Below, one piece after another: positions 1 to 64,000 of a stretch of 64,000 nt of DNA. How positions within the stretch are numbered: the first letter of the stretch is position 1; the number at the start of each line of letters is the position of its first letter. The notes below the pieces were generated by a model, which did not search any database, was not told the origin of the DNA, and saw only the letters and a list, made by a program, of their open reading frames with translations. The translations under genes and the position numbers were made by a program. This stretch comes from Watersipora subatra (Eukaryota > Bryozoa > Gymnolaemata > Cheilostomatida > Watersiporidae). Location: contig NC_088717.1 in the NCBI RefSeq assembly GCF_963576615.1, positions 27,817,213 through 27,881,212 on the forward strand, read 5' to 3'.

Positions 1-67
1 CAATTAACCCACCGATTCTGGAAAAGAAGTAATAAAGCCATTCTTGCACCTGGTTGGCCGTTTGTGG
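1..67. repeat. Dispersed repeat, window-edge copy
   Basis: The first 67 bases match 53494-53560 closely; both contain CACCTGGTTGGCCGTTTGTG and the same flanking order. This is one end of a dispersed repeat cut by the window edge. No coding capacity was seen. The following stretch to about 320 shows no gene. Confidence 0.6.
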
Positions 68-714
68 CCCGTTTTCCATTAGTAACCTTTTCACCCAGTA
101 GCATCCAATACCCAACTCAGTGCCACATTGCTGTACCCTGGCACCTGTTGGCCTTCGTCAAAAGGTGAAGTATTACTGCTTGTTAGTTGTTAATACAGTC
201 TGTCCTTAGCCAAGGTGACCGGATCACACCTGTGATACCGCCTAGTAGGTGGTCCTGATGCTTTGGCTTGGTTGGTGTTGCTTGGCGATTTCATTGGCTG
301 ATGGTGGGTAGTGTCTCCATTGGTGATACCATAGAGTTATCTCCCCCTAGAGTGATAACTACCCTAGAGTTTCCGGTGCCATCAAGGAGCGTTTAGGCCA
401 CGCCCATTTTTTGTGCTAGTCACCCGTAGTGATTGGCAGAACAATAACATCAGCCATGAGAATGATCATGAATTTGCACAGTTAAGATAGTAATTATTGC
501 TCATATTAAAGAGATGATGATTATAGTTTATTACTCCAATATATGCTTATCATTTAAAGCCATTCAATACTTACATAACTTGCAAAGACACTGAATAGAC
601 AGTGTTAAGTAAGTGAGTTAATGCAATCAGTTACTCATAGATAAGATAGATGGTCATACTGGGGTTGTATTACATTAGTTTGATGGAAAGCTAATTGACT
701 GCTATCAACCATGA

Positions 715-935
715 GCTGTACTACCCGGCGTTGCCCGAGTAATAAAGAAGTCTTTGGACAGAAAATTTATTTTTACATATTATAACATACTGTATACAAC
801 ATTTACCATTCTAACTTTTAAACTCTATTCCCTGGTTGCAAATTGGAACTGTAAATGTTAGGCAACTCGTTATGAACACCTGGGAGTTTGGGGGGCGGTG
901 GCGGCCCCCAATGGGGTTCGGGGCAGCGCCCCGAA
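715..935. repeat. Dispersed repeat with CTACCCGGCGTTGC core
   Basis: The segment begins AGCTGTACTACCCGGCGTTG. A second copy begins near 59867, also followed by a run that reads AACATTTGCC or AACATTTACC and then TTCTAACTTT. The 3' part here is GC-rich (GGGGTTCGGGGCAGCGCCCC, 913-932) and forms a short hairpin. It is probably the end of an interspersed element of unknown class. Confidence 0.5.
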
Positions 936-1127
936 GCTCTAGACCTTTTAAGCATCAACAACCCTCAAAGTATGCATAAAGGCAATCAATTGTAAGTATC
1001 AAAATCTATATAAGTATATTGTTTATGGTTCATAGTAGGCAAAAGGTCTTTTTTATTCAACGACCAATATAAAACTCATGACACTACAGATTTCTGTAAG
1101 GGACATTGACAGAACAAGAGCTATTAC

Positions 1128-1316
1128 CAGACCTGCCAACCCAAGAGTGGGGCAATTCGTGAGATTTGGTTTTGGGGTAGTTGATGTATCAATGATGGTA
1201 TATATAAAGTTGTGGAAATTGGGGCAAAAATCTCACGCATTTCTCACGCATTTTCATTTTTTCTTTGGGGTGATTGCGTGAGTCTCACGCCCAATGCGTG
1301 AGAGTTGGCAGGTATG
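1128..1316. mobile_element. 189-bp hAT-type MITE with 8-bp target duplication
   Basis: The termini are CAGACCTGCCAAC and its near-perfect inverse GTTGGCAGGTATG. The element is flanked on both sides by the 8-bp direct repeat GCTATTAC (1120-1127 and 1317-1324), the hallmark of hAT-superfamily insertion. The inside contains repeated CTCACGCA words and no coding frame. A related copy lies at 42095-42390. The MITE sits at the very 3' end of the hAT transposase remnant on the minus strand, so that frame's stop codon lies in the duplicated target. Confidence 0.75.
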
Positions 1317-1320
1317 GCTA

Positions 1321-1614
1321 TTACTTATTTATTGCAATAGCTTTAGTTCTGTCAATGTGTCGATGAAACAAATATTTCATAACTGATTCTGTATCTCTTT
1401 CAACATCTTTATATATGTAAAATATTAGAAGATTATTTAGTCGAGCCTGCTCCATGGTGCTCCTCGTCGATGTTTTGATTCGCTTCAATGCAGAAAAGGA
1501 TCTCTCACTCACTACATTACTGGCAGTCAAAACCAATACTAGATTAGTGAGCCTGGAAATTAGCGAAAATGCAAGTTTGGGGTCTTCACACCCTTTCACC
1601 CCAATTAAAAGCAA
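1321..1614 (-). pseudogene. hAT transposase C-terminal dimerisation fragment
   Basis: The 97-codon minus-strand frame contains SERSFSALKRIKTSTRSTM followed by ARLNNLLI. This is the C-terminal dimerisation signature of hAT transposases of the type found in ZMYM1-like proteins, where the usual form is SERSFSALRRIKT followed by RSTM..ERL. No DDE catalytic core is present next to it, so it is a 5'-truncated remnant. A short inverted copy of its 3' end lies at about 1100-1127, on the other side of the 189-bp MITE. Confidence 0.75.
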
Positions 1615-1807
1615 TAAAGTTCAGTTTATAAGTCTTAACAAAGTCTTACAAGATCACTCATTTGGCGAAATCACCACGGAGACATTAGTAGTAGAATGCT
1701 AGTAGCTAATAGATTAGTTATTGGAATTTCCAACCGGTCTTGGAATTTCCAACTTGGAAATCCTAAGTGAATGAGCTTAGAACGTAATTCTTAGTACATA
1801 GCCGCCG

Positions 1808-1873
1808 ACAATCACTAAAAAGTTGGGGCGGCTCAGCCGCCCAGCCGTTCCAGAGAAGACGGGCCTGTTCTTT
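1808..1873. mobile_element. Isolated transposon end (GCCGCCCCAAC family)
   Basis: This end carries GTTGGGGCGGCTCAGCCGCC and finishes GGGCCTG. It is the inverse of the left end at 20196-20255, which begins CAGGCCCGTATTCCCTGG and continues to GCCGCCCCAACTTTTTAG. Only one end is present here. Confidence 0.5.
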
Positions 1874-1937
1874 AGTACTGCTATTTCTTCTACGTTTGCT
1901 TTGCTTATTCTATGACTGTGATCATCATATTAACAGT

Positions 1938-2976
1938 ATGCCAAATGGTAGTTTTTGTGCAGCCTTTGGCTGCTCCAATTCTAGTAGCAAGACACCAGAC
2001 AAAAAATTCCATGGGTGAGTCGTTGTAGTTTAGTTTTGTCAAGTTACTCATTCATTTTTTCCGGTATATTTTATATTCACACAATAATATCATCAGTAGT
2101 TGAAATTAAAAAGGCTTGATTTAGCTGTATCAACAACTGAAATGAATGATCAGAGGTGTACCTAGAGAGATGATTGATTTGAATCATGTCCCTTGTTCTA
2201 TCAATCATTGTTATGGTGTAGTAGGTATGCAAGCAAGTCAGTTACTTGTTTGATTCTGAACCCTCACTACCCTTTGTCTGTGTCCTTCCACTACCAGCCA
2301 CTGGAGTTGATTACTGTTAGTTTGTGTTATCTATGACCTAATGCGACTGACCCTCCTTTATTTGTCACTCATTCACTATTCAGTTCATTTTTTATAATGT
2401 ATACAGATTCCCGCTGAAGAATGAGAAGATGGCAAATAGATGGGTTCTTGCAACCAAGAGAGTAAATTTAAAACTTACTCCGTCAACCAAACTGTGCTCA
2501 GATCATTTCACAGATGCTGACTACACAGGTCCTCCAAAACAATCAAGATTGTTTCCAACTGCTGTTCCTACTATCTTCAACTGCCCAGAACACATGCAGG
2601 TTAGTTTGTTACGAACAGTGTTATCATCCAAAATAGACTGTGCATGTAAAGCTTCTTGATTCTTTATAAATGCTTTTATGTATGCACTCGGTTTGGCTTA
2701 GATCTTTGGTATTCTTGTAGTGTATCCATACCAGGTCGAGACCCATGAATTATCACGGAATTATTAACATAATTTTCAATATTGATCGCCCAAGACGCAA
2801 ACTACATAGTATTAGTTTAATACAATGTTTATGTCCTTAGCCGAAGAAATCTCAACCAAGGAAGAAGAGACCACTCTCGAGCTCTGGTGATGAGACAGTA
2901 GAAGACTCCGCAACAGCTAGCTTTATTGACCCATCTCCCTCTATAGCATCAGAACATGACTACTTTGCTGATAAAG
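1938..2976 (+). CDS. THAP-domain protein fragment (three exons)
   Basis: Exons at 1938-2014, 2407-2599 and 2841-2976 join in a consistent frame with GT/AG borders. The product starts MPNGSFCAAFGCSNSSS, giving the first zinc ligands (C-x4-C), and continues FPLK, the tryptophan in NRWVLATKR, then LCSDHF (C-x2-H) and finally AVPTIF. That is the complete order of a C2CH THAP DNA-binding domain of about 85 residues. The third exon is basic and then serine/acid-rich (KKSQPRKKRP), as in THAP linkers, and ends in phase 1 before a GTTTGC donor. No downstream exon was found before the right inverted arm. It could be the N-terminus of a P-element-type transposase or a host-like THAP gene cut off by repeats. 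Confidence 0.7.
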
Positions 2977-3233
2977 GTTTGCAAAATCACTATTGCAGTA
3001 GTCATCATACCATGACCAATTAGACGCATGACAAAAGTATTCATTTATGTTAGTTGTCGGAGTCATCCTGCCTAACAAATATTAGTTGGAAGAAATATAA
3101 TCCATCATCATGAAAGTTACGTGGCAGTAAATCTATTTTGTATAAAGGTTATTATTATTAATATGCGAGTCTGTTTGGATAAAACTGACTGTGATTTCAG
3201 ATGAATCTCTGACTGATAATTTATAAACACCAG

Positions 3234-3285
<52 letters not shown>
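3234..3285. repeat. (TA)n microsatellite
   Basis: About 25 uninterrupted TA dinucleotides lie just inside the right inverted arm of the THAP-bearing element. Confidence 0.95.
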
Positions 3286-3291
<6 letters not shown>

Positions 3292-3989
3292 ATGTATTGG
3301 GATGCAGTATCTGAGTATCTATCTACTGATTTCATTAACTCACTTAACACTGTCTATTCAGTGTCTTTGCAAGTTATGTAAGTATTGAATTGCTTTAAAT
3401 GATAAGCATGTATTAGAGTAATAAACTATAATCATCATCTCTTTAATATGAGCAATAATTACTATCTTAACTGTGCAAATTCATGATCATTCTCACGGCT
3501 GATGTTATTGTTCTTGTCAATCACTACGAGCGACTAGCACAAAAAATGGGCGTGGCCTAAACGCTCCTTGATGGCACCGGAAACGCTCGTGTTGTTGAAT
3601 GCACAGTTATCACTCTAGGGGGAGATAACTCTATGGGTGATACCCATTAGCTCGGCTTTCTTGGTCTGTCTTTTTAGAACCTTCATACAGTGCGTCACCA
3701 ATTATTACTCTGCATTAGCACTTTTTAAATTATAGCATCTATATCAGCAAGCTGGAATGGCACACCAAAAACTCCAGGGTAGTTTAAATAATAAGCAAAT
3801 GTCATTAGACAACAATCTACACTACATCTACTCAATTACTGCTATCAGTGAATCTACTTGCACCATTTTCGCTTGCCTGGGTCGCTGGCAGACCAGAAAA
3901 CTGCCACAGCTGATATAGTGAATATACCATCGTTAACACTAAAATAAAATATAACACAAATGAAACAGTCAAAAAATTATTATTATATA

Positions 3990-4160
3990 TACAGTGGAAT
4001 CTCGGTGGAACATAATCCATTCCAGAGGAACACTGAGTTGTTCAAGATTTGAAACAATTATTCCCATTAAAATTAATGTATGTAAATTTTAATCCGTTCC
4101 AAGTCGAGAAAACAACTTCGGTGAAGTATTATTTTAACATTTCGCACCATAGACTGTACT
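3990..4160. mobile_element. pogo/Tigger-like transposon end
   Basis: The segment starts ACAGTGGAATCTCGGTGGAA and continues with CATAATCCATTCCAG and ATCCGTTCCAAGTCGAGAA. This resembles the terminal and subterminal sequence of pogo/Tigger-type elements (CAGTGGAACCTCGG followed by ATCCGTTCCA). No second end or transposase was located. 4160-4980 contains only short unsupported frames and AT-rich sequence. Confidence 0.45.
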
Positions 4161-4984
4161 GCATAAGTACTACGTACTATAAACAAAACAGATGTTCTAG
4201 ATGATGAAACGAAAAAAAAAGTAAACATTTCGTATGCTTTGCTCCTGAAACATCGGAAACATTCTAGGTTGACATACAATACCAAATTTGCAGATATTGA
4301 TAATGAAATAACAAAGAATGCAACAGATGAGTTACATCAAAAATTGTTTGAAAAAGAAAATATAAACAGCATTGGTACGTTTGCTTCACATATTTGAAGG
4401 AGAATCCTCCTTCAAAAATATTTAGGTAACTCGACTGGAGGAGTTGTCTCCCTAGCAAATATATTCGGTGGAGAAACGTCGTCCCAGATGGTTCCTTCTT
4501 TTTGTAAAGAATTTATGAAGCGTAACTTGCTTGTTAGATTCCATTACGCATGTCTGTTTGTTTTTAATTTTAGGCCGAACTGGATAAACCATAACAACAT
4601 CATGACAAGTGAAAATTTTCAAGCATTTTTTGCAGATGTCACAAACAAGAAATCCTTGGAAATAGCTGAAAATATCAAGTCTAGAAGTAAGACCAGTTTT
4701 ACCAACTTTTTACTCGTACAATTTCTCCTGGTTTTTAGCAACTGTGGTAAGATAAAAACAGGAAATACATCAAAATTATTTTATGCTATTAAAGTAACCA
4801 TTTATTAAATAGTGTTATATAATAGCTGCCAATTTATTACAATTTACGTTTGCTAAACAAACAGACACACAGACAGGCCTTTTAAAGGTTTTTGCGGACC
4901 ATTGAAAGTTGTTTTCTAATTGAAGAGAAAGTTTGTTATGAGTTTCGGATCTATTGAGATGTTTATCAAAGCACAAAATTTTAG

Positions 4985-5180
4985 GTATTTATGTATGTAT
5001 GAATTTATGTATGTACGTATGTATGCATGTACGTATGTATGCATGTATACACATGCGCATGTATGTATGCATGTATGTTTGTATGTACACATGCGTGTAG
5101 GTACGCATGCTTGTATGCACACATGCTTGTATGTACACATATTTCTATGTACATATGTTTGTACTCATGTATGTGCATAA
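4985..5180. repeat. ATGT/ATGC-rich microsatellite
   Basis: Irregular repeats of TATG, CATG and TACG words run through this block. Open frames exist on both strands only because the repeat lacks stop codons. Confidence 0.9.
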
Positions 5181-5346
5181 TCATGTAGTATTTGTTCGTA
5201 TCAATTATAATAATAAAATCATTTTTCTACTGGCCATTCAGACGAAAACTGCCAAATAATTGTAGACGTACGTCTGTTTGTAAAATAAAGATTGTAAAAA
5301 GTTAGAAAGAAACTAAGTGTTTAGGACAAAAGCTTATTCAGAAGTT

Positions 5347-5398
5347 GACTACATAGTTGAGCACATAGTTGAGCACATAGTCGAGCACATGCTGAGCA
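5347..5398. repeat. 12-bp tandem repeat, four copies
   Basis: The unit ACATAGTTGAGC repeats in tandem, the later copies with substitutions (ACATAGTCGAGC, ACATGCTGAGC). Confidence 0.85.
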
Positions 5399-5528
5399 GA
5401 AGTACCTTTATGAGATTTTATGCAATTTGCTGCAGCCCCCTCCCACCCTTAAACAATACGGCTGTTCAAGCCGCAGAGAGCCTGAAGTCCTTGAGTTTTG
5501 AATCGTGGCTTACACAGTTCCTCCATTG

Positions 5529-5735
5529 ACTTTAGTATTGATTATGCCTTTCAGTGTATTCCGGCTGTATTGATATTGAGTATTGATTATGCCTTTCAGT
5601 GTATTCCGGCTGTATTGATATTGAGTATTGATTATGCCTTTCAGTGTAATCCGGCTGTATTGATATTGAGTATTGATTATGCCTTTCAGTGTATTCCGGC
5701 TGTATTGATATTGAGTATTGATTATGCTTGTTTAG
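5529..5735. repeat. 45-bp minisatellite, about 4.5 copies
   Basis: The unit begins TATTGATTATGCCTTTCAGT and ends TTGATATTGAG. Copies are almost identical. The period is divisible by three, so stop-free frames run through it on both strands; I treat these as artefacts of the repeat and not as a gene. Confidence 0.9.
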
Positions 5736-5809
5736 GTCTACTCTAGAAGATATTGAACAGTAACTGGTTATCACTACGTAGCTAATAAAATCGCTTGTTT
5801 TGAATACAT

Positions 5810-6075
5810 ATATTCGTAGCATTTAATAGGTTATCACTACGTGGCTAATAAAATTGCAGACTTGTAGCACACTGTATGATAACGCCATGACCGTTATCCA
5901 AACTGGGCTTTCGATAGGTCAACGCTCATAACTCATCTTGTAATGCATATAAACAGCTTATTTTTGCTTCAAACATTAGCAAACCTAAATCTGTGCAATG
6001 AGGTTTTATATGACTTGACTAAATATATTTATTTACATACAAAAATGCATTCAAATTTAGCATTTATTAAATTCT
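5810..6075. repeat. Dispersed repeat family A, copy 1
   Basis: This segment begins TATTCGTAGCATTTAATAGG and includes GGGCTTTCGAT, CTCATAACTCAT and GCATATAAACAGC. The same ordered blocks appear at about 7190-7445, with more divergent copies near 15340-15425 and 18130-18365. No coding capacity was seen. It is a medium-copy element of roughly 250 bp. Confidence 0.65.
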
Positions 6076-7189
6076 TTGGTCAAAATAAATTTTAGCTCAG
6101 ATTGTAAGATTTGCAGATGTTAACTGCACGTGAAATACGTATAGCAGTTGGTTTCAAAGCTGACCAGAGATAATAATGGAGCAGTGACATGGACTGGTGG
6201 CTGAGTCAACTTCAAAGGTTTTGTGAACTGTCCATTTGCCTTGCATCAAGGTTGAATGTGGCTCACAGAAAACTACATCCTCGTAATTCACCATGTAGTC
6301 TATTTCAGGATAATTATAAGCTGACAATTGTAGTCTTCAGTATCAGACTGGGGGGGAGGGTCTCCTATTGTGATAGAGCTACTGGTAGCCCTGCTGGTAA
6401 CCTGCTTGTAAAAATAGGGAACAATGGGAACAGACCTCCAGCGCTTCATCAGCTCTGGAAGAGGTAGGTGCTCGGTCAACTCTAATGTGCCCTATTATGT
6501 ACAATTTATTTACTTGAAGTATTGTTGTTGTTAGCATTTTGGTAGTAAAAGTCTGTAAATATTAAGGCTCACCAAGTTCTTTTCTCATGAACTTTTAGCA
6601 ACTTCGAATGTGTTTTTCTCATTGATGTTTCTACCAGGTTAATGCTATTTTCCAATGTTATTGGGTTTCCTCCGTGATTAAAAGTATTATTAACCCTTCG
6701 TAGATCCCTTCGTAACCCTTGAAATTTAGGTGTCTGCTTGTGTTCGTCTGCGGTATGTCTCCCAAGCAGGTGAAGTACATCGCTCTACACATATACAGTC
6801 ATACCTCTCTGAACCTAATCTACGACAACTGAATTTTTCTATCAACTGAATCAACTAGGCTGGTCTCTGTCATAGATTGAAATCTTTTTATTCTTTAGAA
6901 ATCTACTATATAGCTACTAATTATCGACCAGGATAATTACGATACAATTTGCATTACAATTTCAAGGCTAATATTTTAGAGAGTTTTACCCTGCGTTAAA
7001 TATTGTTTGCTTGCTAATATCAACTAGTTAGGCAATGCAGGAGATATCCAGTCAGAAGACATCTTTCTTCTAGATTAGATGCTCTAACAGTTATTCAACA
7101 GCAACTGATATTCTTTAAAATTTTTAAAAATTTATATTTTTGTTTCCGCATGTATTATAAACATTGTCTGTTTATGTCACTTGTTTTTA

Positions 7190-7445
7190 TATATTCGTAG
7201 CATTCAATAAAGTATCTCAATATAGCATAAAATTTCAGAGTTGCAGCATACCATATGATAGTGCCATGATCATTATCGAAATTGGGCTTTCGATGGATCG
7301 GGGCTCATAACTCATTTTTATTGCATATAAACAGCCGGTATTTGCTGCAAACTTTAGCAAACATTATTCTGTGCAATGAACTTTTATACGACTTCATTAA
7401 AAATATTTATATAATTCACCAAAGGGAATTCAAATTTAAACATTT
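7190..7445. repeat. Dispersed repeat family A, copy 2
   Basis: It shares TATTCGTAGCATTCAATA, TTGGGCTTTCGATGGATC, CTCATAACTCATTTTTATTG and CTGTGCAATGA with the copy at 5810-6075. The spacer 6080-7190 holds only short frames that I cannot support as genes. Confidence 0.65.
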
Positions 7446-8240
7446 GAACATTTTTTGAGCACAAGTACTGAAAACCTATATCTGAACGCTATGGCGCTCT
7501 ATTTTCCAAACCGTTCCTTAAAGCGGCGCTTTATTAGAGGTGGTGTTCAAATAAAGGGTGGCATTGTATTTTTAAACACTTCGTCAGAATGATGAAAAAA
7601 TAAATTGAACCCTTTCACGGCGAATCGATCATCGTCCATATTTTGCACTCTTCTTCTGGTGGTGCGACATTAACCCTTTTGGATGCGAGACATTTACTAA
7701 CTTACCTCCAACTTATCGTAGATTGTTTAAGCTTACTGCAACACATAAATAAATGTACACAAGGAAGCTTATACATGCACGTCTCTCCATACCAACTGAT
7801 ATCTATTGCTTGCAATTACCTATGATGATCTTATAGCCAGCGTTGCAATTTGTTGGAGATTTTAAGTTTTTTCATTTTAAATTTGAAGACATATCTTCGT
7901 TTTATATCTATATTTACCAATGTTGCATAAAAAAGCTCATGGCCCTCATTGATATGTTTGCTAGAGTTGCAGCCAAAACTGGCTTGTTATGTGCAATAGA
8001 ACAGGAGTTACGAGTGTTGATTCATTGTAAGCTGACTTCAGATTAACGCAATCATGCCATCCAATATAATATACTATGAATCCGCAAATTTACATTTTTA
8101 TAATAACAACAATCCATCAAATGCTACAAATATAAATTAAAGCACAAATGACATAAATGGCATAATTAACATTTTAAAAACAAAAACATTAAAATTTTAA
8201 AAACAAAATATTGGCATCGTTTGTTCAGTCAGTTGAGTTC
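7446..8240. other. Spacer with low-complexity and repeat fragments
   Basis: Fragments such as GCGGCGCTTTATTAGAGG and TTCAAATAAAGGGTGGCATT belong to a family also seen near 51130-51260, 57460-57560, 58330-58370 and 59630-59745. No coding exon with splice support was found. Confidence 0.4.
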
Positions 8241-8244
8241 TGAT

Positions 8245-8365
8245 TGTCGCATCTGTTTGGAACCAAATATTTTGCACCTACAACACAACAGAGTAAGAGA
8301 TGGTGAATCTTTTGATATCAAATAACTGTAATGTGAATTTTGTTGCAAGTCAACCTTTAATGCTC
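8245..8365. repeat. Dispersed repeat family B, copy 1
   Basis: About 95 bp here, including CACCTACAACACAACAGAGT and TGTTGCAAGTCAACCTTTAA, recur nearly unchanged at 50768-50858 in the U2SURP intron. Confidence 0.65.
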
Positions 8366-9132
8366 TTCAACAAATCAGAGGTACGTAAGTAATAGCAGCA
8401 TTCATGCGGCAACCTCAAAGCCACCATTATGCCATTAATCGGCCTGGTATTTGGGTACCTCAGAGCCGTGAGCGCGCGGGCGGGAAAATATAAGAGCCAG
8501 ACGAGTGAACGACAGTATTCAGCTGGTTTTTAGCAAAAATTAGCAGTTGTTCCTTAAATGGCGCAAAAATATTGAGACGCTACTGTAAAAACATTGAAAA
8601 TAGACTTGATTCATTTAAGCACAGGTTATTATTTAATTATTCCAACAAACTGAGCAAACGTGTATGACTCTAGTATATTGTTTACTTAAAAGCTCAGAAC
8701 CGCAGGCTGCGTATCACGTGACAAGAAACAGTAGGCGATCGAACCAGCAGCTGCGCAGCTGTGTTTAACCGCGTGTTAGTTCCAGTTATGAGAGCAACAA
8801 TGAAAACAACCTATCGTATTAAAACATTGATGAAAGCCTTTGACATGGGTGACAAAGCTTGAGATCGCTGCTAATATCGAAATCTCGCCTCATACACCCC
8901 AACTTAGATTCTGGAAAACCGTACATATTCAAGCCGAAAACAGGTGATAGAAAAAATAAAACGCTGACAAATTTAAAGTTGGGTTTAGTAAAATTCATAC
9001 TTATACTTAGCTTTTAACATGCTTATTTAAGAAACTATATTCGTTTAAGTTGTATTCGGAGTTTGTCACGTTCCATCAAGTCTAGTTTACGGAATGCGTT
9101 GCTTTAACGTCTCTCACCCGCTGTTAGCTACC

Positions 9133-12100
9133 ATGTCTGTCTCAAAGGTAAGACCTGTATAACACAACATACAGTACTGTACTCAGTAATGTTACCTTTC
9201 ATTGCATATCAAAACTACCAAATAGGAAACAAAGGTTATACTTTTTTTCATTACTTTTTAATATTTACGTAAATAAAATTTCAACGGTTTTACCGGGCGT
9301 TTTGCATTAGATAATTTCCTAAGGTTCCTATGACCTTCTTAGCATGCGTTGCTAAGATTCAAGTCAAGCGACAGACGGCAGGCCATGTAGGGTGCAATAT
9401 AGGGAGTCTGTTGCGCCGCTTGGTCTGCACTAAAGAAAAAATGCTAAACAATACACGTCAAAACAGTTCTATTATTGGACTGTAAAAGGTGTTGATTTTT
9501 TAAATTTTTATCACTAATTGAAACACTATTTGATCTCCATCATTATCGATTGATATAAGTATGGAGCCACCCAACCAATTGTTTAGCCCAATTATCCATT
9601 TTTTATTAAATTTCATTGTTTTGCAAAGTGTTTAGTTAAAAAATTCAGGCGTTATAATATTTCCCAGTTGTTCCTGGCTTTTACCAATTTTTCCTACTGC
9701 CCTGGGAAAAACAGTTTTTCTCGGAAAAAATGTCAACCCTGCTTCATTACTTGTCGTTCGTTCTCGTATTTTCAGTAACTAACGACATGGTATTCACAAT
9801 AATTATTAACTTTATATTTCTAACAATTATTTACATATTATTAATAGGAATACCCACTGGGTCTGATTCAAGTAGTATTGCATCAATTTTTTACAGAGTT
9901 GATTGTATCGGTGCAGTGAAAACTGAACACTGTTTGATGAAAGGTCAATTTTTTGCAGATCTCTCTTATCTAGATGACGATGATCTGAACCAACAAATAG
10001 GTCCTGTTGCGTTTAATGGAGCCGATGAGAAATAGTAAGCAAGTTTATTGTTGCATAACTCAATGTTATTCTTACGTCTCCTGTGTACACAGGTTGGTGA
10101 GAGATAATGGTAAAGTGAACAGAAGAGTGAGAGGCTGGTTACCTAATGTGAAGGCTGTCAAAGACAATATCTTTCTGATAAATACGTTGTCGCGCACTTT
10201 GGAGACAGTCAGGTGTAAACCAAGACAAATTCCCTTTCAGCTCTTCTACTGAGTGCTGCAGCGATATAAGAGATCATAGACAGAGGTTTGTTGTCTATCT
10301 CCAATTTTCCTTCATTAAATTGTCAAATAACGTTTGTTTTCCAGCGTGCGTCCATTTTCATTAGCTACCTGACCAGCTATGTATTAGTTCCTTCCTAAAT
10401 TATTTACAATTTTTCGCACGCGGTGCCGAAATGAACGATAAAAACCACCTTGAATGTGTGTAAAATGTGTGTATTTTAAAAAGGAAGAAATAGCATTTAG
10501 TGTTTAGCATTGTATGAATTGTTTCATTTTGCATTGCACATTTTATCAACGAAACATGAAAGTGGCAAGGTCAGTCTGTAAGGAAGTCAAGTGTATTGTG
10601 GACAATTTGCAACACGTTTTATTCATAGCTATTGCTATTAACTTATTGAAGAGATACTCATCTTCACATCGATAATGCGTGTGCAATTGACATTTCATTA
10701 GCTTTTGTACAGAAAACTTTAGGGAAACTAGTACGCAGGAAACTAGTACTTTGTAACAATATAATTAGTGTCGTGTTTGGTCCACTCTTACTTGTACAAG
10801 ATTAAGAGTATTAGCAGTTTGCTGCAGTCTGTTAGTGGTGACTGCTTCCGTGTGTCAATATTTTTCAAGGTTTCCACTCCTCCTACCCTCTATTGGCAAC
10901 ATTGTTGTCACCAATGATGACTTGCAGCTTACATGATAAAGTGAAGTTCCTTACGGACCAGGTATGAGTCTAGGGCCAGATTTGTTATTTTAAGCTGTTT
11001 GCATAATGGAGAACGCAGAAAGATTATTTCTAAACACTATCAAATTTGCCAGGTTTTTCTTACAGTATGTCCGTAATTATCAAAACTGTTGGCAGTCTTA
11101 GCAGCTTTAAAAATTCAAAAGTGTCATGTAAAAATGTGATGCTGCCTATATGGCTAGGTAGTCAGCATTGTCTCACATTGAAAGGGTCATTTCTGCATGA
11201 ACAGTTTATTAAAGGTGAACTGACAACACAAAGTTTTTGTTAGGCTAATAACACTAGCAAATAACATAATATATTGAAGTTACATTAATATTTTGTTGTA
11301 TTTTAAACCAAATAACAGGTTTTATGAACACTTTTAAGCCATGAAAATAAATAGAGATTCGTGATCTTGGTAAAATGGTGACCGAAGACGGCTGCGACGC
11401 TATGTACTTATATTAAAATTGCTCAATTTTTCAACTAGATTATTTAAAATCAATTGTCTGTTCATGATCCTTATTTTAGAAAACAGAGCATGCATTTATG
11501 TGTTTCGAACAGATGACTTGCGAGAATACCCAACTTTTACACACACTTGTGAGTTTCATATTTGTGTTAAAGAATAATTCTGTTGTAATTTGCGCTCCAC
11601 ATGACCTGCATTCCACATGATGTATGTTCCATATGATGTACGTTCCACATGATGTACGAGCTTGCCAGCTTGAGGTGTAATTCTCTAGAGCCAGCGATCA
11701 AAAGTTAGTGCGAACGTGTATATATGGCAAAGGCTTTCTGTATTTTTTGAATCTGCCTCGACCTTGCTTAATAATTATCTGCCATGTTGGGTAATCAACA
11801 ATGTAGTGGTGACAGGTGATTTGATGGGGTGACTTTAAAATTGGTGACTAGATGGGGAAATGTGTTAGAATTGTGGTCAGAAGTCCTTTTGTCTCGTGTC
11901 TCCACATTAGCCAATCATGGCGTTGACATGTTAATTCATTAAGCTGAACAAAATGGCGCCTTGAACGAAAACTCAGCTCCTTACAGCCGTACCTCGATAC
12001 GCGAGTGCCTCGACATGTGAACACTGCGCATCAACTTGCTCTTATTTCATTTATCCTTGAAATACATCAATCTTTTGAGATACCAGCATAGACGCCAGTT

Positions 12101-13646
12101 CACGGTGTCCACTATGCGAGTAGAGTGATCGGTAAAAACAGTTTGTTTTCCATGGCCACCATCCAGAACCAGCCTCCGTGTTATATAATATCTTTACCAT
12201 GTAATATCATAATACCCTTTTCATGTTATATATAATATAGACATTTTTGGAGTTTTCTAATTCTTGCCTAACATCACACGTTTACTCATATTATGTTGTA
12301 ATCAAGGTGTTGTTGAGTTCAGTTTATAATGGTTTTAGCCAGAAATCGTGGGACAATATGCACCTGAGAGGTTTTTCTGTATCATACCCAGTTTGATTAG
12401 TCAGATCTATTCACTTTTTGTTACATCGGTTTGAAGATTGCATTTTAGATATAGTTCTCTCCGTCTGTAGCCTAGGTTCCTATGATTTCAATGTAAGTCA
12501 GTATTTTGTTTGAGATCTTACCTTGCACAGTTTTCCTAGTTGCTTTTGTAGCAATAATCACTTGGTGTGTCTTGTGGTGACAAGTTGTTAAATTACGAGA
12601 AAAGAGATGACAGAGTGTGTGGGGATAAAGGCCTATCATACCTGTGTATTCATGCCCTAGGTAATAGGACGAGCAGTATCTATGGCATGTCTTCAGGAGT
12701 CGACAACTCTCTCGCAAGAGGTACCTACGCTGTCACGTCTAATGGATATTCCTTTCTGCCACGAGTCTTATGTCTATTATAGGTACGCTGTCATGTGACT
12801 TGTTCACCATACGTTCATCATATTATCGTTCATCATCTATCTTTACTTTTCAAAAACTCCAGCAGATCCAGGTTTGATGTTATCATTGTTATTTTATAAA
12901 TGATTTCTTAGTTATTCATTGGCGAACATCCTTCTTTTATAATCTCTATAATTTATGCTCTCTGACAGGCAAGTCTTATAGTTACTCTCAAATTTATTAA
13001 AATTTTTCACATTTTTCACTTGTCTGCTATAGATAAGGAGTCATTTAATTTTATATTGGTGCACGCGAGTTGTGTGCATGCTCCAGAGTTGCTTAAGCAT
13101 TGAAAAATAAGACATGTTTTAGTAATAGGTCTGCAAGGATTTATTTTTAACTGTTGGTTGTTACGAAAGTCAAATGTGGCATTGCAAAAAACTTGACATT
13201 CAGTTGTATTTGTAGCTGAATAAAATAGCACAAACATATGATTAGTTGGTAACAGCCTCACTTCTTGAAGCCTCGAAAAATAACTACAAATTTGCTTGTA
13301 TTGTGTGAGGACATCATTGCGATGTCATCCACTTGGTCACACAGGTTTGAAGGTGTTAAGCCGGCCTTCGTTAGTATTGTGTGTATCTTAATGTGACATC
13401 GCTAGCACTTAGTGGAAGAATTAACTGACATGCTTAAAACTTTAATGCTCGGCGATAAAAAATGGCCAACCGTTCATATGAATAGATCACATTTCTAGTG
13501 TATTTTTTTTAGTGTCGCAAATCATATCTCAAAGTTTTTCTCCGCAGCAGTTGGATCCTGGCAGAACGAGCCAATTGACAGCCTTGGACACAACAGCTTC
13601 GAGTGGAAGCATCAAGGAATCAGATGATAGGCTCATCCTTCTCTAG
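9133..13646 (+). CDS. Probable small coiled-coil protein gene, model incomplete
   Basis: Candidate exons: 9133-9147 (ATG in an ACCATG context, MSVSK, donor GTAAGA), a segment ending near 10034 (DDDDLNQQIGPVAF), 10093-10212 (LVRDNGKVNRRVRGWLPNVK then DNIFLINTLSRTLETVR), 10928-10961 (SLHDKVKFLTDQ) and 13548-13646 (QLDPGRTSQLTALDTTASSG, ending DDRLILL and TAG). The last three join in frame through GT/AG borders, and the LINTLSRTLETVRSLHDKVKFL stretch has the heptad look of a coiled coil. I do not recognise the family. Joining the second segment's GTAAGC donor to 10093 creates a TAG codon, and the first exon does not match its phase, so an exon is missing or the acidic segment is not part of the transcript. 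Confidence 0.45.
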
Positions 13647-13649
13647 CTT

Positions 13650-15790
13650 TTGCCACTTGCGCTAGCGAGGATAGCGTTGCTACCAGTTGTCGCCTTCATG
13701 CAACCATAACTAAGGTCCGGTAGACTTTTCTCAGCATCTTTTTGATGTGCATGTGTTTAGTTTAAAGAATCAGGTTTTGCGTTGCTTAAACATTTTAAGA
13801 AAAGAAAACCTGTGATTTTAATACAGATTCAATCACAGTCTACGACGTCGTTGTGCAGCAATACGTTTATCACCATAGCTGCATACGTTGCTGCTTTTCC
13901 CAGTATATGTTTAATGCACTCTCCACTTAACAGCCCGTGAAGGTCTACTAGTCTGAATAATTGGCATTTGGCATACGAGTTGTAAGATAGTTAATATTCT
14001 GTATATTTCAGCGTGTCTGACATCTTTGGTAAAAACTGAACCGTCACATAGGCGCCTATTCCAATATAGAGTACTCGGTTGGAGTCATCCGCTCTTTCTT
14101 TTACTCCAATAATGTAAGTAACATGGGTGCCCTAAGTTTTACCGTACCAAATGAATTCACTGATCATATTCTTGTATTGATCAATGATCATGTATGATCA
14201 CGGCCAAGCATTGTTCTTGTAATGAATGTGTTAGTTTCTACTCCGGGTCACAGAATGCTATTCATCTGGACACTTCCCTCATTTGGGTTGATAAGTAGAA
14301 ACTGTTGAGGAGGTTGCATACATACGCGTTGCTAACAGTACCACACTGTTGGATAGCCATAGGTCCCTAGCTATAGCTGCTAGTAATATACTTAATTAGG
14401 CTTGCTTTCTTGTGGCAATGCAGGGCTGTGTTTTAGATTATAAGAGTTTAAACAATGACGTCAAAACTCGTTAGCCGTGGCGGTTAAAAAATGGATATAT
14501 ATTGGAGGCGTACTGCCACGCCTCCAATTGATAACATATTACTGAGACACTAACTTTCACCTTCTAAAAACCCACATCAATAAGTAGCTAGGGTTCCTTG
14601 ACTACAACGACTTTCCATTCTTTACTTTGTTGGTGAATCCCATATATTAGTAGTTTTCCTTTCATAAATGTGTAAAAAAAAAACCCAGTTTTTCTTAGCA
14701 CTGGCTGTAAGTTTTACAAAGTGTAAAATAAATTCAGGTCGATGCAAGTGTATGCAAATTTTCTCAATGTACGTCGCCACCTAAAGTGAGGCTTTATATG
14801 AAACGATGGTAACATGATTGTCTACACTCTTCTTTGTTCTACTCAGGTGCAGGGTACTTCACCTACAGTATCTGCTCCGTGTCAGTGGTTACATACAATC
14901 GGGAGGAATCTGCTTGCATGCAACCAACAAACTCTCAGCATTTTATTATCCAGGTAGAGCAAATAATCTTCCCAGTCACCCTGTTCTACGGTCAATTGAG
15001 ACTAAAAGTTGGAGAAAAGAGACAGGGCTGTAGCAGAAGGAGATCGACAAACTTATTTGACTCACTTGTATAAGCTGTGTTCAAGCTATGTGTTCAAAAT
15101 GGTCACATGTGAAATGTTTGCTCTGCTAAAAATGTTTTGACACTAATATGGGTTAGTAAAGCATTGCAGAGAAAGATTTGAGGGCAGACAGTCTTGAACA
15201 GTCAGAAAGCTCGCAATGAAGGTTAGCATCAAAGACGACTGGCCAAGCAGATGGTGCTAAATATTTCTGATGGTTTTTGTGTTTCTGCATGTATTGTAAC
15301 CATTGACAATGTCACTAGTTTTTAAATATATATATATATATTCGTAGCCATGATAGGTAGTATCATGCCATTTGGTAGCGTAATCATCACCGCTATCTAA
15401 ACTCTGGTTTTGATGGATCACTTGAACTGACTTTCTCTTGCTCGTACAAGTCAGTTTTTACTGCCAAGAAGCAAACATCAATGGTTGCAATGAGCTTGTG
15501 TTCCACAACTACGTGCTAGCTTCAATAAAGGACAGCTCAAAAAAGATTTGCTAAACGTGAAACTACATTTCTCGAAATTGCTATAACATGGTGTTTCTCA
15601 AATTTATTTATAAAATACAAATCTTGAGTGATAATATTGTAGTGTCTCCAATAGAATGCTGTCCACAATAAAACAGCAGTGCGCAGCTCACATTTGTAGG
15701 TCCGCCACGGCTTGAGAGGTAAGTTACTACTGGTGCGAGTGATTTTTATTGTACAATATTTTTAGAAACGAATCTTGCATAATTAGCAAC
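13650..15790. other. Spacer without a supported gene
   Basis: A splice-like segment at 14848-14959 (GAGYFTYSICSVSVV in one frame) has an acceptor and a GTAGAG donor, but no partner exon or family was recognised. A divergent copy of repeat family A begins near 15340. Nothing else stands out before the CRE-rich satellite. Confidence 0.35.
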
Positions 15791-15796
15791 TATCGG

Positions 15797-16508
15797 TGAC
15801 GTCACATTCGTATTCGAAATTACTAGTTACGACGTCACACGTTCAATTGTATTAGTGACGTCATATCCAGTTTCAACATTACCGGATATGACGTCACCGG
15901 TACGATTGTATTAGTGACGTCATATCCGGTAATTTTGAAACCGGATGTGACGTCACACAATCGTACCGGTGACGTCACATCCGGTTTCAAAATTACCGGA
16001 TATGACGTCACTAATACAATCGCACCGGTGACGTCACATCCGGTTTCAAAATTACCGGATATGACGTCACTAATACAATCGCACCGGTGACGTCACATCC
16101 GGTTTCAAAATTACCGGATGTGACGTCACTAATACAATCGTACCGGTGACGTCACATCCGGTTTCAAAATTACCGGATATGACGTCACTAATACAATGGT
16201 GCCGGTGACGTCACTTCCGGGTTCAAAATTACCGGATATGACGTCACTAATACAATAGTGCCGGTGACGTCACATCCGGTTTCAAAATTACCGGATATGA
16301 CGTCACCGGTACCATTGTAAAATTACCGGATATGACGTCACTAATACAATGGTACCGGTGACGTCATATCCTGTTCAACATTACCGGATATGACGTCACT
16401 AATACAATTGTACCGGCGGCGCCATATCGTTTTGAAAGTTACCGGATATGACGTCATCAATAGAGTGTTCGTGACGTCAGTAATGAATGTATTGATGACG
16501 TCATTGCG
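15797..16508. repeat. 61-bp minisatellite with 23 perfect TGACGTCA sites
   Basis: The unit contains ACCGGTGACGTCACATCCGG, then TTTCAAAATTACCGGATA, then TGACGTCACTAATACAAT. The period is 61 bp in the central block (15961-16290). I counted 23 exact TGACGTCA octamers in about 710 bp, roughly two per unit. The left part (about 15855-15960) runs in the opposite orientation to the rest, so the block has an inverted centre near 15960. TGACGTCA is the full CRE palindrome bound by CREB/ATF bZIP factors, but the count may simply follow from unit amplification. Confidence 0.95.
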
Positions 16509-16509
16509 G

Positions 16510-17220
16510 ATAAATTTGCGTGACATCAAATCCATTTATTTTACAAACAGACACGCTGTCGCGAACAATTTCATTTGTGAACCATCATGGAGTTATTTTA
16601 ATCTCATGGCAGTTTAGGTTAATCTCGCCACTAAATTTTACAAGAGCTCGAGAGTCAAATGATAATGCTACAAAGGCTAGTTTTGAGGTAGAAGCGCTGA
16701 TCACGAAGCATTCTACTGAGGGTTAATTTATTAAACACTGATGAGAGTGATCAAATTTTGTTATGACAGTCTCAAAATCAAATTACGACAGCTTCCTGAA
16801 AAACGGCAAGAGTTTGTCAAAGTCTGCCTGGCACTGTGGTGAAGTTAAGTAACCATTAAACTTCAATAATAATGTCATTTTAATTTCACAAATTCCACGT
16901 GCTGAACTGCTGAACTTGGAATTAAAAAAGCATATGTGAAACACAGATTGGCTCGGGGAAATTTATTTAGATTGCTGTTATACGTAAAAAACGTTCCCCT
17001 CCTAAGTTTTAAACACACCATATTTTAAACAACTTCCTTTGCAAAAAGTTTAGACACTTCTGTGACACCTCTATTTCTCACTGTCTATAATGAGCTATGA
17101 AGCCAACAACTTAATGAACACATTATAATTACCATAGTAGATGTTCTATTAATTAGAATTAGAATTGACTATTTATGCATGCATATACTTTGCTGCCCCC
17201 AAATAGAGAAACTCGGATGA
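16510..17220. other. Spacer with no supported feature
   Basis: AT-rich sequence with only short frames. I see no repeat, splice pair or conserved protein. Confidence 0.4.
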
Positions 17221-17224
17221 AGCT

Positions 17225-17565
17225 CACAAACAAGTCACAATCGAGGATTTCTACCACACCCACCACCAGGAATTGCTAAACATATTATGGAAATAGTTAC
17301 TTTTCCATTTCCATATTGCCATAATTTTATGGAAATGGAAATTTTATATTAGAATTACGGAATTGTTATGGAGATGGAAATAATATGTAAACGAATTATG
17401 GAAATGTTATGGAAATGGAAATAATATGAAAATGACTTATGGAAATGTTATTGAAATTGTGACAAACACCGTAATCCCTGACCTCCACACCCACCAACCC
17501 TCACACACACAACAAAAACATTGTGTTTTGGTGGGTGTGGTGGAAATCCTTGAGTGCCGGACTAA
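17225..17565. mobile_element. Fold-back MITE with internal TTATGGAAATG repeats
   Basis: GAGGATTTCTACCACACCCA near 17243 is matched in reverse complement by TGGGTGTGGTGGAAATCCTT near 17532, giving terminal inverted repeats. Between them the word TTATGGAAATG(TT)ATGGAAAT recurs several times (17285-17450). No target duplication was confirmed. Confidence 0.5.
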
Positions 17566-17995
17566 GCTAGCCTTCGCTCACAAATGGCGGAAGCTGTTAA
17601 ATGACTGCAAAAATTAGTGTCTGTTTTATGCAGACCGTTTATTACACATAGAAGTATAGAAAAGTCAAGTAAGATTTCACAGCAGAGAATCTGAGGACAG
17701 CCTTGATTCCTATTAGATTTGTTTGCGTGATGTTAGAAAGTTGGTAAGGAAAACATGCCACACTTAGATTCATGATATTTATATTTTGTGTGCATTTAGC
17801 AAAAAAGCCAAAACGCATTCTTTATTTTGGTTAATATCGATTCTTTCGGAAGGTTTTAAAAATTAGACTTTGACTAAGCCATAGCCTTTGGGCTAAGAAA
17901 GACTAAAAGCCAAGCCGCAGACTTAGATGTCCACAGTCTAAGGGTTCACATATTTCCTAACCATTTATATGGTTATGAGGATATAGGGTTGTACA

Positions 17996-18063
17996 GATCA
18001 TAAACGAACAGATAAAGATGGACTGTAGGCCACTGTACCATCTTTATCAGTTCGTTTATGATC
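17996..18063. repeat. Strong short hairpin
   Basis: GATCATAAACGAACAGATAA and its inverse TTATCAGTTCGTTTATGATC enclose a short loop, forming a stem of about 26 bp with one mismatch. It could be a tiny MITE or a structured transcript; nothing identifies it further. Confidence 0.6.
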
Positions 18064-18559
18064 TATTGATCTAGTGTTTAGAAGTTATCTGTGTCTACCT
18101 ACATTACAACTATATATGTTTGTGATTATGTATGTGTAGCATTCCATAGATAATTATTATATACTATATATATTATTATAACCTTCAAATTTATAGCACA
18201 TGATTTGATAGCATCATTGCACTAGCATTTGAGCTAGCATCTTTGTTCGGCTTACAATGGATTCAATTTAGCTGCAAACTGAAGCAAACATGATGAGTGC
18301 ATTGCGATTTTATGCAAAATTGTTAAATATAGTTACAAAATAAAATATGCCTTCCAATTTAGAATGAAATAAATTGATGATAGAAGGATGATTTTGTAAA
18401 ACTTTGGTTTTGAAATTGAGAGTTGTTCTCTCTTCTTAATTATGTTTTTAGAGTATTATGTCAAGAGGTCACGACTTCAAAGTGTGTTGACGAGGTAAAA
18501 TAATCTAATAATAACTGTTATTAGAACTAAACCGTTCTAGTGTGCGCGCACTTAAGTCT

Positions 18560-18650
18560 GGGGGGCCACGGTCAGATCTAAAAAAGATAACGATTTGTGA
18601 GTTTCTATCCCGCAGTTCCTAACTCAGTTTGAAAAATGTGTAGCTGTGTT
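18560..18650. repeat. 85-bp inverted-repeat partner at the 5' end of the Ulp1-like gene
   Basis: The block containing GGTCAGATCTAAAAAAGATA and GATTTGTGAGTTTCTA is repeated in reverse complement at about 26085-26175. The first copy overlaps the putative promoter and 5' leader of the gene at 18636; the second lies some 7.5 kb downstream in the same locus. Confidence 0.7.
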
Positions 18651-21600
18651 GGCGATTGTATGCGAACAGTAAGTACCATGGAGGTAAGAAAATAGTTGGG
18701 TATAGCTTTTAAAAAAAACTTTTGACATCAGTGTTAAACTTCCTGCTCTAGAGGGCAATTTTTTTTTGCGTTTCTAAAGCAAGCGGCATCGTGGGGCCAG
18801 CATCGTGCTGCATGCTTGCAGTCAAAACTCTTCTTCTTGAAAATTAAGAATGATTACTGGCATTAAAGAATGGTTACTGGTGTTTTGCTGGTGCTGGAAA
18901 TGCCTAGATTTATTCTAGATGCTAGAAATATAAGGTATATAGCCTATATAAAAGAGTGATAAAAACATAATACATTGAAAAAAATGCCAAAAAGATTTAC
19001 AGCTCTTAATAAAATGTTACGCTGCTAAAAATAGATCCTAGACCGATGTTTTATAAGCAACTATGTTCTTGATGACAGTTTGTGTTGCAACAGTGTCTTC
19101 TAGTGCAGTCTGTTAAATTTCTAATTGTAATTTTCCTTCAAAATATTGGACTAAGTTTTAGATTTTATTTTACTTATTTTAGGTGGTAGATGTTGGCATA
19201 AAACTGGCGATATTCAAGTCGAAATCAACAATCAAGGTATGTTTTTCTGAGGTTGTGATTTAAAGTTGATGTGACGTGATGCTGTCAAAATATCTTTATT
19301 TCATTTAATCAGCAGTAAAAGTTCACCATGGGATTAATTTTATCATAATTTTTGTTACATCAACAAAATATGTATTTTATAAACTTACTATGCAACGCTT
19401 AACGAAGCAGAAAAGATCTTGTCATATTGTATTATTCGTTAACTTTTTTTACCTTTATCAAATGTTTATTTTCAGTTTCATGCTCTACTAATCCATGTTA
19501 GTCTCACTAACGCATTAGACCAGCCTGCTGACATTGTTATAGTACCAAGACATGATTCTGAGCGAAGTCACTACTCCCTAATGGTTAGTATTCTTACGCT
19601 GCACTTTTGGCACTTTTATACTACAAGACTATGTCATGATATTAATTTCGAGAACAATTAGTGCTGCATGGCTGTGCATACCCTAGAACACTTATATTTC
19701 GCTAGTATTTAGGTTCGTGAGTAGCATACAGAGTAAGATTTTGCTGCAACTTAATTTGGCGGATCTGATGAGTGCGAAAATATAGTGATGTGAAAATAAA
19801 TGCAGTAAAACAAACATAATTAGATTCCTCAGGTCCAGTTCACTAGTAAAAAAAATTTCAATTTGGGACTAGTTTGTATTTGTGAACCGCGGGTAGAAAT
19901 GTGTGTGCGATATCGACAATGCAACTTGATCGCTTGCTGCTATTTGTTTCTTGGACTATCAATGGAGGTCCTTGCCGCCGTGACTGATGTGGCACCAATA
20001 TTATATTTCAAGTATTTATAGCACGCGGTGGCCATGGCTCAAGGTTGTTATTGTTTTGGTTGGTAGTAAAACTCATCACTACAATAATTATTATTTAATT
20101 TTATGACTTTCCCTACACGACTTTCATCCTCATCAGTTACAAATTCATTGACTAAACTAATATCATCATCTTCCTCATTTGTCTTGGCTTTTCCACAGGC
20201 CCGTATTCCCTGGAGCGGCTGGCCGACTGAGCCGCCCCAACTTTTTAGGATTAAGTATAGTCAAACTCGGAGAACTCGCCCTCGAATAAAATGTAAAATT
20301 GTATCACGAACACTTGGTTAACTTGAACGGATTTGTTTGGTCTATTCCCACGCCATGATAAACTGCTTTAGATAACTCGACCTCAACATCATTAACTCGA
20401 ACAGTTATTTGCCCAACGGCTACGGGAACGGTTTTTATCGCTGTAGAATATCACTTTATTCCAAGCCATATAAATAAACGTTAACTTTTAATAGTTCTTG
20501 GGCGTCATTATTACCATGATCTGCAAAATATTTTTGTTAACGACTTTTATAAAGGTATGCAAAGGGTCAAGTTTTACCAAACATTCGTTTGGCAATGGCC
20601 TAACGAAAGAGTAAAAACCTTCGGATGAACTTAAAATAAAATCAGCCAAATTGATCTTTGTTAAAACGCTCAAAAGATTGATGCAAGTATTGATGTCTTT
20701 TTTCTGAGCGTTTCAACTGCGGTCAAGTTTAGCCTATTTTAATCTGAAAACGTCCTGGCAATCACATCACCTAAAACAAACAAATCTCAAAAAATAGAAA
20801 AAATGTTTATACTTTCCGATAAAATCTTTTAAAACTTTACGTGAGATGCCCAGTTGAGGCCCTACATGAAATAAACCTGTTGAGGGGCCTGATACTGCTC
20901 CTCCAAACCCCCAGATGCTCATAACAAGTCGCCTAATATTAGCTGCCCCAATTTGCAACCAGGGAATACAGGCCTGCTTTTCCAAAAGAACTTGTTATCT
21001 CGATTTGCTTTGCCACGCTGCTCAGTCGGTGTATTAACTATAATGAGCTTAGCAGAAATTGCCCAATGAGCCCACAGACAAAGGTTACCTGCATTTCTAA
21101 TATGACGATTTTATTGTGAATACCAATGAACAAAGCTATTTAATTTCGCGTTTTCGCTCGTTCGTTATGATAGTTTAGTTTCGCTCATGAAATTTTCGCG
21201 AGAGGATGACTCCGCGAAAATGCGAAAGTTAGATGACGCGAATACATAAGTGTCTTAGGGTAGCTACTATAATTGTTTTAAAAATTTAAAACAGCACTTC
21301 TTTTATATAGCGTGTAACTTGAATAAAATAACTGTTTTGTAGGCACGGGAATACTTGCTCTGCGTGTATCTATAACATGTAACTTGCATTAGCTTGCATA
21401 GCTTTATATACAAGTTGTATATGGTACTCTGTTTGCAGCTGGTAAATAGGAAACTTAGGAAAATTCATTAAATGGACTCTCTTTCTTACAAATAGCAACA
21501 GACCATTGAAAAAAGGTGAGCATGAAATACGTCACTAGGTTTGTCGATAAATCTTACAAAAGCAACAGTTATTGCCTTTGCATTCTAGCATAAATGGTTT

Positions 21601-24600
21601 AATCTAAAAACTCACTGTTAGCAACAATATTTGCAGCAAGCTTGTTTCTGTTGATGAGAGGTTTGCTGATTATGCTGTGACAGATAGTGAGATGGCGGCT
21701 ATGCAACAGAAAGATTGTGTAAGCTGTGGACTGTATGTTATCAAGGTGAGTGACATTCTCATTCGTGGAGGTCTCAAGACTTCAACAATTATCAGTAGGA
21801 AAGATCTGGTTGGATTATTTATCTACACATTAACTATTACTAGGGAACCTAGTCCTATTCTGTCAATTTTCACTGTTAACCACAATGTTTTTTCAGCAAA
21901 ATTAGTGTGATTCCTCGTAGGGGGTTATGCAATAATCTTGAACTTTCTAGATATTCGGCACATTTTTTGTTGTTGTAAACTTATTAAAGAATAATTCTAA
22001 GAATCTCTGTTTTTATGTTATTAATATTTTCAGCATGCACAACGATATGTTGAATCGTTTGAGCTAGAAAATAGAAAAGATGGTGATATGTCTTTAAATC
22101 CTTCCACATACCGTAAAGAATTATTGGCAAATATGAAGGTATGTGGAACAATAACTATTCCCAGCAGATTTAGCACATCTGTATATCTTGTATGTAAATA
22201 TATGTTAAGATACTTCCTCACTTATTTGGTTTAATTTTCTCAACCTGAACTAATAACTTTTTAACATTTTTGCATTGAATTTTGTTTTTAACCAGTTGTC
22301 TTTATTTATGTTAGGAAGCTGGTCGAGCATTGGCGGATATCAAGCTCTCTATTGAAGCAGGTAGGTTGAAGATGTAAGCCACATGTGGGCTATCAAGCTT
22401 TATATTTGTATCATGTTAATACATAAACATTATTTTACTGTGTTTACCAATCTAGAGCATGAGAATACTATTCTGATATCTTTAAATAGTATAGTGTTGG
22501 TATCTACAGACATTACCTGCTTTATATATATCTAATGCATGTTCTTAACCCTTTGGCTATGGCGCGCTTACGGCCGGGAAAATACCAGCGTTTGGAGGCA
22601 ATTACTAGGGCGATTTGAGCCTTCGACATGACTGCATAAACACTGCGGTAACTTACATCACAATTCTGGTAGTTACATAAATTAATATGCATGGAAAAGC
22701 TGAGAAATTTCTCTACAAGCTGATATTTTTTCTATGCAGATAGCTTGCAAATGCTTTCCAGCAAAAGTCTCAATTTGTTGAAGCTATTAATTTCTTTTTA
22801 TACGCCATTTTCAATTGTATTTTCCTAATTGATAAAGGTAATTGACAATGTTGTATAAATAATACTTGCACGGATTCATAGGTTCTCAACAATTTGCAAA
22901 AGAAATTGGTCGTCAAAGAGCATTGAAAGTGGAGTTATGAGCTCCGATGCATTGCGGTAGCGCCACTCAAAATTCTCAGTGCATGACTACAAAGACCAGC
23001 AAAAAATGGAGGCCTGACAATGTCGCCTAAACTTCGCTATAACTTACATGCAAATTGGAATAGAGCTATAAATGAATATGCCTTTGGAAGCTTAGAAATT
23101 TTTCAACAGGCAGCCATTTATTCCCAGCAAATCGTCCCTGCAAATTTATTCGTCTGTGAATATTTCTATCAAAATCCTTATGTGTCAAAGTTGCCACTTT
23201 TCTATCATAAAACATTGATAAAATACATTTTTGGAAGCAATAACTCTGTGAAAATGGTTTATGATAAGCATCTGCACGGTGTCATATGTTTGCAAGAGTT
23301 TGCAAAGAAACTGTTTGTCCAAGTCGTTCTTTCCAAGCCAGCAAGCTTTCATCTATAAATATGAATTTACCAGGCAGCAAAACAGAATATAACCGGTCGC
23401 ATATCATGGCAAAAACATCTTTTAACTTGAAAAATTTATTGGTCGCAGGCTGTTCAAAATTATCAGCAAAATGCACAGTAGAAAGTAAACTTGCTTCTAT
23501 TTTTCTTACTATTTTTAGTTTTATTAAAAATCAGCGTAGATAATAAAGGATTGTGGACCAGTAGGACAACAGAGTAGGCTTTTTGAAAATACTTATATGC
23601 AAAACTAAATAAATAACTCGTCAAATATCTTTACCATCAACAGGCTCCGAAGCATCGCAATGTTTTGGAGGCATATTTATTCGTTTCATTAAATATAACA
23701 TTTATAATGGCCGATGTTATAAAAAGCTTTAAATATTAAAAATACTTAACTGTTTAAAAATTTGAACTTACTCCTGCCAAGCTGTCAGCAGAATGTAATT
23801 TTTTTGGTGTCAAGTCAGCTCCTCTTTGAAATCCGTAAATACTCCCGGTTTCATCGCCGGCCGTTTCACTCTCACTTTCGCAATTCAATTCACCCTGTTG
23901 ATTTTATTTTTTACTTTCATCGTCTACCCCACATTCTTCTGACCTGATATCCTTTTCTTCACTTCCAAACCAGTCGATGTCTTCCTCTAAACAAACTTTT
24001 TAGCAGAGCTTGAACAACCGCTTGCGTTCATGATGAATAGATTTCCATAAAAGATCACATCTTTGCAAAGTGTATTGCTTGCACATGCGTATTTGGGATT
24101 ATTTATAGCCTCAAAACAGTAGTACAAAGCCAACAGAAATTGGTCAAATTACTAACTTTAAATTTTAATGCTGTTTTTTTAATAAATAATATATTTTAAA
24201 AAGGTCTATCGAAGGCCGAATTATTTCGGGATTTTCGGGATCCGTACGCTGAGACAATGCTCGTATTCCGGGCTTTTACGGATTTCGTAAGCAAAGGGTT
24301 AACTAGATCAAAACTTTGTGAAGTAGTCTGTAACATTTTCTATTTATTTATTTGTGTAATAGCCAAGGAAGAATCCACCAGAGAAAGAGCAGTGAAGTGT
24401 TTCACCACAACAGAAGATCATGAAGCTACCAACTGGAATGGTAAGGAGCTTACAGAAAACCCTGTGGAATTTTCTGCTGTCTCACTAGATGCTCAGCTTA
24501 TGTATTATAAAATCAAGTACCTGAAGCGCTATAAAACACACTATACTAGTCATGGTGTATTTAATGTAGTTCCAGTCGAAGATTACAAACATTGTCGACA

Positions 24601-26321
24601 GGAGCATATATCTGGAATGTATGATGGTACTCAGATGGTAAATGAGACCATTTTATATTATCTTGAAGAGAGTAGCTTTGACTATCAGGTCATTAGTCGG
24701 CGACTTATTGGATTGAGTCCAGCTTTACCAGAAGCTTACGCGTCATGGTGTAAGAAGTTGACTCCAGAAGATGACAATAGTAGGCCATGTCCAGCATATT
24801 ATGGTATGGAAAAATCCATTACGCATAGCTAAACATGTGTTTTCCTGTTATGTTTTCCAATGTACACATGTATGCGGATAACTGGCATATCTTCAATATG
24901 TTTTAAAACAAAATTTTATTGTTTGTTCACACTGGACTATTATTATAGTGTATTACCTGTCACGTTAATAACTATTTGATGCCCTGATCCAGTAGTAACT
25001 ACTGTTTTATTAACTTTTATATTGCATACATTTACATAGTTTAGCCATCCTGTATTTCTAGTCAGTTTGTTGGCATTAGTGGAATATGCATCAAGGCAGT
25101 GTGTACTCAGCTGTACTCAGTGTGTACTTTTTCTTTATACAATTTTGCAACTTGGTGTATTCAACTTTTTCGACGGTTTTTCTATTTGGTACATATTATA
25201 CTTCGTTGAGAGATGCTATGTAAATCTAAATAATATATAGCTTTTACATACAACACACAATGATAATACCTTCTCATAACTCTAAGCTTTAGTTTGTATG
25301 AAGTCATAAAACTTTTATGTAGCCATGCTAATACTTGCTGTTCAAGTCCATGAAGTTGAAATAAGATAACTGTTTTGTAGCCAGGCTAATAATTGCTGAA
25401 AAGTTAGGTTCTAACATGTATTTAATAGAAATATAACTGTCTTGTAGCTGGGCTAATAATTGCTGAAAAGTTAGGTTCTAACATGTATTTAATAGAAATA
25501 TAACTGTCTTGTAACTGGGCTAATATTTGCTGAAAAGTTAGGTTCTAACATGTATTTAATAGAAATATAACTGTCTTGTAGCTGGGCTAATATTTGCTGA
25601 AAAGTCAGGTTCTAACATGTATTTAATAGAAATATAACTGTCTTATAGCTGGGCTAATATTTGCTGAAAAGTCAGGTTCTAACATGTATTTAATAGAAAT
25701 ATAATTGTTTTGTAGCTAGGCTAATATTTGCTGAAAAGTCAGGTTCCAATATGTATTTAATAGAACTATAACTGTTTTGTAGCTATGCTAATAATTGTTG
25801 AAAAGTCAGGTTCTAATTTGTATTGTAATTAGAAGAAAAAGTATAACTGTTTTGTGGGCAAGCCAAAACCTGCTGTGGTCATATAAAATAACCGCTTTGC
25901 AATGTAGTACATACGTAATAGTTTGTAATAACATGATCAATCTACAAGCTTTATTCAAGAGTATACTAAAAACCATTTACAACAACAGCCTACTACAACT
26001 ACGCAGTACAGTTAGCATTAGCAGTTTTGTAGTTCCGTAGAAACGACCTTGTCAACTTGCAGTTATATTGTAGGCCCCAAAATTTATTTCTGTGTACATT
26101 TTGCAACCGAGTTAAGAATTGCGGCTAGAAACTCACAAATCGGTATCTTTTTTAGATCTGACCAGGGGCCACAGGGCATTTTTGTGTCACTTTTTACCAA
26201 GGAGGCTCAAAAATAACGAGACTTACGTTTAATAGATAGATTACTTTTCCCATAGATTAAATATCCCATACTTTATTTAGTATACCTACTGGAGATATTC
26301 TTGCCAAGCAGTGATTGCCAG
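18636..26321 (+). CDS. Ulp1/SENP-like cysteine peptidase candidate, eight or nine exons
   Basis: Exons: 18636-18683 (or start at 18678, ACCATGG), 19183-19236, 19476-19583, 21496-21515, 21637-21745, 22034-22138, 22315-22360 and 24363-24803; phases agree at each join. HDSERSHYSLM resembles the H-W/Y-S-L strand that carries the catalytic His in C48 peptidases, and MQQKDCVSCGLYVIKHAQ resembles the Gln-x(5)-D-C-G-x-Y catalytic block; LNPSTYRKELL then recalls the SENP8 tail. The interval between His and Cys is short and the expected Asp strand is not visible, so an exon may be missing. The large last exon (MYYKIKYLKRYKTHY to TPEDDNSRPCPAYY) is unfamiliar. A possible ninth exon at 26281-26321 would end the protein (LPSSDCQ, stop). 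The role of deconjugating a ubiquitin-like protein is inferred. The exons at 29883-32344 may belong to this gene. Confidence 0.55.
20196..20982. mobile_element. 0.8-kb DNA transposon with nested pogo-like fragment
   Basis: The left end CAGGCCCGTATTCCCTGG is mirrored by CCAGGGAATACAGGCCTG at the right end, with inner matches GCCGCCCCAAC and GCTGCCCCAAT. Inside it, from about 20260, lies sequence shared with the pogo-like elements at 61-62.7 kb, including CAAACTCGGAGAACTCG, GATAACTCGACCTCAAC and GTCCTGGCAATCACATCACC. The element lies in the third intron of the Ulp1-like gene. Confidence 0.6.
22549..24298. mobile_element. piggyBac-family element with intact TTAA duplications
   Basis: The element starts CCCTTTGGCTATGG after TTAA (22545-22548) and ends AAGCAAAGGG before TTAA (24299-24302). 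Exact TTAA duplication and CCCTTT termini are diagnostic of the piggyBac superfamily. It fills most of the seventh intron of the Ulp1-like gene and stops about 60 bp before the next exon. Confidence 0.85.
23020..24015 (-). pseudogene. Decayed piggyBac transposase
   Basis: On the minus strand, 23282-23476 encodes LLPGKFIFIDESLLAWKERL, matching the piggyBac core around the catalytic aspartate (usual form xISIDESLxxFKGRL). Further upstream on that strand, near 23930-24000, an acidic stretch (CLEEDIDWFGSEEKDIRSEE) matches the usual acidic N-terminus. The frame is broken by stops and shifts, so no intact transposase is encoded. Confidence 0.75.
25330..25862. repeat. 67-bp minisatellite, about 7 copies
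   Basis: The unit contains TAACTGTCTTGTAGCTGGGC, TAATATTTGCTGAAAAGT and AGGTTCTAACATGTATTTAA. Successive unit starts at 25434, 25501 and 25568 give a period of exactly 67 bp. It lies after the large Ulp1-like exon. Confidence 0.9.
26085..26175. repeat. Inverted copy of the 18.56-18.65 kb leader segment
   Basis: Its reverse complement contains GGTCAGATCTAAAAAAGATA, CGATTTGTGAGTTTCTA and AACTCGGTT, matching the segment that precedes the putative first exon of the Ulp1-like gene. Confidence 0.7.
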
Positions 26322-27847
26322 TAAAAGGTGAGTAGAAATAGACAAATAATTTTCTTTGCGCCATGCGCAATTAGCCAAATCAGCTACACAGCTCCGTAAA
26401 CATAAATCTTATAGAGCATTTATGTTTAAATGCCTTACGGTATTTAATACGGGACGTATTTGCTTTCACACCAGTCCTTAGTCTGTTTCCGCTATCACCC
26501 TGTCAGAAACTGCCGTCAACGTTGGTAGTAACAGTGAAAATTTAATATCACTATTTATATTTATTACCACAGTTAGCTATTGTGAATTACGTAATTCTTT
26601 ATCATCATGTTCTACATTCTAACAATCCTTACTAACGGAAAAAGCCGATTATCTAAAGTGATTTTATGAGATGTAGAGCACTAAACAATCAGATAGGTCT
26701 GTAGCAAAGCTGTTAAAGTCATCGTAGCAACTCGCAGTGTTTGTCGTATGCAAATACCGCACTAAATGCTTGATGAAACTTGATAGTGAGTCAAATTAAG
26801 AAAGAGTTGCAAAGTATCTGAAGCCCCTGAACAAACTATGGTGAGACGATACCAAACTCATTTACTTAATATGTACTTTGATGAATAATCAAACGATTCA
26901 ATCAACCAATCAACCAATGCTTCATTGAAAATATTGCGTTGTCTTCACCTAATCATGCATTTTCCAAAACAAAGCAGCTTCTCGTTCAAGTAATGTTTGT
27001 TGGTGTTTACTCTCGCCAGCTCGATCAATGAGTGATGCAGAAAATAACAAATGGCATGATGAATGCATGTTATGCAGTTGTGTATTTTATATGTATATAT
27101 ATTATTTTTTATACCAAATCATCCACATATCAAATCCTTGCAAATATATAAATTTAATGTAAATGGTTTCCATTATAGGGAACCATACTGATTTAACAGC
27201 CGTTGATTTGCAAGTTATTGAAGTTAAAACCACATTTTTATTGAATCCTTAAGCAAAAAACAAGCGCATGTCTTTTTGAAGTTGTTAGTCTTATACATAC
27301 ATAAATATGTCAAATAATGGTATTTCTATATGTTATCAGCAGCCCATCACAAAAAGTGGTCATTGGTTGCTGGTCAATATATCATGGCATAACTTTGGAG
27401 TGGTTTTTTTATTTCCCATTACATAGGCTACCATTATGTTCCACTTTTACATGGAGCCTCCCTTATTTCTTAACCCACAGCCGGTTGAGATCACCATTGA
27501 GTACATATGTGAGCTATAAAAGTGAACAGAAAAGAACCCTAATCCTTGCTAAGATACTTGCGTAGATCCTACTGCATGTATATTATCAACGGGCTCTTGC
27601 GCAACGCCCCATTCAAATTAGCTCCGCCTACAATGTTAACTGGTGTAAGAGGAAAGAAAAATTGAACACATGCGTAATCTCAAGTTTTCTATAAAACTGT
27701 CTCCAAACAAGTTTCAGTAATTTCTGCTATAATGACATTTTTTGTCTTCTTTCTGATTTAAAATGATTCCTACACATTTTTCAGATGTTAAAATAGGAAA
27801 CTAGATCTAGTTTGCATGCTTATCGTGCCTATCTGATTGCAACGCCA

Positions 27848-29592
27848 TCAAGGATTAGGGTACTTTATTCACCCTGTCCCTGGATTCTTCTACTACTACT
27901 ACTACTATTAATAAAACTAGTAGTAGTGGTAGTCTACTACTAGTAGCACTAGTAGTTTTACCAAAAAGGATAAATATATTGCTTTTTATATGGTATCTGT
28001 ACAAACCTGTAATCCTTGCATATTGCACCGCTATACTGTTCAGGATTAGGGTCATATCTGGTACCTGGACAAACCTCTAGTCTAATCCTTGCCTATGGTA
28101 TGGCTATACTGTGTAGGATTAGCATCATATCTGGTACCTATACAAAGCTCTAATCTTCGCATAGGTTATACCTGTACTGTGCAGGTTTAGGGTCATATGT
28201 GGTACTTGTGCAAGCCTCTAATCCTTGCATATGGTATGGCTATACTGTGTAAAATTAGGCTCATATCTGGTACCTGTGCAAACCTCTAATTCTTGCCTAT
28301 GGCATGGCTATACTGTGCAGGACTAGGGTCATATCTGGTACCTATACAGACCTCTAATCCTTGCATATGGTATGGCTATACTGTGTAGAATTGGGCTCAT
28401 ATCTGGTACCTGTGCAAACCTCTAATCCTTGCCTATGGTATGGCTATACTTTGTAGGATTAGCTTCATATCTGGTACATGTGCAAACCTCTAATCCTTGC
28501 CTATGGTATGGCTATACTGTGCAGGATTAGGGTTATATCTGGTACCTGTGCAAACCTCTAATCCTTGCATATGGTATGGCCATACTGTGCAGGATTAGGC
28601 TCATATGTGTTACCTATACAGACCTCTAATCCTTGCATATGGTATGGCCATACTGTGCAGGATTAGGGTCATATGTGTTACCTGGACAAACCTATAATCC
28701 TTGCCTATGGTATGGCTATACTGTGCAGGATTAGGGTTATATCTGGTACCTGTGCAAACCTCTAATCCTTGCATATGGTATGGCTATACTGTGCAGGATT
28801 AGGGTTATATCTGGTATCTATACAGACCTCTAATCCTTGCATATGGTATGGCTATACTGTGCAGGATTAGGGTTATATCTGGTACCTATACAGACCTCTA
28901 ATCCTTGCATATGGTATGGCTATACTGTGCAGGATTAGGGTTATATCTGGTACCTGTGCAAACCTCTAATCCTTGCCTATGGTATGGCTATACTGTGCAG
29001 GATTAGGGTTATATCTGGTACCTGTGCAAACCTCTAATCCTTGCCTATGATATGGCTATACTGTGCAGGATTTGGGTTATATCTGGTACCTGTGCAAACC
29101 TCTAATCCTTGCCTATGGTATGGCTATACTGTGCAAGATTAGGGTTATATCTGGTACCTGTGCAAACCTCTAATCCTTGCCTATGGTATGGCTATACTGT
29201 GCAGGATTAGGGTTATATCTGGTACCTGTGCAAACCTCTAATCCTTGCCTATGGTATGGCCATACTGTGCAGGATTAGGCTCATATGTGTTACCTATACA
29301 GACCTCTAATCCTTGCATATGGTATGGCTATACTGTGCAGGATTAGGGTCATATGTGTTACCTGGACAAACCTATAATCCTTGCCTATGGTATGGCTATA
29401 CTGTGCAGGATTAGGGTTATATCTGGTACCTGTGCAAACCTCTAATCCTTGCATATAGTATGGCTATACTGTGCAGGATTAGGGTTATATCTGGTATCTA
29501 TACAGACCTCTAATCCTTGCATATGGTATGGCTATACTGTGCAGGATTAGGGTTATATCTGGTACCGGTACTGTGCAGGATTAGGGTACTAG
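27848..29592. repeat. 68-bp satellite, about 23 copies, with a 10-unit higher-order repeat
   Basis: The unit contains TATGGCTATACTGTGCAGGA, TTAGGGTTATATCTGGTACC and AAACCTCTAATCCTTGCC. Starts at 28983 and 29051 show the 68-bp period. Variant units marked GGATTAGGCTCATATGTGTT occur at 28592 and 29272, and the surrounding 28561-28910 matches 29241-29590, an offset of 680 bp or ten units. A CTACTACTACTA / TAGTAGTAG inverted trinucleotide tract (27888-27955) interrupts the left edge. Opposite-strand copies lie at 40740-41190. Confidence 0.95.
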
Positions 29593-29882
29593 TACAGGCT
29601 TCAAAACCTAATAATACGATATCTGTATGTTTTAGTTGAAACATTCAATATGAAGAGCGCTTCACGAAATGTCTGTGTAATGCGGGTCACTACTTCATTC
29701 ACATTAGGTAACAGCGGGAATGAACGCATATTATTTCCCTTTACTTGTTTTGGTTAACAGTGTAATCTTCATGTACCTGTACATAATTGCATGAGTTAAC
29801 CGCATTATTTTTATATACATGTATTTGTGCTTATTGCACAAAAACATAGCCTATATACATGTGTACTTCATATTTGTTACAG

Positions 29883-32344
29883 AAACAATCCCAACAAAAG
29901 GCCAAAGCAGTCACAAGGTCCCATAGAAGAAGTTTGAACAGTCTTTTGAAGCGGGTATGTACGGTGGTTTTTAACTATTTAATTTAATATTTGCCGATGT
30001 TTGATTTTCCATTTAATTGTATATAATTTTCTGTTGCCATTCTTAACTGGTGACTGGTCTCACCAACATACATGTAGCATGCAGCAAATTCTTAGCTGGG
30101 TAATTTGCCATATAAGTGACATTGTTTAGGTACAGGGTCTTACTCAATGCACAATATGCCACTAAGATTATGTTAACAAATATTCTAAAAAAGAGAACAG
30201 AAAAGCTTGTGTACATGAGTTTATAAAAATAATAGGTTGCATATAAATAACAAGATAAGATAAATAATCTAATAGCGTGTTCTACCTTCAATTGATTACG
30301 TGATTTCCTTTTATATAGGGTGAGAAGTTGGCAGAAAAAGGAGTAGAGTGTCTTGTGGTGGTCCGTCTCAAAAACAAGTTGGTGAAAGTCGGTATGTTCA
30401 TTTTTAAATATTTAGCATGTCTTTATTTCTAGAAAATAAAACAACAAAGTTGTCAAACTCTACACTGTTTGATATACTTGATAAGATAGCACATCTTAGT
30501 TGACACCTTGTGGGCATGCATTCATTAATGCAGGCGCCCTATAATCAATAACAAAAGATAAACTAGATGTCATGTCCTTCATTTACCTTTATTAGTTTGG
30601 CAGAGTCCCAAACTAGTGGCAGCGACCAGCTGAGCAGCATTCAGTCTCAAAATATTGAGAAGTTGAGCACCTGTGACATTGATGTCATGACACTAGACAA
30701 TAAACGAGCTCCCACCAGCTCGTTTGTGAATAAAACTAGTAAGTCATAGAGTTACGTCTGTCTCTTAGAATACTGCTAGGTTTTTTAATGAACAAATTTC
30801 AAGAATAATATATTACTCATTTTAAAAATTGCTAGGTAGAAAGCATTTTATAAGGGGTGAAGTTTTAGTAGATATTATTGAGCTCTTCTATTATATAGAG
30901 TTTTCCCATTTATTATATGTCGTCTTCCTATTTTTCTGTGTAAAGGTCATAACCTTAGGAGGCGAGGCATTAGAGTCTGCATATAAGGCTGCACACAAAA
31001 CATTTTGATTTATTCTTATACTCAGATAGGTTATATTTTCAACAATAAATAATATAAACGACATAAACTATGAAGCGTTTTATTAATTAATCCTTAATTG
31101 ACATGGAATTACTAATCGTTTTTGTATATCATGGAATAACCATTCAAGGATTTTGTAATATTGTCTGAAGCTTGGTTCCTGAGTCTTGGTTGAGCTACAG
31201 GCTTTCTGCAGGTCCAGTGCGAAAACTGGTACCATGGTTATGGAGATTACGCACTTTCAGAGACAGCTCAAGGCTGTCTATATCTTGAACAAATTTCACC
31301 TCATTGCTTTCTGGTCAGGGCACAAGTCCTGTGTAATCTATGCGCCAAAATTAGCATTTGTTTTTGAGCTCGCATATTACTGCCACTTACCTTAGTTCGT
31401 AGGATCTACAGGCTCAAGAAGCACATTGGACTTTTTAGACAGTCGGCCACTATGATGGCCTGAAGAAGTACCTTTTGTTGCACCCAACAAGAAGTACGGT
31501 AAGTACAAATTTGTGGATGTTAAGTTTATAAATTGATTTGCTGGTGTTAGGTTTATAAATTGATTTGTTGGTGTTAGGTTTATAAATTGATTTGTTGGTG
31601 TTGGGTTTATAAATTGCATTTAAAAACAAAGAGCTATGTCGTAGTGTACACCAAAATTGGATCATATACATTTTCCATTGCAGACAGTATTGTTTTCGCT
31701 GGACTCTATTATTTACTTACCTTACCTATAATTGTGAGATCTTTATTCATTTTAGTTGTAAATGGGAAGACTGTGGCTGTCCACAACAATGGGACTCTGG
31801 CTAGAGTGATAAAAGCCTATTACAGACATATAGTAAGTTTATGTACTATACTATCACAAACATTGTACCAAACTGTTGGACTTGAACATTGTTTATGCAT
31901 ATGTTTAATCAACTACATGCATATAAGTATGATTTGGTATTAGGTTAACAAAGGGATACTGTAAGTATTATCATAATATATGGTTTCTACGTCTCTAACC
32001 TATTTCTTTTGCTTGCTAACCGAAACAAGCACTAGCAATAAAAAAAACTCTGCTATGGTGTTGTTTTACTTTTCTATTTTACTGTAACTATCGTAATTAG
32101 ACCTGCATAGCCTTTATTTCTCCTCTGGTGTGTGTGATGCTAACACATATTACTTTCCTCCTCTATATGTTTACGTTGTAAATGAATCAACTTCTAAAAT
32201 ATTTGCTTTAGTTAGATTCAGTGCGGATATTATGACAAAATTATGTTATTTTAAAAACAATTTGCATTGTAGGACTGTTTAGAGGAAGAGGAAATAGTGA
32301 TACAGCAGAACCATTCAATGACAGACCACTTTTCAGAGCTATAA
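29883..32344 (+). CDS. Uncharacterised multi-exon protein (second gene or 3' half of the Ulp1-like gene)
   Basis: Firm exons: 29883-29954, 30319-30391, 30604-30738, 31756-31832 and 32273-32344 (DCLEEEEIVIQQN, ending FSEL and TAA). The first three join in frame. The translated start KAVTRSHRRSLNSLLKRGEK then LAEKGVECLVVVRLKNKL is short and basic, with a weak likeness to the first helix and strand of MADS-type domains; this is only an impression. A possible exon from 31201 reads VQCENWYHGYGDYALSETA, recalling half of a PHD-type Cys/His motif, and one at about 31440-31498 reads GHYDGLKKYLLLHPTRST, but its GTAAGT donor does not match the phase of the next exon. The final two exons read VNGKTVAVHNNGTLARVIKA and onward. 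I found no start codon exon, so either it continues from the Ulp1-like gene or its 5' end was missed. Confidence 0.5.
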
Positions 32345-35300
32345 CTTGTTTTAGTTTTTGCAAATGAGTTATTCGGCAATGCCTTTGATAATTTTATCTA
32401 AAATTCATATCAATAAAGGAATAATTGAATTTTATATATGCTATAAAATCTGTATGAAATCCAAAAATTTCAAAGGGAGGACAAGGTGTGCTCTTGACCA
32501 ACTAATTATGCCTGACCACTTCAAAACCAGTAATCCCTGATTATATATAACTATTATATGGACTGTTGCAAATAATTTAAGTGCTAGAGTCCAGAGATAG
32601 TATTCAGAACACTTAGCGCTAAATAAATAGCAGCAAAGCAGGGGATATTTGTATTGGTCAGGTTTCCTGCACATCTTATTAGTCAGGTTTATTGATATTG
32701 TTATTAGTACTGAGTGAATTGTATTAAGATTAAGTTCTCTGTAAAAACAAAACCAAGATAAACAAGGCATATTAACAATAAAGCATTAGAAAGCATACAA
32801 TAAAATTAACATAAAGCATTCACAATGATATACATAATAGTAGACATATTGCGGAGTTTAAAACTACATATACATATATAACGGTTAATAAAAAACTTAC
32901 AATTACTTCCATAATAGGCTTGTTGACCAATCAAATATGTTGATAATAAGAGTAAATTATAACATCTAAAATAAACAATGGTTATTGAACACAATCATAC
33001 AATTATAGCAAACAACAAATAATATCAATCAGGTATGTGCAGTTATACAATAGACAAGAATACATTACATTCAATAAATTTAATAAACAATTATAAATTT
33101 AATAAACAATTATATACTTACATATAAACAGAAAAGTCATAGGAGTTATTAAATATGTGTTAAAAAGTTACACTGGAACCTTGTCTCTTGCTTTCTTGCT
33201 TCTCTTCAAAGCTAATGAGGAATGGTAGCTATTTTGCAGAAAAACTAATTTAATTGCAGATTAAGTGTTAATTACTTGTGTTGTATTATGCTGAAAGAAA
33301 AGTATTATTTCTACTATATTTATTAAATATTTTGTGCTCACTAAATAGATGCTTATTATTCGGCTGCAATTTTGCCTGAGTTTATCTGCTTATGGGTTTG
33401 TCTTTCAAAACGTGAGCACTAACTAAACATCTATTTAAATGCTACTATATGGACTTGTGCCAAGAATTTTTGTGCTGGAGTCCTTAGCGATCATTTAAAA
33501 CACCTACCACTAAAACACGTTATAAATTATAGTTGATATACATAATTTTTACTACTACGTGTATTCATACTACATATCCCCATCTTGCCCAAATTTCCTT
33601 AGCACTAAAAGTGACATATACTTTTGTGACATTTTGTTTAACAACTGTTGTACTTACGCTATACAGCTACAAAAGCGGGAGTCCACAGGCCAGAAATAGT
33701 TTTTGTCTTCACACTCCTAGAGTGATAAGCTAGCTGAATAAATTACACAGACCGTCCAAGGAGTTGTACCACCACCTTACAAGAGTCTTCGTTCATTGTA
33801 GCAGTAGATTATTTGCAGCACTATATCTATATATGTAATACTCTGAGAGAATTTGATAAATTTTTACATAACAAGTTGAGGTAAATGTATGCTTGCATTT
33901 TTATACATTATTGGCCATTATTGTATAAAGATTACTTAACAACTAGATGTACTTTGCAGAAAATCAAAGAATTGTTATGTACGGTACATTAATATTTGTT
34001 ATACTCACTGTACAATTTTTGTCTGGGGATATCCTCAATACATTATTTAATTCAACTCTTGAGAAAACACAGAGCTTGTTATAGCTGTAAATGTCCTATA
34101 TTTGTATAGATTTTAATCCTGCATTTTAATTAATCGTTAATTAACCAATATCATTTCACTGCTGTAATAATTACATTACTAGGACAATTTTAACTTTCGA
34201 ACATACATGTATATGCATTATACATACATTTTGCTACTTTTACACGTTTTATCACAAATTCAATGTTTTAAGAAAATATATTATAATAATCTATCACGCA
34301 AGTGATATTATTTATTAACAAGCAGTATTGCTATTGTCAGACAAAAAAATTGATGACAAACTTTGCAATTGGGCCAAGTCTCAGCAATTGGATAGTTTCT
34401 TTTTAGAAGTTGTCCTCCCTTTATTTTAATCAACACCCTATACATACAGGTTTTTGCTTCAACCTAATTAAAATATTTTGATATTGTAATCTTATTAATA
34501 ATTTGGTTGAGTTTTGTAATGGTTAGTTTAGCATATATCTCTGCAATATTAGAAAATACAATTCTATTGAAAAGACAACTCCAAATACAAACATGCATTC
34601 AGACATATTTGTATGTCATTATTCACTGTCTTGTCACAGGCATCTAATCTACAACTTGTTCCATATGTGCAAATATATCATCAATTGATGGGTGAGAAGA
34701 CTGTATTTCCGCACTAGAAAATTACTGCATGGATGTCTAACATTAGTTCAAATCATCCTTGTTGTTGAAGTTGCCTGCCTGCGGACAAGCAACTCCAACA
34801 ACAAGGTTCACATGATTCATTGCATGATTTGAACTAATCTAACATGTATTATACCCTCGGTTGGCAATCGATTTTATGGAGTTGTCCTACAGTGGTATGT
34901 GGACAAATCCATAAAAATTTTAAGCAGGGAATGAAATGCCAAGCGGGTACTGGCTTTCATAGATGGGAGCATGAACTCATGAAAACCAGTACCCTAGCTA
35001 TTTCCAAGACAATTGTTTCCACTATACATATATACTTCTTAAACATATATAATTCATACGCTTCACACATGCTGATATCATGAATTATTATTTATTTACA
35101 AATTACAACAATATTATACGTACTCGTTAGTAGAATTGGTTAATCATATATGTACACACTGGTTCATGTATATAACTGAAAATCGATATAAAAAATCAAA
35201 GGAGAAACAGAAAAATAAATTTTTCAACTGAAAATTCTGATATAAAGTAATTAAGCTTTGTAGTTCTAGCGAAATAAAGAAATATAAATAAAAACATTAA

Positions 35301-35447
35301 CTAATGGTTTAAGTAAAATTGTTCATACATTTGGTTAACACCAAGCCCCGCGATAAAGTGCAAAATGAAAAATAAAATCTAGTGGAATAATAGCTTTTCA
35401 GATTTCCATTTAAAATACTAATGAATTCTAACTGCAAATCACCTTAT
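32345..35447. other. AT-rich spacer and probable 3' UTR
   Basis: AATAAAG near 32412 could serve polyadenylation of the preceding gene. Two loosely matching blocks at 32555-32640 and 33447-33525 share TATATGGACT and GTGCTRGAGTCC. A palindrome at 34740-34845 pairs TTAGTTCAAATCAT with ATGATTTGAACTAA and CCTTGTTGTTG with CAACAACAAGG, the look of a small MITE. No gene was supported. Confidence 0.4.
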
Positions 35448-35702
35448 TCAAAGTTTATTAATAATAAGCTCAGAGTTAGAAAGTGCCTCTCGTAGTTGAA
35501 GTGAATGAATTATGTTACGGAAGGATAAGAATGTTTGTAAGCTAAGAAAAAAATTGTCTTGATGCTGATAGCTTATAGAAGATTTTAGCTTCACAAGTGT
35601 TGCGTTCCGTTGCTCTGCAACTTGAGTGTTGATAGTTTTTAGATGTTTGTATGCATTTATATTATATCCACCACAGCATCTGAATATATTTCTCCATTCC
35701 AA
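35448..35702 (-). pseudogene. Possible KDZ (Kyakuja-Dileera-Zisupton) transposase C-terminal fragment
   Basis: The 84-codon minus frame reads MEWRNIFRCCGGYNINAYKH and later VAEQRNATLVKLKSSISYQ followed by FLSLQTFLSFRN. The order of a xxEQxNxxLxxLKSxxxY block followed by FxxxxxxFLxxxN resembles the conserved C-terminal part of KDZ/CxC-type transposases. No upstream catalytic domain was recognised; a stop-free stretch on the same strand at about 36120-36240 (CEQVQQVMLSRDV-like) is too short to judge. Treat the family assignment as tentative. Confidence 0.4.
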
Positions 35703-37560
35703 TCATCTACAAGTACATTGCATACAAATATCATAGAATACAGAATGAGGTGTGAATGTGAATTCTACCTCAATAGCCTCAAATAAATAAGCACAAGTGA
35801 ATGCAAATGGTAAAAAATGTGAAAGAAGATTTTCGCGAATTTCATAATAGCAAATGCTCTCTAGTCATTATAATTTCTGCTAAATTAATTCTCTAAACAC
35901 ATGGAATTTATAAAAAGGAATGTTAATACTTTTTGAAAACCTCATTTAGCATAATCATTGTATCTCATTTATATTAATGCCAGCATCACGGTTCCCATAA
36001 AGCGATCCAAATTAGTCGAATATGTTAGTTGAGTACATGTTATGCTAAATAAAAAAGATACTTACCTAATCCTTCCAATTAGTTAGTATTGAGAACATCT
36101 ATATGTTTGCACTCATGAACAGTGCTCCTGTGCTGATAACATCTCTGGACAACATCACCTGCTGCACTTGTTCATAGCAGGAGCAATAGTATGAATCACG
36201 GATATTTATGATGACTCTGAACTCATGTTCCTAAACACATTATACCTTCCATTCATACAGAATAAAGGAAAGACATGCATTTCTACAGGGTTGAATGCTT
36301 TTATTACAACTTAATACAGGTTGTTTTACGGGTCGTAGTGTTGGAAAAGTATACCAAACATTTAGTATTTACACCCTCTTATGGACTGAAAATGACCTAA
36401 TCCCTGTAAACATACAGGTAAAAGCTCTAATCCAACAAAAGAGTTAAATGCGTTTACATGCAAATATACCTTTAATTTGTAATTGTCACCATCAAATTCG
36501 GGTAAGACCTAGCATCTTCTCAAAAACTGTGATGCAGCCATGCACAGATAAGGCTGATCCATATGATATAGTTTCATCAGCCATCTCACTAGTCTCACTA
36601 TATTATCAAATAAAACAACAAAAAATGCTTTTACTTGTCTTCACAATGTTAGGCCAAAGGGACGGAAGAAAATAACTACTTTGCAAACAAACGTTTTACA
36701 AGGACATATTATTATTTCTTCATAGATGGCGCACAACCTATTCCATATGCATACTTTGCAATCCCACTTTAATAAAAAGCTTCAAAAATGAAAGATAATG
36801 AAACAAATATTTCACTACTATTATAGATATATTGCATACCAATACATAAATATAACTTGCGTGTTTTGTCTTGATAAGTTGCAAGAAGGGTACCATTTTG
36901 GTAATATCAAATGCAAACAATACTATTAAAGACAAAGATGTAATACAACTTTTGGGTACTCTAATAGTTTTACACTAAAATGCAGGCTAACTTTGGGTGA
37001 ATCCGAAACACACTTTTGTGCAGTTAATTTTTCTCGAGTATTAATTTTTAAAAAATCATAGAAAGAACATTCCATACATGCCACACAAATTGTATTTTGA
37101 ATGGGGAAGTATTAAACTATATACACTTTTTTGTCATATGCAGGTAACCCGGTTTCCTACTGTAAACTAAAAGTATGTAAAATAGGTTTATAGGTAGGAC
37201 AATTCTGAAAACAGTTATCAACTGCCATAATACCTACCATACACGGGTTTCAATAGAATCCTTAGCTGCAATACATCTTGTTTGTTAAACATAATCACCA
37301 TTTATTCAACAATTCACTATTACCTGCAACCTCATTTCTCACAACTTGACTGCTAAAACCAAAAAGTGGTTTATATATTACTGGTCATTTCACCACCCCT
37401 TTACAGCGCATTGCGTGAGTAATAGCAACTAGGTTGGAGGAAAAAAGATTGGGCACTCCTCGTAAAAAATATTACTAAAACTATATAATGATCCCAATCA
37501 CTCAATTAGTGGGCAGTAAATTTTCCAGAGTTTGACTCCTCATCAGCGCAGCTCAGGGAC
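35703..37560. other. AT-rich spacer without supported genes
   Basis: Only short frames are present. I saw no splice-supported exon, satellite or recognisable transposon end. Confidence 0.4.
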
Positions 37561-37890
37561 TACAGCTCATAGTGCTCAAACAGCAAATATGGTATATACC
37601 TTAGGATAGTACACCACCACATGGAAGAGTGCTCAACCAACGCAATCAAAGGGAGTGTAATACTTAATCTGCGGACAGTACTGTTTCGGAGTTTGACTTC
37701 TCATCAGCGCAGCTCAGAGACCATTGAGACAACGACAAACTAGTGCTGCGCAGAGCCAGAATCTGACTACCCAACTTACTCGGGTATAGTAACTTTCACT
37801 ACCGTACTCGGAGAACCCAAAACCCGAGCTTGAAAAGACAAACCGTTATCCTCTTGATCATGAAAACCTTGCCCCGCCATAGGACAAACC

Positions 37891-38546
37891 TAGCCTGTCT
37901 TGACAAACTGTTGTTTTTGCGGAGTTGTTCCCCCGTCGAGAGGGCAAACAACACAACAGCTTGTCACAAGACGTACTGCACCTGATGCATCAGCTGCACT
38001 GAAAGGGAGTTGTTCTCTTCCGTCTATGCGGCTTGGCTGCGATGTTATGGCGGTCGCTCCATTGGTAATCATAACGGATTTCGCGCAAAAAATTGATGTA
38101 GAAAAAATAAAATTACAACGTTTAACCAGCGACCAGTCTCTGCGGTAAACTTGAGAACTTAGGCAACAACAGCGACTAAACATGTCGTTATTTGTGCGCT
38201 CTGTCAGTTTTATTTCTGTATCAGTCAGTTTTATTGGTTCTTATGAATTTTATTTTCAATTTATTGTATTCTTAAATTCTACTAACGTTTACAACATAGA
38301 CTGGTATTTAGTTAAACGTTGTAATCTTATTTTTTTCTACATATATTTTTGCGCGAAATCCGTTATGATTACCAATGGAGCGACCGCCATAACATCGCAG
38401 CCAAGCCGCATAGACGGAAGAGAACAACTCCCTTTCAGTGCAGCTGATGCATCAGGTGCAGTAGGTCTTGTGACAAGCTGTTGTGTTGCTCGTCAGCTCG
38501 ACGGGGGAACAACTCTGCAAAAACAACAGTTTGTCAAGACAGGCTA
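37891..38546. mobile_element. Fold-back element with 9-bp target duplication (Mutator-like)
   Basis: The element starts TAGCCTGTCTTGACAAACTG and ends with the inverse CAGTTTGTCAAGACAGGCTA. The arms of about 245 bp are nearly identical throughout, including CGGATTTCGCGCAAAA and ATAACATCGCAGCCAAGCCG. The 9-bp direct repeat GGACAAACC flanks it (37882-37890 and 38547-38555). Long terminal inverted repeats plus a 9-bp duplication are typical of Mutator-like elements; no transposase is encoded. Diverged direct repeats at about 37570-37690 and 38610-38710 (AGTGCTCAAACAGCAAA / GTGTTCAAACAGCAAA) surround it. Confidence 0.85.
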
Positions 38547-38891
38547 GGACAAACCCTATCCATGAGTGTCAAATAAATTTGCTTCACAGTATTTATCCGT
38601 GGACTCTGTCAAGAGTGTTCAAACAGCAAACTGTGTGCTTAGTATATGCTACAGGATGGTACAACGCTACATGGAGAGTACTCAACCAAAACAAGCTAAA
38701 GGTTACTCAAACTATGGATAATCGGAGTCAACTATGCAGCTCCGAGGCCAGAGAAAATTGACAATTAGCTAGGCACAAACATTCACGATGAAAATAGTAA
38801 CTTACACATTGGGTTCCTGACTACCAACTGCTTGTGATGTAGGCCTACCAATATTTCGTTTTTCATTGTCTAAAATCATACAAATTCAAGT

Positions 38892-39688
38892 TTAAACCAT
38901 AACTGTCACGTACAACTTTTATCGTATTTTCTAGGTAAACCAGCCAGGCTGATTCCAATTTTGTACTCAAAGTAAAGATTGGTCCACTAACCTTCAAAGT
39001 CATTTAAGCTTTTTTAAAGCGCTTCAATATCCGTTTCGAAAACAACACAATCGGCATTACAAGCTCCGCCCATAAATAAGTGACGAAACCTATCTTTTTC
39101 AAGAACGGAAGTTAGGAATGTTTAGTCTGATTTAGAATAATAGAGATGGGTGTCTTAAAACCCATTATTATCTAAATCCAGCCTGTAAAATAATCGCAGT
39201 CTTTTAAGAAAGGTATATAAACTATTTAAAACTGCTCGTAGCTTGTTACATGATGTTAAAATAGGCTGAACGCCGAGAAAAATGAGCTCAAAAAGCGCGG
39301 TTTTATCACAAGCTGGCGTTGTTATTGCGCTTTTTCAAATATGCAATGTTAAATAGCTAATCTACCTTTCAGAAAAGACTGAGATTATTTTTAAGGCTGA
39401 ATTTAGATATTAATGGATTTTAAAACACCCATCTCTATATTTTAAATCGGTCTAAACATCCCTACGTAACTTCTGTTACTAAAACGCTAGGTTACGTCAC
39501 GTATTTATGGGCGGAGCTTGTTGTGCCGATCGTGTTGTTTTCGAGACCAATATTAAAACGCTGTAAAAAAGCCTTCATTACTTTGAAAGTTAGTGGACTA
39601 ATCTTTATTTTGAGTACAAAATCGGAATCAGCGTGTCTGACTTACCTAGTAAATACGATAAAAGTTGTACGTGACAGTTATGGTTTAA
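38892..39688. mobile_element. Second large fold-back element, arms about 300 bp
   Basis: TTAAACCATAACTGTCACGT at the left is mirrored by ACGTGACAGTTATGGTTTAA at the right. The inverse pairing continues through the arms (AACAACACAATCGGC against GCCGATCGTGTTGTT; AGAGATGGGTGT against ACACCCATCTCT) and leaves a central spacer at about 39220-39370. No coding frame or clear target duplication was seen. It lies about 350 bp from the Mutator-like fold-back. Confidence 0.8.
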
Positions 39689-39764
39689 GGCCTTTAGTTT
39701 ACATTCTTAGTTTTATTACATAAAAGTTTCCTTTGACTAGGCATCATAAATACTTAAATATTAA

Positions 39765-40143
39765 TCACACACAAACAGCAGTTACTTTCCGTGTCATACA
39801 CCTCTGTTTACAAAGCAGGTAATGAACATTGCAGCTAAAATAAATACCAGCGCATGAGAATTCGTAAGGGGAATGTCTCTTCTCAATATGGAATATTTTT
39901 TCTCCATCTGCACTAGTTGATGTTACCACATTACTTCTAGGTGTCCTGCGCAGCCTTCTTATCTACAAATAGATAAAGATATAAAACATTAATTACAGCT
40001 TCTCGACTAAACAGTAGAGACGGTCTAACCTAAACCAAGAAAGTATTTGTTCACACTCAATGAGCAGTGTATCTGTAGACATACTCACCTTTCTGATATA
40101 GTCACGATTATCTTCCATTTCTTTTCCGTCAACTTTCACAAAC
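39765..40143 (-). CDS. Two minus-strand exons of an unidentified gene
   Basis: On the minus strand, 40143-40089 reads FVKVDGKEMEDNRDYIRK between an AG acceptor and a GTGAGT donor. It joins in frame to 39962-39765, which reads IRRLRRTPRSNVVTSTSADG then EKIFHIEKRHSPYEF and ends CVTAVCV-like residues and TGA. A short candidate exon upstream, 40495-40474 (RNSLSL), keeps the frame through a GTGAGT donor. The product is basic in the middle. The 3' end lies next to the fold-back element ending at 39688. I do not recognise the family and cannot place the start codon; the ATG inside the first exon is one possibility. Confidence 0.45.
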
Positions 40144-40739
40144 CTAAAAATATACATATTACGGGCAAGTTTTACATATTAATAAGACTGACTATGCTGT
40201 TTGATATTTTTTGCGTCATCCTATATTGAAGGAGATTTGTGACAGACCAGCCAAAATCAAGATTGTGTACCATAAACATTGTATGCCCAAAGTATATAAG
40301 AAATACTTAAATTGACTTCACAAGCCTGAAAGATAAATTCTAACATAACAAAATATAATTAACAAAATCCACATGCCTCCATTACCTAAGTAATGGCGAA
40401 ATAAACAAACATATTAGCCTCCCTTACCCAAAGATTTTCAATGCTGAAACTATATATAAAATCCCACACTCACCTCAAGCTTAAACTGTTACGGCCTTAG
40501 TTTAGACATTTTAGTATGATTATTTCCATATACTTTGGAAATCTTCAAACCATGGATATATCTAATCTAGCCTCGGTCTATTCTAATCTAGCCATAGGTC
40601 TATTTTTCAGGGTCAACTCTTCTTGTCTGTAACCAAATGAACTTAAAAAGCAGTTGTTGGCTAGACCAATTATGGTAAAGAGCTAATAACAAGAGGACAA
40701 GCCCACAGCCATGGGTGAGCCATCATTTTGCAATGGCAA

Positions 40740-41190
40740 GGCATTAATAAATCCTGCAGAATATAGCCATACCATATGCAAATATTAGAGACTTGTACAG
40801 GTACCATTATATAAGACCCAAATCTTGCACAGTACAAAATATAACCTATGCAAGTATTAGTGGATTGTACAGGTACCATATATGACCCTAATCCTGCACA
40901 ATATAGCCATATCATATGCAAGGCTTAGAGGTTTGTACAGGTACTAGATATAACCCAATCCTGCCCAGTATAGCATAGCCATCCCCTATGCAAGGATTAA
41001 AAGCTTGTACAGGTAAGATATATGATCTTAATCCTGCACAGTATAGCTATACTGTATGCAAAAAGTAGTGGTTTTTACAGGTACCATATATAACCCTAAT
41101 ACTGCACAGTATAGCCATACCGTATGCAAGGATTAGAGGTTAGTACCGGTATCATATATGACCCTAATCTTGGACAATATAGCTATACCC
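40740..41190. repeat. Diverged 68-bp satellite, inverted relative to the 28-kb array
   Basis: About six to seven degenerate units contain TATAGCCATACCATATGCAA and GTACAGGTACCATATATGAC, the reverse complement of the unit at 27.8-29.6 kb. Confidence 0.85.
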
Positions 41191-41404
41191 AGGAGTTTCA
41201 GGAAGGAAGGACTAGGGTCTCCTTGGGCCCCATATCACATGCGCTAGATCAGATATACAATCCAAAATGGACCTGGTTTTTGGACATTCTGGAGGCTTAA
41301 AACATAACACGCAGCTCCAAGTAAACTTTATTAGTATACTGTTACTACAGTGGCGCATGTGATATGGGGCCCAAGAAGACTAGTCCTGCCTTCCTTGCAC
41401 AAGG
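41191..41404. mobile_element. Hairpin MITE between oppositely oriented satellite blocks
   Basis: CTTGGGCCCCATATCACATG (near 41223) is mirrored by CATGTGATATGGGGCCCAAG (near 41355), and AGGAAGGACTAGG by CCTGCCTTCCTT. The stems are about 45 bp with a 130-bp loop. Left of it the 68-bp satellite is in inverse orientation; right of it (41405-41520) a degenerate unit (GGTTATACTGTTCAGGATGG) is in forward orientation. Confidence 0.75.
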
Positions 41405-42094
41405 TTAGGGTTTTATGGTTACATGGTACAAGCCTCTAAAACTTGCTGCATATGGTTATACTGTTCAGGATGGGGTTATATAGTACACACGGCCTCGAAT
41501 ACTTGCATATGGCTATGCGGCTATACTCTGTACTCTACACTATAGCAGAACAGGGTTGATTTTAAAGTTCAAGTTTAGGTCTAATCCTCCATAATGTGCC
41601 CGTGTACTCCAATACATACCGTTCACTCTATATTACATATAATCAGTTAAAATGTTCCACTATGTACACTGTCTACTATGTACACTGTCTACTATGTACA
41701 CTGTGTATTAATAGTATTTATCGAGCAACACCACAACAACAGCACACCCGCATAAACAAAAACAATTACATGACTTTGGATTGGAATGGATTGTCGCTTA
41801 GGTTGGACCAATTTACTATATTAGGCCCTATATGAATGATAATGAAGGCATCCACAAACTAAAGCCACAATCCAGTCTAACCAAGGTTGACTGTGTCTAC
41901 TACTACTGCTACTTACTACAACTCCTGACCCAACACCACAGTAACAAGTAGGCCTACTACAACAACCATTACAACAATTCCCAACATATGTGACATGCCG
42001 TCCGTGGCGGTGGAATTAGACTATAAAGATTGCTTTAGTGTTAGTAGTTCCCACTGGAAGCCAGGTCTAGAGACCATTTTAAAACTTATCGCAG

Positions 42095-42390
42095 CAGACC
42101 TGCCAACCAAGCATGGGGGAAATGTGTGAGATGAGACAAAATTTTATTTGTTGTATAAGATTTTGGAGCAATGTGTGGATAAAAAAAACTAAGTAACTAT
42201 TTCTCAATGAAAGAACCATTACCAATAGGTGGATTCTGTATATAATAACTTCAAAATTGGGCACTTTTTTAAATGTTTGCTAGTAGTAGTAGTAGTACGT
42301 AGTAAATGAGGGCAAATGAGTGAGACCCAAGTGAGAGCTTGATATGTGTGAGAGTAATGAGTGAGAATGAGTGAGAGTTGGCAGGTCGGA
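42095..42390. mobile_element. hAT-type MITE, second copy of the 1128-1316 family
   Basis: It begins CAGACCTGCCAACC and ends GTGAGAGTTGGCAGGTCGG, matching the termini of the 189-bp MITE. No clear 8-bp duplication remains. A short TAGTAGTAGTAG run lies inside, near 42280. Confidence 0.65.
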
Positions 42391-43361
42391 ACAAAAAATC
42401 ATATTGGTTGGAGCGGCATTATAATAAACAAATAATAATTCTGTTTGCTTTGATTGATGATTTGAAAAAAAAGAAAATGAGAACACATAAATCATTAAAA
42501 TGTAGCCGTGATTGGTATACAATAAATACTGGGCCGTTCTCCACTACATCGGAAAATATTTGTAGAACAAAGGCTTCGTAATTACGTTTATTTCTGCAAG
42601 AAGGCCTACCTTTATACACATTTTTCACTAATAAATATTTCTCTTATACCTAAATGATAAAATACATTAAATAGTTCACCATGTCAAATACTATAACAAC
42701 TAAAACCCTTTTGTTTTGAAGGTTTTATTAAGGGTAAATAACTAAAAGTACCTTAGCAAGGATTAGGGTCTGTTTTCGTATAATTTAATAACTGATAATT
42801 CGGTAGCTTCATTGTTGTGGTGGCAAAACCAACGAGTTTGCAAAGTACTGTTTGCCGAATGCTCTGCGATACTACATGTAGTTAGTTAGTAATTTTTTAT
42901 TTTGCTGGTAACAAAATAACAAAAAAACCTCTATTTGCAGGCATATTATCAAATAAAATGGAAACTGTAAAAGTATCCTGAATGCAAGATAGTAGTGAAC
43001 AATTCATGTTTAGTTTGAGATTATTTGTGTAAAAATTAAAAGAAAATTAACTACATTTACCTACAGAATATTTATTGTTTGAAAACTTTTAATATAAAAA
43101 TTTAAAACAAATGAAATTAATTAAAAATATGTTCACACGAAAACTAGCCAAATAAAAAACATCATTTATGACGTTGGCTGTAGCAATCACATGACCTGGT
43201 TTCACTTTGAAGTTAATCGCTCTATGTAGGTGTATGCACATTTTTCAGAGGTCGCTACGAGATTGCTAATAGCCTAATTGTTATATTTACTGAAGCACGG
43301 CGTTACTTGGTGAACAGCCAACCATAAATATTATTGACCCGCAAAGTCTTAGTAGTACAAA

Positions 43362-45442
43362 ATGTCACAGCAGTTAGAACAAATAGCAGGATCCCTTGGC
43401 TATTTAGAAATGGATGGTGACGGCAATATATTGAAGGTAAAGTCTTTCAACCTATCAATCCTCTGCTCACCAGATTTGGTCATGATAAGCTTAGATTAAT
43501 CATGTTGTACTGACTAAATTTTTTACAATGGCTTTTGCAATACGTCCGCTTATGGATGGTAGGATAATAAATTCATTACGACCTTTTAGACTCGATTTTA
43601 CTGGCATATTTTCAAGCCGAAACTATGTCAAAAGCGAATGGCAGAAATGGAAATAGGCAGTCACTAATTTACTAAGTGCTTGAAAAGTCCTACATCATGT
43701 TAGCATTTAGTAAATGACTCCTCGGGACACCCTGATATTTCTTATGTGATGGACATACATATGCTGATAACGTAACAATTCAGGTTATAGGATGACGATG
43801 ATGTTTTGTGAGCATTGATCTATTTCTTTTTTCCTTACATATGAGATTATATTTCTGTCTAAAAATGGCTACCTTTTGAATTTATTGTTAGACCTGTTAT
43901 TTAAGATTATTTTGCGAGTTTCGTAGAAGTGAAGGTAGCCCTCCTTCAACAGCTGACTAATGTACAAGTCAAGATGACAAGGTCGACAGCAAAAATAACC
44001 CCGAAGTCATGTCAAATACCACATAAGCATTGACAAGATAATTCTAGGCATTGTATGCATACAAGCATTACGTAAAAATTAATCAGACTTGTACAAATAA
44101 TCAATAAATGTTAGAGATAATGGATTTCAGTGAATGGCTACAAGCTTTTTCATCCTTTGTGAATACTATTAATGGGTCATAGGTAATAAATTAATATCAA
44201 ATCAGAGTGATAATTACAGTTTCTTGCACACATTATAACACTCACATTGCAAGTGAAATGAGTGAATTATACAAGACATACCTATTACAGAAAATGCAGC
44301 CAATTGTTATGGGACAATCTTTAGCTCTAGTACATACTGACACGTAATATACATATGCCTGTCATTTGAAGTCGGGTGGTGAGCTGGAGAATGAAGAGCG
44401 AATGGCCAACCACTTTTATGATCTCTTCTGTCAGTGTGTTCAGTTTCCTTTAGAGCCCACCGACGAGCTTCGTCGGGTATCAGGCGAGTTTAATTTTACA
44501 TGCATTTTAATTATTACTAATAGATATCATTATGTTATAGTTATCAGTCAGTTATGATCACTATTTAATATCGTGATATTATAGTTATCAGTCAGTTATG
44601 ATCACTACTTAATATCGTGATATTATAGTTATCAGTCAGTTAGGATCACTACTTTATATCGTGATATTGTAGTTATCAGTCAGTTATGATTACTACTAAA
44701 TATCATTATATTATAGTTATCAGTCAGTTATGATTAATACAAAAGAGCTTTTTTTAGTATTTTAAGGCTATACTTACAATGATCTAAATAAACGCCTAAA
44801 TATCAAGGGTAATAAATTCAATTGTAGATTTTGCTAAACTTAAATTAATCACTGCTATCTTCTAAAAGCTACTACAGTTATCTTTTATGCTTGCCATAAA
44901 TAGCGCCAGAAGGAATCATCTAAGTTCTTTCTTGAAGCTTTATTTCATGAATATTCATATTTCGGTGAAGAGTTGTTGAATGAGTACTAGAATATTATAG
45001 TTATTTGGTTTGGCCTATCATGTAACAACTTCCTTTTTGCAGATTTTAGGAATATTTATTGAACATTTCTCATACATGTATACCATATATCGATTCATTT
45101 ATTTATTTGTAACTAAACCTCAGAATCTGAGAAAAATCCTTGTGTGGAGAATAAGTGTTGGGATTGTGACATTGTACAAACATCAACAGGAATGGTGAAT
45201 TTGAAATAGCCATGCTTTTGCAGCATGTCGAAAGAGCTCTTTACAAAAAATGTTACATGCCTGCTTGCTTTAGTAAAACACGAATCTGCATCCATTTTGA
45301 CCGTTTAAACGTCTGTTTCTCCATGTCAATTTTTTTTGTTACAGTGAACTATAACGAATTCTGCTTTGTAATGATGGCTTCAAGCGGACACTTGTTTGTT
45401 GTGAAAAGGATGGGAAAGCTACAAGAGCCTGCTATTGTTTAG
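43362..45442 (+). CDS. LAMTOR4: Ragulator complex protein LAMTOR4
   Basis: Three exons (43362-43436, 44372-44483, 45345-45442) give a 94-residue protein, close to the 99 residues of the human protein. It starts MSQQLEQIAGSLGYLEMDGD, matching the conserved QLGYLVL region; the middle reads ELENEERMANHFYDLFCQCV; the end reads GHLFVVKRMGKLQEPAIV, matching the VFVVKR motif of LAMTOR4. The family is a small roadblock-fold subunit of Ragulator, the lysosomal scaffold that recruits Rag GTPases for mTORC1 activation. The join RRVS|VNYNEF preserves spacing with the human protein only if exon 2 ends at 44483 with a GC donor (CAG|GCGAGT). Exon 2's acceptor is a plain TTTGAAG. Intron 2 starts with a 44-bp tandem repeat. 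AATAAA-type signals follow near 45559 and 45586. Confidence 0.93.
44528..44735. repeat. 44-bp minisatellite in LAMTOR4 intron 2
   Basis: The unit contains AGTTATCAGTCAGTTATGAT and AATATCGTGATATTAT; unit starts at 44539 and 44583 give a 44-bp period, about 4.5 copies. Each unit has the small palindrome ATATCGTGATAT. It begins about 45 bases after the GC donor. Confidence 0.9.
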
Positions 45443-46681
45443 TCGCTTCTTATTATAGTTTTTTTTCTACATAGTAGTTTCCTACTTCTCAGAATGAAAC
45501 ATTTCACTACATGACATTGTTCGTACCAAACTAAATGTATGTTGTCTGCCATTGTAAATAAACCTATCTTTTGTTTAATTTTAATAAATGTTATGATATG
45601 CTTGGAGGCCCTTAACTCTGTCAATAAGCATTGCTGTAGCCACTTGCTACCATCCCTTTTTAATGATACTCCTACAATATTTTGCTTCTGTTGTATCAAT
45701 GATATACGGCCCCCACATGAGGGCTGTGTATCATTGGTTGTACTTACTCTCAATACAAGTATCTTATTTCCATATTGTGTTTTTGCAGATTTGTCTCGTT
45801 TGAAACTCATAAAAATGGAAACAATTAGCAGACTTGTAAATTAAAATGTTAATGAATAGATAATTAATAAATTAGAAGCATAGACGGGTTATGAAATACC
45901 CTCTCATTGATGGAATACCGGTAATTACATGTCCAATCGTTCGGAGTTGTTTGTCCATGAATTTTTCTAGTCTAACCTAAGTGTATGTAATCTAACTGAC
46001 GGGTCGCATGCAGATAAAACGACATATTCGAATGGAGCAGAGCCATTGAGTGTACAGTCAATTGCTCTGGAATGGAGTTTTATATCCATGCCAGCCCGCT
46101 CGTGCTCTACAATTCAACCGCAACGAAAAATATTCTTTCGTGTGATATTTCGATTGCGCCTCGAGCGAACTTCTTCCGCTGTTGCAGCCATAGCAAGAAG
46201 AAAGTCGTTCGTTTAATCACACTAATAGTTGTTGTTTGTTTCTCATGAAATCTGTTTGAAAGCACTGTGTTTACATTTTAAAATATTTAACCTGTTAAGG
46301 CTTAGCACCACTTGTACTAGCCAAAAGCCACGCGGTAGTTTGCTTTCAAGTTATTTTGAGATATTGCGTGTGGAACGCTCTTCGTAAGACTTGCAATTGT
46401 TATGTTAAAATTGCGCAAGTGATGTTGTACTTGGACAAATTCACAGTTACATTTAGATTTTTCATATGTTAAAAGTACATAAGAGGTAATGTTTCATAGT
46501 ACTGGTCAAAGTCGTTTGTAGATAACGGGGAAAAATTGCGCAAGTATGAAGTTGTTACGGCTCACTGTTGATTATCGCAATTGTATCATGAACTAATAAT
46601 TTTTTTTAACTTGTTTCTTGCAGTATGGAGCATGGATAAGCTGCAAATGTACAAAGTAGCTGTTGTAACCATTATCTACAG
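45443..46681. other. LAMTOR4-U2SURP interval
   Basis: It contains the probable LAMTOR4 3' UTR and, at about 46070-46230, a CpG-richer stretch (CTCGAGCGAAC, CAACCGCAACG) that could be the U2SURP promoter. On the minus strand this stretch also holds a short frame starting MAATAEEVRSRRNRN that I cannot support. Confidence 0.35.
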
Positions 46682-49154
46682 CAGGGGTGGGCAACCTTGT
46701 CAAGAAAAGGGCCATTTTGCAAAATGTAACTATTCTCGAGGGCCGCATCATACAACCCTGATTTGGTATTTTCTGTCTTTATTAAAATTTCATAAAGTAG
46801 CATACAATATACAACTTGAATACAATACAAGAATAAACGTGTATGTATTGGATTTATAAATGACAGCAGACAGTAGATAAAGTATGGAGATATGAAATAT
46901 TTTTATAATATTCTTAGTTAGTGAGAAGCTTGGTGTTGGATATTTTTAGCCAATTCGTTAATGTTAGGTTCTATTCTTGATGTGCACAGGCGCAAACTAT
47001 GCAGCAGATGACTGTCAGTCAGATTGCTTCTCAGTTTGCTTTTGATGTGCTTCATTTTGGAAAACAGTTGCTCACAGGTATATGCACTTCCAAACATGCA
47101 GACAAACCTTCTGGCAAACTGCTTTAAATTACAGTAATCTGCAGTTGGTAAGGACTTATAAATGTCAACTAGGTGCATCTCTTTGAAATTTTGGATGGGA
47201 ATGCCATCCTGTTGCAGCGCGTTCAGTTCAAGCTGGAGCTGGATAGCTGCTGAGCTTATCTCACAAGTACAAGGCAATAAAAAGATGGTCATTTCACTTC
47301 TGAGACTTCTGAACTTTGTAAAACGAGAGAAAATCTCCTCTCGAAGGACTGCCACTCTCTGACCATAGCTATCCAGGATCTCGTTGTTGCCATTAAAGGC
47401 AGATTCAAGTGTGGGAAAGTGATCAACTTTTTTTACGTAGACTTTGCTCATAGAGCTGAAGATCTCTTTCAAATTTTCGGAGGTGCTTAAACAGGTCATG
47501 TACCAACTTGTCTTGTCCTTGAAGCCTCACGTTGAGTTGAGATAATTTTTGAGAGATATGAATGCAAAGTCCATTTGCCAGAGAGGATCACACAGTTCTT
47601 GAGCCTCCTTTTGTTTCAACTGCAGAAATAAAATGATCTCATCTAGTAATAGCCAAAAACGTTGCAATGTTGATGCTCTGCTAAGCCAGCGAACCTCTGT
47701 AAAATAAACATCATCCCCAGACTAGCTGTCCAGGTGTCTCAAGAACTCCTGAAACTCTCTGTAGTTTAGTCCTCGTGAGCGTATGTAGTTTATTGTTTTT
47801 ACTACTACTGAGTTGACATGATCCATATTGATAATTTTTGTGCTCAGGTTCCCCTGGTGTCTGATGCAATGAACTGCAACAGCATCTGGCTGAAGTGCAC
47901 ATACTTTGGCTATAAAACCATTGTGACACCCTATCATGGATGGTGCACCATCTGTACACAGTGACACACATTTGCTGAAGTCCTCAATTCCCGTTTTCTG
48001 TAGTGTCGTCTGAACACTCAAATATATCTACACCTCTTGTAGTACCTTTCAACCTTTCATTACATTGAAATCCTTATCTACAGCTCGAATAAATACAGCC
48101 AGCTGTGCTGTGTCCCTGATATCTGTACTCTCATCAAATGCAAGTGAATAGCATTCAATATCACCCAGCTTCACCTTTAATTGATATGCTATGTCTGAGC
48201 CCATATCTTCTACTCGTCTGACTGTTGTGCGGCGTGAAAGAGATACATATATCTGAAAAACTTTTTAGCATTTGTGAGCACTTAACTTCAGCAAGTTTCA
48301 GTAAGCACTCTTTTACTATTTCACCATCAGAAAATGGCTTTTGGTGTTTGGTGAGAATCTTCGCAATCTCAAAGCTCACTATAGTACTGTCAATGTCAAC
48401 CTCACGTGATTGATTTAATACTTGCTGCTGCGCTTTCAGGCTTTTTGTCAACTTTTCTGTAAGTTGTATTTTCTCCTCTGTGTTGTATCTGCCATACTTT
48501 TCACCATGATTTGTTTCAAAATGTCTTCTAATGTTGTATTCCTTGGTTTGAGCTACTGATTTCTAGTAGATTAAATATACAGTCATGTTATGTACTGATG
48601 TAAACAAGAATTTATCCAGCCATTCAGTATTGAATTTCCTGTTTTTTTCAGCCACAGTTCTTTTTCTTTTAGTAGCCATGACTAGACAGCACTTAATTAT
48701 TAATCAACATTTAGGTAACTGTTAAAGTAAATTGACCAATAATGGGCAAGAACAAACACCAATCATCGAAAGGGAATGGCTATTAGTAAACAACTACATT
48801 ATTGCAGTGTATGCTATGTGTAAGACAAACCTGTAACTGTGATCTAAATACATGTATAAAAATATCACAGAACACGAATTGAATGATAAATAGATGGCAT
48901 CTTTTTAGTAAGTACATGTATGTACGTTATATAACACTACCTGCTAAAGTTTAAAGCCAACTGAAGATTTCAGTAGATGTGAGGGACACTACACTATGCT
49001 TTCAACAAAATCTCACCACTATTTAGCATTTTTTATATTTTGTGCATTGTACTCATTCAAACGCATCTATATATGCAAAATTCCTGGGAGGAGTTGAAGG
49101 GCCGCACAATAAATGGCAAAGGGCCACATGCGGGCCGCACGTTGCCCGCCCCTG
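46682..49154. mobile_element. Complete hAT transposon, 2.47 kb
   Basis: The termini are CAGGGGTGGGCAAC and GTTGCCCGCCCCTG (one mismatch). The flanking 8-mers ATCTACAG (46674-46681) and ATCTACAT (49155-49162) form an 8-bp target duplication with one difference. Subterminal GGGCCGC and GGGCCAC words match other hAT elements of the Charlie/ZBED type. The inside holds a decayed transposase on the minus strand. The right end lies about 95 bp before the first visible U2SURP exon. Confidence 0.92.
46918..48679 (-). pseudogene. hAT transposase related to GTF2IRD2/ZBED5/FAM200 type, frame-broken
   Basis: The reading starts near 48679 with MATKRKRTVAEKNRKFNTEW, followed by EYNIRRHFETNHGEKYG, the BED-finger-like N-terminus of this group. 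A stop interrupts before that block. Later parts shift frame: 48451-48161 (FSDGEIVKECLLKLAEV), 48021-47722 (CTDGAPSMIGCHNGF, the conserved transposase core) and 47499-46918 (TCEQLFSKMKHIKSKLRSNL, the C-terminal dimerisation motif). The domain order is complete but stops and shifts between blocks make it inactive. Confidence 0.9.
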
Positions 49155-49248
49155 ATCTACATAGTACTTCAAGTACAGTATTGTAACTGTTGCAGCTCAT
49201 GTGTGACTAGAATAGCTGGTGTTTATCAACCCATCAATGCGTCTACAG

Positions 49249-63980
<14,732 letters not shown>

Positions 63981-64000
63981 GTATGTGATGTTTATTAGAC

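Follow-up and report, generated by a model that had tools for sequence, protein, structure and literature searches.

A dispersed element with a dense array of CRE octamers at mid-chromosome positions in the bryozoan Watersipora subatra, a possible platform for CREB/ATF proteins

Results

The array and its composite sites

The window analysed here is a stretch of 64,000 nucleotides (C10:27817213-27881212) of the 783.7-Mb genome of Watersipora subatra, in which contigs C1-C11 measure 46-79 Mb and the smaller contigs C12, C13, C14 and C20 each measure at most 1.1 Mb. It holds a tandem array of the CRE octamer TGACGTCA, set within a larger dispersed element and followed by a later insertion:

9741..15736, plus strand: left flank of the element, apparently noncoding, with copies on C1, C2, C5, C8, C9 and C10
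14426..14848, no strand: segment with a SINE-like repeat (14700-14848) and a 24th TGACGTCA (14456), found in the copy at C2 35.49 Mb
15797..16503, no strand: CRE array with 23 TGACGTCA, in 59-bp units that consist of the core TGACGTCAYATCCGKTTTCAAAATTACCGGATRTGACGTCAC and a variable linker
15881..16044, no strand: inversion within the array, with 76-nt arms (15881-15956 and 15969-16044) that are 97% complementary and 12 nt apart
15883..16456, 11 on the plus and 7 on the minus strand: composite sites, 18 of the 23 octamers having CGGA at composite spacing (CGGANNTGACGTCA), with 0.00 expected from 100 shuffles
16510..18564, plus strand: right flank of the element, common to the copy at C2 35.49 Mb
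18565..26161, no strand: later, DNA-transposon-like insertion in the right flank, about 7.6 kb, ends approximate

An earlier sequence-only reading of this DNA had reported 23 perfect palindromes, and these are real: 23 exact copies of TGACGTCA were counted at 15797-16503, and a further one outside the array, against an expectation of 0.63 for the whole window (sd 0.76; maximum 3 in 100 shuffles). The unit length of 61 bp given by that reading has to be corrected, as TRF finds a period of 59 bp (15794-16306, 8.8 copies) and the octamer spacings mostly alternate between 33 and 26 bp (8 and 7 of the 22 spacings, respectively). Its estimate of about two octamers per unit agrees with our count, since the typical unit carries two that face each other, and the unit itself is nearly palindromic. 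The CCGG half-palindromes that it described as kept are also found, 28 of the 66 CpGs at 15794-16506 lying in CCGG and 25 in ACGT contexts; the CpG ratio is 1.91 in the array and 0.65 in the rest of the window. The inversion that it placed around the middle of the block is present, centred near 15962 in the left part of the block. Because the unit is nearly palindromic, flips of single units leave little trace.

The spacing between CGGA and the octamer is close to invariant. Fourteen of the 18 window composites form seven facing pairs, and among all matches to CGGA-Nk-ACGT with k from 0 to 12 at nine loci, k equals 4 in 736 of 744. One window site (16206-16219, minus strand) reads CGGAAGTGACGTCA, the published ETS-CRE word; it is the single composite with GGAAGT, the other 17 of 18 reading GGAT, so that the window departs from the preferred GGAAGT form of the ETS half. 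As judged from the letters, the match to the composite appears strong in its CRE part and fair in its ETS part. ETS proteins are an animal family, and profile searches of the genome matched 15 ETS domains and one CREB pKID.

Pairs of CRE octamers occur elsewhere as well, the CRE-pair pattern having 5623 matches genome-wide, of which those listed are on C1 and C2, so that further loci lacking flank homology may exist elsewhere. At C2 2.698 Mb (L048, 1501-2236) there is a TGACGTCA minisatellite of about 26 very uniform copies of a 28-bp unit, and at C2 34.6868 Mb another with an 18-bp unit, TGACGTCATAACCCAATG; both have unrelated spacers, and CGGA at composite spacing is absent from the 28-bp and 18-bp units.

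A dispersed element and a later insertion

The array forms the tandemly repeated portion of a dispersed element (approximately 9741-18520) that is old and apparently noncoding and whose homology spans, in window terms, from about 9741-9972 to about 18468-18564. Ten long copies were found through the left flank, namely at C10 27.83 (the window copy) and 32.08 Mb, C2 34.50, 35.49 and 39.51 Mb, C9 27.26 and 28.87 Mb, C8 38.57 Mb, C1 41.29 Mb and C5 29.25 Mb. Left-flank copies are 69-89% identical over 14850-15736, with weaker traces on C7 (33.93 and 34.56 Mb; 69% over about 300 bp). Together with partial copies found through the right flank at C1 37.09, C4 30.82, C7 37.30 and C5 32.64 Mb, whole or partial copies number 16, on eight of the 11 large contigs; C3, C6 and C11 gave short pieces and no element copy. 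Weaker and shorter matches off the chromosome middles (for example at C3 49.37, C1 31.79, C7 21.44 and C11 14.0 Mb) were set aside.

In eight other copies, the left flank ends at window 15729-15736, which is where the array starts. The right flank is shared in parts by the copies at C9 27.26, C5 29.25 and C10 32.08 Mb, and likewise in parts by the four found through it; it did not appear past the array in the stretches read at C2 34.50 and 39.51 Mb, on C8 and at C9 28.87 Mb. Besides the window, segment 14426-14848 occurs in the copy at C2 35.49 Mb; the remaining aligned copies lack it or nearly lack it. At C5 29.2508-29.3174 Mb (about 67 kb) the array is amplified in blocks that alternate with right-flank sequence, the blocks measuring 1.9-3.7 kb where read and their starts lying mostly 6-7 kb apart. 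Open reading frames of at least 70 aa in the left flank are as a rule interrupted by stops in one or more paralogous copies, for which reason a coding origin of the flank was rejected, and a search of the window for RNA genes returned no Rfam family at gathering score and no tRNA.

The insertion at 18565-26161 is missing from the C2 35.49 Mb copy. It has inverted ends of roughly 50 bp (GGTCAGATCTAAAAAAGATA...) and an 8-bp duplication, GGGGCCAC, both read by eye, and carries a DDE_Tnp_1_7 piece on the minus strand (23285-23530, E 1.1e-5), a domain of piggyBac kinship. The Ulp1-like (C48) fragment also lies inside it (21608-21907; PF02902, E 0.0034, 17.7 bits against a cut-off of 20.7), and, with the left-flank frames interrupted in copies, the neighbours between which the sequence-only reading had placed the array frame no locus. 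Elsewhere in the window, related 68-bp minisatellite arrays lie at 27987-29566 and 40750-41189, apparently in opposite orientation (units compared by eye), and the C-terminal piece of a hAT-type transposase lies on the minus strand at 46921-47526 (PF05699, E 0.00017, 21.8 bits against a cut-off of 21.4).

Conservation of the octamers across loci

Do other loci share the unit, and do the octamers outlast the rest of it, as the sequence-only reading had proposed to check? Related arrays were analysed at twelve loci, nine main ones and three with a 55-bp unit; unit lengths over the twelve are 55, 57 or 59 bp, and linkers differ. From the nine main loci 457 units were aligned, the C1 41.29 Mb copy being left out since it gave no units by the model, and the C7 copies at 33.93 and 34.56 Mb lying outside the arrays read. 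All twelve locus consensuses are free of octamer substitutions (gaps occur at two loci). With gaps left out, the consensuses of the nine loci have changed in 0 of 143 octamer cells and 0 of 72 CGGA cells, compared with 5 of 36 for the two bases between CGGA and octamer, 11 of 117 for the loop and 34 of 131 for the linker. Mean pairwise divergence over the 36 locus pairs is 17.8% in the flank, 40% in the linker, 12% in the rest of the core and 0.0% in the octamer. With the branch for C1 41.29 Mb removed, the flank tree amounts to 0.87 changes per site, which would predict 13.9 octamer changes where none is seen; this estimate assumes independence and a consensus that changes as fast as the flank, and about 100 bp of the flank stretch used for the tree belong to a short dispersed repeat.

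Within arrays, the intact fraction of non-gapped octamers exceeds at all nine loci what the rest of the unit would predict, the extremes being C5 (0.97 against 0.61 predicted) and C10b (0.50 against 0.44), with the qualification that the seeds of the unit model were units with perfect octamers, which biases it somewhat towards them. The second of the proposed checks thus also comes out in favour of the octamers, and at the consensus level they stand unsubstituted. A permutation test for octamer and CGGA together gives p < 0.01 in six of the nine loci and is not significant at C2a (0.055), C9a (0.095) and C10b (0.37). Since CGGA varies more than the two bases between within the C2a, C9a and C2c arrays, the case for CGGA rests on the consensus level.

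The 55-bp loci at C1 37.09 Mb (7 units), on C4 (5 units) and at C7 37.30 Mb (13 units) likewise have a consensus with no substituted octamer base and with CCGGAT kept, four octamer columns being gapped at C4. Deviation from it is 8-12% in the octamer, 20-27% in the linker and 7-10% in the bases between, these being no more variable than the octamer; 43%, 20% and 46% of cells, respectively, have lost the C of CGGA.

Sites are being lost in some of the copies. Among octamers with a single hit, 49 of 75 changes are CpG transitions, and the CpG ratio of the flank is 0.47-0.69; the octamer thus persists against a mutational headwind, and the CpG transitions are as expected if CpGs were methylated and arrays decayed. 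Small arrays are decayed, the fraction of intact octamers being 0.33 at C9a, 0.50 at C10b and 0.64 at C2a. The C4 piece has two perfect octamers and no CGGA-N4-ACGT, the one at C7 37.30 Mb has nine octamers and three CGGA-N4-ACGT, the C1 41.29 Mb copy has two octamers, and the 1 kb read at C5 32.64 Mb showed no array. Over the nine loci, octamer intactness rises with the number of units (Spearman 0.68, p 0.04) and falls as the remainder of the unit diverges (-0.67, p 0.05).

Chromosomal position of the copies

The 16 whole or partial copies lie at 0.43-0.59 of chromosome length. Eleven of 11 copies fall within 0.09 of the chromosome midpoint, a cut-off that was chosen after seeing the copies, and five further copies lie at 0.459-0.562. 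As controls, a SINE is this close to the midpoint at 6 of the 30 places listed, and a minisatellite in 11 of 35 among the matches listed. The copies differ in position from the controls with a Mann-Whitney p of 0.0002, or 0.008 with one worst value per chromosome. This mid-chromosome position would fit a pericentromere, without proving it.

A 98-bp satellite lies within about 0.4 kb of the element fragment at C5 32.64 Mb. Its matches are scattered over the first 308 kb of the unplaced contig C13, and among the 40 of 1809 candidates that were scored, the matches listed lie on four unplaced contigs. It is a candidate centromeric satellite (unplaced C12 and C13; C5 32.637 Mb) and was dropped as a centromere locator, as the matches listed on those four unplaced contigs do not fix the centromeres. 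At the contig ends we observed CCCCAAA repeats, the telomere-like motif TTTGGGG, at the starts of C3 and C4 (two of nine contig starts inspected); the usual animal telomere motif is TTAGGG, and TTTGGGG is unusual for an animal.

Discussion

What has kept the octamer in these arrays? At the level of the locus consensus the sequence of octamer and CGGA is fixed, linkers and unit length have changed, and base pairing is not kept; this retention at the locus level is the best-supported step of the argument. The explanation that we prefer, at a probability of roughly 0.4, is that the array is a pericentromere-type satellite which may act as a dense platform for CREB/ATF proteins, an ETS protein being a possible partner. 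A CREB/ATF-type bZIP dimer, possibly joined by an ETS protein, would bind the units, and the bound array would form a dense protein platform in chromosome-middle chromatin. Such a platform might seed heterochromatin or drive regulated transcription of the pericentromere-like repeats at mid-chromosome, and arrays that no longer turn over would lose their sites. Octamer intactness at nine of nine loci and the unsubstituted consensus favour a protein site, the sequence-only reading having named a sink for bZIP factors among its options. Against a protein platform count the GGAT in 17 of 18 composites, the decayed small arrays and the loss of CGGA in the 55-bp loci. That a complex of CREB/ATF and ETS proteins marks or regulates pericentromeric chromatin, and that this has kept the consensus over twelve loci and three unit lengths, would be a further and distinctly unlikely claim.

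Two alternatives are the main rivals, and each is compatible with the finding that larger arrays have more intact octamers. Possibly the array is a neutral satellite whose founding unit held the motif, with homogenisation within each locus keeping it and no protein needed. We consider this unlikely on balance, if the most credible of the alternatives. The loci share the element and so share an ancestor, within-locus homogenisation is strong in long arrays, and octamers decay in small ones. Moreover, TGACGTCA minisatellites with unrelated spacers exist elsewhere (C2 2.698 and 34.687 Mb, among the matches listed), and a reversed control pattern has 658 matches genome-wide against 5623 for the CRE pairs; these reversed-pattern matches and the other minisatellites indicate that palindromic 8-mers can end up in arrays. 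However, concerted evolution predicts octamer change at about the rate of the flank, and the expected 13.9 changes compare with none in 143 cells. Linkers changed freely over the same loci, and exchange between loci would be expected to homogenise the linkers too. The neutral option of the sequence-only reading is in this way weakened, the octamers being more intact than the rest of the unit. The other main rival, unlikely as well and next in credibility, draws on an analogy. The M26 site of fission yeast (ATGACGT) is bound by ATF/CREB and starts meiotic breaks, according to the accessible portion of the source (PMC2677671). If CRE-bound ATF/CREB started double-strand breaks here, units that keep the site would keep the array expanding, and arrays that lose it would freeze and then decay. 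Both correlations of octamer intactness, with unit number and with divergence, go in the direction that this predicts, 15 ATGACGT occur in the window array (both strands counted), and the inversion and higher-order copies are present. But the same correlations are expected from plain homogenisation, recombination would not by itself need CGGA, and in that portion of the source M26 action is shown in fission yeast, with none seen for animals (PMC2677671).

The remaining alternatives concern the element, the fold and the neighbourhood. As part of a noncoding DNA transposon, the array could be an internal block of transposase-binding sites that is kept while copies are mobile, and several observations are in line with this: long copies number ten and partial ones six, the array meets the flank at one border (about 15729-15736) wherever both were read, and arrays are decayed in several copies. 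Yet no shared sharp ends were seen among the copies (left edges at 9741, 9887 and 9972; right edges at 18468-18564) and no shared open frame, the array lies inside the element, about 5.9 kb from one edge and 2 kb from the other, and the copies found are confined to chromosome middles, which a SINE and a minisatellite are not; we regard the transposon as improbable. Selection on the folding of the dyad, as a hairpin or cruciform, is very improbable. Predicted single-strand DNA folds of three pieces are strong (z -5.3, -12.8 and -19.8), the last being that of the 136-nt piece 15895-16030 at -75.2 kcal/mol. However, stem changes at the locus level (pairs 9/34, 10/33 and 15/28) disrupt pairing, and no compensatory double change was found at any stem pair at that level in nine loci, double changes in single units occurring in about 1% at pairs 4/39, 5/38, 6/37 and 9/34. 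Since changes in the stem break the pairing, it is the sequence and not the hairpin that is kept, which disfavours the hairpin-forming fragile site among the earlier options. A local enhancer of the two neighbours named earlier is scarcely credible. In principle, closely packed CRE sites might activate whatever their context, but the array travels with the dispersed element and the right-hand 'gene' lies within the later insertion; with flank copies found elsewhere, the enhancer was dropped as the main reading.

Should a complex of CREB/ATF and ETS proteins indeed act on a CREB/ATF platform of this kind, the satellite would be a direct DNA address for the heterochromatin role of the ATF family. 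A natural mid-chromosome array in which the CRE sites of one locus can number up to hundreds would offer a sequence-based route and a testable system, in which the satellite motif, the partner half-site and their spacing can all be distinguished from a freely changing linker.

How does the array compare with known systems? The accessible portions of the literature on TGACGTCA or CRE and CREB together with satellites, minisatellites and pericentromeric repeats contained no such satellite. Like CENP-B box satellites, the array keeps a short motif in otherwise changing units. The pattern TTCGNNNNANNCGGG, which we take to be the core of the CENP-B box, has no exact match in the 53 loci fetched and, with one mismatch, occurs three times in the window against 2.58 expected, which is no enrichment, and identity with the CENP-B box was rejected on these grounds. 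Roles of the ATF family in silent chromatin are known from other organisms: in the parts of the sources available, Atf1/Pcr1 take part in nucleating heterochromatin at the mat locus of S. pombe (PMC12418378) and dATF-2 has a part in fly heterochromatin (PMC3444692). Common to these and to the reading proposed here is an ATF/CREB family member, a binder of TGACGTCA-type sites, tied to silent chromatin; the difference is that those parts name no satellite with dense CREs (PMC3444692, PMC12418378), and the word satellite is absent from PMC3444692.

The composite geometry has its closest counterpart in mammals. In the accessible text of Chatterjee et al. (PMC3464117), CGGA-N4-ACGT localises in human proximal promoters, and GABPalpha and CREB prefer it when both sites overlap exactly. 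That of He et al. (PMC4555227) adds that changes in the GGA core uniformly lower binding, that the ETS half is variable at its ends and binding to several of these end variants increases with CREB1, and that GABPalpha binds every single-base variant less well. Shared with the bryozoan array is the exact CGGA-N4-ACGT geometry, one window copy being the published word (PMC3464117, PMC4555227), and here CGGA and TGACGTCA are unchanged in nine consensuses as the two bases between vary. In contrast to the motif in mammalian proximal promoters that these texts describe (PMC3464117, PMC4555227), the sites here stand in facing pairs within a repeat that is apparently noncoding, their number per locus ranging from a few to hundreds, and they mostly read GGATAT or GGATGT, not GGAAGT. 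Satellites controlled by transcription factors are also on record, with mouse major satellite under PAX3, PAX9 and FOXD3 and human satellite III under HSF1, as stated in the part of the source available (PMC9324158). As there, a tandem repeat carries sites for a class of factors, here at a pericentromere-like position; factor action is reported in that source, whereas for the present array it is suggested by conservation. The factor class differs too, and the present array lies inside a larger element that is dispersed. Satellites with factor sites are thus already known, and the dense, facing ETS-CRE pairs described here are a variant on them.
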